A stretch of DNA of 64,000 nt, from positions 62,001 through 126,000 of the forward strand of contig NZ_PKGB01000002.1 of NCBI RefSeq assembly GCF_002848135.1. Reading direction: 5' to 3'. Origin of the DNA: Hydrogenovibrio sp. SC-1. GTDB taxonomy: Bacteria > Pseudomonadota > Gammaproteobacteria > Thiomicrospirales > Thiomicrospiraceae. This document shows, piece by piece, positions 1 to 64,000 of this stretch. The notes beneath the pieces were generated by a model. The model was not told where the DNA came from. It did no database searches and worked only from the letters and a program-made list of their open reading frames with translations. The stretch's first letter is position 1. Each line of letters opens with the position of its first letter. The position numbers and the translations under genes are program-made.

Positions 1-50
1 TACCGAGTTAAGCCCAGCTTACCACACCAAATAAAGACCTACCTGAAGCT

Positions 51-76
51 AAAAATGACCAGGCCTGGTCATTTTT
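51..76. terminator. Perfect 26-bp palindrome containing CCAGGCCTGG; bidirectional terminator
   Basis: The arms on either side of the centre at 63/64 are exact reverse complements and end in an A5 tract on the left and a T5 tract on the right, so the element can terminate transcription from both sides. Its right edge overlaps the stop codon (75-77) of the leftward EAL-HDOD gene. Bases 1-50 probably hold the tail of a rightward gene (one frame is open to a TAA at 32-34), but too little is present to identify it. The core CCAGGCCTGG (59-68) is the repeated palindrome of this window. Confidence 0.75.
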
Positions 77-1280
77 AGCCGTCTAAATCAATACTCTGAC
101 TAAATTCCATCGCCATTAAATACAACCTAGACAATTCAGATGGCGTCAGGTTCTTAGGTAATTCAAAATCCGTTTGCCCCTGCTCTATCGCCTTAACTGC
201 ATTCAAGGCTACCCCTAAAGAACCATGATCTTCCAGTAACGCTCGTTTAATAGACTCTTCAAAGTTCAACTCTTTTAACAAATCATCCAACGATGAATCC
301 ATGACTGCATCTAAGCAAGAAAACAGCCCAACCGTAAAGTAACTATCTTTAGAAAAATCATTGACTCGACCACCAACCAACTCACAGAATTTTGCTCGGG
401 CCAATGCCGTTCGAAATAACTCAGACGGCTTATCCTTGGCACCGGATAACATCAACAAACTTGTCCAGCTTTGCAAACGATTCAAACCAAATCGAAGCAC
501 AACATCATGAATAGAACTTATCTGATGAGCGGATCCTTGAGCAGATGCAAACTTTAACAATTTTTGGCTTAAACTCACATCCCGACTAATGGTTTCAGCG
601 AGGGACTTCATATCAATATTGGGATCATAAACCTGCCCCATCAGTTGCATCATCGCTAACTTACTTGGTGGCAATGAGTGACCTTTGATAATCACTGGCT
701 TGGCAAAGAAATAGCCCTGAAAAAAGTCAAAACCAAGCTGATGGCAGAAATCATATTGTTGTTGCGTTTCGACCTTCTCAGCTAACAAGCGGATTCCTTG
801 TGATTTTAGACGAGGAATATGCCTAGCAAGTTGGGAAGGCGGGACATCCAGTATTTCAACTTTAATCAAATCGGCATACTGTTCTAATACAGCTAAATCT
901 GGATTAAAAATGTAATCATCTAATGCAATCCGATACCCCTGTTTACGTAAGGCCTTTAAAGACTCAATCAGACTGGGGGAAACCTTAACATCTTCTAATA
1001 CTTCAATCACAACCTGATTGCGAGGAAAAAACGGCTCGTTTTCACTCAACAACATGGCCTCGGTAAAGTTAATAAAAGCTTTGTGATCCCCGACCACATT
1101 TTTAAGGCCGAGGTCGCCGAATAGATTCATCATTACCTGAGCGGTAGCTGCATCCGGCTCAAGAATAATGGCTTCATTATGATCAGTATTGGCACGGAAC
1201 AAAAGTTCGTAGGCATAAACCTGTTTTTTGCGATCAAAAATCGGTTGACGCCCAATAAAGATGTCTACAAGCTCAGCCAT
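75..1280 (-). CDS. EAL-HDOD signalling protein (YuxH type), catalytically degenerate EAL
   Basis: The 401-residue protein has an N-terminal EAL-like domain (about 5-200) and a C-terminal HDOD domain (about 205-390). The phosphodiesterase signature is degraded: the EAL position reads ELLFR (25-29) and the usual DDFGTG loop reads DDYIF (121-125), although EKVET (168-172) and QGYFF (188-192) are kept. By family knowledge, such proteins act as non-enzymatic effectors in c-di-GMP or stress signalling and motility control rather than as phosphodiesterases. No signal peptide or membrane segment is visible, so it is probably cytosolic. It is monocistronic, with a GAGAG ribosome site just upstream, and ends in a palindromic terminator. 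Confidence 0.88.
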   Translation of the reverse strand: MAELVDIFIGRQPIFDRKKQVYAYELLFRANTDHNEAIILEPDAATAQVMMNLFGDLGLKNVVGDHKAFINFTEAMLLSENEPFFPRNQVVIEVLEDVKVSPSLIESLKALRKQGYRIALDDYIFNPDLAVLEQYADLIKVEILDVPPSQLARHIPRLKSQGIRLLAEKVETQQQYDFCHQLGFDFFQGYFFAKPVIIKGHSLPPSKLAMMQLMGQVYDPNIDMKSLAETISRDVSLSQKLLKFASAQGSAHQISSIHDVVLRFGLNRLQSWTSLLMLSGAKDKPSELFRTALARAKFCELVGGRVNDFSKDSYFTVGLFSCLDAVMDSSLDDLLKELNFEESIKRALLEDHGSLGVALNAVKAIEQGQTDFELPKNLTPSELSRLYLMAMEFSQSIDLDG

Positions 1281-1388
1281 TTAACACTCTCATTTTAAGT
1301 CCGCACCAGATAAAAGGTATTTTTATATAAGAATTATAACGGTTTTCAACAACTTATGAGCCTAATGTCTGAATTATTTCAAACCGGG

Positions 1389-1661
1389 CTACTCAACAGA
1401 TTGATAGGCTTCAGGCAGATCAATCTCTTCGCCACCGAATAAGAATTTTTGCATTTCTTCTTTTAAGAAATTTTGAGCTTTTTGGTCTAAACTGGATAAA
1501 CGGTATTCATTAATCAGAATCGTTTGTTGAGCCAACCACTGCTTCCAAGCCTCCTTAGATATGGTCTCAAACACTTTTTTTCCTAAAGGCCCAGGAAAAG
1601 GTTGGAAATCCAATCCTTCTAGTTCTTGCCCCAATTTTGCGCAATTAACAGTTCTAGACAT
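1389..1661 (-). CDS. yggX: Probable Fe(2+)-trafficking protein YggX
   Basis: The 90-residue protein starts [10 protein letters not shown] with the single conserved Cys near the N-terminus and has the family's usual length and the conserved GKKVFE and [11 protein letters not shown] segments. YggX is a small cytosolic protein linked to iron handling and protection of Fe-S enzymes from oxidative damage. It lies 2 nt downstream of mutY, whose product carries a 4Fe-4S cluster. The mutY-yggX pairing is the same as in E. coli and supports the call. Confidence 0.93.
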
Positions 1662-1663
1662 AA

Positions 1664-2722
1664 TTATTCTCCAAGTTTTTCAATTAGTTTGCGTATCGGT
1701 GCCGGCAACCCTCGTTTAAGTGCCGACGGCAAAGAAACCCACTCCCCTTCAAGCGAAACGCTTAGTGCATTTGTTACTACCAGTGGCTGAATCAATAAAT
1801 GATAGTGGGTAAATGTATGTTTGAATTCAGGCCATTTTATCAGATTGTTAGGATTCAAAACTGGGCTTTCCACCGCCGATAGGATTTGATCCAGGTCACG
1901 ATCGCCGGTAAATTCTGGAAGACTCCACAACCCGCCCCAAATCCCGCTTTGTGGGCGTTGCTGCAACCAGACATCTCCCTGCTCATTACAACACAGCAAC
2001 ACCATCGCCGAGCGAACAGGCTTGATGGTTTTGGGTTTACTGACAGGGTATTTCGAGACAACGCCTTTTTGCCAAGCTTGGCAGTTTTCCGCTACCGGAC
2101 ACTGTTCACACAAGGGATTGGCTCGACGGCAAAGGGTTGCGCCTAAGTCCATAATGGCCTGTGTATAATCCGCAACGCGGTCATAAGGCGTTAACTGATC
2201 TGCTCTTCGCCACAATTGTTCTTGAGTGGCTTTTTCACCCGACCACCGATCAATTGCATCATAACGGCATAATACCCGCTTCACATTACCATCCAAGATA
2301 GGGTGACGCTGTTGGTTAGCAATTGCCAAAATCGCTCCCGCAGTTGAGCGCCCAATGCCTGGCAAAGCCATCACTTCTTCCAAAGTTTTGGGGAAGTGCC
2401 CTTGATAATCTTTAACAACAATTCCAGCCGTTTTCCATAAATTTCGCCCCCTTGCGTAATAACCTAATCCAGACCAATGGGCTAAAACGCTTTCCTGTGA
2501 AGCTTCTGCTAAATCTTCAACTGACGGAAAGCGCGCCATAAAGCGTTGATAATAAGGAATCACTGTCTGTACTTGGGTTTGTTGCAACATGACTTCCGAC
2601 ACCCAAACACGATAAGCAGACGTTTGCTGCTGCCAAGGTAAGTCATGACGACCAAACTGGTCATACCAATTCAGTAAAGCCTGAGTAAAATCGAGCTGAG
2701 ATTCAGTGGTGGATATGGACAT
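1664..2722 (-). CDS. mutY: A/G-specific adenine DNA glycosylase MutY
   Basis: This is the base-excision repair glycosylase that removes adenine mispaired with 8-oxoguanine. The 352-residue protein shows the catalytic Glu43 in EVMLQQTQV, the helix-hairpin-helix loop [10 protein letters not shown] (120-129), the catalytic Asp144 in [10 protein letters not shown], and the 4Fe-4S ligands Cys198, 205, 208 and 214 (C-x6-C-x2-C-x5-C). A NUDIX-like C-terminal domain (about 235-350) fits the 8-oxoG recognition module. It is the first gene of mutY-yggX and is divergent from trmB across 90 bp. Confidence 0.96.
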
Positions 2723-2812
2723 AAAGTGAGGTTAACGATATTTTGATGATGCAAATGGTTATCATACACGTTTAAGCTATAATAACCACCATTTGGCAAA
2801 AGGTCATCTATT

Positions 2813-3514
2813 ATGACAGAAGAAAACACCCCAACACCCCCAGAAAAACGACGCATCAAGAGTTTTGTTCTCAGGCAAGGCCGACTATCGGCTTCCCAGC
2901 AAAATGCCATTGATAGTCTCTGGCCCAGTGTCGGCTTGGAGCTTGATGAACAGCAATTAAACTTTGAAACGCTCTTTGATCGCACAGCACCGACCATTCT
3001 TGAGATTGGTTTTGGTATGGGCGCGAGCTTGGCTGAAATGGCCGAACGCCACCCAGAAAACAACTATATTGGCATCGAGGTACACCGCCCAGGGGTGGGT
3101 GCTTTATTAAAATTGATTGAAGCAAAACAGTTAACCAATATTCGCGTATTCAATGCTGATGCCATCGATGTGTTGAATCAGAAAATTCCAAAAAACAGTC
3201 TTGACGCCGTTTATTTATTCTTCCCCGACCCTTGGCACAAGAGTAAACATAAGAAACGCCGCATTGTTCAGGCCGAATTTGCAAGCAAGATTGCCGAACA
3301 CCTGAAACCTGGTGGACAATTTCATATGGCAACTGACTGGGAAGATTACGCCGAACACATGATGAGCGTAATGACAGCCTGTACAGACTTCAAGAACCTG
3401 AGTGGTGAAGGGCAATTTACCCCTCGCCCTAACCATCGCCCCCTAACCAAGTTTGAACAACGCGGTCAGCGACTAGGGCATGGGGTATGGGATTTAGTTT
3501 TTATTAAGACCTAA
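2813..3514 (+). CDS. trmB: tRNA (guanine-N7-)-methyltransferase TrmB
   Basis: It methylates N7 of G46 in the tRNA variable loop using S-adenosylmethionine. The 233-residue protein has the SAM-binding motif ILEIGFGMGASLAEMA (about residues 62-77), the family signature FPDPWHKSKHKKRRI (about 138-152) and the conserved TDWEDYAEHM near the C-terminal side. A TATAAT -10 hexamer lies at 2778-2783, about 30 bp upstream, with no convincing -35. It is divergent from mutY, and a convergent hairpin follows its stop. Confidence 0.95.
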   Translation: MTEENTPTPPEKRRIKSFVLRQGRLSASQQNAIDSLWPSVGLELDEQQLNFETLFDRTAPTILEIGFGMGASLAEMAERHPENNYIGIEVHRPGVGALLKLIEAKQLTNIRVFNADAIDVLNQKIPKNSLDAVYLFFPDPWHKSKHKKRRIVQAEFASKIAEHLKPGGQFHMATDWEDYAEHMMSVMTACTDFKNLSGEGQFTPRPNHRPLTKFEQRGQRLGHGVWDLVFIKT

Positions 3515-3527
3515 TCGATTTAAGATG

Positions 3528-3555
3528 GGCTAGGCACCAATACAGGCGCCTAGCC
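3528..3555. terminator. Convergent hairpin between trmB and the asmA-like gene
   Basis: GGCTAGGC (3528-3535) pairs perfectly with GCCTAGCC (3548-3555) across a 12-nt loop. The right arm overlaps the stop codon of the leftward gene. There is no long T-tract on the trmB side, but on the leftward strand the sequence after the hairpin is also weak in T, so this may be a modest or factor-dependent terminator. Confidence 0.55.
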
Positions 3556-5775
3556 TCCCATAAAGTTTTTTAAACTCTCAAATAACTTTTTCTGATTTCT
3601 GGGACTGTTCATTAACTTATCAAGCTCGACTGACCATCGGAGCCGATCAATTGGCCCTTTTACCTGAATGGGGATTTCCAGTCCAGAAAAGGTTTCTAGT
3701 GATTCTGGTGGATTGTGATAAGTGGTAAATAACTTACCCTTATAAAACCCTTTTAACATCGACAATTGCCCGGTGCCAATCGCAGAAAATCGTTCACTTT
3801 CAACATTCAGACGATCCACAATCAGCTTACCCTGCTGCAAATGACTCTTGAGCTTTAATTCTGAAAAGGCTGTTTTATCGGTCGATTTTGTTGTCTGCCC
3901 CGCAAGAACCTTATTGAGATCTAAGCCTTTTAAGGAGCCTTGGCTCACATTTGCTGTTAAGTTTCCCTGTAAATTCTGCGTCAACAACTTTCCATTCACA
4001 CCGCGAGACATAAAGTCAAAGTGCCCGTTCAGCTGGCCCTCCAGCTGATTCATTTGCCATGCTGTTGATAAAAAGGGTAGAAGGTCTAAATCCATTAATT
4101 TCACTGAACCTTTATAGGCAGGTGTTTTTCCCGATACATCAATTTGTAGCTTCGAACGCAATTCTCCACCATATAACTGAACATCAAAAGGTGCTAGCGT
4201 CAAATGTCCTTTGCTCGCGGTTAAAGAAATTTCCATAGCATCCAGTTCAATTTGCCACAGCTTTAATTGTTTTACATGGAGTTGCCCTTGTGAATTCAAG
4301 GCTTGCAAAGTGGCAATGGGCAGACCAATCGGCAAATAGGTTTTATCATCCGATGCCATCGCTTCTAATGGTTTCTTATCTGTAGAGCCTGTTTTGGGTT
4401 TGGCTGGTGATGATAACTTTGCCTGAACGCGTGCCCGATATGTCTCTAAATCTAGGTTATCCAACGTTAAATCAAATTGAAGTTGCGGAGACTGTCCTTC
4501 TTTTTCAGCCGATTTGCGCCAAAAATGCCCTTGCAAAAGGGTATCGTCCAACGTCAACTTTAAAGACTCAATACTGAGTTGGTCTGCAGACTGAGACCAA
4601 TCTAACGATACCGAAAAATCAGTTAATGCTTTTTCATTTAGAAAATCTGGCAAAGTAACGCCTGCATGCCGAAACCAATGTCGTAAATTAATTTTGGATG
4701 CCATCAAACTTCCTTGGTGGCTCACACCCCTTGCCTCAAAAGCACCTGTAAAATCTGCTAAGACTGTAGATTCCAAAGAGCTGAATTGAGCTTGTTTCAC
4801 GTGAAACTGACCCTTTTCCCAAAATAGGTTTGCCGAGTCGCCAGACAACTCAACTCGGGTTTCAGGAATACCCGCAGCCACTGGCAATATCAACCGAACA
4901 TTACCCACCCAATCCGATAATTGCCATTCAGACAGGTTGTTATTCAGCATCAGTTTTGAGGTTAAATGCGCTGAAGCATCAGCTGCCATTAATGACGTTG
5001 CTAAATCAAAATTGGTTAATAATTTAAACGGTTGATTGGGTGCAAGATCAAACGCCATCAAATCGAACTTTTCTAACGTCAGGTGCGTTAGGTTTTGTTG
5101 ATTGACCCACTCCACACGACTATTTTGCCAAATCAAACTATCCAACTGCCATGAAAAAGAAATCGGTTCGGCCGCTGAGTCAGTTGAGCCAATTTCATTC
5201 GCAACCGTTTGAAACCCAGATTGACTGGTCTGAAATTGAGTCGAGTGTAATAATCTTTTTTTAAGCGCTTGCCAATTTTTCTCTCCGTTTGGAGAGACTT
5301 CTAGATAGAGCGAAGGAGAATCAAATTCAACGCCAAGAAAATCGAGTCGTCGCTGTAGAAATAAACTCACCAACGATAGACTGGCTCGCATCGATTTAAT
5401 TTGAGCAATATTTTCTCGACTATAGCCGGGAGGGTTCTTCAAGATGATCTGATGAACTTGCAATGAGAAAGGTAACGGCGAAACCTCAATGGCACCTTCA
5501 ATTTTTAAATCATACCCAACACGTTGTTGAAATTCGGCTTCAATTTGCGGCTTATATTGATTAAAGTCGATTAAAGAAATCGCTCCTACAAAGCCCAATA
5601 ACACGATAATGGGAACCCCAATAAACACCAAAATCAAACGATTTAACCACTTTCTAAAACGCGATTGAGGGCGCCCTTTTAACTTGGCAACTCTGGCTTC
5701 TTTTATCGGACATTTATGATCATTGTCGTATACTTTTTTCTGGGGGGTTGCGGCTGACCCAGCTTGTTCAGTCAT
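3550..5775 (-). CDS. AsmA family protein
   Basis: The 741-residue protein has a short basic cytosolic N-terminus, one membrane segment (about residues 45-70) and a long, beta-rich periplasmic body with the family opening FNQYKPQIEAEFQQRVGYDL. AsmA-like proteins are large inner-membrane-anchored periplasmic proteins implicated in outer-membrane assembly and lipid transport; which member of the family this is cannot be decided by eye. The upstream gene is hemW, 42 bp away on the same strand. The gene contains an almost perfect parS palindrome at 4793-4808. Confidence 0.85.
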   Translation of the reverse strand: MTEQAGSAATPQKKVYDNDHKCPIKEARVAKLKGRPQSRFRKWLNRLILVFIGVPIIVLLGFVGAISLIDFNQYKPQIEAEFQQRVGYDLKIEGAIEVSPLPFSLQVHQIILKNPPGYSRENIAQIKSMRASLSLVSLFLQRRLDFLGVEFDSPSLYLEVSPNGEKNWQALKKRLLHSTQFQTSQSGFQTVANEIGSTDSAAEPISFSWQLDSLIWQNSRVEWVNQQNLTHLTLEKFDLMAFDLAPNQPFKLLTNFDLATSLMAADASAHLTSKLMLNNNLSEWQLSDWVGNVRLILPVAAGIPETRVELSGDSANLFWEKGQFHVKQAQFSSLESTVLADFTGAFEARGVSHQGSLMASKINLRHWFRHAGVTLPDFLNEKALTDFSVSLDWSQSADQLSIESLKLTLDDTLLQGHFWRKSAEKEGQSPQLQFDLTLDNLDLETYRARVQAKLSSPAKPKTGSTDKKPLEAMASDDKTYLPIGLPIATLQALNSQGQLHVKQLKLWQIELDAMEISLTASKGHLTLAPFDVQLYGGELRSKLQIDVSGKTPAYKGSVKLMDLDLLPFLSTAWQMNQLEGQLNGHFDFMSRGVNGKLLTQNLQGNLTANVSQGSLKGLDLNKVLAGQTTKSTDKTAFSELKLKSHLQQGKLIVDRLNVESERFSAIGTGQLSMLKGFYKGKLFTTYHNPPESLETFSGLEIPIQVKGPIDRLRWSVELDKLMNSPRNQKKLFESLKNFMGG
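4793..4808. other. parS: parS-like ParB binding site (15/16)
   Basis: The 16-mer TGTTTCACGTGAAACT differs only at the last base from the widely conserved bacterial parS TGTTTCACGTGAAACA, and its 14-bp core is a perfect palindrome. It lies inside the asmA-like gene, where it encodes FHVKQ, an unremarkable stretch. parS sites are bound by the chromosome-partitioning protein ParB and normally cluster near the replication origin. parA and parB are not in the window. Confidence 0.75.
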
Positions 5776-5817
5776 AATATTCTCATTTTGGTTAAATTTG
5801 GCGGTTTAAACATTCAA

Positions 5818-7017
5818 TCACGAGCTGGCGGGGAGCAATTGTTCGAGTAAATGGTTTAAATAGGCTTTACCCGAATCCGTTAACCTTAGATAATCTGGGT
5901 TCTGAGTCAATTTCACCCATCCTGATGCGACCCAATGGGTCAAGATAGGTTCAAGCGGTTGCATCGACAGTCCCGTTCTTTCTTCAAATAATGACAATTC
6001 AAACCCCTGCTGTAAACGTAATGCATTGAGCATAAATTCAAAACGCGCATCCTCAGCGGTTAAACCTGTTTGGCGCCCCATTTTACCACGCTCTATCATT
6101 TCCATATAGCCTCCAGGAGAGGCTGGCATTTGCGTTCGCCAAATCTGGCCATTCGGTGCATCAGTTATTTTGCCATGCGCCCCCGCACCCAACCCAATGT
6201 AATCGCCAAACTGCCAATAATTCAGGTTATGACGGCAGGCCTGATTATTTTTTGCATAGGCTGAAACTTCATAATGTTCAAATCCCGCTTCAGCCAATTG
6301 CGACTGGCAAGCCAGCTGCATATCCCAAGCCAGATCATCATCCGGTAGCGGCGGTGGCTGCTTGTAAAAAGGCGTATTAGGCTCCAAGGTCAGTTGGTAA
6401 TGTGAAATATGCGTGGGCGCCAATTCCAGTGCTTGCACGATATCTTGCTGTGCCTGAACCAAGGTTTGTTGAGGAAGTGCAAACATCAAATCAACGTTAA
6501 CGTTATCAAATCCGGCCGACTTGGCCGCCTCGATTGCTCGAATAGCTTCTGCTGCTGAGTGAATCCGCCCTAAAGCAACTAATTTTTGATCATCAAAACT
6601 TTGCACGCCAATCGATAATCGGTTGATACCCGCTTGCCGAAACCCGGCAAATTTTTCTAAATCCACAGTGCCAGGGTTAGCTTCTAGCGTAATTTCCACA
6701 TCAGCCCCGAACCCTAGCAAAGCTCTAAGCTGCGACAAAAACTGGTTCAACCCTTCTTCACTGATTAAGCTGGGAGTACCACCACCGAAAAAAATGGAGT
6801 GTATTGGCCGACCCCAAATTTGCGGCAAGGTCTGCTCCAATTGGCGAATCATCGCCGCCAAATAACGCTGCTCTTCAGCTCGCTGAGTCGAGACAGACAC
6901 TGGCTTGTCTGAGGATTTTAAGCTATGTGAATTGAAGTCACAGTATGGGCATTTGCGCTCACACCAAGGATAGTGCACATACAATGATAATGGAAGCGGG
7001 GAATGAAACTGCAACAC
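5818..7017 (-). CDS. hemW: Radical SAM heme chaperone HemW
   Basis: The 399-residue protein carries a radical-SAM cluster motif near the N-terminus (Cys19, Cys23, Cys26 in WCERKCPYCDF) followed by FFGGGTPSLI and a C-terminal HemN-like domain. Proteins of this type were long named oxygen-independent coproporphyrinogen III oxidase, but they lack features of HemN and are now regarded as heme chaperones (HemW). The start is a non-ATG codon: GTG at 7017 (or the adjacent TTG) behind an AGGAG ribosome site. It sits upstream of the asmA-like gene on the same strand. Confidence 0.92.
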   Translation of the reverse strand: MLQFHSPLPLSLYVHYPWCERKCPYCDFNSHSLKSSDKPVSVSTQRAEEQRYLAAMIRQLEQTLPQIWGRPIHSIFFGGGTPSLISEEGLNQFLSQLRALLGFGADVEITLEANPGTVDLEKFAGFRQAGINRLSIGVQSFDDQKLVALGRIHSAAEAIRAIEAAKSAGFDNVNVDLMFALPQQTLVQAQQDIVQALELAPTHISHYQLTLEPNTPFYKQPPPLPDDDLAWDMQLACQSQLAEAGFEHYEVSAYAKNNQACRHNLNYWQFGDYIGLGAGAHGKITDAPNGQIWRTQMPASPGGYMEMIERGKMGRQTGLTAEDARFEFMLNALRLQQGFELSLFEERTGLSMQPLEPILTHWVASGWVKLTQNPDYLRLTDSGKAYLNHLLEQLLPASS

Positions 7018-7198
7018 GAAACTCCTAGACTCGAATAAACGGCTATTTTAGTTGAATTATCCATTTAATGGGTTAATCAACTATTAATCAGCTATGCTTT
7101 TTTTAAAATGGATTCCTTGAAAGCTCAATATTAAAATCAGCCTATTTTACGCTGGGGTTTTCCCTTAAAATGAGTCCATCATATTAGGGTAATGACAA

Positions 7199-9289
7199 AT
7201 GGAATCAAACAGTTTATTTATTGCACCACGTGAACGTCATGCTGGCAGCTTACTGATTTCTTTAGGGATGATGTCACTGCTAAGACAGCGGTTTGAAAAA
7301 ATTGCATTTTTTAAACCCTTGGTCGCGACGGATGACGACCTCGATACCCAATTTATTCAAAATGTTTTTCAACTTTCCATGCCAATCGAACAAACGCATG
7401 GGATGCTACTTTCAGACGCGACTGAACTGATTAGTGAAAATAAAAAACATGCCTTATTTGAAACGCTGGTTGCCCAATTTAAACAGTTACAACAGTCTTA
7501 TGACTTTGTATTGGTCCAAGGCATGGAACTTTCTCGCCATGCCAGTGGCATCGATTTTGACATTAATCTCGCTTTATCAAAGCATTTTAATAGTGCCTAT
7601 TTACCCGTATTGAATGGTCAAGCAAAATCCAAACATGAGATTGACAAAGAAATTGAGCTAGAAAGTCACTCTAGCAGCCATACAGAGCCATTTGCCATTT
7701 TTGTCAACCGAATCGACCCTATGGTCTTTAAACAACTCAATGAGCACCCTGCACCAACCGAATTACCGATATTTTTTCTACCGGAAGTCGCGGATTTAAA
7801 TACCCCATCAATCCAAGAAGTCTGTGATGCTTTAGATGGCAAGGTCATTTGGGGCCAAGAAACAACGGCTAATCGCTTGGTTAAAGCCCCTATTGTTGCG
7901 GCCATGACCGTTGAGCATTTTTTACCGCGTGTCCGTGAGGGCGATTTAATTATCGTACCGGGTGATCGTAGTGATATCTTAATGGCCTCGATTATGAGTC
8001 TGTCTGCTCGCAACTTACCCAATATTGCCGGTATTTTATTAACAGGGGGACTGCTGCCCTGTGACATTATTCAAAATATTATTACTGGAATTGAATTCAG
8101 CAACTGCCCGATTTTAAGCGTGGCAACTGACACCTACCCGAGTGCAATGCATGTTGGACAGGTTAAAGCAAAACTCAATGCCAATAACCCTAGAAAAACC
8201 AACCTCGCACTCGGTGTATTTGATCAATATGTTGCACGACAAACCCTCTCGGACAAAATTGTTGAACGCTGCCAGGATCATAGCAAAGATATTATGACAC
8301 CGATTATGTTTGAATACGGTTTGTTTGAAAAAGCACGCAAATCCCTTAAAACGATCGTATTGCCTGAAGCAGATGATGATCGCATTTTGCAAGCCTGTGA
8401 CATTCTCTGTCAGCGAAAAGTGGTTAAACCAATCTTATTGGGAAATCGTGAGGAAATCCTTTATCGTGCCAGCTTGCTAGGCTTATCCCTAACCCAGGTA
8501 GAGATTATTGACCCCAATACCAGTGCTTGGAAAGCGGAATTTACCGATGCCCTCTATCAACTACGTCGTCACAAAGGATTACCCTACGATGTCGCCAAGG
8601 ATGCGATGTCACACGTCAGCTATTTTGCTACCATGATGGTGCATCTCGGCTATGCAGACGGTATGGTTTCAGGTGCCACTCACACGACCGCTGACACCAT
8701 TCGGCCTGCCTTACAGGTTATCAAAACACAGCCTGGATTAACGCGGGTTTCCAGTGTATTTTTTATGTGTTTTGAAACACGCGTTTTGGTGTTTGGTGAT
8801 TGCGCAGTCAATCAATCTCCTAATGCCCAACAGTTGGCAGAGATTGCTATCAGTTCGGCACAAACGGCCTCACAGTTTGGTATAGAGCCACGTATCGCTA
8901 TGCTCTCCTATGCCAGCGGTGAATCGGGGAACGGCTCAGAAGTTGACAAAGTACGTCAAGCCACTCTTCTGGTCAAACAATCGCACCCTCATTTGAAAAT
9001 CGAAGGTCCCATTCAGTATGATGCGGCAATTGATCCGGGGGTGGCAAAACAAAAACTGCCGTTTTCTGAAGTGGCTGGACAGGCCACGGTCTTTATTTTT
9101 CCAGATTTAAATACCGGCAATAATACCTATAAGGCCGTGCAAAGGGCTTCCAATGGCGTAGCAATTGGCCCCGTATTACAAGGACTGCGCAAACCCATTA
9201 ATGACCTGAGTCGAGGCTGCACGGTTGCCGATATTATTAACACGGTTGCCATTACCGCTATTCAAGCACAGCACTTGGAGTCACAATGA
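7199..9289 (+). CDS. pta: Phosphate acetyltransferase, long form
   Basis: It interconverts acetyl-CoA and acetyl phosphate. At 696 residues it is the long class II form: an N-terminal P-loop-like domain (about 1-200), a central DRTGG domain (about 215-330) and the catalytic domain (about 375-690) with TIVLPEADDDRILQACD and VSGATHTTADTIRPALQ. An AGGG ribosome site precedes the ATG. The TGA stop overlaps the ackA start (ATGA), so Pta and AckA are translationally coupled and together make the acetate/acetyl phosphate pathway. Confidence 0.96.
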   Translation: MESNSLFIAPRERHAGSLLISLGMMSLLRQRFEKIAFFKPLVATDDDLDTQFIQNVFQLSMPIEQTHGMLLSDATELISENKKHALFETLVAQFKQLQQSYDFVLVQGMELSRHASGIDFDINLALSKHFNSAYLPVLNGQAKSKHEIDKEIELESHSSSHTEPFAIFVNRIDPMVFKQLNEHPAPTELPIFFLPEVADLNTPSIQEVCDALDGKVIWGQETTANRLVKAPIVAAMTVEHFLPRVREGDLIIVPGDRSDILMASIMSLSARNLPNIAGILLTGGLLPCDIIQNIITGIEFSNCPILSVATDTYPSAMHVGQVKAKLNANNPRKTNLALGVFDQYVARQTLSDKIVERCQDHSKDIMTPIMFEYGLFEKARKSLKTIVLPEADDDRILQACDILCQRKVVKPILLGNREEILYRASLLGLSLTQVEIIDPNTSAWKAEFTDALYQLRRHKGLPYDVAKDAMSHVSYFATMMVHLGYADGMVSGATHTTADTIRPALQVIKTQPGLTRVSSVFFMCFETRVLVFGDCAVNQSPNAQQLAEIAISSAQTASQFGIEPRIAMLSYASGESGNGSEVDKVRQATLLVKQSHPHLKIEGPIQYDAAIDPGVAKQKLPFSEVAGQATVFIFPDLNTGNNTYKAVQRASNGVAIGPVLQGLRKPINDLSRGCTVADIINTVAITAIQAQHLESQ

Positions 9290-10452
9290 AAATCCTGGTT
9301 CTCAATGCCGGCAGCTCCTCATTAAAATACAGTTTGTTTTGTGGCAAAGACTCGGAGCTGGCTTCACATGGCATTATTGAAAATCTAACGACTGACCCTA
9401 GCGACAACCGCCAACCCTGCAGAGATTATTCTTGGGCTCTGCAACAGGTTGAAATACAGTTAAAACAGCAAGGACTAGCGACTCATTTGGCAGATTGTGA
9501 TGTGGTCACCCACCGGGTCGTCCATGGTGGCGAACAGTTCCATCAAGCAGTGATGATTGATGACCAAGTCATTACCCAAATTAAGGCTTTGGCCAAGCTC
9601 GCACCCTTGCATAACCCTATCAACTTAATACCCATTCAAACACTTCGCCAAACTCACCCAGAACTCTGCCAGGTTGCAATATTCGATACCGCTTTTCATC
9701 AAACCCTGCCTGAAAAAGCCTATCGATACGCACTGCCCAAATCGCTTTATCAACAACATCAAATACGCCGTTATGGCTTTCATGGCAGCTCTCACCAAGT
9801 CATTTGCAGACGCTATGCAGACCTTAACCAAATTGCATCCAACGAAACCCATGTCATTTCAATCCATCTGGGCAATGGCGCCAGTATTTGTGCCATTGAA
9901 GCGGGAAAAAGTATTGATACCAGTATGGGATTTACCCCTTTAGCCGGACTGATTATGGGCACCCGCAGTGGCGATTTGGATCCTGCCATTCCAATGTATT
10001 TGATCAATCATCTTGACTATTCGGCAGAAGCCGTTGATCAATTACTGAATAAACAAAGTGGGCTATTAGGACTTTCCGGGCATCAAGATATGCGGGAATT
10101 ACTGGCGTTAGCCGAAACTGGGAATAACGATGCCAGCCTAGCTATCGATTGTTTTGTCTATCGCATACAACAACAATTGGGGAGTTATCTTGCCATTATG
10201 GATAAGGTACAAGCTGTGGTATTTACCGGCGGCATTGGCGAACATTCCGCGCAAATACGAGCCAAGGTATTGCAAGGCCTATCCACGCGAATGGGCATAA
10301 AACTCGATGTGCAAGCCAATGAGGCCGTGAGGCCCAATAAAGAAGTTAAAATCAGTCAAGCTAACAGCCCTATCGCCTGCTGGGTCATTCCGACCCAGGA
10401 AGAATGGGAAATGGCTCAACAAACTCTCGCCCTGCTACACAAGGCTCAATAA
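9286..10452 (+). CDS. ackA: Acetate kinase
   Basis: It transfers phosphate between acetyl phosphate and ADP. The 388-residue protein has all the acetokinase signatures: LVLNAGSSSLKYSLF at the N-terminus, HRVVHGG, RYGFHGSSHQ, HLGNGASICAI, MGTRSGDLDPAIP and FTGGIGEHS near the C-terminus. It is the second gene of the pta-ackA operon, overlapping pta by 4 nt, and is followed by a CCAGGCCTGG element and the convergent hem operon. Confidence 0.97.
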   Translation: MKILVLNAGSSSLKYSLFCGKDSELASHGIIENLTTDPSDNRQPCRDYSWALQQVEIQLKQQGLATHLADCDVVTHRVVHGGEQFHQAVMIDDQVITQIKALAKLAPLHNPINLIPIQTLRQTHPELCQVAIFDTAFHQTLPEKAYRYALPKSLYQQHQIRRYGFHGSSHQVICRRYADLNQIASNETHVISIHLGNGASICAIEAGKSIDTSMGFTPLAGLIMGTRSGDLDPAIPMYLINHLDYSAEAVDQLLNKQSGLLGLSGHQDMRELLALAETGNNDASLAIDCFVYRIQQQLGSYLAIMDKVQAVVFTGGIGEHSAQIRAKVLQGLSTRMGIKLDVQANEAVRPNKEVKISQANSPIACWVIPTQEEWEMAQQTLALLHKAQ

Positions 10453-10462
10453 ATGTCATAAA

Positions 10463-10486
10463 GCATCCAGGCCTGGGCATTTTTAT
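10463..10486. terminator. CCAGGCCTGG element followed by a T-tract between ackA and hemY
   Basis: The palindrome CCAGGCCTGG lies at 10467-10476 and is followed by GCATTTTTAT. Unlike the copies at 51 and 17011, the flanking arms here do not pair cleanly beyond the core, so the hairpin is short and its terminator strength is doubtful. It sits in the 50-bp gap between convergent ackA and hemY. Confidence 0.5.
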
Positions 10487-10502
10487 ATGGATTTAGAGTC
10501 CT

Positions 10503-11699
10503 TTAGGGCGTTTTTAAACTAGAAGGTGCTTTATCTTCTAATTGCAGAATGGCTTCTTTATAAGTTAATGCGGCTTCAGATTCCAAACCTTCCGCCTCAT
10601 AACATTTTGCCATTGCATGAAAGGTTTCCAACTCAGGTCGCAATTTTAAACTTTCGGTAAAATAGTGCCGAGCTTGCCCCCACAGCTGACCTCGACAAGC
10701 CAGTCGCCCCAAAGTCAAAAACAATACCGGGTTATGAGGCTGCGACTTTAACCACTTCTCAGCGCGCTTTAAATGGGTAAAGGCTGGGCCAAACTCTATT
10801 CGGCCATATTGATAGGCTAAACGATCATCCCACTGTTTTGACAAGCTTTTTTCAATTATTTCTGACAAGCCCTGCCAATCTGTAAAATGAATTTTCTGTT
10901 CAATATATTCAGCCAAAATCACCGAGTTGAGTTTCTGCGCCTGGGTTAAAGGCTGCCATAATGCTTCTAAGCTCTCCAACTCCGTGGCATGTGCAAGCTT
11001 GCCAGCAATTAAACGGGACTCAAGCGCCAACAGCGCGGGCTTATCCAGCGCTTTGGTTTTTCTCAACTCAGGTAAGAGTTGTGCCAGCGTTTCCCAGTGT
11101 GCTTGAGCTTCTAGCAATTGAGCATATTCATTCAGAATCACAGTATTTTTGGGTGCCTGCTGATGAATTTCAGCCAGAACCACCAATGCCATTTCTGGAT
11201 CTGACGCTTTGATCAAACGCGATTCGACTAAACCAATGGTCACACTTTCTTCTGGAAAAGCTTGCCGTGCTTGATCTAAATACTTGGCTTGCCGATCACT
11301 TGCACCCTGATTATGTGCCATTTTTGCCGCATTTAAATAATGAACCAGTCCCGCATGAGACGTCTTCGCCATTTTAACTAACTGCTTCTCCGCTTGATGC
11401 CAATCACCGTATTCTAGTGCGATTAACCCTTTTGAAAGCGAGGCTTCGGTCTGGTTAAAACGTTTTAATTCTCGTCGATTTCGCCAATAAGCAGGCAGAT
11501 GCCAAATGCCAATAATGAGTCGAATCATGACATAAACTGCAAAGAAACCACCCAAGATCAAGGCTATGCCAAACGTCAGACTGGTTTCTATCACCCAATC
11601 ATGCCACACCATCGAAACTTGGCCGGTATCCATTAAGGCTAACGAGGTTAACCCCGTTGCCAAAATTAACCCTAATGACCATTTAATGAGCCCAGACAT
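10503..11699 (-). CDS. hemY: HemY-family TPR membrane protein
   Basis: The 398-residue protein has two N-terminal membrane segments (about 5-25 and 40-62) and a helical TPR-rich body, as in the proteobacterial HemY N-terminal family. It is not protoporphyrinogen oxidase, despite sharing the name with the Bacillus enzyme. Its function is unproven, but it is conserved in the hemCDXY operon. Its start overlaps the hemX stop by one base, so it is the last gene of hemC-hemD-hemX-hemY. Confidence 0.85.
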   Translation of the reverse strand: MSGLIKWSLGLILATGLTSLALMDTGQVSMVWHDWVIETSLTFGIALILGGFFAVYVMIRLIIGIWHLPAYWRNRRELKRFNQTEASLSKGLIALEYGDWHQAEKQLVKMAKTSHAGLVHYLNAAKMAHNQGASDRQAKYLDQARQAFPEESVTIGLVESRLIKASDPEMALVVLAEIHQQAPKNTVILNEYAQLLEAQAHWETLAQLLPELRKTKALDKPALLALESRLIAGKLAHATELESLEALWQPLTQAQKLNSVILAEYIEQKIHFTDWQGLSEIIEKSLSKQWDDRLAYQYGRIEFGPAFTHLKRAEKWLKSQPHNPVLFLTLGRLACRGQLWGQARHYFTESLKLRPELETFHAMAKCYEAEGLESEAALTYKEAILQLEDKAPSSLKTP

Positions 11700-13042
11700 T
11701 ACGGCGCTCCTGTAATTTGCAGAGGTTGACGCGTTGAAAGGCTATCGGATTCAATCTGTGCCAATAAATCGGTAATGGATTTATTTTGAGGAAAATACTG
11801 AGTCATAAATGCGGATAACGCCTGTTTGGCCGTCATTAATTGGGTTTTGGATCCCATCTCAAGCGCCCAATCAATCCGATCCAAATGCAATAACGCTCTT
11901 TGAATTAATACATCTCGTTGAATCAGCTGTTGAACTTCACTCAATTGCTGCTGTGAATCCCGTTTTTGAATGCTAAATAAGGCCTGAATCTTCTGAAGTA
12001 ACTGCTGCCATGCTGTTATCTGTTGAGCGGGTGTCTCTGTGGATTCAGAAGCTTTGATAGCAGGTTGAGATGTCTCCGATCTTGCCAAGGCTTGTATCTG
12101 GCGAGACAGTTGGTCAATGATCTGTTTTGCTTGCACAACTTTGGCATCTTGCGTTTGTATTCGCTTCAGCTGCGCCATATCCTCACCTATTAGGCGCAAA
12201 AGGGTATTTTTTTGTGACCAATCACTCAGTGCCGCCGCTTGCTCAAGCGCATTGAGTTGTTGCGCAATTGAGGCTGCATCTGCACCCAAAATCCATTGAG
12301 TGTTAATTTGAACAATCCACTGTTGACGCTGAAGCTCACTCAAGGCTGGACTCGTTTGTGATTTTGGCTCGGCTTTAGTTGCATCCACTGTCTGTTCTGT
12401 AGATTGCGCCGCTTTAAAATCTAGCAATTCACCAAGCTGCTGCTTTAGGCCAGATACTTCCTGATTGAATTTTGAGGCCAAAGCATCAACAGTTTGTTGG
12501 ACATCTTGCTGTTGCTGCTCACTGGGAAGCACGGCTTTAACAGTGTCTTCAGAAGACTTCAAAAAACGCTCTGACAAGCTGGAAAGCGATTCAGACATTT
12601 GAGAGACCCGTTCTTTAAGCTGGGTTTCAACAAGCACAATGTCACTTTTTATCTGATCTAAATCGGCTTGGCTAAATGCGGGGGTTTGTTCAGAAGAACT
12701 TAACTGGGCAAGCTGTTGAGCTTGTTTATCAAGTTGTTCTTGAAGCGCTTTCGTAGTATTTTTCAGGTTTTGTTGTTGAATTTGAAGCTGATTGATATGC
12801 TCAATCTGCCAATCTTGTTGACTGGTTTGCCACACCCAATAGCTGCCTAACCCCAATAATGCCAACAGTGAAACTGCAACCAGTTTTTGCATAAACGTCT
12901 TGGGAAGCCATTGCGAAGATGTTTTAAGTTTTGACGCCTTGGTTGATGCAGACGCCTTGGTATCAGGCTGACCATCATCAACAACTTCACCATCAATCAC
13001 TCGTTGAGAGGCTTTGGGGGTAATTGGCTCATCTGATTTCAT
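11699..13042 (-). CDS. hemX: HemX-family protein
   Basis: The 447-residue protein has a polar N-terminal tail, a single membrane segment (about residues 52-72), then a long Gln-rich coiled coil (about 80-140) and a helical domain containing repeated QQ/LQ stretches. This is the architecture of the uroporphyrin-III C-methyltransferase-annotated HemX of E. coli, which lacks a methyltransferase fold and has no established activity. It overlaps hemD by 4 nt and hemY by 1 nt. Confidence 0.85.
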   Translation of the reverse strand: MKSDEPITPKASQRVIDGEVVDDGQPDTKASASTKASKLKTSSQWLPKTFMQKLVAVSLLALLGLGSYWVWQTSQQDWQIEHINQLQIQQQNLKNTTKALQEQLDKQAQQLAQLSSSEQTPAFSQADLDQIKSDIVLVETQLKERVSQMSESLSSLSERFLKSSEDTVKAVLPSEQQQQDVQQTVDALASKFNQEVSGLKQQLGELLDFKAAQSTEQTVDATKAEPKSQTSPALSELQRQQWIVQINTQWILGADAASIAQQLNALEQAAALSDWSQKNTLLRLIGEDMAQLKRIQTQDAKVVQAKQIIDQLSRQIQALARSETSQPAIKASESTETPAQQITAWQQLLQKIQALFSIQKRDSQQQLSEVQQLIQRDVLIQRALLHLDRIDWALEMGSKTQLMTAKQALSAFMTQYFPQNKSITDLLAQIESDSLSTRQPLQITGAP

Positions 13043-13827
13043 GCGCTTAGTTCCTGTTGAATCTGCTTCATTGCACTTAAAATTCCCTGATTACTTTGCT
13101 CAGCCACCACATAAATAGAGCCTCTCCAACCCTTGTATTGTAGCTGGGTTTTGATACGATCACTAAACACAATCAGAGTTTGTAAAACCAACCAGGCCTG
13201 TCCATTTTTGAGCCTTGACAAGGCTTGTTGAAGTGCTTCGATACTGCTTAAGCTAGTCGCCAATATCACAGGATGTTTTGCCTTTTCAAACGCCTGCCAC
13301 GGTTCAACACAAAGTGGCATGGGCTGACGCTTGTATAACACCCATTCAGTGACATTAGCACCCGCTTGGCGTAGTCCTGAAGCTAAGTCTTCTCGCCCGG
13401 CTTCGCCTTTAATAATTAAGCAGTTTTGCGCACTTAAATCTTGTAGTTCCGGTCTTTCTAATAATGATTCGGTAATAAAGGCTTTACCTGGCATCATCGG
13501 CTGCACAGGCCAGTGTTGCAATCGCATGGCTTTAAACGTCGCTTGACCAATCGCATAGGCGGCTTGATGGACGTCAAAAAAAGTTTTACGCCCCTTTAAC
13601 GACTGCCACTGCTCAATCAAATGGTTAACTGCATTTTGACTGATAAAAAAGACCTTATCAAATTGTGTCCACTCATCCAAAGCCGATGGTGGTAACGGCA
13701 CGGACACAATGCTCAATGCCGGACAATTCAAAACCTGAAACCCATGCTGCTGTAATAAGTCGTTTAAGGCGAGCGCTTGATGACTGGGTCGGGTATTGAG
13801 TAATGTCAGTGCATTAGGGGGTGTCAT
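13039..13827 (-). CDS. hemD: Uroporphyrinogen-III synthase
   Basis: It cyclises and inverts ring D of hydroxymethylbilane to form uroporphyrinogen III. The 262-residue protein matches family length and shows the two-domain HemD pattern: [19 protein letters not shown] near the N-terminus, [10 protein letters not shown] and [10 protein letters not shown] later. HemD sequences are poorly conserved, so operon position between hemC (14-nt overlap) and hemX is important evidence. A near-match of the window palindrome (CCAGGCCTGT, 13192-13201) followed by CCATTTTT lies inside it. Confidence 0.93.
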
Positions 13828-14743
13828 ACACTTCTTTTAAGATATCCCAAGCACCTTTTTCTAGTAAGGCTTCTGCAACCTGAATACCCAGTGACTCAGG
13901 ATCGTCAATAGCGCCCGTCGCTTCTGAACGCAAAATCGTTGAACCATCCAAAGAACCCACTAAACCTCTTAAGAAGATGCCGTTCTCTTTAAGCTCTGCA
14001 TAAACCCCAATCGGAACCTGACAGCCACCTTCCAAGCGGTGGTTCATAGCCCTTTCTGCACGTGTCCGGATTTCAGTTTCGGAATGATTGAGCACTTTGA
14101 TTAAATCGAGCACTTCCTGGTCTTTTGAAAAATATTCAATCCCTAAAGTTCCCTGAGACACGGCAGGCAAGCATACTTCAGGAGACAATTCATGGCGAAT
14201 ACGCTCTTCCAACTCCAATCTTTTTAAACCAGAAGTTGCCAACACGATGGCATCATATTCTCCGGCATCCAATTTGCCCAAACGCGTGCCAACATTACCA
14301 CGTAAGTCCTTTACCACTAAATCTGGACGTTCTGCCATAAGTTGCGCTTTACGTCGCAAACTGGAGGTTCCTAAAACCGCTCCTTTTGGTAAATCCGAGA
14401 ACTGGCTATATTGATTGGAAACAAACGCATCCGTGGGGGCATGACGTTCTAAAATGGCGCCAAGCGCAAACCCTTCTGGCAATTCCATCGGCACATCTTT
14501 CATCGAATGTACCGCTATATCCGCTTCGCCTGCCATCATACGATCTTCAAGCTCTTTGGTGAAAAGTCCCTTGCCACCAATTTTGGCTAAAGGTACATCT
14601 AAAATTTTATCGCCTTTCGTGGACATCGGCAGTAATTCAACACTTAGGCCAGGATGAAGTCTTTCCAATTCTGCTTTTACAAATTCAGCCTGCCACATTG
14701 CTAATGGACTTTTACGGGTTGCGATTCTAAGTGTTTTTCTCAT
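13814..14743 (-). CDS. hemC: Hydroxymethylbilane synthase (porphobilinogen deaminase)
   Basis: It polymerises four porphobilinogens into hydroxymethylbilane. I place the start at 14743 ([20 protein letters not shown]), because a GGAAGG ribosome site stands 5 nt upstream; the longer frame from 14779 would add 12 unconserved residues. The 309-residue protein keeps the dipyrromethane-cofactor Cys241 in [10 protein letters not shown] and the [11 protein letters not shown] motif (75-85). It is the first gene of the hem operon, and its product feeds HemD directly. Confidence 0.96.
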
Positions 14744-14958
14744 ATTGCCTTCCATTATTGGGAACCCCATTCGGTTCAATTAGGTCTCAATGCTGCCTAA
14801 TCATTTTTTAGTGGGTTCCACTTATTTTTCATTAGTTTGATCTGTGGCACCATTTTACTGAAAACCCCTGCCTTTTTCGATAAAATAAGCAATTCGTTTC
14901 TGAAAACGCTGAATGTTTGCTTTTTTTAGATTAATTTCATCTCGAGTTTGGAGGTCAC

Positions 14959-15501
14959 ATGCGATTTTATTTGAGCATTTTTTTGCTTGCATTATTTGCG
15001 CTCACTGCATGCGATCAACCTGCAAAAGCCAATTCGAATGCGTATCCGACCTCCAATTTAAAAGAATTAACGAACCTTGAACAATTAGCAAAACAGGCAC
15101 GTCAACACAACCTGCCAATTTTATTATCTGTTGGGGCGCAATGGTGCGAGTTCTGCCATCAACTCCGAGATGAAGTGTTGTCGCCAATGGCGTTAGGGGG
15201 CGATTATGAAGGCCATTATATGTTTATGCGGTATTTGAGTATTGATGATCACCAGCCCATTGCCGGCGTTAACGGAAAACCGATCATTAAGCACCGGTTG
15301 GCAGAATCTTATGGCGCAGACTTGACGCCCACCGTCATATTTATTGATGGTCATGGCAAAGAAGTCGCAGATAAAATCGTCGGTATTGCCAATATTGAGT
15401 TATTCAGTGCGTTAATTCACAACCGACTGAACCAGGCTTATAAAAACATGGGAAACGCCTTGCGTATTAATGTAATGCCAGGTCAGGATTTATCCCATTA
15501 A
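14959..15501 (+). CDS. Thioredoxin-fold lipoprotein
   Basis: The 180-residue protein begins with a signal peptide ending in a lipobox (LTAC, Cys18), so it is predicted to be a lipoprotein facing the periplasm. A thioredoxin-type active site follows, CEFC (Cys63-Cys66), with the conserved cis-Pro segment LTPTVIFIDG. It resembles SoxW/DsbE-like periplasmic thiol-disulfide proteins, but its redox partner is not evident from its neighbours (hemC divergent, argH downstream). A strong GGAGG ribosome site precedes the ATG. Confidence 0.8.
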   Translation: MRFYLSIFLLALFALTACDQPAKANSNAYPTSNLKELTNLEQLAKQARQHNLPILLSVGAQWCEFCHQLRDEVLSPMALGGDYEGHYMFMRYLSIDDHQPIAGVNGKPIIKHRLAESYGADLTPTVIFIDGHGKEVADKIVGIANIELFSALIHNRLNQAYKNMGNALRINVMPGQDLSH

Positions 15502-15602
15502 TCGACAAAAACCCAACAAGAGTTTTTCCAAAATTCGGTAATGAACCCAGTGAAAATCACTTTTAAAAATTTGCCAATCAACCCAAGAGAGCTAATGATT
15601 GT

Positions 15603-16991
15603 ATGAGTAACCAACATAACCAAGAAAAACTGTCTAGCGCGCGCTTTAGTGAAGCCACTGATGCATTCGTTGAGGCTTTTACCGCCTCAATCCAATTTGA
15701 TCAACGTCTATACCGTCAAGATATCCAGGGTTCTTTAGCACATGCCAAGATGTTACAGGCGGTTGGCATTTTAAATGAAACTGAACTGGAACTGATTCAA
15801 ACCGGGTTGGCGCAAGTTCAATCTGAAATTGAGTCTGGCAAAATGCAGTGGTCAATTAAGCAAGAAGATATTCATATGAATATTGAAGCACGTTTGACAG
15901 ACTTGATTGGGATCACTGGTAAAAAATTGCATACCGGCCGATCACGTAATGATCAGGTCGCAACCGATATTCGTCTATATTTACGCGATGAGATAGATGG
16001 AATTCTGCCGGAAATGAAACGTTTGCAACAAGGCATTTTGCTTTTGGCTGAAAAAGAAGCTGAAACCATTATGCCGGGCTTTACGCACCTGCAAACGGCC
16101 CAACCCGTTACCTTTGGCCACCATATGATGGCCTGGTTTGAAATGATTAAACGCGATGTTGAACGCCTAAAAGATTGCCGTAAAAGAGTGAATACCTCTC
16201 CACTGGGTTCGGCTGCTTTGGCAGGAACAACCTATCCCATTGAACGGGAAATGACCGCTGAATTACTGAGGTTTGAACGCATCTCTGAAAACTCGTTAGA
16301 TGGTGTCTCTGATCGTGACTTCGCAATCGAGTTCACCAGCTTTGCTGCAACCTTCTTAATGCACCTTTCTCGATTCTCTGAAGAATTGGTGTTATGGTCT
16401 TCTGCCCAGTTTCAATTTATTGATTTACCGGATCGGTTTTGCACTGGCTCTTCGATTATGCCGCAAAAGAAAAACCCAGATGTGCCGGAGTTGGTCAGAG
16501 GTAAAACCGGACGGGTTTATGGACATTTAATGAGCTTACTGACGCTGATGAAATCTCAGCCACTGGCCTACAACAAGGACAACCAGGAAGATAAAGAGCC
16601 GTTATTTGACACCATCGATACCGTTAAAGGCTGTTTAAGAGCTTTCGCCGATATGGTGCCCGCCATTATTGTCAATCAGGATGCGACTTATGAAGCTGCT
16701 AAACGAGGCTATGCAACCGCGACTGACTTGGCCGATTACTTGGTTAAAAAAGGTCTGGCTTTCCGAGATGCCCATGAAGTGGTTGGCTTGGCGGTCGCTT
16801 ATGGCTTAAAAAACGGGTTAGATTTATCGGAAATGTCCTTAACCACTTTGCAAGGCTTTCATGACACTATCACCGAAGATGTATTTGACGTTTTAACACT
16901 GGAAGGCTCGGTTGCTGCCAGAAACCATTTAGGTGGCACGGCACCGAACCAAGTGAAACAAGCCATTGAAAGAGCCAAAAAATCACTCTAA
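15603..16991 (+). CDS. argH: Argininosuccinate lyase
   Basis: It is the last enzyme of arginine biosynthesis, splitting argininosuccinate into arginine and fumarate. The 462-residue protein shows [19 protein letters not shown] (about 112-130), the [13 protein letters not shown] segment with the conserved His, and the fumarase/lyase signature [19 protein letters not shown]. It is monocistronic and ends at a strong palindromic terminator. argH beside hemC is also seen in other gammaproteobacteria. Confidence 0.97.
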
Positions 16992-17010
16992 ATAGATAAA
17001 GATTTTAGAT

Positions 17011-17035
17011 AAAATGCCCAGGCCTGGGCATTTTT
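17011..17035. terminator. Perfect palindrome with CCAGGCCTGG; argH/apt bidirectional terminator
   Basis: Bases 17011-17034 form an exact palindrome centred between 17022 and 17023, with AAAATG and CATTTT outer arms and a T-run after it. It sits between convergent argH and apt, so it can serve both. The core 10-mer is at 17018-17027. Confidence 0.8.
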
Positions 17036-17042
17036 AATACCT

Positions 17043-17558
17043 TTAATCGTCAAATTGAATCACTGATCGAACGGTCATCTCATTATATTGAAAGCTGTTG
17101 AGCGCTTTCAGATCGACTAAACAAGCCATCCCTACAACATCGTAACCCACTTTTTCGCATAAAGCCGCGGCAGCGCCCATTGAACCACCCGTTGCAATTA
17201 AATCATCTAAAACCAGAACTCGATTGCCATTGCCTTTTTGCATTTCCAGTTTATCCGATCCATATTCAAGACCATATTCCATTGAAGAATGAATGTTCGG
17301 AAGTTTTCCCGGCTTGCGAACTTTTATAAACCCTTTGTTATGCTTGAAGGCAAGCGCCGAGGCGAAAATAAAGCCTCTGGATTCAATGCCCACGCAATCA
17401 TCGATAGATTCCCATTCCGACTCACTAAAAAGCGCTGACAGTGCGTCTATGGTTTCTACAAAGTGTGTTTTTAGCAGAGGGGAGATGTCCTGAAACAAAA
17501 TACCCGGTTTTGGGAAATCAGGAACGGCTTCTAAATATTGTGCAAGAGGATGACTCAT
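17043..17558 (-). CDS. apt: Adenine phosphoribosyltransferase
   Basis: It salvages adenine to AMP using PRPP. I place the start at 17558 (MSHPLAQYLEAVPDFPKPG) because an AAGGA site precedes that ATG, giving 171 residues, the normal Apt length; a longer frame begins at 17606. The PRPP-binding loop VLVLDDLIATGGSMGAA and the SRGFIFASALA segment are clear. It is convergent with argH and divergent from the orphan at 17658. Confidence 0.95.
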   Translation of the reverse strand: MSHPLAQYLEAVPDFPKPGILFQDISPLLKTHFVETIDALSALFSESEWESIDDCVGIESRGFIFASALAFKHNKGFIKVRKPGKLPNIHSSMEYGLEYGSDKLEMQKGNGNRVLVLDDLIATGGSMGAAAALCEKVGYDVVGMACLVDLKALNSFQYNEMTVRSVIQFDD

Positions 17559-17657
17559 TAATTTTTCCTTTTTAAATTCGTTGTAAAGATTATGACTGAT
17601 AATCACAAATAGGTAAAATGAAATTTGACATTATAATGTGTGATGGAGATGACGAAA

Positions 17658-18077
17658 ATGCAGTTGATGGAAAATAATTATGAACAAAAATTAATGCAAG
17701 CCCTGCCGCCTCATGCACGGGATGTCGCTGATGATTTATTAAATGCTACGTCACTTAAATCATTGCTATCAATGCTTGCAACAAACGCACCGGATAAAAC
17801 CTTACTTTCTCCTAAGAATGTTCCTGGCAGTTTGTGGCTTCCGATCTTAAAAGCGACACTTTTGGCCAAATGTACTTACTTTTTACCAAATGAGCGTTTT
17901 ACATCTGAAGAGATATTGTTTTTAATGAAGACCGCTTGCATGAGTGCAGGCTATCCACTTGGTGAATATCAGTTGCGCGAGATCATGGCGCTGACCAAAA
18001 ATGATATGCCCGTTTTTAATCACTGGCTGATTCAATTTACCCAAAGATTACAAGCCAATAAAACAACGAAAGCTTAA
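17658..18077 (+). CDS. Conserved-looking protein of unknown function
   Basis: I do not recognise this about 139-residue protein. It is mostly helical and soluble in appearance, with no signal peptide, metal motif or membrane segment; it contains an FTSEEILFLMKTACMSAGY stretch suggestive of a helical bundle. A GGAG site at 17645-17648 suits the ATG at 17658, while the open frame extends back to a GTG at 17640. A TATAAT hexamer at 17632-17637 would put transcription start just before the ATG. It is convergent with the pseudokinase gene. Confidence 0.65.
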   Translation: MQLMENNYEQKLMQALPPHARDVADDLLNATSLKSLLSMLATNAPDKTLLSPKNVPGSLWLPILKATLLAKCTYFLPNERFTSEEILFLMKTACMSAGYPLGEYQLREIMALTKNDMPVFNHWLIQFTQRLQANKTTKA

Positions 18078-18099
18078 TTTTGCTGTCAGCGTGTCTAAA

Positions 18100-19482
18100 C
18101 TAAGCACTGACTCCTTTTTGAATTGATGCACTCAGTAACCGTTTAATATTGAGTTGCGCAACTTCGTAGCCCACATTAGCTGCAAGTCCAAACCAAGCAC
18201 GTGCCTTTGCATAATTCTTAACCGTGCCAATTCCTGCCAAGTAAAGCTCACCTAATTTATTCTGTGCCGGTAAATGCCCTCGCATCGCGGCAAAACGATA
18301 AAGTTTAAAGGCTTGTGATAAATTTTGGCTAACCCCTAGCCCTTTCTCAAACAACCGAGCCAAGTTAAAGGCGGCATAAGGATTACCTTTTTCAAAGGCA
18401 TGATGGTAGAGATTCATTGCTTTTATATAGGATTGACGCACCACGATTCCTTTCTCGTACATTAACCCTAGGTTATTTTCTGATCGAGTATAGCCTTGAA
18501 AAGCGCCACTTTCATATAAATTAAATGCCGTTTCTAAGTCCCCAGAAGCTTCATATAAACTGGCTTTCTTAAAAATAGCATACAGATAATGTGCATCTGC
18601 TAGCGCAGTTAAACTGTCTTGAGGAAACCCTTTATCAATCTCTAACTTTTGTTTCCGGATTTTTTTAGGAACCGTTTCATCCTTTAACCACTGTTGTAAT
18701 TCAGCCAGGTCTGGTCGTTTTTCAGGTACTTTTTGGGTCATCCAGATAATGAGCTGTCGCCAGAAGATGGATAATCGATTTATTTTGCTCGGTGAGTGAT
18801 TAGCATGGGCGTAAAGTTGGTCAAATAGATGGGTCGTTTTTTTAAGTCGATAGATGTGTTTTCCGGTCAGCATAAAATATAAACAACAACCGAGCTGATA
18901 AATATCACTAGCATCAATAACTTGGCCATTTAATCTTTCTGGCGCCGTATAAGCTTGATCGCCGACTAAAAGCTCCGTCTCAAACGAAACTAAAGATGGC
19001 ATTGCTGACTTCCAGTTAGTTAAATAATAATGATCCTTGCCAACAATAATATTCTCAGGACGAATATTACTATGAACAAAGCCAACAGAGTGCACCTGTG
19101 CTAGGATAGAAATCATATTCGCTAAAAAAGTTTTGGCTTCTTCAGTTGATAGACCTTTAGATTTTTTAACTTTTTTTGCTAATGTTTGCTTGCCAACATA
19201 ATCAAAAAACTTTAAATAACATCCCTTTTGCTTACGTATTTCATTAAATCTCGGAAAATCTTCATGAAATTGATTCAAGTAATGCATTAAATCTTTTTCA
19301 CGTTGCAACTCAAAATGATTATGAATATCCGTCACAACTCTGACCGATTGTTTTCGATACTGACCCTCATGTAACTGGATCACTTTATAAACGAAAACAG
19401 ATCCTTCTTCGTTTATCAACTGAACATCAGACAAATCGGGCTGCTGGTTCAACAATTCAGTTATTGCTTCTGTTTGTGACAT
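18100..19482 (-). CDS. Protein kinase-like (pseudokinase) protein with Sel1 repeats
   Basis: The 460-residue protein has a eukaryotic-like Ser/Thr kinase fold (about 20-280) followed by Sel1-type TPR-like repeats (about 310-450). Several kinase landmarks remain: a His-x-x-x-x-x-Asn catalytic-loop frame (HSNIRPEN, 137-144), the APE-like TAPERL (179-184) and the later D-x-Y-x-LG helix (DIYQLG). Key catalytic residues are altered: the HRD Asp is Asn139, and the DFG position reads NWK (156-158). The usual VAIK Lys is not obvious. I infer a pseudokinase scaffold rather than an active enzyme. It lies 100 bp downstream of the LapA-like adhesin gene on the same strand. Confidence 0.8.
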   Translation of the reverse strand: MSQTEAITELLNQQPDLSDVQLINEEGSVFVYKVIQLHEGQYRKQSVRVVTDIHNHFELQREKDLMHYLNQFHEDFPRFNEIRKQKGCYLKFFDYVGKQTLAKKVKKSKGLSTEEAKTFLANMISILAQVHSVGFVHSNIRPENIIVGKDHYYLTNWKSAMPSLVSFETELLVGDQAYTAPERLNGQVIDASDIYQLGCCLYFMLTGKHIYRLKKTTHLFDQLYAHANHSPSKINRLSIFWRQLIIWMTQKVPEKRPDLAELQQWLKDETVPKKIRKQKLEIDKGFPQDSLTALADAHYLYAIFKKASLYEASGDLETAFNLYESGAFQGYTRSENNLGLMYEKGIVVRQSYIKAMNLYHHAFEKGNPYAAFNLARLFEKGLGVSQNLSQAFKLYRFAAMRGHLPAQNKLGELYLAGIGTVKNYAKARAWFGLAANVGYEVAQLNIKRLLSASIQKGVSA

Positions 19483-19582
19483 ATCTGATCACCAATGCAT
19501 TTTGTATTAAACACTACAACTTTAGGAGTTCTCGCCAAAAACGTCAACCAAAATGAACATTAATAACAAGAACCCTCCCTGA

Positions 19583-22345
19583 TTATTGATCTTGGAAGTC
19601 AATATTTAAATCATCAATATTGTTATCCGTAAAATCATTATCTTGAATGAATACTTCAGTAATTGTGCCACCGTCAACATCATTACCGTTTGAATCAATC
19701 GTTAATAATGTATCATCCGATTCGCCATCCCCATCAGCATCCACTAACGATAGGTTGAGATAATTAGACAATGTATCTTCTGTTGCTTCGGAACTAATTA
19801 CATCACTAATATCTAACACATCTTCATCAGCATCAAAGCCTGATATATAGGTTTGATTACTAATCGATTCATCTTCCGCATAATCATTATCAATGGCAAA
19901 TATATCTGCATCATCTGTTCCCTGTAAGAAATTATCATCCACTATCGTGGTTTCAACTTCTCCGGTTTCACTGTTAGTGACACTGACTTCTGCATGAATA
20001 TTACCCAACTCTTCTTCAGAGAGCTCTCGCCCTGAAGCTGTCGTGATTTTTACATCATCCGTAATTTCACCATCAGTTATTGTAAGTTGATAATTGCCAT
20101 TATCATCAGCTGTTTGGGCTTCATCATTCACCATTAGCTGTGAATCTTCTGGTAAACCAGTTACTGTCACTGTATCAGATAAGTCTCCAGAAATATTGAA
20201 TCCATATCCCTCCAAGATTTCAGAAGAAACCATGGCAGCTGAAACATCTCCAATGGCATCGTGGCTTCCTAGGAAATAAATACCATCAGCATTTTTGATG
20301 TCATAATCTCCTTGGTCGTAATCTTCTTTACTAATTGGAAGAACCACAACATTATTGCCATGTTTGTCGAATTTAATCTCACAATTTGTTGGAGTGTGAC
20401 TTGTGAAGATCAAGACATTGTTTCCACCTTCACCCATATCAATTTCAGCTTTATTGGTATTTCCGGTTACAACAACCACTTTGTCTGATGCGTCATCACC
20501 AAAATCAATATCTGCATTATTGATATTTTTAAAGATCAAATTATCTGCTTGATGATTCTCACCATTTTGAGCAGCAAGTGCTTCTTCATAAGTTGATGTC
20601 TCATGACGATTTGCATTGCGACCCCCATCTGACTCATAATCGATTAATACTTCTTCATTGCTCATGACAGGAAGAATATCCATTGCCAGAACCGATGCAG
20701 GATCAATAAATTCTGCAGTCGCTGTCGACGTTCCTAATACCGCATCTGAACTTGGACTAGAAATACTGCCACTAAAGGCTTCAACCCCCTCAACCAAATT
20801 ATCTGCTGCTGGGGTAATTTCAATTGTTGCCGTATCCGATCCAGATAACGATATTGATCTACCAGAACTCACAAAGTCATTAATATCAGATTGGCTATGT
20901 AAAGTAACCGAACCAGATGAATCTGTAATCACAATAGAAGCGATATCAACTGCCTCAATGGCTGAACCTGCTGTAGACCCAAGGGTAAACTGTACGCTAC
21001 TCGTGCTTCCATTATCGGCACTACGGCTGATTTCAAACATGACACTATCTGATTGACCTGAATGGTTACCATTGCCATTATGTCCGTCACGGTCATCACG
21101 GTCATCACGGTCATCACGGTCATCGTCAATTGATGGTTCAACTGCAGATGGATCGGTTGCTGAAATATTAATTTCAATTAACGGAGCACTAATTGTTGTA
21201 CTAACGCTAGATGCATCTGGATTAACAATTAAGTTTTCAAATCCACCACCCACTGGGTTACTGATGCTCACAGCATACACTTCATCGCCTTCTACAATCG
21301 CGTCATCAACTGCTGCTACTGTGAATGAATTGGTAGTTTCACCCGGAGCGAAACTAACTTGTGTTGTATTAGTAGTGATATCACCAGTTTCGGCTGAGGT
21401 GAAACTGTAGGTCACATCAACCGTCATGTCAGATACCGGTGCGTTATCAAGTGTAACTGTGTAAGAGGCAATTTCACCTTCTGTTACAGAAGTATCACCT
21501 GTTAGGCTCACTGTGGTGGTGTTCAAGGTGTCTGCTACATTGGCTGTCGCATTCGCTGTACTGTAGTCGACCGCTTCGAAGTTGCCGCCCACGAGTCCTG
21601 TTACTGTCGCACTCACTTGGCTGGCGTCTGTGTAGACGTCTTCTCCATTGGTGTTGGCTACCGTTAAGGTTCCTGTGGTTTGTCCTGCAGGAATCAAGAT
21701 GTCGCCTTGGTCGGTGCTTACCGTTACATCTGTTTGACCAGCATTGCTCAAGGTCGCTGTAAAGGTGACGCTTGCATCGCCTTCGTTGATGTCATTGGTG
21801 CTCAACGTGACTGTGGTGGTAGATAAAGCTGTTTGAGAGCCGCTAGACGCAGCAGAGTTTCTCTGCTGATCAACGCCAGTATCACGGTTATTATTTATTT
21901 CACCCGCAAATGTTGTTGTATCAAAACCACTTGTGACTTCCCCTTCAGCACCAGAACCACCAAGAGCACTAGCAGCCTGCAAGCTTGAGCTTGTAGGTTC
22001 CTGCTCACCTGCTGCAGTTTCATCTAACTCATCAAGGTTACCAGCCAAAACAGCTTTAATAGCTTCCTGTACTGACTCACTAGTCGACTGTCCTTCTTCT
22101 TCACTTCCATCATCAACCAATTCTTGACTCAACGCGGCCTGAGAGCTTCGTCCAAGGGTAAATATTTGACCATTTGAAAGTTCGATTAACAAAGAACCAT
22201 CTGAACCCGTTTGAACAATTTGGCCAGGAGCAACACTCATTCCTTCAACCAGCGCTACAATTTCTCCAGATGACTCCTTAATAAAGACCTCGCCTTCTAC
22301 AGTAATGACTTTACCAATTGATACTTCATTTTTTTGCTCGGCCAT
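19583..22345 (-). CDS. Small LapA-like type I-secreted surface adhesin with Calx-beta domains
   Basis: The 920-residue acidic protein opens with a LapA-type retention module (about 8-75: IGKVITVEGEVF, then IELSNGQIFTLG), followed by a dialanine cleavage site TAAG (residues 110-113; DNA 22007-22018) of the kind cut by LapG. Calx-beta-like repeats cover about 170-550, split by a (DDR)n run. The C-terminal end (about 800-920) has a D-rich GTDDADIFAID segment and an FDADEDVLDISDV block typical of type I secretion C-terminal targeting domains. In related systems c-di-GMP protects the adhesin from cleavage. No transporter, lapD or lapG is in the window. The ATG at 22345 is preferred to a GTG at 22354. 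Confidence 0.85.
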   Translation of the reverse strand: MAEQKNEVSIGKVITVEGEVFIKESSGEIVALVEGMSVAPGQIVQTGSDGSLLIELSNGQIFTLGRSSQAALSQELVDDGSEEEGQSTSESVQEAIKAVLAGNLDELDETAAGEQEPTSSSLQAASALGGSGAEGEVTSGFDTTTFAGEINNNRDTGVDQQRNSAASSGSQTALSTTTVTLSTNDINEGDASVTFTATLSNAGQTDVTVSTDQGDILIPAGQTTGTLTVANTNGEDVYTDASQVSATVTGLVGGNFEAVDYSTANATANVADTLNTTTVSLTGDTSVTEGEIASYTVTLDNAPVSDMTVDVTYSFTSAETGDITTNTTQVSFAPGETTNSFTVAAVDDAIVEGDEVYAVSISNPVGGGFENLIVNPDASSVSTTISAPLIEINISATDPSAVEPSIDDDRDDRDDRDDRDGHNGNGNHSGQSDSVMFEISRSADNGSTSSVQFTLGSTAGSAIEAVDIASIVITDSSGSVTLHSQSDINDFVSSGRSISLSGSDTATIEITPAADNLVEGVEAFSGSISSPSSDAVLGTSTATAEFIDPASVLAMDILPVMSNEEVLIDYESDGGRNANRHETSTYEEALAAQNGENHQADNLIFKNINNADIDFGDDASDKVVVVTGNTNKAEIDMGEGGNNVLIFTSHTPTNCEIKFDKHGNNVVVLPISKEDYDQGDYDIKNADGIYFLGSHDAIGDVSAAMVSSEILEGYGFNISGDLSDTVTVTGLPEDSQLMVNDEAQTADDNGNYQLTITDGEITDDVKITTASGRELSEEELGNIHAEVSVTNSETGEVETTIVDDNFLQGTDDADIFAIDNDYAEDESISNQTYISGFDADEDVLDISDVISSEATEDTLSNYLNLSLVDADGDGESDDTLLTIDSNGNDVDGGTITEVFIQDNDFTDNNIDDLNIDFQDQ
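21088..21123 (-). repeat. Four tandem 9-bp repeats encoding Asp-Asp-Arg
   Basis: The unit CACGGTCAT is repeated exactly four times in frame and encodes the DDR run between Calx-beta domains of the adhesin. Because the unit is a multiple of three, changes in copy number would alter linker length without breaking the frame. Confidence 0.85.
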
Positions 22346-22380
22346 GGCTTCCACCTCAATTAAGAATTTTTGTATATAAT

Positions 22381-22399
22381 AATTAGATATCCTCTAATT
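22381..22399. promoter_or_regulatory. Inverted repeat upstream of the adhesin gene
   Basis: AATTAGA (22381-22387) and TCTAATT (22393-22399) form a perfect 7-5-7 inverted repeat about 36 bp upstream of the adhesin start. A second, smaller inverted repeat, TGACC-TTAG-GGTCA, lies at 22427-22440. Either could be an operator, but the regulator is unknown. Confidence 0.35.
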
Positions 22400-22487
22400 T
22401 TAAGGAAAGCAACAATAGAATGATATTGACCTTAGGGTCATAATTTGCTGTTTTTTTGTGTTAAAGAATGGCGCCCGATGTAACAAA

Positions 22488-22516
22488 TTGAGATTACTAG
22501 ACTTTTAAAATACAAT
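22488..22516 (+). promoter_or_regulatory. Sigma-70-like promoter of the 123-residue orphan
   Basis: TTGAGA (22488-22493) and TACAAT (22511-22516) each match the -35 and -10 consensus at five of six positions with a 17-bp spacer. The predicted start, near 22523, gives a leader of about 37 nt with an AGGGGGA ribosome site. Confidence 0.6.
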
Positions 22517-22559
22517 TCTATATACTTTAATTAAGAATTAATAAAAGGGGGAACAAATT

Positions 22560-22931
22560 ATGAATACAATTGGTCCTGCACTTGCATCCGCTTCTCAAGC
22601 GCTATTTACTCAAGCAAATGGTTTAAGTGATACGCTTTCAAAAGCGCCAAAACTGACAGAAAGCACAACAGCGGTTTCCTCTTCAGCTCAAAATACGACT
22701 GTAACATTATCTGATCAGTCAAAAATTGATGCCTCAAGCTATAATGGCTTAAAAGCTTATCAAACGGTTAATGAAAGAAACTCAGTTGAAAACCCAAGCG
22801 TTGAACGTAATGAGTCGAGCCAAACGCAGCAAGCGGAAAGAACCCAAGGTGAAACGCACCAGACAGCTCAATACGCTAACCAATTACAAATGCAAGCTAA
22901 TTACCTTAGTGCTCAAAAGGCTGAAATTTAA
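22560..22931 (+). CDS. Orphan Ser/Gln-rich small protein
   Basis: I do not recognise this 123-residue protein. It is low in hydrophobics, rich in Ser, Gln, Asn and Thr, and probably largely disordered or helical; the C-terminal part (QTAQYANQLQMQANYLSAQ) could form an amphipathic helix. No Cys, signal peptide or membrane segment is present. Expression looks real: a consensus-like promoter, a strong AGGGGGA ribosome site and a perfect palindromic terminator frame it. It is divergent from the LapA-like adhesin gene, but a functional link is only a guess. Confidence 0.7.
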   Translation: MNTIGPALASASQALFTQANGLSDTLSKAPKLTESTTAVSSSAQNTTVTLSDQSKIDASSYNGLKAYQTVNERNSVENPSVERNESSQTQQAERTQGETHQTAQYANQLQMQANYLSAQKAEI

Positions 22932-22948
22932 TCCTTCTAACGCTCACT

Positions 22949-22976
22949 AGCCTGTTAATTAATTAACAGGCTTTCA
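22949..22976 (+). terminator. Palindromic terminator after the orphan gene
   Basis: Bases 22949-22972 are a perfect 24-bp palindrome (outer arms AGCCTG/CAGGCT around an AT-rich centre), followed by TTCAT. It lies 17 bp after the stop codon. Confidence 0.65.
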
Positions 22977-23028
22977 TAGTTTCTTCATACTTAATTAACA
23001 TCCTCAACACTCTTTCAAGTCTAATCCA

Positions 23029-23057
23029 TTGAAGATTAACAGACGGACTTTTATACT
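23029..23057 (+). promoter_or_regulatory. Predicted promoter of a candidate small RNA
   Basis: TTGAAG (23029-23034) and TATACT (23052-23057) are separated by 17 bp. No start codon with a reading frame of useful length follows before the terminator at 23191, so the promoter appears to serve a noncoding transcript. Confidence 0.5.
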
Positions 23058-23063
23058 AAACTC

Positions 23064-23228
23064 AAGTTAAGTGAGATCACTTTCCTTTTTGATTTTAAGT
23101 TGTTATTCCTTCATTTTCACTTAATTCAAATTAATCAGAAAAGAATTCAAATTGGCCTCCTCAGCTCTTTGAATTCACTCCTCAAAAGATAAGCGTAATG
23201 AATTCATTTACATTACGCTTTTTTTTTA
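23064..23228 (+). ncRNA. Candidate trans-acting small RNA of about 165 nt
   Basis: A sigma-70-like promoter and a strong intrinsic terminator bracket this gene-free stretch. Within it are a small 5' hairpin (AAGTG 23069-23073 with CACTT 23078-23082), a 9-bp stem GAATTCAAA (23143-23151) with TTTGAATTC (23168-23176), and the terminator stem. The 16-nt loop of the middle hairpin contains CCTCCTC, complementary to Shine-Dalgarno sequences, as in several known mRNA-repressing sRNAs. The longest ATG frame is 11 codons inside the terminator. I do not recognise a known family, and transcription is inferred. The DNA otherwise fills the 335-bp gap between two orphan genes. Confidence 0.45.
23191..23228 (+). 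terminator. Strong intrinsic terminator
   Basis: A perfect 10-bp stem, AAGCGTAATG (23191-23200) with CATTACGCTT (23211-23220), and a 10-nt loop are followed by an unbroken run of T residues. The preceding gene already has its own terminator 220 bp upstream, so this one implies a separate short transcript. Confidence 0.85.
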
Positions 23229-23266
23229 TCTAAAATGAATGGAAATTGAATTTAGAGTTGCAATGA

Positions 23267-23716
23267 ATGGAAAATAAACGGATATATAGACATGGTCATG
23301 GCTTTGACGAGCAACACAAAAAAAACCAAGCTTTGTTCTCAAAATTAATGGAACACCATCATGAAATTTTCCGAGAGACTGAGTTACTTGAAATGGGTAT
23401 CCGCCCTAAAACGACTAGTCCAAACCCCCATATAGCTTCCATTCTACAAGAACATGTTTCTGGCATGGAAAAACGCTTTGCCATGGGACGTGCTATTCGA
23501 TCATGGGACCCTCTTTTTGCAGCTTTATTTGAATATCGTGACAATATTTTATTAGAGTACTACTCAATTCAGAACGGTGTAGAAGCAAAATTAACCACAA
23601 ATGACCCCAAAATTTTAGAGATTCTTCATTGCCACAATGAAACGATTCACGGTTTCATTCAAGAAGGTGCTAATGCGGGAAAACGACAGAGTCCAAAACC
23701 AGAGTGGCTTGAATAA
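23267..23716 (+). CDS. Protein of unknown function, His/Glu-rich helical
   Basis: I do not recognise this 149-residue protein. It is predicted soluble and helical, with no signal peptide, and has many His residues at spaced positions (HGHGFDEQH, EHHHEIF, LQEHVSGMEKRF, LHCHNETIHGF). The His/Glu pattern could suggest a metal-binding four-helix bundle, but I cannot match a specific hemerythrin motif. It is followed 69 bp later by trxC on the same strand. Confidence 0.7.
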   Translation: MENKRIYRHGHGFDEQHKKNQALFSKLMEHHHEIFRETELLEMGIRPKTTSPNPHIASILQEHVSGMEKRFAMGRAIRSWDPLFAALFEYRDNILLEYYSIQNGVEAKLTTNDPKILEILHCHNETIHGFIQEGANAGKRQSPKPEWLE

Positions 23717-23785
23717 GCTAAAACTGCCTATAAAATTAAATTGAAATGGCGTTTGAAACTTAAACATTAACAAAGGAATAAAACC

Positions 23786-24208
23786 ATGATTACAATGTGC
23801 CCTCATTGCGGTGGACTTAATCGTGTTGGCGATGAAAACCTAACAAAATCTCCTACTTGTGGAAAATGTAAAGCTGGTTTATTTACAGGAACTCCTGTCG
23901 AAATGACAGGTGAACAGTTTATGCGCGCCCTACAAAAAACCGACCAGCCTCTAGTTGTCGATTTTTGGGCAAGTTGGTGTGGACCCTGCAAAATGTTTGC
24001 GCCAACTTTTGCACAAGCCGCACCACAAATAGAGCCCAAAGCTCGACTCATCAAAATTAATACCGAAACGGAACAGCAGTTGGCCGCGCAATTTAATATC
24101 CGCTCAATTCCTACATTAGCCATTTTTAAACAAGGCCACGAAATTGACAGAATTTCAGGCGCCCTGAACTTGTCAGACTTCATAACTTGGGTAAATGGTA
24201 AAATTTAG
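23786..24208 (+). CDS. trxC: Thioredoxin 2 with N-terminal zinc finger
   Basis: The 140-residue cytosolic protein has a zinc-binding head (Cys5, Cys8, Cys25, Cys28) and a thioredoxin domain with the WCGPC active site (Cys65, Cys68) and the conserved IRSIPTLAIFK cis-Pro segment. Thioredoxin 2 reduces protein disulfides and is typically induced by oxidative stress. The ribosome site AAGGAA is close upstream. The neighbouring genes do not indicate a specific client. Confidence 0.95.
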   Translation: MITMCPHCGGLNRVGDENLTKSPTCGKCKAGLFTGTPVEMTGEQFMRALQKTDQPLVVDFWASWCGPCKMFAPTFAQAAPQIEPKARLIKINTETEQQLAAQFNIRSIPTLAIFKQGHEIDRISGALNLSDFITWVNGKI

Positions 24209-24330
24209 GTCATAAATTTGTAAATCTCTACTTATGGCTTTGATAGGTTTCAGAAACTGGGTCAAATATTTTTTTACTCTATAAAATGAATTAAACTTTC
24301 ATATATTGATACTAACTGCGTAGGATTATA

Positions 24331-26418
24331 ATGCCACTTTCTGAACCCCTTCAATATCGCCAAAAAATTCTCATTGCAGATAGCGATGAAGACTCTCGAT
24401 CAACGCTTAAAAATATTTTACAAAAGCAACACTTTCAGGTTCTAGAAGCCAACAATGGAAAAGAGGCTTTAAAACAATTTTCACAACAATCACCGAACTT
24501 GATCATTCTAGACGCCTTTTTACCCGAAATGGATGGGTATTCAACAACCAAAGCCATTCGACGACTTGAACGAATCACCACAGCGCCCATCTTCATCATT
24601 ACTGACAAAGACAGTCATCATAGTGCAGAGAATGCTTACCAATGCGGCGCAACAGATGTGATTTCCAAACCCATTAATTGGCTATGGCTAATGAGACGAA
24701 TTCAACAAGCTTTAAAAGTCAGCCATATTGAAGACCAATTACGAATCAGCCAATCCCAGCTGGAATATGCACAACGTCTTGCACGATTAGGCTATTGGGA
24801 ATGGAATGCTAAGTCCAATAGGATTATCGCTTCAGACTCTGCATTTGAGTTGTTTGATGTGCCCAGGCAAGAAACGCTAACTCTAAATCAGTTTTTTCGG
24901 AACATCATACCCAAAGATCTACCTATGGTTCTTGGCGCAATTGAAGATGCTAAACCCGAACTGAAAACCCTTCAAATTAGTTTTCGCGTTTTTAATCATA
25001 ATAATCAGTTGACTTACATTGATTGTCTTGGCGAAGCCAGTTTTGATTCAAAAGGCCAAATAACTAAAATTACCGGATCTGTTCAGGATATTTCTAGGCT
25101 ACATCGAGCAGAAAACTTAATTGATTATCAAGCAAGCCATGACAAACTGACTGACTTAGCAAATCGATCTCATTTTAATCTACACCTCACCGACTTTTTT
25201 GAACAAACCAATGCCGATAAAAATACAATCAGTGCCATTATCATTCTCGACATTGATCGTTTTAAGAAGATTAACGACCATTTAGGTCAGGAAGATGGTG
25301 ATGCGTTGCTTAGAACAGTTGCCAACCGGCTAAAAACGGTTACTAGAGAAGATGACTTTGTCGCTCGATTGGGAAGTGATGAGTTTGCCATTCTAATCAA
25401 AAGTGCAAAATCAACCCAAGAGCTTAACTTATCACTAAACCGGATCTTTAAAGAAATATCGAGTGTCATATCCATCCAAGATCAAGAAATCTATATTACC
25501 TTTTCGATGGGTGTCAGCCTCCTTAGACAGGATGGGAACAGTGCCAGTGAACTGATTGCCCATGCCAATATTGCCCGCAACGAGGCCAAGAAAGCTGGCG
25601 GAAATCAGTTTATGTTTTATCAATCTGACATGAATGCCGAATCAAAAGCGCAAGTCTTATTGGAAAATGATTTACAGAAAGCGCTTTCAAACCATGAAAT
25701 CGAAGTCTTTTTTCAACCCAAAATTGATGCTCAAACACTTCAACCCAGTGGAGCAGAAGCGCTTGTTAGATGGCGACATCCTGTACATGGCATGATCATG
25801 CCCTATAAATTCATTCCCATTGCAGAAAGTAATGGACTGATTATTCAAATTGGGCAATTTGTACTTGAGCAAGCCATCGAACAAACAGAAAAATGGCACA
25901 AAATGGGTTTTTCAGACTTACAAATGAGTGTTAACTTATCGAGTCGACAATTTTCAAACCCAACCTTGACAGAGGACATAACTAACTTATTACTCAATTC
26001 TTCATTAGAAGCAAAAGACTTGGATCTAGAAATTACAGAAAGTCTAGCCATGAAACGAGCAGATGAAAATATTCGCATCCTTAAAAACCTAAAAAAAATT
26101 GGGGTTTCACTTTCTATTGATGACTTCGGTACGGGCTACTCTTCGCTTGCCTATTTACAAAGTTTTCCTATTGACACCATTAAAATTGATCGCTCCTTTA
26201 TTAAAAATATGGAAACCACTGAAGGACAGGCCATTGTAAACACGATTCTGGCAATGGCAGAAAGCCTTAACTTAAATGTAGTTGCGGAAGGTATTGAGAA
26301 AAAGTTTCATGTCGACTTCTTTCAAAAAAGACGATGCCAGACCTTTCAAGGTTTTAAATTTGGAAAGCCCATGCCAGCGGATGAATTCACTGAGTTTTTA
26401 ATGCCTTTTATGCGTTAG
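24331..26418 (+). CDS. Response regulator with PAS, GGDEF and EAL domains
   Basis: The 695-residue protein has an N-terminal receiver (about 12-125, phosphoacceptor Asp61 in LDAFLPEMDGY), a PAS domain (about 145-255), a GGDEF-type domain (about 265-430) and an EAL domain (about 440-690). The diguanylate cyclase signature reads GSDEF (348-352), with an RxxD allosteric-site motif (REDD) five residues before it. The EAL motif is intact (476-478) with DDFGTGYSSL. I infer that it is mainly a c-di-GMP phosphodiesterase, though weak cyclase activity is possible. No membrane segment or adjacent histidine kinase is present. An AGGA ribosome site precedes the ATG. Confidence 0.93.
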   Translation: MPLSEPLQYRQKILIADSDEDSRSTLKNILQKQHFQVLEANNGKEALKQFSQQSPNLIILDAFLPEMDGYSTTKAIRRLERITTAPIFIITDKDSHHSAENAYQCGATDVISKPINWLWLMRRIQQALKVSHIEDQLRISQSQLEYAQRLARLGYWEWNAKSNRIIASDSAFELFDVPRQETLTLNQFFRNIIPKDLPMVLGAIEDAKPELKTLQISFRVFNHNNQLTYIDCLGEASFDSKGQITKITGSVQDISRLHRAENLIDYQASHDKLTDLANRSHFNLHLTDFFEQTNADKNTISAIIILDIDRFKKINDHLGQEDGDALLRTVANRLKTVTREDDFVARLGSDEFAILIKSAKSTQELNLSLNRIFKEISSVISIQDQEIYITFSMGVSLLRQDGNSASELIAHANIARNEAKKAGGNQFMFYQSDMNAESKAQVLLENDLQKALSNHEIEVFFQPKIDAQTLQPSGAEALVRWRHPVHGMIMPYKFIPIAESNGLIIQIGQFVLEQAIEQTEKWHKMGFSDLQMSVNLSSRQFSNPTLTEDITNLLLNSSLEAKDLDLEITESLAMKRADENIRILKNLKKIGVSLSIDDFGTGYSSLAYLQSFPIDTIKIDRSFIKNMETTEGQAIVNTILAMAESLNLNVVAEGIEKKFHVDFFQKRRCQTFQGFKFGKPMPADEFTEFLMPFMR

Positions 26419-26546
26419 AGGAACAAGCCAATACTCAAATTTTAAGAAATAGGAAATTAAGGTATAATCCTTAGCGCTGATAATAATTTAGTCATTAAGA
26501 TGCAAAATAACCCCTAAACCTCCACTAACTAACGTAGAGAGTATTT

Positions 26547-27131
26547 ATGCACTATCAAGTAACCGACCAAGAAAAACACCTCGCAAAAAACCCTCATCAT
26601 ATTTTCAATATCAATGTCATTGTCACACACTTAGCCATTTCACAAGCGGCTTTAGAAATGGGACACGGAAATCCTTATTACTTTATTTTGGTACCCCTCA
26701 TCTCTTCAATGGTCATCGCCTATCTTTATTTTCATCGAAAAGCGGTCGCTGAAAGGGACAGTTGGTTTGTAAGCGCGCACTGGACACTGGCTTGGCGAAG
26801 AGGTCGTAACCTGTTAATTTCTTATCTGATTGCAATTGTTGTTATTGGTGTTTCAGGAATCTTAGGCGATATCGTCGGTGGTGGCATGATGATGAATGAC
26901 TTTTCAGAAAGCGACTCCTCAACCTCCATTATCGAGAAAATTGGCACCTTCTTTGGCGCACTTGTGGTTTTTTTCACCGTCCTTTATAACTTCCTACAAA
27001 CTGGAATCTCCGTTTATGACGCTGGTAAAGGGATTATCGATAACAAAATCGAACAGTTCTGCCCTAGAGATACAAATAGCAATGCAGAATTAGACGAACC
27101 CCCTGCCAAACAGGAACATACATCTTCATGA
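26547..27131 (+). CDS. Multi-pass membrane protein of unknown function
   Basis: The 194-residue protein has hydrophobic segments at about 24-45, 48-62, 90-110 and 135-157, a short acidic C-terminal tail, and a His-rich N-terminus. I do not recognise the family. It overlaps the next gene by 4 nt (ATGA), so the two are probably made together. A GAGAG ribosome site precedes it, and a TATAAT hexamer lies at 26463-26468 without a clear -35. Confidence 0.7.
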   Translation: MHYQVTDQEKHLAKNPHHIFNINVIVTHLAISQAALEMGHGNPYYFILVPLISSMVIAYLYFHRKAVAERDSWFVSAHWTLAWRRGRNLLISYLIAIVVIGVSGILGDIVGGGMMMNDFSESDSSTSIIEKIGTFFGALVVFFTVLYNFLQTGISVYDAGKGIIDNKIEQFCPRDTNSNAELDEPPAKQEHTSS

Positions 27132-27787
27132 CACCTTCAGCCCCAAACTCGACTAAAAAAGGCACTTCCCCTTTTTTTATTGCACTGTTTATTGCTGTGG
27201 GACTTACAGCGATTCTGATGTTTATGCCGCCCAGTCCAATAGACCTTCCTGAAACGGCATTGCCCTGGAAAAGTCAGTACAATGCTCAAAATCAACTGGA
27301 AGCACTAGGCTTGACTATCAATAAAAGTACCGCCTTGGATGCCAAAGCATATTTTGGAAATGATATTGAAGTCAAAATTTTTTCACAAAAGGATGAATCC
27401 CAAAAAAGCGCCGAAATTTATTTTGGCAATGTGACCTTTAGCAATATTCGAGGCACTGTTGCCTTGGGTATTGCGGTTGATCCTGAAAAACTTGAGCAGA
27501 TTTATGACAGGGGAATCAAAACAACGGTGACAGCCTTAGGAAACCGAGAAGTGACGCCTCAAACAGCGGATGCTAATGAACTGATGAACCAACCCATACG
27601 CTTGATCACCTTGATTCCCAAGAAACAGTTAACCGAAAGAGCCATCAAAATGCGTTTTGGCGACCCTCAACGCATTGAAACCCAATCAGATGGCCTTGAT
27701 CACTGGTTTTATCCAGAAAAAGGGCTTGAAATCTTACTTGATCACGAAGGACCAGAGGCTCTACAGTACAGCCCAAAGATTCAATAA
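27128..27787 (+). CDS. Membrane-anchored protein of unknown function, partner of the preceding gene
   Basis: The 219-residue protein has one N-terminal membrane segment (about 16-33), then a globular, mostly beta part that is likely periplasmic. No catalytic motif or Cys pair is seen. Translational coupling with the upstream four-segment membrane protein suggests that they act together. It is convergent with moaC. Confidence 0.7.
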   Translation: MTPSAPNSTKKGTSPFFIALFIAVGLTAILMFMPPSPIDLPETALPWKSQYNAQNQLEALGLTINKSTALDAKAYFGNDIEVKIFSQKDESQKSAEIYFGNVTFSNIRGTVALGIAVDPEKLEQIYDRGIKTTVTALGNREVTPQTADANELMNQPIRLITLIPKKQLTERAIKMRFGDPQRIETQSDGLDHWFYPEKGLEILLDHEGPEALQYSPKIQ

Positions 27788-27800
27788 ATCTCTCTAAGAA

Positions 27801-28319
27801 TTATTGTTTAAGGGTATTGGCTCTTTGCCAGTGCCCACTTTTACCACCCTTCTTTTCTAATAGCTGTAAATCATGAATGACCATCGCTTTATCAACCGCT
27901 TTACACATATCATACAGTGTCAACGCAGCCGTTGAAGCCGCCGTCAAAGCTTCCATTTCCACGCCAGTTTGGCCGACCAGCTTACAAATCGCAGTAATTT
28001 CAATCGTGTTATTGTCAACATTGGGCAACAATTCAACCTTAACGGAAGTGAGCATCAGCGGGTGACACATTGGAATTAAATCTGGCGTGCGTTTTGCAGC
28101 CATAATGCCGGCAATGCGCGCTGTCGCCAGAACGTCGCCCTTTTTATGCTTGCCATCCAGAATCATTTGCAAGGTGGCTGGTTGCATTGAAATGACGGCC
28201 ATGGCTCTCGCTTCACGATGAGTATGAGATTTATCACTGACATCAACCATCCGCGCCTGACCCTTCTCATCTAGATGGGTCAATGTTTGTTGTTTGTTAT
28301 TTTCCATAGTATCACCCAT
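27801..28319 (-). CDS. moaC: Cyclic pyranopterin monophosphate synthase MoaC
   Basis: It completes the first step of molybdenum cofactor synthesis with MoaA, forming cyclic pyranopterin monophosphate. The 172-residue protein has the expected [16 protein letters not shown] start, the conserved [10 protein letters not shown] loop and [20 protein letters not shown]. It overlaps the moeA stop (TAATG) and is the last gene of moaA-moaD-moaE-moeA-moaC. Confidence 0.96.
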
Positions 28320-29524
28320 TAGATCATGTCATTAAACGGATAAAATGCGAGCAGATCGCCTTTTCTAACCACTGAGTCTTCCGGAATCACCGCCAACCCT
28401 TCCGCCCAAACCGTTGACGTTAAAACGCCCGATCCTTGATGCGAAAATAACGCTAATCGAGTTTGTTTGGCATCTGAGTCATTCACCCGTTTAACACGAA
28501 CAAATTCCCTTCTAAAGTTTGGCTTTGTCCAATCAAAGTCTGTCGGCAACCAATAGGGCTGCAAGCAGTAGTTCTCCATCCCCTGCATTTTAAGCAGAAA
28601 AGGTCGCGCAAATAAATAAAACACTGAGAAGGCAGAGACGGGGTTGCCTGGCAACCCAATAAATGGCTTTTCATTAATTTTGCCAAAGGCAAGCGGCTTA
28701 CCTGGCTTCATTTTCACTTGCCACATGGTTAGGGACCCTAATGCCTCAACCGCGGCTTTAACATGATCTTCTTCACCCACAGAAACGCCACCCGTGGTCA
28801 TCACCACATCTGCCTGTTTTTCTGCCTCTTTAAGGGCGGCCAAGGTCGCTTCATAATCATCTTCTACACGCCCCATATCCATTAACTCAAAGCCGAGCTG
28901 CGGAATTGCACCCGAGAGCACATAACGATTCGAATTAAATATCTTTCCTGGCTCAGGCGTTTCCCCCGGTTCTAGTAACTCATCTCCCGTTGAAAAAATC
29001 GCAATTTTCAACGGACGATAGACTTCAACTGCTTTAACACCTATGGAACTGATATAGCCTAAGTCTTGCGCTCTTAATCGGTGACCCTTTGCCAAGATCT
29101 CATCTCCTTTGGCAATGTCTTCTCCCATACGGCGAATATTTTGCCCAGGCCTGGCCATTTCAGCGTCAATTTTGACCTTATCCCCTAAGGTTTCTGTTTG
29201 TTCCTGCATAATAACGGCATTGGCCGACTCAGGAATAGGCGCTCCGGTAAATATGCGTGCCACGGTGCCAATTTTTAATGGCGAAGGCATACTTCCCGCG
29301 GGGATGCGTTGACTGACTTCAAACACCTCTTCATGCGTTAAATCCATTACATCAATAGCATAGCCATCCATTTGACTATTATCATAAGGCGGCACATTAA
29401 CCGATGACACAACGGGCGCAGCCAATATTCGGCCTTGAGCTTGCGCACAGCTAACCTTTTCAGTATGCGGGGTAATCGTGGCTTGTTCTAATAAAAAGGA
29501 TAAGGCTTCATCAAATGACTTCAT
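28319..29524 (-). CDS. moeA: Molybdopterin molybdenumtransferase MoeA
   Basis: It inserts molybdenum into adenylated molybdopterin. The 401-residue protein shows [15 protein letters not shown] near the N-terminus, the [12 protein letters not shown] block and [13 protein letters not shown] in the MoCF-like domain. It sits between moaE and moaC. An exact CCAGGCCTGG is embedded at 29145-29154, encoding part of MARPGQN. Confidence 0.95.
29145..29154. repeat. CCAGGCCTGG palindrome inside moeA
   Basis: An exact copy followed by CCATTT, so it shares the one-base-then-CATTT extension of the intergenic copies although it lies in a coding region. Confidence 0.8.
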
Positions 29525-29561
29525 AATAACTCTCTAAACACGGTTAATGGGTTAATATTGT

Positions 29562-30038
29562 TCAAGGGTTTTTCGGCAACCACTTGGCTTCGGCTTCCTT
29601 GTCCGATATGCGCGCATCAACCCATTTTTCTTCACCATCTGGTAAAGTTTCTTTCTTCCAAAAGGGCGCATTGGTCTTTAAATAATCCATAATAAAATGT
29701 GCCGCTTCAAAAGCCGCTTCACGATGACGTGACGCCACCGCAACCAATACAATTTGGTCACAGGGTTGCATTTGTCCGATACGGTGAATGATCAAACTAC
29801 TCTGTAGAGGCCAGCGCTCATGCGCTTGCAAACGAATTGATTCTAACGCCTTTTCGGTCATTCCCGGATAATGTTCTAATTCCAAAGCACAAATGTCTTC
29901 GCCTTCATTAATATCACGCACCGTGCCGACAAAAGCCACTACCGCGCCAATATCTTTATGGCCTTCACGCAACCCTTTAACTTCCGTTGTCAGATCGAAA
30001 TCGTCTGCTTGTACCTTGATAAACGGAAAATCCGCCAT
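29562..30038 (-). CDS. moaE: Molybdopterin synthase catalytic subunit MoaE
   Basis: It is the large subunit that transfers sulfur from MoaD thiocarboxylate to the pterin precursor. The 158-residue protein has GAVVAFVGTVRD, LELEHYPGMTEKAL, HRIGQMQPCDQIVLVAVAS and the late WKKETLPDGEEKWVDA with the conserved Lys. It starts 3 bp after moaD ends, in line with the MoaD-MoaE complex. Confidence 0.95.
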   Translation of the reverse strand: MADFPFIKVQADDFDLTTEVKGLREGHKDIGAVVAFVGTVRDINEGEDICALELEHYPGMTEKALESIRLQAHERWPLQSSLIIHRIGQMQPCDQIVLVAVASRHREAAFEAAHFIMDYLKTNAPFWKKETLPDGEEKWVDARISDKEAEAKWLPKNP

Positions 30039-30041
30039 TAA

Positions 30042-30293
30042 CTAGCCCCCTGTCACCGGTGGGAAAAACGCTACTTCGTCTCCCGCATTTAATTGGGTTG
30101 AACGATCGGCAATAGTTTGATTCACGGCTATCTGTAAATTAGGGTTGGCACTCAATGCATGCTGCCAAGCATCGCCGCGCGTTGCTAAATCATCCAACAA
30201 ACAAGAAACCGTCTTATAAGAAGCCAAAGGCAATTGTTCTTGGCTTTGTCCTAATGCTTCCCGAAAACTTGCAAAATACAAAATATCTAACAT
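30042..30293 (-). CDS. moaD: Molybdopterin synthase sulfur carrier MoaD
   Basis: This ubiquitin-like protein carries sulfur as a C-terminal thiocarboxylate. I start it at 30293 (MLDILYFASFREALG), behind a GAGAAG site, giving 83 residues, the normal length; the open frame extends further back to 30380 with no support. It ends FFPPVTGG, with the required terminal Gly-Gly. Confidence 0.94.
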   Translation of the reverse strand: MLDILYFASFREALGQSQEQLPLASYKTVSCLLDDLATRGDAWQHALSANPNLQIAVNQTIADRSTQLNAGDEVAFFPPVTGG

Positions 30294-30333
30294 TTTCTTC
30301 TCTCCAAAACTAACAGACTTGATACATCCAAGC

Positions 30334-31329
30334 TTATCCGCCCAATGACACCATTTGACGAAATTCAATATTATGAACATTCTCTTTAAAAAAATGTCTT
30401 TCCGGTTTTTTTAACATGGCATCAATAATCAGCTGTTGCAAGCCATCATCCGAGATACCTTGTCGTAAGGGTTGACGTAAATCCACTGAATCCTCTTGAC
30501 CCAAACATAAAGCTAATACCCCTCTCGCCGTTAATCTCACCCGATTACAGCTCTCACAAAAATGTTGTGAAACCGCCGATATCACACCAATTTTGGCGTC
30601 TGTACCGGCAATTTGAAAGTTTTTCGATGGGCCATCATGAGACTTGCCTGTTGCAGGAATTAGATTCGTTCCACAGTGCGCTCGAACACGCGCTAAAATT
30701 TTTTCCATCGGATAATGCTGATCCATCATGCTCATCCCTGCTGGCCCAATGGGCATGGTTTCAATAAACCGAACTTCAACCCCTTTTTCAATGCCATAAT
30801 CCACCATGGCTTCGATTTCATCGTCATTGGTACCTTGCATCACCACCATATTAAATTTGATTGGATTAAGGCCCGTTTCCAGCGCAGCGTCCACACCCTG
30901 CAACACTTTTTTTAAATCGCCACCACGGGTGATTTGATTAAACTTATGTGGTTGTAAAGAATCAATCGAAATATTGGCTCGATGAAGACCCGCCTGCTTT
31001 AACGGTTGAGCATGTTTAGCCAAATGATGCGCATTGGTTGACAGAGCGATTTCTTGCAAGCCATCCAAAGGACTAATGGACCCAACAAAGTCGGTTAATC
31101 CTTTTCTAACTAAAGGCTCACCCCCCGTAATCCGAACCTTTGTTACCCCGAGAGCGACAAACGCTTCAACAATTCGCGCCAACTCATCGAAGTCTAAATA
31201 CTCCGTATGACGCCCTTCGGGATGCACGCCTTGTTCAGGCATACAGTAACCGCACCGATAATTACAGCGGTCTGTCACAGAAACTCTTAAATAGTTAATG
31301 GTTCGATTAAAGGGATCGATCAAAGGCAT
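30334..31329 (-). CDS. moaA: GTP 3',8-cyclase MoaA
   Basis: This radical-SAM enzyme starts molybdenum cofactor synthesis from GTP. The 331-residue protein has the N-terminal cluster ligands Cys22, Cys26 and Cys29 and the C-terminal second-cluster ligands Cys258, Cys261 and Cys275, and ends in Gly-Gly as MoaA does. It is the first gene of the operon, preceded by a good promoter and an inverted repeat. Confidence 0.96.
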   Translation of the reverse strand: MPLIDPFNRTINYLRVSVTDRCNYRCGYCMPEQGVHPEGRHTEYLDFDELARIVEAFVALGVTKVRITGGEPLVRKGLTDFVGSISPLDGLQEIALSTNAHHLAKHAQPLKQAGLHRANISIDSLQPHKFNQITRGGDLKKVLQGVDAALETGLNPIKFNMVVMQGTNDDEIEAMVDYGIEKGVEVRFIETMPIGPAGMSMMDQHYPMEKILARVRAHCGTNLIPATGKSHDGPSKNFQIAGTDAKIGVISAVSQHFCESCNRVRLTARGVLALCLGQEDSVDLRQPLRQGISDDGLQQLIIDAMLKKPERHFFKENVHNIEFRQMVSLGG

Positions 31330-31331
31330 AA

Positions 31332-31359
31332 AGCGTTATCTCTTTTTGAATATAACGCT
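31332..31359 (-). promoter_or_regulatory. Inverted repeat at the moaA transcription start, ModE-like
   Basis: On the moaA strand AGCGTTAT (31359-31352) and ATAACGCT (31339-31332) are perfect complements 12 nt apart. The left half extends to CGTTATATT, similar to ModE operator half-sites as I remember them (CGTTATAT...). It begins just downstream of the -10 hexamer, so a bound protein would block transcription. In RNA it could also form a hairpin holding the AAAGAG ribosome site in its loop. No modE gene is in the window. Confidence 0.45.
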
Positions 31360-31387
31360 ATTTTACAAACTTTTTGATCTGTCTCAA
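31360..31387 (-). promoter_or_regulatory. Sigma-70-like promoter of the moa operon
   Basis: On the minus strand TTGAGA (31387-31382) and TAAAAT (31365-31360) match the consensus at five of six positions each with a 16-bp spacer. The predicted start falls at the edge of the inverted repeat, 30 bp before moaA. Confidence 0.6.
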
Positions 31388-31467
31388 TGCTATTTGAAAC
31401 AGACATTTTAATGGGGTCATTAAAATAAATATTAGAGAACCCTAATACTTGTAATTCCAATCAGAAT

Positions 31468-33000
31468 TTAGCGGTGCGAATTTAGTAAAGCTTGCTTCAA
31501 TCGATGACTTAAACCGCAGAGATGACGCTTGCTGAGACGGGTCATATCCAAATTCGGCAATTGTTGTGCCCAATCCAAAGCCGGTTGCTGAATCTGGTCA
31601 TCCCCGTGACCATAAAAACTGGCATTAAGCCTGGTTACTAGCAGACGCGCTGCTTCGCTCTTGCCATACCGTTGTTCATACCAAGCTAACCAAGCCCCCA
31701 AACTGAAATCACTGAAATCACTGAAAGCGAATTCAACTCTATTCTGACGGGAACTTTCGTTTAAAAACCCCCAGGCCTGGTTCGTTTGGGTCCACTGTTG
31801 AATCGCCCCCCAGGTTGCCTGCGCATCAGGCGCCAATTGCAATTGGCGGATTAAATGCCATTTTAAATAGACCGCGCGAGCTAACTGCCAGACCAACATC
31901 AGCCCAACCAAAACCAACCCAGCCCAAAGACCCTTGAGCAACCAAATAATCCAATTGGGTACTGATATCACCCAAGGTGGGTCCATAAGCTGATTCATCA
32001 ATTTACCGGTTTTAACGTCGAAGTAAGTCACCCTTAATGGTGGCAAACTCACCCACCCATATTGATTCACCCGAAAAGGCTGTTCTACAGTCATTTTTGA
32101 ACGCAACCCATCCAGCGTCATTTCAGTACTGTCCTGTTTCGAAGGAGTTATCCACTCCACGTCGGTATCTGAGGTGAGCATTTCAGATACGTCGGGAAAG
32201 TCGTCTAGCTGCAAATCCTGTCCGAGCCACTGCCAGCGCCAGTTTTGTAAAGCACCCTTTTCAATCAGATGCATCGGCATTTTTGCTGTTAAATGAAACT
32301 CGCCAACGGGAATATTTCTAGGAATAAAGCTTGGCAGGGGTTGCACCTTGATTTGACTGGGAGGGGCGATAAAAAGCCATCGTTGCTGTGTTGAATTTTG
32401 AACCCATAATCTCGGCGAACCAATGGAGTAGCTACCTGAACGGGTTAATTGTAAGCCACTGGTGAAACGCCACTGATGACCAAAAGCCCCTTGGCGACCA
32501 TCTTCTTTAGCAGTCCCAAGCCACTGATAGGTCTCACCTGAATCGGTTACCAACTCGGTAGTCACCGAAAAATCAGCGTTCTCCGCAAATAACTTTGCCC
32601 GCCAATAAATGACCTGATTTTGATAAGCCATTGGATAAACAGGTGGCTGCCAGACCACTTCGACATCTGGATTTTCAGATACATCAATTGTGGGGGGATT
32701 GAACTGTATTTGACCTAACGGAATGGGCTGTAATGTGATCTTCCCCGCTTGATAAGGATAAAGCTTGACCCGCAACCGATCCTCATCACCAGTCACCCGC
32801 TCAATATAAAAGGATTGCTTTAATTCCGTCAAATCTGACTTTACAAAGTGCTGGGCAATATTTTTACCCTCTAGCACCCAAGTCACAGCCTGACCCAACA
32901 TCACCTGCTGTGGCGACATTCGACCTGAATTGGCATTGACGGATACACTCAGCAACAGTCCCGTTAACAACAGTGCTTTGCTTAACCATCTCACTACCAT
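31468..33000 (-). CDS. BatD-like membrane protein (copy 1)
   Basis: The 510-residue protein has a signal peptide (about 1-23), a long periplasmic beta-rich domain (about 25-345), a membrane segment (about 355-375) and a cytosolic helical tail. This is the layout of BatD proteins, which occur with MoxR ATPases and VWA proteins and are linked to envelope stress or maturation of complexes. Its start overlaps the BatB/C stop by 7 nt. It is the last gene of the leftward Bat operon, and an exact CCAGGCCTGG encodes QAW at 31771-31780. Confidence 0.82.
   Translation of the reverse strand: MVVRWLSKALLLTGLLLSVSVNANSGRMSPQQVMLGQAVTWVLEGKNIAQHFVKSDLTELKQSFYIERVTGDEDRLRVKLYPYQAGKITLQPIPLGQIQFNPPTIDVSENPDVEVVWQPPVYPMAYQNQVIYWRAKLFAENADFSVTTELVTDSGETYQWLGTAKEDGRQGAFGHQWRFTSGLQLTRSGSYSIGSPRLWVQNSTQQRWLFIAPPSQIKVQPLPSFIPRNIPVGEFHLTAKMPMHLIEKGALQNWRWQWLGQDLQLDDFPDVSEMLTSDTDVEWITPSKQDSTEMTLDGLRSKMTVEQPFRVNQYGWVSLPPLRVTYFDVKTGKLMNQLMDPPWVISVPNWIIWLLKGLWAGLVLVGLMLVWQLARAVYLKWHLIRQLQLAPDAQATWGAIQQWTQTNQAWGFLNESSRQNRVEFAFSDFSDFSLGAWLAWYEQRYGKSEAARLLVTRLNASFYGHGDDQIQQPALDWAQQLPNLDMTRLSKRHLCGLSHRLKQALLNSHR
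31771..31780. repeat. CCAGGCCTGG palindrome inside batD copy 1
   Basis: Exact copy, read on the minus strand as Gln-Ala-Trp. Confidence 0.8.
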
Positions 33001-34907
33001 GGTTCCACTCCAGGTAAAGGGTGCGCTTGCGTTTGCGTCGCTTGAAAGCCTTCCTCACGTTCAAACAAATGTTTTAACAGTTGCCGCTGATTGTCCTGTA
33101 TAGCACTTAATTGTTTTTCAAATTGTTCAATGCGATGTCTTCGTTGTTGCTGATCCAATATCGCATTGGCTGTGCTATTTAATCGCAGTGATTCTGCTGT
33201 GTTTAAGGTAAAATCCATTTGCTCTGGCGCTTCCGGCAACACAAACTCCTTACCATCCTTATCCCCCTCGGGAGCATCTCCAGAAGCCCCCTCGCCAGCT
33301 TCTGGATCCGGTCTTTGCCCACCATAAAAAGCGCCTTCATTATCACGGCTACTTTCACCCCGCCCTTGGCCTTCACCCGTTTCTTCATTCTGTTGTTGGC
33401 CTGACTCACGCTGACGCGCCTTTTCAGCCAAGGCTAAATTATGCTTGGCTTTAAGATAATTGGGGTCATACAATAATGCTTGTTGATAAGACTCAATCGC
33501 CTGCGCGAATAATCCCGCTTGGTAAAAGCTGTTGCCTAAATTCAATAGGGCATAAGCGCGCTGCTGTTCGCTTAGCGCCTCGACGGCCGCCTGTTGAAAG
33601 TACACCACTGAGGATTCGTAATCTTTTTTGCGATAAGCTGCAGCCCCCGCACCCATGGTACCATTGAAGTGAGGCAATTTTTGATACCCTTGCTCCGCCT
33701 CGTCATAATGATGTGCTTGCAAGGCCTGATAGGCCTGCTGCTCCTTTTCAACCACTGTCTCGGCGACCCACTGTGCAAAAGCGGGTTCACTCGTCCCGAG
33801 TCCCAAACTGAAAACCCCCACCAACAGTAATAGTGTCAATTGCGAGTGGTTCTTTCTTTGCCAAATAACGATTGGATAAAAAGCCCATAATAAGGCGAAA
33901 AATGCCAAGGCAATAAAGGGCTTGCTATGGTCTTTCCACACAGGCTGCGTTGACAGCTCGGTTCTGGGTTGCGCTTGCGCACTTACATCGGCTAACAGCG
34001 TTTCTAGAAAACTTAATGAGTCACTGGCTTTAAAATATTGGCCTTGCCAACGGTTTGCTAACTGCTCAAGTGTCGCTTGTTGCAATTGCGTCATGATTTT
34101 CTTGCCATTCCGATGCAAGGCGCCAGTTGGATGTTCTTGACTGGGAATCACCGCTGGCGTTGTTTTTCCGACCCCAATCAACCGCACCTTACCGATCAAG
34201 GGTTCACTCAATACTGTTGTCAGCGACTGTCCATCAATTGAATCAGGTAAAGACCCCCCATCACTAAACAGCAGTAAAATTTGCGTTTGACCCGCCGTTT
34301 GCTGTAGATGAGTGAACCCAAATTGAATGGCCGCCTCGGTCTGAGACCCCAGTGTCGGCAACATTCCCGGACGAACGAGATTCAAATAATATTGAAATAA
34401 ATCCCGATCATAGCTCAATGGAGAAACTAAATGCGGCTTACCAGCATAGATCATTAAACCAACCCGGTCATTTTGCTCTAAACGATTAACAAGCGATTCA
34501 ATCAACGCCTTCGCATGTAAAAACCGGCTGGGTGCAACGTCCTGTGCCATCATTGAACGGGAAGCATCAATCGCCACCAAAATATCTACCCCCGACCGAC
34601 TGGTTTGCTCTGGGGATGGCACCAAAGTTCTCGGTCCAGCTAATGCAATGACCAAGCCTATCCAAGCCAGTGCCAGGAACAAGCGTGGCTGCCATAAACT
34701 GGCCCAAAAACGCCCAGGCCTGGTTATTTTTAGCGCATTTTGACTGGCCAATTTTGAAATCTGAACCCAGGGTAACAAATGGCTTTGCGCATATTGATGG
34801 GTGCGACGCCGACGCCATAGCATGACCAATGCCCCCCAAAATAGTGGAGCAAGTAACAGCCACAATAACTCAGGTTGACGCCACTGCCAGGCTAAAACCG
34901 AATCCAT
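32994..34907 (-). CDS. BatB/BatC-like VWA-TPR membrane protein (copy 1)
   Basis: I start it at 34907 (MDSVLAWQWRQPELL), where the ATG overlaps the BatA stop (TGATG); 34943 is the outer limit. The 637-residue protein has N-terminal membrane helices, a von Willebrand A domain with an intact MIDAS (DASRS in ILVAIDASRSMM), another membrane segment, then TPR repeats (about 400-500) and an acidic Gln/Gly-rich low-complexity tail. It joins the BatB and BatC roles in one chain. An exact CCAGGCCTGG lies near its 5' end. Confidence 0.85.
   Translation of the reverse strand: MDSVLAWQWRQPELLWLLLAPLFWGALVMLWRRRRTHQYAQSHLLPWVQISKLASQNALKITRPGRFWASLWQPRLFLALAWIGLVIALAGPRTLVPSPEQTSRSGVDILVAIDASRSMMAQDVAPSRFLHAKALIESLVNRLEQNDRVGLMIYAGKPHLVSPLSYDRDLFQYYLNLVRPGMLPTLGSQTEAAIQFGFTHLQQTAGQTQILLLFSDGGSLPDSIDGQSLTTVLSEPLIGKVRLIGVGKTTPAVIPSQEHPTGALHRNGKKIMTQLQQATLEQLANRWQGQYFKASDSLSFLETLLADVSAQAQPRTELSTQPVWKDHSKPFIALAFFALLWAFYPIVIWQRKNHSQLTLLLLVGVFSLGLGTSEPAFAQWVAETVVEKEQQAYQALQAHHYDEAEQGYQKLPHFNGTMGAGAAAYRKKDYESSVVYFQQAAVEALSEQQRAYALLNLGNSFYQAGLFAQAIESYQQALLYDPNYLKAKHNLALAEKARQRESGQQQNEETGEGQGRGESSRDNEGAFYGGQRPDPEAGEGASGDAPEGDKDGKEFVLPEAPEQMDFTLNTAESLRLNSTANAILDQQQRRHRIEQFEKQLSAIQDNQRQLLKHLFEREEGFQATQTQAHPLPGVEPW
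34714..34723. repeat. CCAGGCCTGG palindrome inside batB copy 1
   Basis: Exact copy followed by TTATTTTT, again with an A/T-rich right flank; on the coding strand it encodes part of TRPGRF. Confidence 0.8.
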
Positions 34908-36001
34908 CACGTCGTCTCCCGCTGCACATTGCTCGCCAACCATTGCATCCCAATAAAATACAACACAAACAAACCCATGCCCAGCATTAATAATTCTTTT
35001 ACAAACGACCGTAATTGAAATTTTGGCGTGGTCACCTCGATCTCAACCCCTTCGGTCTGATCAATCTGCTGCAATACCGTCTGTAAATCATCTTTGCCAC
35101 CGACACGATAATAACGTCCATCCGTTTGATCGGCGATGGACTGTAATGGACTGGCGTCAAGCGTTTGATAAATCAGTCCGCTATAGGTTCTTTGGTCTGC
35201 CGATGCATCTTCTGCACCGACGCCTATGGTATAAATCGGCACATTGAGTCCTTGAGCATAATTCACTGCTTCACTGAGTGGTAAGCGACTATTAGCATTG
35301 AGTCCATCTGAAATTAAAACCACCACTCTATTGCGAGTCGTTTCAGTAGCCTGTTCGGTTTGTTGAAGTGCCAAACCAAGCGCTTCGCCCGTCGCTTCAT
35401 CAGTTCGACCAGCTAAATAAGGCATCAATCGTTTTAACATTAATCGTGCGGTGGTGCCGTCGGCCGTTAAAGGCATTAGGGTATATGCCGATTCCGCATA
35501 CAAAATCAGACTAAATCGATTCCCTTTCATTCCGGCTATAAAGCTATCTAATACCGACTTGATGGCATCCAACCTAGAAGCCGGTTCAGCTGACACCTGA
35601 TAATCTTCCAAACCCATACTGACTGAGGTTTCAACCACAAACACAATATCTCTCACCGTTTTCGTTTGCGGTTCTGGCGGCAACTCAATTTTGTATACCG
35701 GCTCGGCTAACGCCAAAATGATCACCGTCAATAACAACCAACGTAATGCGTGTAACAACCATCGACTCCAAGCGCGTTTGGTCGCCGGAGGTGTCTGAAA
35801 AGACAAGTGGTTAATTAGGGAGTGGCGAAATACCAACGCACGAGCTTGAGACGTTTGCTGCCAATCGGTCTGAGCGGGTCGAAATCGATGCCATAACGAC
35901 AATCCCACTAACAGCATCCAGCCCCAAAACCAGTCAGGGGAGACGAAAATCACCTGATCCCAATGCTTAACCAGTTCCATTAATGCGGATAGGTCATTCA
36001 T
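34907..36001 (-). CDS. BatA-like VWA membrane protein (copy 1) with altered MIDAS
   Basis: The 364-residue protein has two N-terminal membrane segments (about 20-38, 83-100), a VWA domain (about 115-310) and a C-terminal membrane segment (about 330-350), as in BatA. The first MIDAS Asp is replaced by Glu124 (ETSVS, 124-128), whereas the second-operon BatA has the canonical DLSGS. The codon is GAA, so this is not a reading error of a synonymous type. It overlaps the DUF4381 gene by 8 nt upstream and BatB/C by 1 nt downstream. Confidence 0.85.
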   Translation of the reverse strand: MNDLSALMELVKHWDQVIFVSPDWFWGWMLLVGLSLWHRFRPAQTDWQQTSQARALVFRHSLINHLSFQTPPATKRAWSRWLLHALRWLLLTVIILALAEPVYKIELPPEPQTKTVRDIVFVVETSVSMGLEDYQVSAEPASRLDAIKSVLDSFIAGMKGNRFSLILYAESAYTLMPLTADGTTARLMLKRLMPYLAGRTDEATGEALGLALQQTEQATETTRNRVVVLISDGLNANSRLPLSEAVNYAQGLNVPIYTIGVGAEDASADQRTYSGLIYQTLDASPLQSIADQTDGRYYRVGGKDDLQTVLQQIDQTEGVEIEVTTPKFQLRSFVKELLMLGMGLFVLYFIGMQWLASNVQRETT

Positions 36002-36506
36002 TTGAAAGACCTTTATTCAAACCGATAAAACTGACAAACTGATTGAATCCTTGTCTTAAAACACTTGTCAATCTGGGACGATTGGCTGACAAAGCGAAAC
36101 GAAATGCTTGCATAAAATCTATGAGCGTTTCACGTGAAACCTGTGGTTTTGAAAAGCAAGCCTGGTTAATTTTGACGGCCAATGCATCTGTCTCTGCAGC
36201 TGAAATCAACTGATGACGTTGCGCCATCGCAAATACCGAATAAATTCGATAACTGATTCGTCGAATCTCAACCGTTTCATCCAAAGCCTTTAACCGTCGA
36301 CCATAATGGCGAAGCTGTAGTTGCAACCGAATTCTGAACCAATAATGAGTGAGTGCCCAAAAAACGATGATCAGACCCAATATGATTAATATTGCTATTC
36401 CAGCCCACTGCAACAATCCAATCCAGTCAATTCCCGGTGCCATGGGCAGCTCAATATCCATTAATTGATTCTCATCCATACTGGCCAGCTCTGAATTATC
36501 CGCCAT
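35994..36506 (-). CDS. DUF4381 membrane protein (copy 1)
   Basis: The 170-residue protein has one membrane segment (about 32-52) after an acidic N-terminus and a cytosolic helical C-terminus, as in the DUF4381 proteins found between DUF58 and BatA genes. The function is unknown. It overlaps both neighbours. A parS-like palindrome lies within it. Confidence 0.8.
   Translation of the reverse strand: MADNSELASMDENQLMDIELPMAPGIDWIGLLQWAGIAILIILGLIIVFWALTHYWFRIRLQLQLRHYGRRLKALDETVEIRRISYRIYSVFAMAQRHQLISAAETDALAVKINQACFSKPQVSRETLIDFMQAFRFALSANRPRLTSVLRQGFNQFVSFIGLNKGLSNE
36126..36141. other. parS: parS-like ParB binding site (14-bp perfect core)
   Basis: GTTTCACGTGAAAC (36127-36140) is the exact palindromic core of the bacterial parS consensus; only the two outermost bases differ. 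It encodes VSRET in the DUF4381 gene, a different frame from the copy at 4793, so protein conservation does not explain it. Confidence 0.7.
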
Positions 36507-37476
36507 AAGAAGCCTCTGCCATTAAACGCAAATTAAATTGCGATAAACTTTCTGTGGTGGAAAGCGTCACCACCCAAACCCCGGTATTGGCTAAATTCTG
36601 TTGTTTTTCAGCATAATACTTTTCTGCCCAGACTTGATACGCCTGTTGCTGTTGGGCTGTCAGACTATCAAATTTAACGCCACCATTGAGTGATTGCAGA
36701 GCAATCCCGGATAAGGCAGGCAATTTCTTTTCCACCGGATCGTAGATAATAACGGCCTTGACCATCACTTTTGACTGCAAAGCCGCTAATAGCTGTAATG
36801 CCCGCTGCGTTAAATCCTGGAAATCACTGATGATTAACAACCGGTCACCCGCTTTAAGTCGATGTTGGCAATCCAATAGCTCATCTTCTAATTGCGGTAA
36901 GTCCTTATCCTCAATAGGTGGACAAGGCACAGAGGCAAACGCCATAAACTGAGCATAGGTTGACTGCCCCTCAAATATGGCTGAGGTTCGAACCGTGTCA
37001 CCCAGCGCAATGGCCGCCAAGGGTAAATGAGCTTGAGCAGCCTGCCATGCAAAAAAACCTGCGACACGCATTGCTTGTGTCACCTTTAATTGGGATTGGG
37101 TGCCAAATCGCATTGAGGCACGTTGATCCAAAATTACCGTCCAGCTCTCTTGGCGTTCTTCTTGAAACAACTTGGTATAGGCTTGACCGGTACGCGCCAT
37201 TAAACGCCAATTCAAGCGACGAACTTCATCTCCAGGTTGGTAACGGCGGCTTTCTTCATATTCCATGCCGGACCCCAAATAACGACTGGCTTGCTCACCT
37301 TGCTTTTGTGCTTCACTGGCTTTGGGGTTTGTAATAGGTCGAGATGCGACAGCGGCAATTTCATCGGCCAATTGATGAATCGCCTGCTCTGATAAAATTG
37401 GCAAATTCACTGGATCTGCGAAAGCGGCATCGGCGGTGTTTGCAACCCTTTTTTTCAGCCATTGGGTCAACTTCAT
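36496..37476 (-). CDS. DUF58 protein (copy 1)
   Basis: The 326-residue protein carries the DUF58 signature YEESRRYQPGDEVRRLNWRL (about 74-93), the conserved block that precedes a VWA-like fold. It starts 3 bp after moxR ends. DUF58 proteins act with MoxR AAA+ ATPases, probably as adaptors or substrates. No membrane segment is evident, so it is likely cytosolic. Confidence 0.88.
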   Translation of the reverse strand: MKLTQWLKKRVANTADAAFADPVNLPILSEQAIHQLADEIAAVASRPITNPKASEAQKQGEQASRYLGSGMEYEESRRYQPGDEVRRLNWRLMARTGQAYTKLFQEERQESWTVILDQRASMRFGTQSQLKVTQAMRVAGFFAWQAAQAHLPLAAIALGDTVRTSAIFEGQSTYAQFMAFASVPCPPIEDKDLPQLEDELLDCQHRLKAGDRLLIISDFQDLTQRALQLLAALQSKVMVKAVIIYDPVEKKLPALSGIALQSLNGGVKFDSLTAQQQQAYQVWAEKYYAEKQQNLANTGVWVVTLSTTESLSQFNLRLMAEASYGG

Positions 37477-37479
37477 AAA

Positions 37480-38481
37480 CTAATCAGCCGCTTTTAACTT
37501 GACCACTTCATCGCCAGAAAAAGGCACTGGCACCAACTCCATAATCTTGTTAATCACCTTGGTTTCAGTCCATTGTTTTGCGCGACCTGAAAAACTGACC
37601 CGAATTCGATGCCGTAATACATCGGGTAACAAGGCAAGCACATCATCCGGCGTCACATAATCCCGCCCCATTAACCACGCTTTGGCACTAGCAGCATGTA
37701 ATAGCGACAGTGAAGCTCTTGGCGAAGCGCCAATTTCCAACACATTGGCCAAACGTTCATCTAATTCTGCTAAGCGACGTGTGGCACCCGTTAAGGCCAC
37801 AATATACTGCTCAACCGCTTCTGATACATATTGTTCCGAAATTTGATGTCGTGCTTCCAACACGGCTTTTGGCGTAATCAACGCCTCCCAACTGGTCACA
37901 TCCTCGCCAAAATGACGTGCTCGATCTCGACGTAGAATGGTCAATTCTTCTGCTTCAGATGGGTAATCCAACTCCACATGTAACATAAATCGATCCAATT
38001 GAGCTTCTGGCAAGGGATAGGTGCCACTTTGCTCTAACGGGTTTTGGGTTGCCATGACGATAAATAAATCAGGCAATCCTCGGGTCACCCCCCCTGCAGT
38101 CACTTGCTTTTCAGCCATGGCTTCTAGCAAAGCCGATTGCACTTTCGGTGGTGCACGATTAATTTCATCCGCTAAAACGATCTCATGAAAGATGGGACCT
38201 TTAACAAAGGTCAGTCGCCCTGTCTGCGTTTCGAGTATATCCGAACCCGTGACATCGCCTGGCATCAAATCTGGGGTAAACTGAATCCGTTGAAAACTGG
38301 CCTTTACCCCTTCAGAAAGAGTTTTTACGGCGGTTGTTTTAGCCAGGCCTGGTGGTCCTTCCAGCAATAAATGCCCCCCAGTAAGCAGCGCAATAATCAT
38401 TCGATCTAATAAGGCTTCCTGACCAACAATCACCTGTTGCAAGTGCGACTTGAGCTGTTGAAATTTTTCGTGCGCAACCAT
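37480..38481 (-). CDS. MoxR-family AAA+ ATPase (copy 1)
   Basis: The 333-residue ATPase has Walker A GPPGLAKT (about 42-49), Walker B IVLADEINRAPPKVQSALLE and the sensor region MATQNPLEQSGTYPLPEAQLDRF. MoxR proteins are chaperone-like ATPases that work with VWA proteins on maturation of protein complexes. It is the first gene of the leftward operon, with a GGAG ribosome site. Its Walker A codons include an exact CCAGGCCTGG. Confidence 0.94.
   Translation of the reverse strand: MVAHEKFQQLKSHLQQVIVGQEALLDRMIIALLTGGHLLLEGPPGLAKTTAVKTLSEGVKASFQRIQFTPDLMPGDVTGSDILETQTGRLTFVKGPIFHEIVLADEINRAPPKVQSALLEAMAEKQVTAGGVTRGLPDLFIVMATQNPLEQSGTYPLPEAQLDRFMLHVELDYPSEAEELTILRRDRARHFGEDVTSWEALITPKAVLEARHQISEQYVSEAVEQYIVALTGATRRLAELDERLANVLEIGASPRASLSLLHAASAKAWLMGRDYVTPDDVLALLPDVLRHRIRVSFSGRAKQWTETKVINKIMELVPVPFSGDEVVKLKAAD
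38343..38352. repeat. CCAGGCCTGG palindrome in the Walker A codons of moxR copy 1
   Basis: Exact copy encoding Pro-Gly-Leu of GPPGLAKT. The paralogous moxR at 50156 has the same 10-mer at the homologous place, so these two copies may share ancestry. Confidence 0.8.
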
Positions 38482-38599
38482 GACGTCTCCATTTTCTATG
38501 GGTCAAAATAGGGTATCTGAACCTATTTAAAATGATGCTAATATAACACTTAACCTTTTTCTTATATAATTAATAAATTATTTAATGTCATATAAAGGG

Positions 38600-39157
38600 T
38601 TAATCCTGTCGATGTAATTTGACACGTGTTTGCCAACTGCTTCGACCATTTGGCTGTCTTGATTCAGATGACACTTTGACTACTGGTCTTTGCAAAATTA
38701 AATTGTTTGGATAGGCTACAGATTGACCCTTTTCATCTTGTAAGATGACTTGAAACAAATTAATTTCGGTAATGGTACCTTTCATTTTCGTGGCTCCATC
38801 GACAATTTCAATGGTATCGCCAATGCGCGCTGGAAAAGAAAAAAATACAATCACCCCTGCGGTAATATTACTCAAGATGGACCACTGAGCAACAAGAGCG
38901 ACACCAATCACGGCCAACGCAGATGAGGCAAAAACCAGCAAGCCTTTATAATCAATACCCCACACCATCATCATCAACACGATCAGTGTTAGAAATAACA
39001 CCAGGTGAAAATAGCGTGTGATATTCTTAACCCGAATCTCTGGCACCTTCTTGGTAATGCCAAGGCGTCTGAGCAGCTTAGTGAGACTCCATTTCGTCAA
39101 AAGATACCCAACCAGCAATATTGCGGTTAATACAAATTGAAAATAATAGCTTTCCAT
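38600..39157 (-). CDS. Small MscS-type mechanosensitive channel protein
   Basis: The 185-residue protein has three hydrophobic segments (about 7-22, 48-68, 72-92), the last continuing into the Ala/Gly-rich pore-like helix, then the beta domain with FSFPARIGDTIEIVDG, typical of MscS. It is a short member lacking the C-terminal alpha-beta vestibule. By family, it would release solutes on hypo-osmotic shock. Confidence 0.85.
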   Translation of the reverse strand: MESYYFQFVLTAILLVGYLLTKWSLTKLLRRLGITKKVPEIRVKNITRYFHLVLFLTLIVLMMMVWGIDYKGLLVFASSALAVIGVALVAQWSILSNITAGVIVFFSFPARIGDTIEIVDGATKMKGTITEINLFQVILQDEKGQSVAYPNNLILQRPVVKVSSESRQPNGRSSWQTRVKLHRQD

Positions 39158-39341
39158 AAATTGAACCTCGATTGAAAATCCTTAAAGACGCTTGGTTAAT
39201 TAAACACCTAAAACCGCTTCTTTAAAAGAACCGCGTACAAAATATCAGCGCCATCTTCCAAACAGAGTTATGGCATTGACTTTAACCCGATTATGTTAAT
39301 ATTACTCACCTTATATATTTTCAAATACAATGGGATTTTTC

Positions 39342-40403
39342 ATGTCGGCAACCCCGTCTTCTACACCACAAATCAAATTAACCGAATATAGCCACGGTGC
39401 AGGATGCGGTTGCAAAATTTCACCAGAATTACTCGACAATATCCTCAAAACGCAATTAGCGCTTTCCTCCTTTCCCAATCTATTGGTTGGGAATAATACC
39501 AAGGATGATGCAGCAGCCTACGACCTAGGAAATGGGACTTCCGTATTAAGTACCACTGATTTTTTTATGCCCATTGTGGATGACCCTTTTACCTTTGGTC
39601 AAATTGCTGCCACCAATGCTATCAGTGATATTTACGCCATGGGCGGCAAACCACTCATGGCCATTGCCATCTTGGGCTGGCCGATTGATACCTTATCTGC
39701 CGACATTGCCCAACAGGTCATTGACGGCGGCCGAGCCACCTGCGAAGCGGCCGGCATTCCATTGGCGGGTGGGCACTCTATTGATGCGCCAGAACCGATA
39801 TTTGGGCTGGCCGTCACTGGTTTAGTGGAAAATCAACATCTTAAGCGCAATGCATCTGCCGAAGCTGACTGTACGTTATTTCTCACAAAACCCCTTGGAA
39901 TAGGCATTTTAACCACCGCCCAAAAACAAAAAAAACTCCAACTCGATCATCTGAATACCGCCATAGAAGCCATGACCATCCTCAATACGGTTGGGCATGA
40001 GTTTGCCAAACTCGAAGGGGTCACCGCTTTAACCGATATCACTGGCTTTGGTTTGCTCGGGCATTTAATAGAACTCTGTGAAGGCAGTGACATTACGGCT
40101 GAAATTGATTATGACAAATTGCCGATTCTACCCCATGTCCCTCATTATTTAGCACAAGGGTGTACGCCTGGTGGAAGCGAGCGAAACTTTGCGAGTTATG
40201 GTCATAAGGTCGCGCCACTGAATAACGACACCCAAAAAATGATTTTATGTGACCCTCAAACGTCTGGCGGCTTACTGGCAGCGGTTCGTAATGATGCGTT
40301 AGAACCCTTTTTAAACTGCGCCTCAGCGAATGGCTTCCATTTAGAACCGATCGGCCGCACCCGTTCTAAATCAACACATGCATACTGCGTTGAGGTTATT
40401 TAA
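39342..40403 (+). CDS. selD: Selenide, water dikinase (selenophosphate synthetase)
   Basis: It makes selenophosphate from selenide and ATP. I start at 39342 ([13 protein letters not shown]), as homologues begin there; the open frame reaches back to 39330. The 353-residue protein has the active-site [10 protein letters not shown] with Cys22 and Lys25. The Cys codon is TGC, so this is the cysteine form and not a selenoprotein. The stop overlaps the mnmH start (TAATG), so the pair is one operon devoted to selenouridine in tRNA. Confidence 0.95.
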
Positions 40404-41533
40404 TGCAGATCACCGCTTTTGACGACAATTTACCGCAAGATAATAATTTCAAATCAATCATATTGAATCAAACCCCATTAATCGATGTGCGTGCACCCAT
40501 TGAATTTCAACAAGGTGCCTTCGAAACCGCCACCAACCTTCCGTTAATGAATGATGCAGAACGTCAGCAAGTGGGACTGTGTTATAAACAACAAGGGCAC
40601 AATCAAGCCGTTCATCTCGGCCACCAATTACTCACGCCCACGCTCAGAGACGAAAGGATTTCATCTTGGCAACTTTTTATGGAAGCCAATCCCCGTGCAC
40701 TTTTGTATTGTTTCCGGGGCGGGATGCGCTCAAAGATAGCGCAACAATGGTTAAAAGATCGAGGCTATGACATTACTCGCCTTAAAGGTGGCTATAAGGC
40801 TTTTCGACGTTATCTCATTGACCAATTAGAGCATGTGGCTCTACAACTCAACACCAATGCTCATACCAATCAATCCCTATCTTCTACCATTATTTCTGGA
40901 CGAACAGGAGCTGGAAAAACCCTGGTCATTGCACAACTCAATAATGCGATTGATTTAGAAGGCCTAGCCCATCATCGGGGCTCAGCATTTGGTGGCTACC
41001 CAACCCCGCAACCAACACAAATTAACTTTGAAAATCAACTGGCCATGGCTTTGATCCGTCAACTTGAACAGGGTGTCCACAACTTGGTCTTTGAGGATGA
41101 ATCCGCTCATATCGGCTCGGTTAATATCCCGATGCCACTCCACAACGCGATAAAGAAAGGCAACTATGTAGAACTAGAAACGCCGCTTGAACAACGGTTA
41201 CAGATTACTCTCCAAGAATATGTGATATCTGCTCAACCGCAATATACAACTCTGTCATCATGGCAACAGTTTATGCAAGCGGCCATTAATCGAATACGTA
41301 AACGCTTAGGTGGCGAACGCCATCATCGAGTCGCAACCCAATTTCAACAAGCTTGTGATCATCAACAAAAGACGGGCAAAACCGACCAACACCTCGCTTG
41401 GATTAGCACCTTATTGGTTGAATACTATGACCCCATGTACGACTATCAAAAACAAAAAACACCCAAGACTCAGTGTTTTAAAGGGAATTTAGCCGAAGTG
41501 ACTCAATATCTAAAAGCGCTGGGAACCGCTTAG
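40403..41533 (+). CDS. mnmH: tRNA 2-selenouridine synthase
   Basis: It replaces sulfur by selenium in the wobble 2-thiouridine of certain tRNAs, using selenophosphate from SelD. The 376-residue protein has a rhodanese domain (about 20-135) with Cys103 in LYCFRGGMRS and a P-loop domain with GRTGAGKT (166-173). It is coupled to selD and convergent with a GGDEF gene just 4 bp away. Confidence 0.94.
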   Translation: MQITAFDDNLPQDNNFKSIILNQTPLIDVRAPIEFQQGAFETATNLPLMNDAERQQVGLCYKQQGHNQAVHLGHQLLTPTLRDERISSWQLFMEANPRALLYCFRGGMRSKIAQQWLKDRGYDITRLKGGYKAFRRYLIDQLEHVALQLNTNAHTNQSLSSTIISGRTGAGKTLVIAQLNNAIDLEGLAHHRGSAFGGYPTPQPTQINFENQLAMALIRQLEQGVHNLVFEDESAHIGSVNIPMPLHNAIKKGNYVELETPLEQRLQITLQEYVISAQPQYTTLSSWQQFMQAAINRIRKRLGGERHHRVATQFQQACDHQQKTGKTDQHLAWISTLLVEYYDPMYDYQKQKTPKTQCFKGNLAEVTQYLKALGTA

Positions 41534-41537
41534 GGTA

Positions 41538-42773
41538 TTACATCAATTCAACTCGATCTCGACCATTATTTTTGGCGAGATATAACGCTTCATCAGCTCG
41601 TTTTAACAAGGCATTTACCGGCTCATGTTGCACGTAGGCCGTGATACCAATACTCATTGATACCTGACCGACCTTTGAAAACTCATAACCGCGAACTTTG
41701 GTTCGGAGTTTCTCAGCTAACCGTGCCATTCCTATCGCATCAACCCCCCTGACCAGCAAAAGAAATTCTTCCCCACCCCAGCGCCCAATGATATCTGTCG
41801 ATCGTATGGTCTTGCTTAGCAATTTAGCAACGCAAATTAAACAGTCATCGCCAACATCGTGACCAAATTGATCATTAATCGCTTTAAAACGATCGACATC
41901 AAGCATCATCACGCCGAATTCGCTTGGTTCACGATCTAGTATTTTAATTTCTGTTTCAATCGCCTCCGTCATATAACGGCGATTCCATAAATTAGTCAGA
42001 GGATCCTTCATGGCCAAATCATTTAAGGTCTGTTGCAATTTTACCTGGTCAGTGACATCTTTCCCCGTTGATACATAATATTCGATCTCTCCATCTCGGT
42101 TAAAAATTGGGCTAATGGTCATCTCTTCACAATAGGTTGTGCCATCTTTACATCGATTCACCAATCGATGCCGATAAATCTTACCCGCTGAAATGGTTTG
42201 CCACATTTCAGCAATAATATTAGAATCTCGTTGCTCTGATTTTAAAATCGCCGGATTTTTTCCCAATAATTCTGCTTCGGTATAACCTGTTTTGTCCAGC
42301 AATGCCTGATTAACAAAGATTAATTTTCCTGCCTTATCGGTAATTTTGATTAAATCGGCGGTTTGATGGATCACCTGTGCAAAGAGTTGTAATTTTTCCT
42401 CGGCTTCAACCGTCCGAGTGACATCAACAATTTTACCCAATAAATGGGAGACTTGACCTGAGGTATCACGTTCAAAGGTAATGCGAATATCTACCCAAAC
42501 ATAGGTTTCATCGGCTTTTTTTAATCGCACCCATTTCGATAGGAAAGCCATATCTGACATTGCAGCATCAGTCACCTGCGCTTCTAATTCACTAAAGTCT
42601 TGAGGGTGGATAATATCTGGGTAAGAAATTTGTTGCGCTAAAAGCAATGACGGTGAATAACCGAAATAATTAAAGTTTTCGGTTAAAAATAACACAGGCC
42701 AATTTGGTGCATATTTACAATAAAAAACGATGGTCTCACTATCATTAATCAAATTAAGGATTTTTTGATTCAT
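41538..42773 (-). CDS. PAS-PAS-GGDEF diguanylate cyclase
   Basis: The roughly 411-residue protein has two PAS domains (about 10-125 and 135-250) and a C-terminal GGDEF domain with an intact GGEEF signature and an RSTD I-site five residues before it, so it is predicted to make c-di-GMP with product inhibition. No membrane segment is visible. The start at 42773 is preferred, though 42785 is possible. It is convergent with mnmH. Confidence 0.92.
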   Translation of the reverse strand: MNQKILNLINDSETIVFYCKYAPNWPVLFLTENFNYFGYSPSLLLAQQISYPDIIHPQDFSELEAQVTDAAMSDMAFLSKWVRLKKADETYVWVDIRITFERDTSGQVSHLLGKIVDVTRTVEAEEKLQLFAQVIHQTADLIKITDKAGKLIFVNQALLDKTGYTEAELLGKNPAILKSEQRDSNIIAEMWQTISAGKIYRHRLVNRCKDGTTYCEEMTISPIFNRDGEIEYYVSTGKDVTDQVKLQQTLNDLAMKDPLTNLWNRRYMTEAIETEIKILDREPSEFGVMMLDVDRFKAINDQFGHDVGDDCLICVAKLLSKTIRSTDIIGRWGGEEFLLLVRGVDAIGMARLAEKLRTKVRGYEFSKVGQVSMSIGITAYVQHEPVNALLKRADEALYLAKNNGRDRVELM

Positions 42774-42926
42774 TGACCATCCCATTCATCATGCGCTTAG
42801 TTATTAAAAATATATCATAAGCATTTAATCGCAAGATATGTAATTAATTTTCATAGAATTTATTTATCAGAATCAAATTTAATTAACTAAAATCGTTAAG
42901 GTTTTTCTGAATCCCGTATAAAACAG

Positions 42927-42936
42927 CCAGGCCTGG
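42927..42936. repeat. CCAGGCCTGG palindrome between the GGDEF and nuclease genes
   Basis: Exact copy followed by GCATTCTTTG in the gap between two divergent genes, where no terminator is needed in either direction. It therefore argues against a purely terminator role. The rest of this gap (42774-43023) is AT-rich; a weak TTGGCA/TAAAAT pair (42962-42967, 42987-42992, 19-bp spacer) may be the nuclease promoter. Confidence 0.8.
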
Positions 42937-43023
42937 GCATTCTTTGAAAAGAAGTGGATGTTTGGCATGAACCGCTCAAATTAAGCTAAAATAATGCCCA
43001 TCATTATCGACTCAAAAGAAACT

Positions 43024-43929
43024 ATGCGGCGAATCCCCAACTCATCAAAATCGGCTATATTTATTTTGTTTAAGGCACTGAGTCAGCAGCCTAAGCTGCT
43101 TCAACTCAGCTTCTTTTGGTTGCCGATGATTTCCGGTTTTTTGCTGCTCATTGCCGGTGCCGTTTATGGCTATGAAACGCAAATAGCTCGTCCGGCTATG
43201 AGCTATATGGGCGTTCCCAAGACCAGCCATAATCTTGAGAACTTAACCCACATTCTCCGTAATGACGGATTTATGTTGGCCTATTCTGAAAAACTCGCCA
43301 ACCCACTTTGGGTGACCTACCAAGTGACACAAGCCAAACAATCGTTTGGGAAACGACCGCGTTTTCAAACCGACTGGCGTTCTATTCGACGTGTTCAGCA
43401 CCAAGACTATACAGGTAGTGGCTATAGCCGAGGCCATCATGCTCCCAACTACGTCATTGCCAGTCGTTATGGCCGCAAAGCACAACAGCAAACCTTTTTA
43501 ATGACCAATATTTCTCCCCAGTTAGTCAAATTCAATGGCAAGATTTGGCAGCGCCTTGAAGAAGTCAGCGCCGACTATTTTTCGAAATGGTATCCTAAGT
43601 TTTGGGTAATTACCGGCCCCATTTTTGATGCCAATCCACAATGGATGAAAACCGCCAAAATAGCCATTCCAAAGGCATTTTATAAAATCTTCATTCGGCC
43701 AACAGATTCTGGCATAGCGCCTGAAGCTCTTGCCTTTGTTATGCCGCAAAGTGCCCCCGAAGATGGTAATTTGCTAAACTATGTCACCAGTATTGATGAG
43801 ATCGAATCCTTGACCGGAATTGATTTTTTTTGGCAGCTAGATGATCAGATTGAAAATACGGTAGAGGCCTCACAAAACCACCAGGCCTGGCGACTTTCTG
43901 AAGTGGCACAGTTGACTAGCCGCTATTAA
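43024..43929 (+). CDS. Membrane-anchored DNA/RNA non-specific endonuclease
   Basis: The roughly 301-residue protein has an N-terminal membrane anchor (about 28-48) and a NUC1-type nuclease domain (about 75-270) facing the periplasm by inference. The catalytic motif reads SRGHH (135-139) in place of the usual DRGH, keeping the His, and the metal-binding Asn is in TNISPQ (Asn162). Such anchored nucleases include the DNA-uptake enzyme EndA of pneumococcus, but other roles are possible. The start at 42994 would lie almost on the -10 hexamer, so 43024 is preferred. It carries an exact CCAGGCCTGG (QAW) near its end. Confidence 0.85.
   Translation: MRRIPNSSKSAIFILFKALSQQPKLLQLSFFWLPMISGFLLLIAGAVYGYETQIARPAMSYMGVPKTSHNLENLTHILRNDGFMLAYSEKLANPLWVTYQVTQAKQSFGKRPRFQTDWRSIRRVQHQDYTGSGYSRGHHAPNYVIASRYGRKAQQQTFLMTNISPQLVKFNGKIWQRLEEVSADYFSKWYPKFWVITGPIFDANPQWMKTAKIAIPKAFYKIFIRPTDSGIAPEALAFVMPQSAPEDGNLLNYVTSIDEIESLTGIDFFWQLDDQIENTVEASQNHQAWRLSEVAQLTSRY
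43881..43890. repeat. CCAGGCCTGG palindrome near the end of the nuclease gene
   Basis: Exact copy encoding Gln-Ala-Trp in NHQAWRL, 954 bp from the intergenic copy on the other side of the gene. Confidence 0.8.
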
Positions 43930-43949
43930 TTAACGCACTTTGGAGACTT

Positions 43950-45086
43950 ATGCATCGCCGAACCTTTATAAGCTTATTCACGGTGAGTCTGACTGGACTA
44001 GCAGGCTGCCAACCCAGTCAGATTCGTCAAAGTATCCATTCAGCCAAACAACTTTCAAAAGGCAATCTACCTGGCGCGGTCGCCGCCCACATCCCGGTCA
44101 CCGGTATTGCTCAAATTGATCAATTAGTCAAACGTCAAATTGAATCTCTGGTTGCTGAATTAGCCAAAACCTGGGGCGATAAAAAAGTCGCATCGCCCAA
44201 AGAATATGTCAAATATACAGAACAGTATCAGAGTCGCGCTTTAGTCAACTTTAATAGCGGTCAAATCCGCGTTGAAACCCTGATCGACCAATTCCCTAAA
44301 GCCGCATTAAAGGCAGCGATAGTCAGCACCCTACTAACGCCGGATAACCCTGCCCAAGTTGATTTATTGTCAGACAAGACCATTGTCACTGGGCAACAAC
44401 CCTTTTTGCATGGCCTCGTACTTGATCAAGATAATAAAGCGATTGCCACCGAATGGCGAGCCAAACGTTATGCAGACTTCTTAATTAAAGCCGCCTACCA
44501 ATCGGATCGCTATAACCAAAAGCCTCGCCACTTCGTTACCTTTTCAATGGTCAAAAACCATACTCAATCACAACAGCGCCATTATGCCGCTCAGGTTAAA
44601 CGTCAAAGCCAGCGCTTCAAACTGGAACCCGCGTTGATTTATGCCATTATCGAAACTGAAAGTGCTTTTAATCCTTATGCAATGAGTCATATTCCAGCCT
44701 ATGGTTTAATGCAAATCGTACCCCAATCCGCAGGCAGAGATGCCTATCGATTTTTGTACAAAAAAGACGGCACCCCCAGCAAAAACTATTTATTCCAAGC
44801 TGACAATAATATCGAAATGGGGGCCGTCTACCTACACCTACTCTTTAGTCGTTATTTAGCGGCCATTCAAAACCCACAATCGCAAGAATATTGTTGTATC
44901 GCCGCCTATAACACCGGCAGCGGCAATGTTTTAAGGGCCTTCCATTCTGACCGCCAACAGGCTGTGACCAAAATCAATGCACTGAGTGCCGATCAAGTGT
45001 ATCGACATTTGCGCAACCATTTAAAGTATCAAGAAGCACGTCACTATTTAGAAAAAGTAACCCATAAAAAACAAGCTTATCTTTAA
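43950..45086 (+). CDS. mltC: Membrane-bound lytic murein transglycosylase C-like lipoprotein
   Basis: The 378-residue protein has a signal peptide ending in lipobox LAGC (Cys20), a DUF3393-like middle and a C-terminal SLT domain with the catalytic Glu237 in ETESAFNPYAMS, followed by AYGLMQIVPQSAGRDAYR and AAYNTGSGNV. This is the MltC layout: an outer-membrane lipoprotein that cleaves peptidoglycan glycan strands. A GGAG site precedes the ATG, and the gene starts 20 bp after the nuclease gene. Confidence 0.93.
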   Translation: MHRRTFISLFTVSLTGLAGCQPSQIRQSIHSAKQLSKGNLPGAVAAHIPVTGIAQIDQLVKRQIESLVAELAKTWGDKKVASPKEYVKYTEQYQSRALVNFNSGQIRVETLIDQFPKAALKAAIVSTLLTPDNPAQVDLLSDKTIVTGQQPFLHGLVLDQDNKAIATEWRAKRYADFLIKAAYQSDRYNQKPRHFVTFSMVKNHTQSQQRHYAAQVKRQSQRFKLEPALIYAIIETESAFNPYAMSHIPAYGLMQIVPQSAGRDAYRFLYKKDGTPSKNYLFQADNNIEMGAVYLHLLFSRYLAAIQNPQSQEYCCIAAYNTGSGNVLRAFHSDRQQAVTKINALSADQVYRHLRNHLKYQEARHYLEKVTHKKQAYL

Positions 45087-45138
45087 GCAGTGGGTTGCTT
45101 ATAATAGACGCCTTAATGATGGCTGAAAAGAACAAACC

Positions 45139-45876
45139 ATGAAAGATACTCTTTACGCACAGCAATATGAAGCCGTAGGCGCATTTCAATTTGATGACTC
45201 AGTGGTAGCCGTTTTTCCGGATATGATTCAACGCTCTGTCCCGGGTTATCAAACCATCCTCACTGGAATCGGTGAGCTGACGGCGCAATATGCCCGACCC
45301 AATAGTCACCTGTACGATCTAGGCTGTTCCCTTGGGGCAGCGACCCTAACCATGCGCCGTAAAGCCCCTTTTGCAAATTGTAAAGTGATCGGCATCGATA
45401 CGTCTCAACCCATGATTGAGCGCGCGCAAGAACACCTTGATGGTTTTCATTCCGATGTGGCTGTTGAACTCATTTGTGGCGATATGACGACCTTACCGAT
45501 TGAAAATGCATCAGTGATCGTATTGAATTTTACGTTACAGTTTATCGAACCCAGTCTTCGTCAAACACTCCTTACTCGCCTCTATGAAGGCCTTAATCCC
45601 GGTGGTATCCTCATTTTGTCGGAAAAAGTGCATTTTGAATCGCCCGATCTACAAAATGCGATTGAACACCTTCACCTTCAATTTAAACGTGCCAATGGCT
45701 ATTCCGAGCTGGAAATCGCTCAAAAACGGGCTGCCTTAGAAAACGTCCTCCAAAGCGATACCGCAGAAACCCATCTACAACGATTTGCAAAAGCGGGCTT
45801 TCAGACCGCCGGTTGTTGGTTTCAGGCCTATAACTTTATGTCATTTTTAGCGATAAAAGCGCCGCTTTCAAAATAA
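45139..45876 (+). CDS. cmoA: Carboxy-S-adenosyl-L-methionine synthase CmoA
   Basis: It converts SAM and prephenate to carboxy-SAM for tRNA wobble uridine modification. The 245-residue protein has the methyltransferase-fold motif LYDLGCSLGAATLTMRR (about 55-71) and ends with LAIKAPLS. TATAAT lies at 45100-45105 upstream. cmoB, which uses its product, begins 9 bp after it. Confidence 0.95.
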   Translation: MKDTLYAQQYEAVGAFQFDDSVVAVFPDMIQRSVPGYQTILTGIGELTAQYARPNSHLYDLGCSLGAATLTMRRKAPFANCKVIGIDTSQPMIERAQEHLDGFHSDVAVELICGDMTTLPIENASVIVLNFTLQFIEPSLRQTLLTRLYEGLNPGGILILSEKVHFESPDLQNAIEHLHLQFKRANGYSELEIAQKRAALENVLQSDTAETHLQRFAKAGFQTAGCWFQAYNFMSFLAIKAPLSK

Positions 45877-45878
45877 AG

Positions 45879-45892
45879 GTTCCATGTGAAAC
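45879..45892. other. Degenerate parS-like palindrome (12/14)
   Basis: GTTCCATGTGAAAC overlaps the cmoB ribosome site and start. It differs from the parS core at two positions and may be coincidental. Confidence 0.25.
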
Positions 45893-46884
45893 ATTACCAT
45901 CAACACCTACAAGACTTCCTTCAAACGCTCCCCAGCTTAGGCCTTAGCCACTGGCAATCTGAATTGGAAGCCACTGGGAAAATTGCACTTGATCCAAGGG
46001 GCAATGGAAATCTCAGTCGTTGGCTGCCTGCTTTAAATGCATTAACCCAATACCCGAATGCCAGCGACATCCAACTCAATCAATCAGCCATTAGCGCGAA
46101 AACGCCCAACCTGTCTGAAAAAGATCAAACCGATCTCAAATCCCATTTCAAAAAATTAATGCCTTGGCGAAAAGGACCTTACAACATCAACCATGTTTAT
46201 ATCGATACCGAATGGCGTTCAGACTGGAAATGGGATCGTGTTGTACCGCATCTAAGCTCTCTCGACGGAAGAAAAGTTTTGGATATTGGTTGTGGAAGCG
46301 GCTATCACCTATGGCGAATGCTTGGCGAGGGGGCCGTAATGGCAGTCGGTGTTGATCCCAGTCTATTATTTATGACACAGTTCTTAGCCGTAAAACATTT
46401 TATCGGTACTGAAGCGCCCGCCTACTTCTTACCGCTAACACTGGAACAACTTCCCAAAACGGAGCCCACCGGTGTTTTTGACACCGTTTTTTCGATGGGC
46501 GTTTTATATCATCGCCGTTCACCGATGGATCATTTGATTGATTTAAAACGCACGCTAAAACCGGGTGGTGAATTGGTATTGGAAACCCTTGTTATTCCCG
46601 AAGACCAAGGGCAATTACTGGTGCCTAAAAACCGTTATGCGCAAATGAACAATGTCTGGTTTATTCCGTCAGTTGACGAATTAAGCCACTGGCTTGAAAA
46701 ATGTGGCTATAGAAACGTGCGCTGCGTTGATATTGATCAAACCTCAACATCAGAACAACGTTCAACCGAATGGATGGAATGGAATTCGCTTTCAGATTTC
46801 CTAGACCCTCAAGACCCCAATAAAACCATTGAAGGATACCCCGCCCCGATCCGTGCTGTACTACTGGCAAACAAACCCACCTAA
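45886..46884 (+). CDS. cmoB: tRNA U34 carboxymethyltransferase CmoB
   Basis: It transfers the carboxymethyl group from carboxy-SAM to 5-hydroxyuridine at tRNA position 34, giving cmo5U. The 332-residue protein has WRSDWKWDRVVPHLSSLDGR and the SAM-binding VLDIGCGSGYHLWRMLGEGA, both typical of CmoB. The start codon is GTG at 45886 with an AAAGG site; the nearby ATG at 45884 is out of frame. Confidence 0.95.
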   Translation: MKHYHQHLQDFLQTLPSLGLSHWQSELEATGKIALDPRGNGNLSRWLPALNALTQYPNASDIQLNQSAISAKTPNLSEKDQTDLKSHFKKLMPWRKGPYNINHVYIDTEWRSDWKWDRVVPHLSSLDGRKVLDIGCGSGYHLWRMLGEGAVMAVGVDPSLLFMTQFLAVKHFIGTEAPAYFLPLTLEQLPKTEPTGVFDTVFSMGVLYHRRSPMDHLIDLKRTLKPGGELVLETLVIPEDQGQLLVPKNRYAQMNNVWFIPSVDELSHWLEKCGYRNVRCVDIDQTSTSEQRSTEWMEWNSLSDFLDPQDPNKTIEGYPAPIRAVLLANKPT

Positions 46885-47027
46885 ACGACTCGGCCTGTTA
46901 AAGATAATTTCTATTTATTTTATACCGACATCAAAAACTTAAGCTATTAAAAAGCTTGGTATTTTTACCCCTTTGCAATACACTGAATTGTTAATAGACT
47001 CTTAAACTCATTAAAGGGAACCATTTT

Positions 47028-49853
47028 ATGTTTAAGCGACTGGGGTTACAGCCAAAAATCATTTTTTTATCGCTATTGATCACCTTGCTCGTTGTTGTTG
47101 CTTTAGCTGTAATTGGTTTGATCACCTACCAAACACAGTTTGAACACATCGCGCGAAACACTGCAGATAAATTGATTCAAGATGTAGAACGCAGTCTCGA
47201 TAAAAAACTGGATATCGGCGTAACCAATGCCGTCAGTTTTGCTTCAAACCGTGAATTAATTCAAGCCATTTCCGATAATGACAAACCACTGGTTAACCAC
47301 ATTTTGGGCGATATTAGCCAAACATACAAAGAACACACCCAATATAAAAACGTCAAAATACATATCCATACCCCTGACAATCACTCTTTTCTGAGAAGCT
47401 GGCGTGATAAAAACGGCGATGACTTATCTAGCTTCCGTTTTGGGGTACAAAAAGTGATTAATGAAAGAGCACCCATTCGAGTTTTAGAACTTGGACGCGC
47501 TGGATTGGCCGTCAGAGGGATTGCGCCTTTGTTCAAAAATGGCCAGTACATCGGTTCCCTTGAATTTATCCAGGGACTTCGGTCGATGGCAAAAGCCTAC
47601 CAAGAACGAAACATGAACTATCTCATGCTACTCAACCAAGAAGCATTAAAAATTAGTGTGAAGGCCAGTAAAAATACAGTTGTCGGGGATTATGTCGTCG
47701 CCAGCAATGACTGGTTTTCTAGTGACAGTATTGATATGGCCAAAAAAATTGACTGGTCGCTACTGAATAAGCAAGGCTGGACAATTCAAAACGAACACCT
47801 GATCACTCAAATTCCAGTTAATGACATGCGTGGTAAATTGGTCGGTATCCAGATTATTGCAGAACCCACAACTCACTTTAATGCAGAAATGGCTAGTATT
47901 CTGAATGAAACCATTAAACAGATACTTTTAATCGTATTGATCGTTGTCTTAATGGTGATTACCATTATCGTCAGCTTAAACAAATTGGTTATTCGGCCAG
48001 TTAAAGCGCTTCAAAACACCATCTCAAACGTGCTCACTCAAGGTGATTTTTCAGTCAGAGTCAAAACGGATAACAACGGCAATGAAGTTAACTTAATGGC
48101 AAAGGACTTCAATGAACTCTTACAGATGCTGCAAAATGTCATTACCTCTATCACCCACAGTATGCAATCAATTGAACAGGGTGATTTGTCGACTCGTGTC
48201 ACAGCAGAGGCCGTTGGTGAATTGGATGACCTTAAACAGGCGGTGAACCAAACCGCACAAATTCTGGACAGTACCATGTCAGAAATTGAGCGCGTCTTAG
48301 GTGAAATGCAATTGGCAAACTTCTCGGTCGAAGTAAAAGACGTTCCAGCAGAAGGGGCTTTTAAGAAGTCAATTGACAGTATTCATGAAACCGTCACCAG
48401 CTTAAAATCGGCAATCACCGAAATCAACCAAACCATGCAAGCGATGTCTCAGGCCAACTTTACCCACCCTATCACCACCCCATTAAGTGGTGATTTGGAT
48501 CATCTAAAAACCAATATCAATACCACTTTGACAGATTTAGAAAATGGGTTTAATGGCTTCACCCACAGCTTAACCCAATTAACTTCCGGAGACCTGACAA
48601 CCCGAGTCAATGGTCAATTTTCTGGACAACTCGCGAAGTTGCAGGACATTATCAATAACTCTTTAAACAATATTGGTAGTATGTTTACTGAAATAAAATT
48701 CATGTCTGACGGCTCCAGCCAAAATGTCACTCAAGTCAGCCGTGGCAATATGGATTTAAATGAAAGAACACAAAATCAAGCGGCTTCCATAGAAGAAACA
48801 GCCGCTTCCATGGAAGAAATCACCTCAACGGTACAGAATTCACTTTCAAATGCAAAAGAGGCCAACCATTTGTCGCATCAAGCGAAAGAGGATGCCGACA
48901 AGGGTGCTGAAATCATGGATCAAACCCGTTCTGCCATGCATGGAATAGAAGAAGCCAGCAGTAAGATTTCTGAAATCACCAGCTTGATTGACAGCATCGC
49001 CTTTCAGACCAATTTGCTGGCATTAAATGCCGCTGTGGAAGCCGCTCGCGCAGGTGATCATGGCCGAGGATTTGCTGTTGTGGCAGGAGAAGTTCGTAGC
49101 CTAGCCCAAAAATCAGCCGATGCAGCAAAAGACATTGCCCGATTGGTACAAGATACAACGGAACAAATTGCAAATGGCACAGAACTTACCGAACAATCTT
49201 CTACGATGCTGTCTCAAATCAACCAGCGAATTACCTCCGTTTCGGAAATGGTGGATGCCATTACCCAATCAGCCGAGGAGCAATCGCTTGGTATTGGCCA
49301 GATCAACCAAGCCGTATCCTCAATGGATGAAATCACCCAACAAAATGCGGCCTTAGTGGAATCCGTTGCTGAAGACACTCAAAGCATGGATCAAAAAATT
49401 TCACGCTTAGTGGAGCTCACTGACGCTTTTAAAATTGATATTCCACAGCTGTCTTTAACCACAACCCTCTCAACAGGCAACTTTGATTTTGCTCAGGCAC
49501 GCCGAGCAGTCAAAGCCAGTCGTGCTCACATTAGTGGTCTACTACATACCGGATCCAAAGATTTTGACGACGAGATGGTCATCAATCCGGAAAACAGCGA
49601 AATTGGAAAATGGCTAACGACAACGGGTCAACAATATCAGCAACACGAGGATTACCAACGATTGGTCACCCTAAGTAACGACTACCATCAATACTTGAAA
49701 GAGGCTGTCGCGTTACTGAATACCGAGACACGGCTCACACCGGATAAGGTTACACAAATTAAACAAGCTTCTGACGCATTGATTGAAGCTATTAATCAAC
49801 TTGAAAATGTGGTTGCGGGTGTGTCTAATCATCAAGTACTACCGCACCAATAA
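47028..49853 (+). CDS. Methyl-accepting chemotaxis protein with HAMP array and degenerate CZB-like tail
   Basis: The 941-residue receptor has membrane segments at about 13-35 and 300-320 enclosing a periplasmic sensor domain (Cache-like), a long array of HAMP-like repeats (about 320-560), the signalling hairpin with [20 protein letters not shown] and a C-terminal extension (about 830-935). The extension resembles the zinc-binding CZB domain by GKWL and spaced His residues, but the expected Cys position carries Ser. The receptor lacks a CheR-binding pentapeptide. It is single, with no che genes near, and ends at a CCAGGCCTGG terminator. Confidence 0.92.
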
Positions 49854-49871
49854 ACCTCGCTTCTCGCATCA

Positions 49872-49895
49872 AAAATGGCCAGGCCTGGCCATTTT
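49872..49895. terminator. Perfect palindrome with CCAGGCCTGG after the chemoreceptor gene
   Basis: AAAATGGCCAGG and its complement form an exact 24-bp palindrome (49872-49895), core 49879-49888, with T-rich right flank. It lies 20 bp after the chemoreceptor stop and before the promoter of the second Bat operon. Confidence 0.75.
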
Positions 49896-49944
49896 GATCT
49901 CTTTTCTAGCCACCATTCTCAAGCTTCTTTTACGGGTTTATCCA

Positions 49945-49972
49945 TTGAGAATTGTGTCAAACCTCTTATAAT
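49945..49972 (+). promoter_or_regulatory. Sigma-70-like promoter of the rightward Bat operon
   Basis: TTGAGA (49945-49950) and a perfect TATAAT (49967-49972) are separated by 16 bp. The predicted start is near 49979, which leaves the start at 50015 (not 49985) as the natural one. Confidence 0.65.
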
Positions 49973-50014
49973 GTTCGGTTCATCATGCCCACGTTTATCG
50001 AAACAGGAACACCG

Positions 50015-50986
50015 ATGTCATCACTTTCAGCATTACACAATAAAGTTCAAACCTTATTAGCCCACTTAGACCAGCAGATTATTGGTCAATCACATTTAAC
50101 CCAACGGATGCTGATTGCACTCCTCGCAGAAGGCCATATTTTGGTGGAAGGCCCACCAGGCCTGGCCAAAACTAAAGCGATTAAAACCTTGGCGGGATTG
50201 ATTGAAGGAGACTATCATCGCATTCAATTTACCCCGGACTTGTTACCTTCTGACATTACCGGTACCGAGATTTATCGCCAACAAACAGGCGAGTTTAGTC
50301 TGCAAAAAGGGCCCATTTTTCACAACCTGATTCTCGCAGATGAAATCAATCGTGCCCCTGCTAAAGTACAATCGGCGCTGCTTGAGGCCATGGCCGAACA
50401 TCAAGTTACGGTGGGTCAAAAAACCTTAGCAATGGCCAAACTCTTTATGGTGATGGCCACCCAAAACCCCATAGAACAGGAAGGCACCTATCCTTTACCA
50501 GAAGCGCAATTGGATCGATTTATGATGCATATTCAAATTGATTATCCCGATAGTGCCGCTGAAAAACGTATTCTCGATCTGGTAGAGTCTGAAGCCAAAA
50601 CGACCCACCCCGTCACAGCAGAAATGCTTTCACAACAAGAGCTATTCCAAATTCGTCAGGAGGTTTTAAGCCTTTATCTCTCTGAAGAAACCAAAACCTA
50701 TTTGGTGGAATTGGTTATGGCAACCCGTCAGGCAGAAAAATATAATCCAGAATTAGGCAAAGCCATTGAATATGGCGTTAGCCCCAGAGCCACTGCTGCC
50801 TTATCTCGTGCCGCGAGAGCCTTAGCTTGGCTCAAAGGGCAAAGTTTTGTCACGCCCGCTGAAGTTCAAGCAGTGGTTCATGATGTGTTCCGGCACCGGT
50901 TATTGTTGAGTTTTGAAGCCGAAGCCACTGGCAAAACGGTTGACCATATTATTGATGAACTGATTGAAGTGGTACCCGTTATCTAA
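50015..50986 (+). CDS. MoxR-family AAA+ ATPase (copy 2)
   Basis: The 323-residue ATPase has Walker A GPPGLAKT, Walker B LILADEINRAPAKVQSALLE and MATQNPIEQEGTYPLPEAQL. By eye it is about 60% identical to the copy at 37480 over the ATPase core. An AGGAA site precedes the ATG at 50015. It begins the second Bat operon, whose gene order matches the first. CCAGGCCTGG lies at 50156-50165 in the Walker A codons. Confidence 0.94.
   Translation: MSSLSALHNKVQTLLAHLDQQIIGQSHLTQRMLIALLAEGHILVEGPPGLAKTKAIKTLAGLIEGDYHRIQFTPDLLPSDITGTEIYRQQTGEFSLQKGPIFHNLILADEINRAPAKVQSALLEAMAEHQVTVGQKTLAMAKLFMVMATQNPIEQEGTYPLPEAQLDRFMMHIQIDYPDSAAEKRILDLVESEAKTTHPVTAEMLSQQELFQIRQEVLSLYLSEETKTYLVELVMATRQAEKYNPELGKAIEYGVSPRATAALSRAARALAWLKGQSFVTPAEVQAVVHDVFRHRLLLSFEAEATGKTVDHIIDELIEVVPVI
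50156..50165. repeat. CCAGGCCTGG palindrome in the Walker A codons of moxR copy 2
   Basis: Exact copy at the homologous position to that at 38343, followed by CCAAAA. Confidence 0.8.
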
Positions 50987-51903
50987 TGTCTGACTCAGTG
51001 CAGCTTTATAGTCAGCTTGAAGCCTTACTGGCTTGGCGATTCCAGCTCAAGCGCTTCCGGCTGACCGCACAACAGAAGTTGGTTGCCAGTAAAGGTGGTT
51101 ATCAACAAGCTTTGCGTAAAGGACGCGGCATGGCGTTTTTGGAAGTACGCGAATATGCACCTGGCGATGAAATCCGTCATATTGATTGGAAAGTCAGTGC
51201 ACGGACTCAAAAAGCCCATACCAAAGTGTTTACTGAAGAATTGGAAACACCAGTGGTCTGTTTCTTGGAACAAACACCGCCATTATTTTTTGGTTCTCGT
51301 CAGCGGTTTAAAGCCGACCAAGCGCTTCATATCATGTCAATCCTCGGTTGGATTAGCCTACACCAGGGAGACCGTTTTGGAGGCGCTGTTTTTAACCACC
51401 AAAACCACCAGTGGCTTGACCCCAAACACCAGTTAAAAACTCTAATGCATTTTTTACAACAAGCCCTAGAGCTCCAGTCTCAGCTGCAAAGCCCCTCACA
51501 ACCGCAAACGCTGGAATGGACAGATCAAATTGCCCATTATCAAAAACGGCTACGCCCTGGAACACGCATTATTTTAATTGGCGATTTTATTCACCAGCCT
51601 GCAAATTTCTTACAACAGCTCAGTCAACTGAAAAGGCATAATGACATCACCTTGATTCATATCAGTGACCCGATTGAAAAACAGTTGCCCGATCAAGGTG
51701 TTTTAACCTTAACCAATGGACAAACACAAACCCATTTAAATAGCAGTGATCCCAAGCAACGCCAAGCTTATGCGCAGTCTTATCAAAATGCTTGGCATGC
51801 ATTGCAACAACAACTCAGACCATTCCATATCCCGCTAATCGATATTTCTACCGATCAAGACCCGTTAGAAGCGTTACTCGCGCAAGGAGTGATTGGCCGA
51901 TGA
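50986..51903 (+). CDS. DUF58 protein (copy 2)
   Basis: The 305-residue protein has the DUF58 motif VREYAPGDEIRHIDWKVSAR (about 51-70). Its ATG overlaps the moxR stop (TAATG). It is the second gene of the rightward operon, and its divergence from copy 1 outside the motif suggests an old duplication. Confidence 0.88.
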   Translation: MSDSVQLYSQLEALLAWRFQLKRFRLTAQQKLVASKGGYQQALRKGRGMAFLEVREYAPGDEIRHIDWKVSARTQKAHTKVFTEELETPVVCFLEQTPPLFFGSRQRFKADQALHIMSILGWISLHQGDRFGGAVFNHQNHQWLDPKHQLKTLMHFLQQALELQSQLQSPSQPQTLEWTDQIAHYQKRLRPGTRIILIGDFIHQPANFLQQLSQLKRHNDITLIHISDPIEKQLPDQGVLTLTNGQTQTHLNSSDPKQRQAYAQSYQNAWHALQQQLRPFHIPLIDISTDQDPLEALLAQGVIGR

Positions 51904-52370
51904 ATCCAGATTTACTTAGCCAACTCAATGATATTTATATTCCTGATGCCGTCGGCTGGTGGCCGCCATCACAAACACTCATCGGGCTATTCGTCGGTCT
52001 CAGTGGCATTATCATTGGCCTCAGCTGGTACTGGTGGAAACAGCGTCGTCTCAATCGATATCGTAGCCAGGCGATGGACATCTTTCATGAAGCTTTGGCA
52101 GAGGCAACCAACCCGCATCAACAAGTACAAGCCACCAACGCCCTGTTAAAACAAGTCGCCATTACCCACTATGGACGCCATCTAGTTGCGGCTTTAAATG
52201 GCCAAGCCTGGTTAAGTTTTTTGCAAAAAACGGCCAGCTATATTGAACAGCCAGACGCAATGGAACGCTTTATATCAGCACACTATCACCCTCAAATCGA
52301 TTTGGACGATGCGGAAATTCAAGCCTGTCTCGATTATGCAGCTAAATGGATTAAGGGACATCACAAATGA
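51900..52370 (+). CDS. DUF4381 membrane protein (copy 2)
   Basis: The start at 51900 overlaps the DUF58 stop (ATGA) and gives 156 residues: an acidic N-terminus, one membrane segment (about 23-43) and a helical cytosolic tail. It is the counterpart of the gene at 35994. The near-match CCAAGCCTGG lies at 52202-52211. Confidence 0.8.
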   Translation: MNPDLLSQLNDIYIPDAVGWWPPSQTLIGLFVGLSGIIIGLSWYWWKQRRLNRYRSQAMDIFHEALAEATNPHQQVQATNALLKQVAITHYGRHLVAALNGQAWLSFLQKTASYIEQPDAMERFISAHYHPQIDLDDAEIQACLDYAAKWIKGHHK

Positions 52371-53392
52371 TGATGGACGCGTTACACTATTTTTGGCAGC
52401 AACTCACTTTCTTGACACCATGGATGTTAGCCTTTTTGCCGTTGCCTTGGCTTATTCGACGATTTTGGCAACCCGCTCCTCAGCAGCAAGTTCCTCTAAT
52501 GGCGCCTCACCTGCAACAAAGGTTAGAAAATGCAACTCAATATCCACTTACCACTTCATCCAAACCGCCAATGGCATTGCCATTGCTCGGATTGCTGATT
52601 TGGCTGCTCGTTTTGCTGGCTGCCATGCGCCCCGTTTGGTATTGGCAAACCGAGCCTTTTCAAGTCACTGGCAAAAACTTAATGTTGGCTGTTGATTTGT
52701 CAGGCAGTATGGAACAAACCGATATGCGAATCGGTGGTCAAGAGGTCGATCGCTTAACGGCTGTCAAAAAAGTGGTTAAAGACTTTATCCAAAAACGCCA
52801 AGGGGATCGTATGGGGCTGGTAGTATTTGGCTCTCAAGCTTTTTTACAAAGCCCGCTCAGTTTCGATTTAAACACGGTGCAAACACTATTGAACGAAACT
52901 GAAATTGGCATGGCGGGTAATAATACAGCAATTGGGGATGCGATTGGCGTAACCCTCCAACATCTTACCCAAGCAAACCAATCCAATACCATACTGATCC
53001 TACTGACCGATGGCTCTAATACAGCAGGTGCCGTCCAGCCTTTAGAGGCAGCACGCCATGCACAAAGCATGGGCGTTAAAATTTACACCATAGGCGTCGG
53101 TGTTGCGGAAAGTCGTGGACTGGATCAGTTTTTATTCGGCCAAAGCCGTTCGGTTGATACTGCCACTTTAAAAACCATTGCGGAACTGTCTGGCGGACAA
53201 TTTTATACAGCCGCCAATCTACAACAACTCAATGATATTTATAATGAAATTAACCAATTAGAATCAACACAACAAGATCGAACACCTTATCGACCCAGAA
53301 CGGAACTCTATCCTTGGCCTTTGGCTATCGCACTGGGTTTAAGTTTTTTATTGGCAATTTATCGACTCATAACGCAAAGACAATATGACTGA
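52367..53392 (+). CDS. BatA-like VWA membrane protein (copy 2)
   Basis: The 341-residue protein has N-terminal membrane helices (about 15-35, 70-90), a VWA domain with intact MIDAS DLSGS (Asp110, Ser112, Ser114) and a C-terminal membrane segment. It overlaps DUF4381 by 4 nt and BatB/C by 8 nt. Confidence 0.88.
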   Translation: MMMDALHYFWQQLTFLTPWMLAFLPLPWLIRRFWQPAPQQQVPLMAPHLQQRLENATQYPLTTSSKPPMALPLLGLLIWLLVLLAAMRPVWYWQTEPFQVTGKNLMLAVDLSGSMEQTDMRIGGQEVDRLTAVKKVVKDFIQKRQGDRMGLVVFGSQAFLQSPLSFDLNTVQTLLNETEIGMAGNNTAIGDAIGVTLQHLTQANQSNTILILLTDGSNTAGAVQPLEAARHAQSMGVKIYTIGVGVAESRGLDQFLFGQSRSVDTATLKTIAELSGGQFYTAANLQQLNDIYNEINQLESTQQDRTPYRPRTELYPWPLAIALGLSFLLAIYRLITQRQYD

Positions 53393-55262
53393 AGAAACGC
53401 TCCATTTTTTACGTCCCCTCTGGTTATGGACCCTGATTCCGATTGCATTGATCGGTTGGCTGCTGTGGCGCCAACACCAACAACAAGGTGGTTGGCAGAG
53501 ACTGATTGCCGAGCCATTTAAACCGGTATTATTATCCAAACAATCCCAACAGAAAAACGCTTTACCCTTAATTGGACTCCTACTGATTTGGTTGATAACG
53601 GTTATTGCACTCAGCGGCCCTACTTGGCAAAAAGTCGAGGTGCCTGCCGAAAAAAACCGCCAGGCCTGTGTCATTCTGCTGGATCTTTCGCTCTCTATGT
53701 TGTCAGATGACCTGAAACCCAACCGCTTAAATCGTGCCCGTTTCCAACTAATGGATTTATTAAAATCCCATCCGGAACAACAATTTGGTATGGTGGTTTA
53801 TGCTGGCTCAGCTCATACCATCACCCCCATCTCAGAAGACCCCCAAACCCTGATTAATCTCACACCCAGTCTTAGCCCTTTGATAATGCCCAGTATGGGA
53901 GCGAATGCGATAACGGGCTTGCAGCAAGCACAGCAGCTTTTAAAAGGATCTCATATTAATCAAGGCCATCTAATTTGGATTACCGATTCGGTCGAAGCGG
54001 ATGAGGTCAATTCCATCAAAACCTTTTTAGACACACATAACTTAACACTCAGTATCATCACGGTCGGTACTGAAGCCGGTGCGCCGATTCCAGTCCCCAA
54101 TTTTGGCCTACTAAAACAAGATAATGGCCAATTGATTTTAGCGAAACTACCTGTGACCCAATTCCAACGCCTTGCCGAACATCCCAGTGTTGAGTGGCAC
54201 CCACTGACACAGCAACCGATTGACACCGATCGGCTGTTACCGGCACCGTTTTTGCAAAACCCGGCCAGTGCCAATAAAAACGCTGATGAGCCCAAAACCC
54301 TTACCAGTTGGCTTGATCAAGGCATTTATTTGCTTTGGATACTGATCCCTATGATCGCATTAAGCTTTCGTCGAGGCTGGATTTTTAGTCAAATCGGCGT
54401 TAGCCTAATCCCGTTATGTTTATTGGCAAGCTTTTACCCAGTCAACAGTTATAGTAATGACAAAACGACCAATTCAGTTTCTTTGCTCGATGTCCTTAAA
54501 TCCAATGACCAACAAGGCTATGAAAACTGGCAGCGCCAAAACTATGAGGCCGCACTCAATCAATTTGAATCGCCTTTGTGGAAAGGAGCCAGTTATTATC
54601 GTATGCAACAATATGCTGAGGCTGCCGAGCAATTTAAGCGCAGTGAGTCGGCAGAATCACAATATAGCCTAGGCAATGCACTTGCCCAACTAGGCCAATT
54701 ACAACCGGCAAAAGAAGCCTATCAAAAGGCACTCGAAGCTCGACCCAACTGGCAGGCAGCCAAACAAAACCTACAACTCATTGAAAAACTGTTGCAACAA
54801 CAAGACAAACAAGCCTCTAATTCAAATTCAAACAACACGCGTGATGCACAATCCAACCAGACTCAAAATCATCCGAATGAGAAAAACGAGCAGTCAAATC
54901 AAAGCAGCGATCCACAGGATTCAAATAATCAGGACCAAAAATCCGGTCAAGAAAGCCAACCCGCCGATAAAGAAGGACAACCCCAAGCAGAGGGTGAAAG
55001 CCAAGCCGATTCCAAAACAGATCAACAAAAAGCCACCGAAATGGATTCTTCAACTGAAGAAAAAAACGGCACAAAGGCGGTCACTTCAGAACCACTAGAA
55101 AAGGATTCGTCTCAGTCAGAACCCCAAACAGAAGCAGAACGTGCCCAACAAAATTGGTTAAACCAAATCCCCCATGAACCAGGGTTGTTTTTAAAACGCA
55201 AATTTGAATATCAATTTCAACAAAAGCGCGATCCTTCAACAGACAACACAAAAATTTGGTAA
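53385..55262 (+). CDS. BatB/BatC-like VWA-TPR membrane protein (copy 2)
   Basis: The 625-residue protein has membrane helices at about 13-28 and 60-78, a VWA domain with intact MIDAS (DLSLS in VILLDLSLSM), another membrane pair near 310-350, TPR repeats (about 375-465) and a long Gln/Asn/Ser/Lys-rich tail (about 470-600). It has the same fused layout as copy 1. A near-match CCAGGCCTGT lies at 53660-53669. Confidence 0.86.
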   Translation: MTEETLHFLRPLWLWTLIPIALIGWLLWRQHQQQGGWQRLIAEPFKPVLLSKQSQQKNALPLIGLLLIWLITVIALSGPTWQKVEVPAEKNRQACVILLDLSLSMLSDDLKPNRLNRARFQLMDLLKSHPEQQFGMVVYAGSAHTITPISEDPQTLINLTPSLSPLIMPSMGANAITGLQQAQQLLKGSHINQGHLIWITDSVEADEVNSIKTFLDTHNLTLSIITVGTEAGAPIPVPNFGLLKQDNGQLILAKLPVTQFQRLAEHPSVEWHPLTQQPIDTDRLLPAPFLQNPASANKNADEPKTLTSWLDQGIYLLWILIPMIALSFRRGWIFSQIGVSLIPLCLLASFYPVNSYSNDKTTNSVSLLDVLKSNDQQGYENWQRQNYEAALNQFESPLWKGASYYRMQQYAEAAEQFKRSESAESQYSLGNALAQLGQLQPAKEAYQKALEARPNWQAAKQNLQLIEKLLQQQDKQASNSNSNNTRDAQSNQTQNHPNEKNEQSNQSSDPQDSNNQDQKSGQESQPADKEGQPQAEGESQADSKTDQQKATEMDSSTEEKNGTKAVTSEPLEKDSSQSEPQTEAERAQQNWLNQIPHEPGLFLKRKFEYQFQQKRDPSTDNTKIW

Positions 55263-56977
55263 TGCTTATGACCCAATCCGTATCGCATCATCGTCATCGT
55301 AAGTGGCTCAAAAAAGTGATTTTTATTTGCCTCGCACTGATTTTATTGTCATTGCTCAGCAGTCCGTTATTGGCCAAACAAGTTCGGGTTCACACCGATC
55401 ACCAACAGGTTCAAATGGGCGATATTATTACACTGATCGTGGAAACCGATTTTACTGCCCAAGGAGAACCCGACTTTAATCAAATGCAGGATCAATTTGA
55501 CTTACTGGGCACCCAACGCAGTAACCAGATCCAGATTATCAACGGTAACTATCAATCATTTTCCCGATGGATATTGCATATCAGTCCCAAGCAAGTTGGC
55601 GAACTGGTGGTTCCGCCTTTAGAGGTGGATGGCATTCTCAGTCAACCTCTTATTATTCAGGTTACCGAAGCACAACACCTCGGCAACGGTTATCGTGGCA
55701 GCAGTTTCTTAGAGTCCACGCTCAGTCTCGATCAAGCGTATGTCCAACAACAAGTGCTGTTTACACTGCGGTTTTACCATCAAGGGCGTTTTATTGATGG
55801 CAATATCCGCCCGCCAGTTTTTGAGGATGCCCTCAGTGAACCCTTGCAAAGTCAATTTCATTATCAAACCCAAATTAATGGGCAACGCTATGATGTTTAT
55901 CAATGGACATGGGCCTTCTTCCCACAGAAAAGTGGGGAACTGACAATCCCGCCTCAAGCTTTCTACGGCCGCATTCAATATCAAGGGCGTTTAAAACAAG
56001 TTAAAGAACATACACAACCTTTACAATTAACCGTTAACCCCAAACCGAACACCTACCCAGCGCAATCAAGCTGGCTACCGGCGCAATCGCTCACATTATC
56101 GGAGGATTGGCAAATCAACCAGCCCATCCGCGTTGGTGATGCCATTACCCGAACCATCAAACTGGATGCGCAAGGGCTATTGCACTCACAACTCCCTGAG
56201 TGGCAATGGTCGAATCATGCTGACTATCACCTATATCCCGAGCCTTCTCAGCAAAAAAACCAGGTGATGTCACAAGGCATTCACAGCCAAAAATCGGTGG
56301 AAGTTGCCATAGTGCCAACCGAAGCCGGCAGCATGACGCTACCGGAAATCACGTTCAATTGGTGGAACACCGAAACCAATCAATTGCAAACAGCCCGGTT
56401 ACCTGCCAAAACCCTCACCATCTTACCCGCGACTTCAACCCCGCCAGTTGAAAAACCAGCATCAAAAGAAAAAGTTCCACATGAAACATCGACTTCGAAA
56501 ACCACACCTCAAACCGAAACCATTGGCTGGCAAATAGCGGTTGCGACACTGATGGGGTTGTGGTTTTTAACAGTAATGGGCTTTAGTATTTGGATTGTCA
56601 AATTACAAAACCGCCTCAAACAACAAGCGCATGAAACCAGCGGAACGAACCCACAAAACGACCAGGCCTGGTCGAATTTAACGCCCGATATGATGTCATT
56701 GTGCGAAAAACCCTTACAACCGTCAGATGCAAAAGCCTTATTTTCAGCCCTATTACACTGGCAGAACCGTCACCCTAATAAAACCAGTGAATTCTTAGAA
56801 ACACAATTGACAGCACTCAAAGCCCATCTTTATGGGCAAACACCACTTGCGCCAGCGATATTGTCAGACATTTGTAAAGAAGTGAAACGGCTCAGCCAAA
56901 CACAAGACGAAAATACGGTTGAGCAGAACCGTTTAGCGCCGATTTACCCGACGCATCAAAGTGAAATGAAATCTTAA
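55262..56977 (+). CDS. BatD-like membrane protein (copy 2)
   Basis: The start at 55262 overlaps the upstream stop (TAATG) and gives 571 residues. A cleavable signal peptide (about 1-40, long and basic at first), a beta-rich periplasmic domain, a Thr/Pro-rich linker and a membrane segment (about 430-450) with a cytosolic tail follow. The last codons overlap the convergent aas stop. Confidence 0.84.
   Translation: MLMTQSVSHHRHRKWLKKVIFICLALILLSLLSSPLLAKQVRVHTDHQQVQMGDIITLIVETDFTAQGEPDFNQMQDQFDLLGTQRSNQIQIINGNYQSFSRWILHISPKQVGELVVPPLEVDGILSQPLIIQVTEAQHLGNGYRGSSFLESTLSLDQAYVQQQVLFTLRFYHQGRFIDGNIRPPVFEDALSEPLQSQFHYQTQINGQRYDVYQWTWAFFPQKSGELTIPPQAFYGRIQYQGRLKQVKEHTQPLQLTVNPKPNTYPAQSSWLPAQSLTLSEDWQINQPIRVGDAITRTIKLDAQGLLHSQLPEWQWSNHADYHLYPEPSQQKNQVMSQGIHSQKSVEVAIVPTEAGSMTLPEITFNWWNTETNQLQTARLPAKTLTILPATSTPPVEKPASKEKVPHETSTSKTTPQTETIGWQIAVATLMGLWFLTVMGFSIWIVKLQNRLKQQAHETSGTNPQNDQAWSNLTPDMMSLCEKPLQPSDAKALFSALLHWQNRHPNKTSEFLETQLTALKAHLYGQTPLAPAILSDICKEVKRLSQTQDENTVEQNRLAPIYPTHQSEMKS
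56474..56487. other. Degenerate parS-like palindrome (12/14)
   Basis: GTTCCACATGAAAC differs from the parS core at two positions. It lies in batD copy 2 and may be coincidental. Confidence 0.25.
56662..56671. repeat. CCAGGCCTGG palindrome inside batD copy 2
   Basis: Exact copy, within an extended GACCAGGCCTGGTC palindrome, encoding DQAWS. Confidence 0.8.
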
Positions 56978-59124
56978 GACTTAAAATGCCCGTCTGCAAT
57001 GGTTTGGACGGCCGGATAGTTCGTTTTGCCCGTACCCAGTACCGGAATTTCTTCCACCAGAATGACAGTTTTTGGCACCATAATTTCCGAAACTTGCGCT
57101 AATTTCGCCGCTTCTTTTACCGTTTGACGACTTAATCCATCGTCATTGGTGACCAAAATCAACTGTTCACCTTTTCGTTCATCTGCGACAGACACCACCA
57201 CATGATGCCCCTCTGGGCTATATTGATTAATATAACTTTCCACCGCGGTTAATGAAATCATTTCCCCGCCAATTTTAGCGAATCGTTTTGCACGGCCTTT
57301 AATGATAATAAAACCTTCGGCATCCACATCAACCACATCTCCAGTATCATACCATCCGTCTTCTGGTGGCTGTAATACACCCGGCTGATTCGGCATTAGA
57401 TAGCCCAGCATCACATTTGGCCCCTTCACCATTAAGCTACCGCCCTCGGCAATCCCATCAATAGGCCGAATTTGATAATCGACACCCGGCACCAACTGAC
57501 CCACCGTGCCATTTTTAAAACTCAATGGCATATTAACGGCCAAAACAGGAGACGTTTCAGTGACACCATAGCCTTCCAAAATCGGCGTATGAAACCGATC
57601 GGCATAAAGCCGGCGCGTTTCAGGGCGTAATTTTTCAGCGCCGGCCACCATATAGCGCACACTGTAAAAGTCATACGGATCGGCTTTTTTGGCATAGCCA
57701 GAAAAAAAGGTATCAGTACCAAATAAGAGTTTGACATTGAGGTTGTAAATCATCTCGGGGATAACGGCATAATGCAACGGTGAAGGATACAGAAACACCT
57801 TTCCGCCTTTTAAGATCGGCCATAGCAATCCGGCGGTTAAGCCAAAGCTGTGAAAAGTCGGCAACGCATTAAACAGTTGCTCTCCTGGCAACAGGGTCAA
57901 CATCGCTGATATTTGATTGACATTACTGGTGAGGTTTTTATGAGACAACACCACGCCTTTAGGCGTGCCTTCTGATCCGGATGTAAATAACACCACTGCC
58001 GGTGAATTCTCATCCACACCATAGCCCTTGAGCGCAGAATGCGGTGTGAAGATAGCACGAATTTTATCAAATGCACTCACTTGACTCCGAACGTCCTCCA
58101 AATAAATAAATCGAACTTGATCTGATAACGCTTCAACCACGGCATCCAGTTGATAGACCTCAACAAATTTTCTTGAGGTAAGAATACTTTTCAATTCAGC
58201 CGTTTCACAAGCTGACCGCATGGGTCCTAAACCTGCGGTAAAATTCAGCATGGCAGGCACGATACCAAAGGCTTGCAAGCCAAAAAAGGCGATCGGTAAG
58301 CCGCTCACATTGGGCAGTAACACACCAACTCGCTGTTCTCCGTGACAAAGGGCTGCCAGCTTTCGGCCTAAAATCATCGCCCCTAATCGCAACTTCTTAC
58401 GAGAAACACTCACGCCATTAATATCTTCAACACAGACCTGCTTATCGTTATAAGCCTTACCCGAATCACATAGGGCTTTAAACAAGCTTTTGGGGGTCTG
58501 TTGACTCTCAAAAATGGCATCCCGCAATATCGTAAAAATCCGGTTTTTAAAAAACTGATGTTTTTGACGGCCTTTTAAATCGCCTAGCATACCCAAAGAT
58601 TGCGCTGGTAAAACCTGTAAGGTTATGCTCGGGAACCAACGACGTTTGGTAAAGGCAAAACGTTCACCATCCAAGTAAGAAAACGAACTTTGCTGAGCAC
58701 CCTGAATACAAATCGGTAGAATCTTCGCGTTGGCCTGATGGGCTACCATACCCGTGCCCTCATACACCTTCATCAAGCTACCGGTCGTGGTAATACGGCC
58801 CTCTGGAAAAATCATACAATGCTGACCCGATTTGAGTGCTTTAATCACTTGCTTAGTCGCATAAGGGTTATGGAATTCAACTTTAAAGTGTTTTACAAAA
58901 CTCAATAGAAATTTTTCGTACCATCGGTGAGTATGACTTTCGTCAATCATAAACGCGGTATCACCCGGCAAGAACGCACGAATCAATACGCCATCAAGTA
59001 AGGAGGTATGATTGGCAATAATCAGCATTGGCTCACCCGACTGATCCAGATCGTGATAATGCTCTAATCCTCGAATCCTGACTTTAAAAAAGACTTTTAA
59101 TAATGCTTTAATCACCCACTTCAT
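56974..59124 (-). CDS. aas: Bifunctional acyltransferase/acyl-ACP synthetase Aas-like
   Basis: The 716-residue protein joins a PlsC-type acyltransferase (about 1-200; the HX4D motif is His39-Asp44 in NHTSLLD, then FPEGRITTTGS) to an AMP-forming ligase (about 215-710; FTSGSEGTPKGVVLSHKN, GYGVTETSPV, YDTGDVVD). E. coli Aas re-acylates 2-acyl-lysophosphatidylethanolamine using fatty acids. It overlaps lplT by 17 nt. Confidence 0.93.
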   Translation of the reverse strand: MKWVIKALLKVFFKVRIRGLEHYHDLDQSGEPMLIIANHTSLLDGVLIRAFLPGDTAFMIDESHTHRWYEKFLLSFVKHFKVEFHNPYATKQVIKALKSGQHCMIFPEGRITTTGSLMKVYEGTGMVAHQANAKILPICIQGAQQSSFSYLDGERFAFTKRRWFPSITLQVLPAQSLGMLGDLKGRQKHQFFKNRIFTILRDAIFESQQTPKSLFKALCDSGKAYNDKQVCVEDINGVSVSRKKLRLGAMILGRKLAALCHGEQRVGVLLPNVSGLPIAFFGLQAFGIVPAMLNFTAGLGPMRSACETAELKSILTSRKFVEVYQLDAVVEALSDQVRFIYLEDVRSQVSAFDKIRAIFTPHSALKGYGVDENSPAVVLFTSGSEGTPKGVVLSHKNLTSNVNQISAMLTLLPGEQLFNALPTFHSFGLTAGLLWPILKGGKVFLYPSPLHYAVIPEMIYNLNVKLLFGTDTFFSGYAKKADPYDFYSVRYMVAGAEKLRPETRRLYADRFHTPILEGYGVTETSPVLAVNMPLSFKNGTVGQLVPGVDYQIRPIDGIAEGGSLMVKGPNVMLGYLMPNQPGVLQPPEDGWYDTGDVVDVDAEGFIIIKGRAKRFAKIGGEMISLTAVESYINQYSPEGHHVVVSVADERKGEQLILVTNDDGLSRQTVKEAAKLAQVSEIMVPKTVILVEEIPVLGTGKTNYPAVQTIADGHFKS

Positions 59125-60424
59125 TCACTGTTTTCCTATTCTTTATCAAACCGTTTCCATGCCGAAAGTACCAAAATGCTGCCAATAGATTCAATAAGGT
59201 GATCACATAAAACAGATCAACCACATCCGCGCCCAACCCATACAGCACTAAGACCAATAATGCAGACAAGACCATTAATAATGCATTGGTGATATTATTG
59301 ACCGCCACCATTCTAGAACGAAAGTGCTCCGCTGTTTGAACTTGGAGCAAGGTATACAAAGGCACACAAAAAGCTCCACCGACTGCAGCTATTGCCACCA
59401 AAAGAAGCCAAATTAACCAGGCCTGCCATTGTTGAAGAAATGCCATCATTGCCAAAGGCTCGTCAGCGGTGGGTGTCCAAACAGTCATTATCACATTCGT
59501 CGCTAATATCATCACCGACATCCCAATTAATAACCAGCCTAACCAAAGCACGTCCGGTAATGCTTTAACACGCGGTTGAAACCGATGTGCCAACCAAGCA
59601 CCGATCGCAATACCAATCGAAAATCCCGTTAAAAACAGTAAAACAACTTGATCATCACCGCCCAAAACATTGGAAACCATGATGGGCATTTGACTTAAAT
59701 AGGTCGCCCCTAAAAACCAAAACCATGAAATCGCAAGCACCGCAAAAAAGGCATCAGGAAAGCGTTTTCTCAATCGCATTTCTTGAATCGTATTGGCAAT
59801 AAAATTCCATTGCAGGGTGATTGTCGGATCTGTTGACTGTGATGAAGGAACAAACCGACTGGCGATCACACCCAGTACCGCAACCGCGAGCAAAGCCCAA
59901 GCCATCAACTGCTGCCCTGATTCGGTTAAAATGCCCCAACCTCCCAATATTGTTCCTAATAAAATGGCCACAAAAGTTGAAGCACTAAACCAACCATTTC
60001 CTTCCAATAACTGTTTTTCTGGCAAATGTTCCGGCAAAATAGCATACTTTATTGGGCCGAAAAATGCCGACTGCACCCCCATCAAAAACAACACCCCTAA
60101 CAAAGCAGCGACCGATTGGGTAGAAAGCGCCATCGCACCCAACAACATAATCAAAACCTCAGCCAATTTGATTTTACGAATCAATAGGGTCTTTTCATAT
60201 TTATCCGCTAACTGACCGGCAAAAGCCGAGAACAAAAAAAACGGCAGGATAAAAAAACCTGCCGCCATTGTAATCAAAATGCCCGCTTGTTCAGGTGAGT
60301 CTGCCAGCCGAAACGTGATTAACATCACTAAGGCATTTTTAAACAGATTATCGTTAAAAGCCCCTAAAAACTGTACCCAAAAAAGCGGAAAGAAATGACG
60401 TTTAAACCAAAAAGGATGCCTCAT
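59108..60424 (-). CDS. lplT: Lysophospholipid transporter LplT-like MFS protein
   Basis: The 438-residue membrane protein has about twelve hydrophobic segments and the family opening FFPLFWVQFLGAFNDNLFKN. LplT flips lysophospholipids from the outer to the inner leaflet for Aas. It lies between fadL and aas, 17 bp after fadL. The near-match CCAGGCCTGC lies at 59418-59427. Confidence 0.93.
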   Translation of the reverse strand: MRHPFWFKRHFFPLFWVQFLGAFNDNLFKNALVMLITFRLADSPEQAGILITMAAGFFILPFFLFSAFAGQLADKYEKTLLIRKIKLAEVLIMLLGAMALSTQSVAALLGVLFLMGVQSAFFGPIKYAILPEHLPEKQLLEGNGWFSASTFVAILLGTILGGWGILTESGQQLMAWALLAVAVLGVIASRFVPSSQSTDPTITLQWNFIANTIQEMRLRKRFPDAFFAVLAISWFWFLGATYLSQMPIMVSNVLGGDDQVVLLFLTGFSIGIAIGAWLAHRFQPRVKALPDVLWLGWLLIGMSVMILATNVIMTVWTPTADEPLAMMAFLQQWQAWLIWLLLVAIAAVGGAFCVPLYTLLQVQTAEHFRSRMVAVNNITNALLMVLSALLVLVLYGLGADVVDLFYVITLLNLLAAFWYFRHGNGLIKNRKTVNEVGD

Positions 60425-60441
60425 AAATGCCTAATGACCGA

Positions 60442-61713
60442 TTAATATTTCCAAACCAATTGCGCACTGACAATATCCACACTGGCATTATAGTTCCCAA
60501 CCAAAAACTGCTTATCATCAATCGTATAGTCTACGGGTGACTTATCAGCAAATAAGTGGCTGTAAGCTAAATCCATATTCATATACGCATTTATTTGATA
60601 ACCAACACCCACCGATACCCAACTGCGATCAGAGTCGGGTGTTCTCGGACTACGATTGGTGTCATTTTGTACGGGTGTTCGATCCATCGCAATCCCTGTT
60701 CTCAATTTTAGATTTGGATTGAATTGATAAATTGCACCGAGAGAATAGCGCCATTCATCAGTAAAATCTTGTCGAGTATTGGTATCCGCCAGGCCAGAAT
60801 CATACTGAATCACCAACTCCTTATAATCCGACCATTTGGTCCAGGTTGCCCCGCCCAATAATGTCAGCTTCCGACCAAATTTCTGTGACAGACTGATAAT
60901 GGCCGAGGCCGGCATGACAACATTAGATGAAACTTTACCATCTTGTAAGGTACCACTTAACGCAGCATGAACATCATATTCAACCGTGCCACTGGCAGCA
61001 TGTTTAATATTAGAACGGTAAGATATCCCCATTTTAAAATCGGTATTGGGCGAATATAACACCCCCAAATTATAACCATAGCCCCAACTGTCAGCTTGAA
61101 TTTTGGCATTCCCATCCGCCGTAACCGCACCACTGGTTAATGCGGCTTGATTGACCTTTTGCTGCATTTGCAAATTCACCGATTGTGCATTTAAACCCAA
61201 GCCCAATGCTAATGTTTTACTGAGTTTACGCGACAAGGTTGGATTAACCTGATAGGTTTTTAAATTGGTTTCGGTAGCATGATAACGCCCGACCCAATCT
61301 TCTTTATAAGAAATATGCTGACCGAAGGGCACATTCAAGCCAAAGCCAACATGATAAGGACCATAAGCGCGCTTCCAGTATAGATTGGGAACCACGCCCA
61401 CTGTTGCGCCATCATCGCCATTACCACTAATGGCGTTGCCGGGTACCGCTAAATAAGAACCGTTATTAGAGAACTTAGCAGAAGGGTCAATACGATGCGC
61501 CGCCAAAACCGCTTGGGAGCCGGGCAAAACCGCAATTCCCGCTGGGTTAAACCACATGACACTGGCATCTTCCGTTGAGGCCGCAGCACCTGCATAAGAC
61601 AGCCCTTGACCACTTGCTGACTGTTCAATTAAAGCAAACCCAGATGCCTGAGCGGTCGCTACCAAACTTAATGACAAACTAACCCCAATTAACGCAGATG
61701 ACAAACGACGCAT
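60442..61713 (-). CDS. fadL: FadL-family outer membrane transporter
   Basis: The 423-residue protein has a cleavable signal peptide (about 1-23, ATAQA|SG), the FadL-type N-terminal hatch, NPAG in MWFNPAGIAVLPGSQ, and a beta-barrel ending in an aromatic residue (WKY). FadL-family channels take up long-chain fatty acids and other hydrophobic compounds. An AGGGGA site precedes the ATG. It heads a leftward fadL-lplT-aas unit. Confidence 0.9.
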   Translation of the reverse strand: MRRLSSALIGVSLSLSLVATAQASGFALIEQSASGQGLSYAGAAASTEDASVMWFNPAGIAVLPGSQAVLAAHRIDPSAKFSNNGSYLAVPGNAISGNGDDGATVGVVPNLYWKRAYGPYHVGFGLNVPFGQHISYKEDWVGRYHATETNLKTYQVNPTLSRKLSKTLALGLGLNAQSVNLQMQQKVNQAALTSGAVTADGNAKIQADSWGYGYNLGVLYSPNTDFKMGISYRSNIKHAASGTVEYDVHAALSGTLQDGKVSSNVVMPASAIISLSQKFGRKLTLLGGATWTKWSDYKELVIQYDSGLADTNTRQDFTDEWRYSLGAIYQFNPNLKLRTGIAMDRTPVQNDTNRSPRTPDSDRSWVSVGVGYQINAYMNMDLAYSHLFADKSPVDYTIDDKQFLVGNYNASVDIVSAQLVWKY

Positions 61714-61899
61714 TTCCGTCCCCTTCTCTAACCATCAAAAAAAATTGAATAGGGTAACCTACTCTGAATGAAATTAATTTTAACAGCTGAGACGCTTCAA
61801 AGGCGTCAAAAAAACTTATGACATTGATTGAACGGTTTGATTCAAATTAAGTGATGAGATAAATCAAACAAACAGCATCAATAAAGGATGGAAAAAAAA

Positions 61900-61931
61900 C
61901 ATAAAAATTTGCCGCATTAACATACGGCAAA
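61900..61931 (-). terminator. Intrinsic terminator of the right-edge chemoreceptor gene
   Basis: Read leftward, TTTGCCG (61931-61925) and CGGCAAA (61914-61908) form a 7-bp stem with a 10-nt loop, followed by TTTTTATG. It lies 34 bp after the gene's stop. The gap between it and fadL also holds a GACGC-7-GCGTC inverted repeat at 61791-61807 of unknown role. Confidence 0.8.
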
Positions 61932-61964
61932 CTGAGTTGCTTTCAAACTAAGACTAGGTGAGCA

Positions 61965-64000
61965 TTAAAACTCGCCCCACTCATCATCAGATTGGGCTTT
62001 GTTTGCCTTTGGCTGAATGGCTTTTGGCGCGGGTTGTTGTGGTTTTGGCTCTTTAGGTGCAGCCAACTGAGCTGGGGATGCGCCTATATGCTGCTCACCT
62101 GTATTGAAAAATGCCATTTCTTGCTGCAATCGTGTTGCCTGCTCGCTTAAACTTTCTGATGCTGCGCTAGTCTCTTCAACCAAAGCCGCATTTTGTTGGG
62201 TAACGCCATCAATTTCGGTAATGGCTTGGTGAACCTGTTCAACCCCTTCTGCCTGCTCGGTGGCGGCCGTCGCAATTTGGCCAATCATTTTTGAGACCGA
62301 ATCAATCGAATCATTAATGCTCTGCAGCATTTCACCTGATTGGGTTGCCAAGTTAGAACCATATTCAACTCGGTTAACGGTTTCATCAATCAAGTTTTTA
62401 ATGTCTTTTGCTGCATCAGCCGCCTTTTGAGCCAAGGCTCTAACTTCACCAGCCACTACAGCAAATCCTCTACCATGATCGCCAGCTCTAGCCGCCTCAA
62501 CCGCCGCATTCAAAGCTAATAAGTTGGTCTGGAAAGCAATACCATCAATCAACGTCACTATATCCGAAATTTTATGGCTTGACTCTTCTATAGCCGTCAT
62601 TGCTTCCATGGTTTGCTGCATGACTTCGGTACCTTCATTGGCCTTACCTTGTACATCTTTAGCAATTTGGTTGGCATGTTGTGCATTTTCACTGCTATTC
62701 TGGACTTGTGAATTCATTTCATGCATGGTTGAAGAAGTTTGCTCTAAAGCAGCAGCTTGCTGCTGAACGCGCTTACTCAAATCATTCGATCCCTGTGAGA
62801 CTTCTGCGGCAGCGCCATTAACCACTTCAGACGCATTGGTCGCCATAATGACCACTTCTTTTAACTTGTTAATGGATGCATTAATCGCGGTTTGCAACCC
62901 ATGTAACTGACCTTTGAAGTTGCCAGTGAGTTCTTTGGTTAAGTCACCGGCGGCTTGCGCATTGACTTCCTCACTAATCGCATCTACAACCTTCGCAATC
63001 TGTTTTAAAGAGTCATTCACATTATTTTTCATCAATGCTAGATCACCCTGCGCTTCCGCCGTCACCCGAGCATTAAAGTCTCCGTCATTCATATGCTGCA
63101 TGGCGACATTAATATCGGCAATCACCGAATTCAAGCTACTGAGTGCTTGGTCGGCATTGATTAGCATGTCACCGTATTGGCCTTTTGCATTGGTACTGAC
63201 ATGGTGAGAAAAATCACCCTTAACTAAGGCATTCATCACATTTTTTAACTGATCCATTACATCTGAGATGTGATCTGCCGAATTATTAATGCCCGCTTTC
63301 AAGGTGGCCAAATCACCAGAAATTTCATACTGGATACGTTGATCAAACTGACCATCTGCCAAACTGGAAACCACTTTATTGGCATCCGTCAATGCTCTCT
63401 GTACATTATCTAATAACTGATTAAAGGCAATTGACATACTGCCAATTTCATCCTTTCCTAAGACTTCCACTCGGTGTTTAAACTCACCCGTTTGTGAAAC
63501 TTTGGTAATCACTTTTTCAAGGGAATGTATTGAGCGAAGAATACTTCGAGTAATTACCGTTCCAAAGGCAATGAACACTAAAATAATGATGACAAACACT
63601 GTAATCAGAGTTGACTTTAATACTTGCGTTTCTTCAGCTGCATGCGACAGCATCATTTCTGCTTCTTGCACCTGATCATTGACAAAAGGTGTTAATAAAG
63701 TATCTAACTGCTCAGCAGCAGTATCAAACTGCCCCATAAACTGGTTACCTGCTGAGGTTCCATCCTTGATATAGGTTTCCGCAAGATGTTTACCAGTTTT
63801 ATACCATTCTTCAAAAGCGGCTTCTAGTTTAGCAAGCTTTTGGAGGTTGTCTGAATCATTTTCTGCCTCATACATCGCTCTAAATTCAGCTACATCTTCT
63901 AAAAAGTGCTGTCGTGATTTCTCCGCTTCGGTAAAGCCATCATCCAAACCATCTTGGCCTCGCGTGACTGAAATATCCGTGAGCCATTGTTGCACTTCAA
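61965..64000 (-). CDS. Methyl-accepting chemotaxis protein, 5' end cut by the window
   Basis: The reading frame runs past the right edge, and the visible 678 residues lack the first membrane segment. It has a [13 protein letters not shown] periplasmic helix, a membrane segment (about 130-150), HAMP-like repeats (about 150-400), the signalling hairpin [20 protein letters not shown] and a Pro/Lys-rich linker ending EWGEF, which fits the CheR-docking pentapeptide of tethered receptors. The start is not at 63995; that GTG is internal. Confidence 0.92.

Follow-up and report, generated by a model that had tools for sequence, protein, structure and literature searches.

The window, a 64-kb stretch of Hydrogenovibrio DNA, contains two neighbouring genes on its plus strand, one encoding a 123-aa protein (22560-22931) and the other a 149-aa protein (23267-23716). 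According to the ORF list and Pfam search, neither protein belongs to a Pfam family, even though the downstream one was detected in 47 of 62 genomes of the taxonomic family. No gene-sized frame crosses the gap between them (22931 to 23267), as the initial annotation had stated, and no ORF of at least 80 aa lies within it; one frame runs without a stop for about 45 codons. Downstream of the 149-aa gene comes trxC. These three genes form the conserved context of the element described below, and the synteny of the flanking pair extends to 10 of 12 Hydrogenovibrio genomes. The initial annotation had placed the element amid adhesin and c-di-GMP genes. Such genes do occur in the wider neighbourhood (a LapA-domain/Calx-beta protein upstream, a response regulator-GGDEF-EAL protein downstream) but they are not part of the conserved context. 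A palindrome at 22951-22972, taken earlier for the terminator of the upstream gene, is perfect but followed by a poor T run. Elsewhere in the window, a perfect FNR-type palindrome, TTGATATTGATCAA, is found at 46727-46740. A plasmid match was looked for and none was found. Contig C20 of the same genome carries two pairs of identical sites (3555/22648 and 10220/29313; L180-L183), each 19,093 bp apart, which reflects either some 19 kb duplicated in tandem or an artefact of the assembly.

Within the gap, a small RNA of about 165 nt is predicted at 23064-23228, on the plus strand like its parts and both neighbours. Its putative promoter (23029-23057) consists of -35 box TTGAAG and -10 box TATACT separated by a 17-nt spacer (9 of 12 matches), with predicted start at about 23064. 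This promoter was initially described as good. Its boxes are indeed there, but the score by itself is near chance: 11 promoter-like sites were counted in 2.5 kb, compared with 6.3 expected. The call gains weight because the promoter is conserved in relatives, the -10 position being kept as TAaACT across the order (34 aligned loci). In the same loci, a tandem box located further upstream (CCTCAACACTCTTTCAA, 23002-23018) ranks among the most conserved blocks 5' of the RNA. Its order consensus is TCTCAATACTTCTTCAA, with half-sites 10-11 bp apart, and it occupies syntenic places across the order. The box is probably an activator site, perhaps OmpR/PhoB-like in arrangement. Another promoter-like site, TTTACA-18-TAAAAT (23207-23236), possibly serving the downstream gene, is a consensus match only; it overlaps the terminator of the RNA and then follows it.

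The 165-nt RNA is predicted to fold with -33.95 kcal/mol against a shuffle mean of -20.1 kcal/mol (z = -4.3), which beats 200 of 200 dinucleotide shuffles. The first reading of the sequence had distinguished three hairpins. Hairpin 1 (23065-23126; arms 23065-23076 and 23115-23126, long loop) has only modest support in the window species (z = -1.4) and is clearer in relatives. Hairpin 2 (23143-23176) comprises a 9-bp stem, GAATTCAAA/TTTGAATTC, and a 16-nt loop, TTGGCCTCCTCAGCTC, a form peculiar to Hydrogenovibrio. The CCTCCTC noted earlier is present in this loop at 23156-23162 and occurs only once in the 64-kb window; an inner 3-bp GGC/GCU pairing predicted by folding would reduce the loop to 7 nt, CUCCUCA. 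The loop copy of this seed, CTCCTCAG (23157-23164), matches CTGAGGAG of ccoP and sdhB. A second copy, overlooked in the initial annotation, is the one that turned out to be universal (see below). It is situated 21 nt 3' of the loop copy in the linker between hairpin 2 and the terminator, where CTCCTCA (23178-23184) is predicted to be single-stranded; in its extended form, ACTCCTCAAA (23177-23186), it is complementary without a mismatch, over 10 bp, to TTTGAGGAGT of ccoO from the same genome. Copies starting at 23157 and 23178 are the only pair of CTCCTCA less than 40 nt apart in the window. The intrinsic terminator (23191-23227), recognized from the beginning, has a 10-bp stem (23191-23200/23211-23220) and nine T at 23219-23227. 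A simple terminator scan missed it because its loop exceeds 8 nt.

We wondered if this organization is preserved in related bacteria. Nucleotide search of the genus matched 3 of 12 genomes, one of them the source of the query, and since it was too weak, synteny and covariance models were used instead. Promoter, CUCCUCA-loop hairpin and terminator are retained in 10 of 12 Hydrogenovibrio genomes, with a -10-like box, hairpin, linker and terminator in the syntenic gap. A covariance model built from hairpin 2 and linker (R1) matched the same 10 genomes, at one place each, with E from 5e-5 to 2e-14. In the alignment of these 10 sequences, 95.8% of stem cells are paired and three pairs display two-sided changes, so the stems and loop do recur in relatives, the absence of which had been named beforehand as a reason to reject the RNA. 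Covariation is higher than in any of 500 shuffles or any slid version; because the sequences are related and 5 of the 10 had built the model, this is strong support but not formal proof.

R1 search of 51 other genomes of the taxonomic family returned no match, which first suggested an RNA specific to the genus. This was ruled out by inspection of syntenic gaps in other genera, where the linker rather than the hairpin is constant. In the sampling used, order and taxonomic family comprise the same 63 genomes. A second model, R2, built from linker and terminator (the 3' part of the RNA), matched 47 of these 63 genomes and all seven genera at E <= 0.001; a few of the weakest matches, located off the syntenic position, are possibly terminators matched by chance. 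G056 and G019 contain the element below the strict filter of R2. Over 15 sequences, the terminator stem of R2 is 100% paired, and seven of its nine pairs display two-sided changes. In other genera, the same layout with quite different hairpins is found 5' of the orthologue of the downstream gene: tandem box, -10 box, a hairpin on the 5' side, one or two more that vary, GCTCCTCAG and terminator. The linker CTCCTCA, unpaired in the folds predicted, is present in 43 of 43 extracted loci, extraction of which required this string; G030 is the only genome whose syntenic gap, as far as such gaps were read, has the other features without it. In G030 the RNA locus (L236) is decayed, with seed GCTTATTAG and an interrupted T tail. 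Many genomes have the linker copy alone. An additional copy resides in hairpin 2 of Hydrogenovibrio, G062 and G016 and in the terminator loop of G017. Since the seed stays constant while the hairpins drift, selection appears to act on the CUCCUCA motif rather than on any individual hairpin.

Promoter-like matches are frequent in AT-rich intergenic DNA, and it might be argued that chance hairpins lie here next to a conserved DNA or regulatory element 5' of the 149-aa gene, with no RNA gene at all. We consider this extremely improbable, as covarying stems, conserved -10 box, terminator and invariant seed occur together.

The range of the RNA was followed further in 274 genomes of Gammaproteobacteria. 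Only three weak extra matches (2e-6 to 9e-6) were obtained, and the RNA is thus not convincingly present elsewhere in this class. Two of them, L105 and L107, are apparently unrelated terminators. Locus L106 (about 1426-1541), from a genome of another gammaproteobacterial family (G193), has a promoter-like stretch, a hairpin with loop CCTCCTCC, linker CCTCCTCCACCTCCC and a terminator, and it reaches sub-threshold Rfam scores for ar14 (31.7 bits, threshold 58.8) and Betaproteobacteria_toxic_sRNA (27.6, threshold 50). It is a possible analogue of the window RNA. At a different locus, G055 and G060 share a similar CTCTCCTCAGAGC element with terminator (L094, about 3106; L095, about 3013), perhaps a sibling RNA.

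Such an element could also be a cis-acting leader or attenuator of the 149-aa gene (or trxC), its terminator being read through under some condition. Conserved synteny and the downstream start, about 40-180 nt away, would suit this explanation. However, in three genomes (G038, G039, G045) the 149-aa gene was not found and the RNA is retained, now 5' of trxC; conversely, G053 and G061 carry the gene, but their RNA is gone and the two flanking genes abut. No alternative pairing of the antiterminator kind was found to be conserved, and the promoter-like site 3' of the terminator would provide the gene with a start of its own. A leader is therefore improbable, and the RNA is most likely an independent gene, not bound to a particular neighbour, with a promoter and intrinsic terminator recognized by sequence only.

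No family was named in the initial annotation, and Rfam 15 (4227 families) agrees: the window has no match at gathering thresholds, and the locus of the RNA (L035) has none up to E = 5. Conserved structure and covariation, together with the absent Rfam match, support the original suggestion of a candidate small RNA, and we hold it very probable that this is a real sRNA family uncatalogued in Rfam. In open full-text literature, no paper on sRNA in Hydrogenovibrio was found, and search for small RNA with Thiomicrospira gave no title or abstract concerning such an RNA.

CcsR1-4 of Rhodobacter sphaeroides are small stress RNAs with C-rich motifs resembling anti-Shine-Dalgarno sequence, and in this respect the window RNA is similar to them. 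RNase E releases the four CcsRs from a transcript that includes the DUF1127 gene ccaF1 and starts at an RpoHI/RpoHII promoter (PMC10253847); here, in contrast, there is one RNA with its own putative promoter and no adjoining DUF1127 gene. In alphaproteobacterial alpha-r14/NfeR1 RNAs, the ultraconserved anti-Shine-Dalgarno motif CCUCCUCCC is repeated in unpaired regions of differing stems and blocks ribosome-binding sites (PMC10746234). The window RNA is likewise a hairpin RNA that keeps one anti-Shine-Dalgarno motif in unpaired positions while its stems drift. Unlike alpha-r14/NfeR1, which carry CCUCCUCCC in three hairpins, it has CUCCUCA in the linker with none or one further copy, and it comes from a different bacterial class and gene context. 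The corresponding Rfam entry, RF02344 (ar14), cites a source on 'cuckoo' RNAs; the window RNA does not match its model, nor does it contain three hairpins with unpaired CCUCCUCCC, having CUCCUCA in one loop and one linker. CyaR of Enterobacterales pairs with the ompX Shine-Dalgarno sequence by a conserved seed and has a variable 5' part (PMC11795201). Both features recall the window RNA, whose seed is predicted to pair likewise, but CyaR is controlled by CRP, its sequence and targets differ, and the Rfam CyaR model gave no match. NrrF of Neisseria meningitidis is an sRNA reported to act on the respiratory-chain genes sdhCDAB and petABC (PMC5586341). To that extent the predicted action of the window RNA on respiratory-chain genes is similar; unlike NrrF, which is Fur-controlled, it has cbb3 oxidase genes leading the predictions and no Rfam match. 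Taken by its sequence, the window RNA would represent a new family within a kind of regulator already known, anti-Shine-Dalgarno sRNAs, unrelated in sequence to alpha-r14/NfeR1.

UGAGGAG, the complement of the CUCCUCA seed, is a Shine-Dalgarno sequence. It is likely that the RNA acts via this seed, and candidate targets were sought by patterns and in sampled stretches, as TGAGGAG-N2-14-ATG sites in the genome of the window and those of the genus. Reading frames of G000 (the window's genome), G001, G002 and G004 were compared, plus a few from G003, G005 and G006. Among the matches listed, the only genes led by TGAGGAG and recurring in five Hydrogenovibrio genomes are ccoO, ccoP and rplW; the site before rplW is a continuation of the reading frame of an upstream ribosomal protein and, judged from sequence, is probably coding-constrained. 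The strongest candidates are thus respiratory ccoO and ccoP and not the adhesion genes of the neighbourhood. In the order, ccoO is preceded by TTGAGGAG or CTGAGGAG (TGAGGAG) in 49 of 50 genomes, and ccoP by TTCTGAGGAG or a near form in most genomes. In other gammaproteobacterial families used as outgroup, TGAGGAG is found at ccoO in about 4 of 27 cases, and within the operon ccoN has a site of another sequence. In G000 and G008, both partners have drifted, ccoO to TTTGAGGAGT and the linker to ACTCCTCAAA, and they form a perfect 10-bp match. The single ccoO exception in the order is G030, mentioned above for its decayed RNA, which has TTCAGGAG in place of TGAGGAG; joint loss of seed and change of site is suggestive, but it is one case.

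Several observations advise caution. The site of ccoN, first gene of the operon, is conserved as well, though as AAAGGGGAATCC, so conservation alone is no proof of targeting. FNR-type boxes lie 5' of ccoN in many loci; the tandem box of the sRNA is not shared with ccoN upstream regions, except for one poor match. TGAGGAG of ccoO persists in G053 and genus g2, where the RNA is absent, and in G054, G007 and G010, where it was not found, and this ribosome-binding site may therefore be conserved for other reasons. RNAs of G005, G021 and G056, which have the A-type linker ACTCCTCAG, are mismatched at the place changed in G000 and G008, with no matching change in ccoO. The energy advantage of own over swapped RNA-ccoO pairs is small, with a permutation fraction of 0.027 obtained on related genomes with kinship uncorrected. 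For several unrelated genes of the window the predicted duplexes are as good or better, and most of these involve the GC-rich loop copy.

The site of ccoO is located in the loop of a conserved hairpin, ATGAGTT-GAGGAGCAC-AAACTCAT(G), the stem of which includes part of the start codon, and that of ccoP in a short AU-rich hairpin, TTATTCT-GAGG-AGAATAA (both L186-L235). Covariation of both is weak. These start hairpins, conserved across the order, are possibly cis-regulatory themselves.

A trans-acting anti-Shine-Dalgarno sRNA might instead serve a regulon other than ccoO and ccoP, e.g. transporters or other respiratory genes. GAGGAG-type sites are present on many genes, the best linker duplex (-19.7 kcal/mol) is formed with an anion symporter (L159), and the persistence of ccoO/ccoP complementarity without the RNA points in the same direction. 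Against this stand the recurrence of ccoO and ccoP within the genus and the rarity of the TGAGGAG site outside the order, and we consider a different regulon rather unlikely. In the window's genome, sdhB, nuoK, an NtrC-type regulator and the anion symporter appear as weaker candidates. As leading candidates, ccoO and ccoP have close to an even chance of being true targets; they are not established.

Repeated short unpaired motifs would also fit a decoy or sponge titrating another RNA or protein, with no direct action on mRNA. GGA motifs are the kind bound by CsrA, and one is found in the 5' hairpin loop of some relatives, e.g. ACAGGATGT in G003. This motif is nevertheless not conserved and is absent in the window, many genomes have just one copy in the linker, and CUCCUCA, which is not a site of CsrA type, is exactly complementary to Shine-Dalgarno sites. 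We regard a sponge as very improbable.

Our preferred reading, to which we assign a probability of roughly 0.6, is a gene for a trans-acting anti-Shine-Dalgarno sRNA of about 165 nt with ccoO and ccoP as targets. In response to an inducing signal, its own promoter, probably activator-controlled, would drive transcription of a free-standing RNA. The long U-tail of the terminator (T9) is of the type bound by Hfq and would be compatible with Hfq dependence; the tail is the one part of this visible in sequence. The working part would be the exposed CUCCUCA just 5' of the terminator, supplemented in Hydrogenovibrio by the hairpin 2 loop copy. Pairing of the seed with UGAGGAG Shine-Dalgarno sites would block ribosome entry, so the expected direction of control is repression.

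In its fullest form, which we offer only tentatively, an order-specific sRNA family would set levels of CcoO and CcoP, but not CcoN, post-transcriptionally in chemolithoautotrophic sulfur oxidisers, with target Shine-Dalgarno sites displayed in conserved mRNA hairpins. Seed copies would have been gained repeatedly and may divide the work: in this Hydrogenovibrio, ccoO is matched by the copy in the linker and ccoP by that in the loop. If true, a regulator whose seed is simple and testable would be added to carbon-fixing sulfur oxidisers, and their high-affinity terminal oxidase (cbb3) would be controlled at translation. The family would also exemplify a constant anti-Shine-Dalgarno seed moving through changing RNA scaffolds, apparently independently of the alphaproteobacterial anti-Shine-Dalgarno families.
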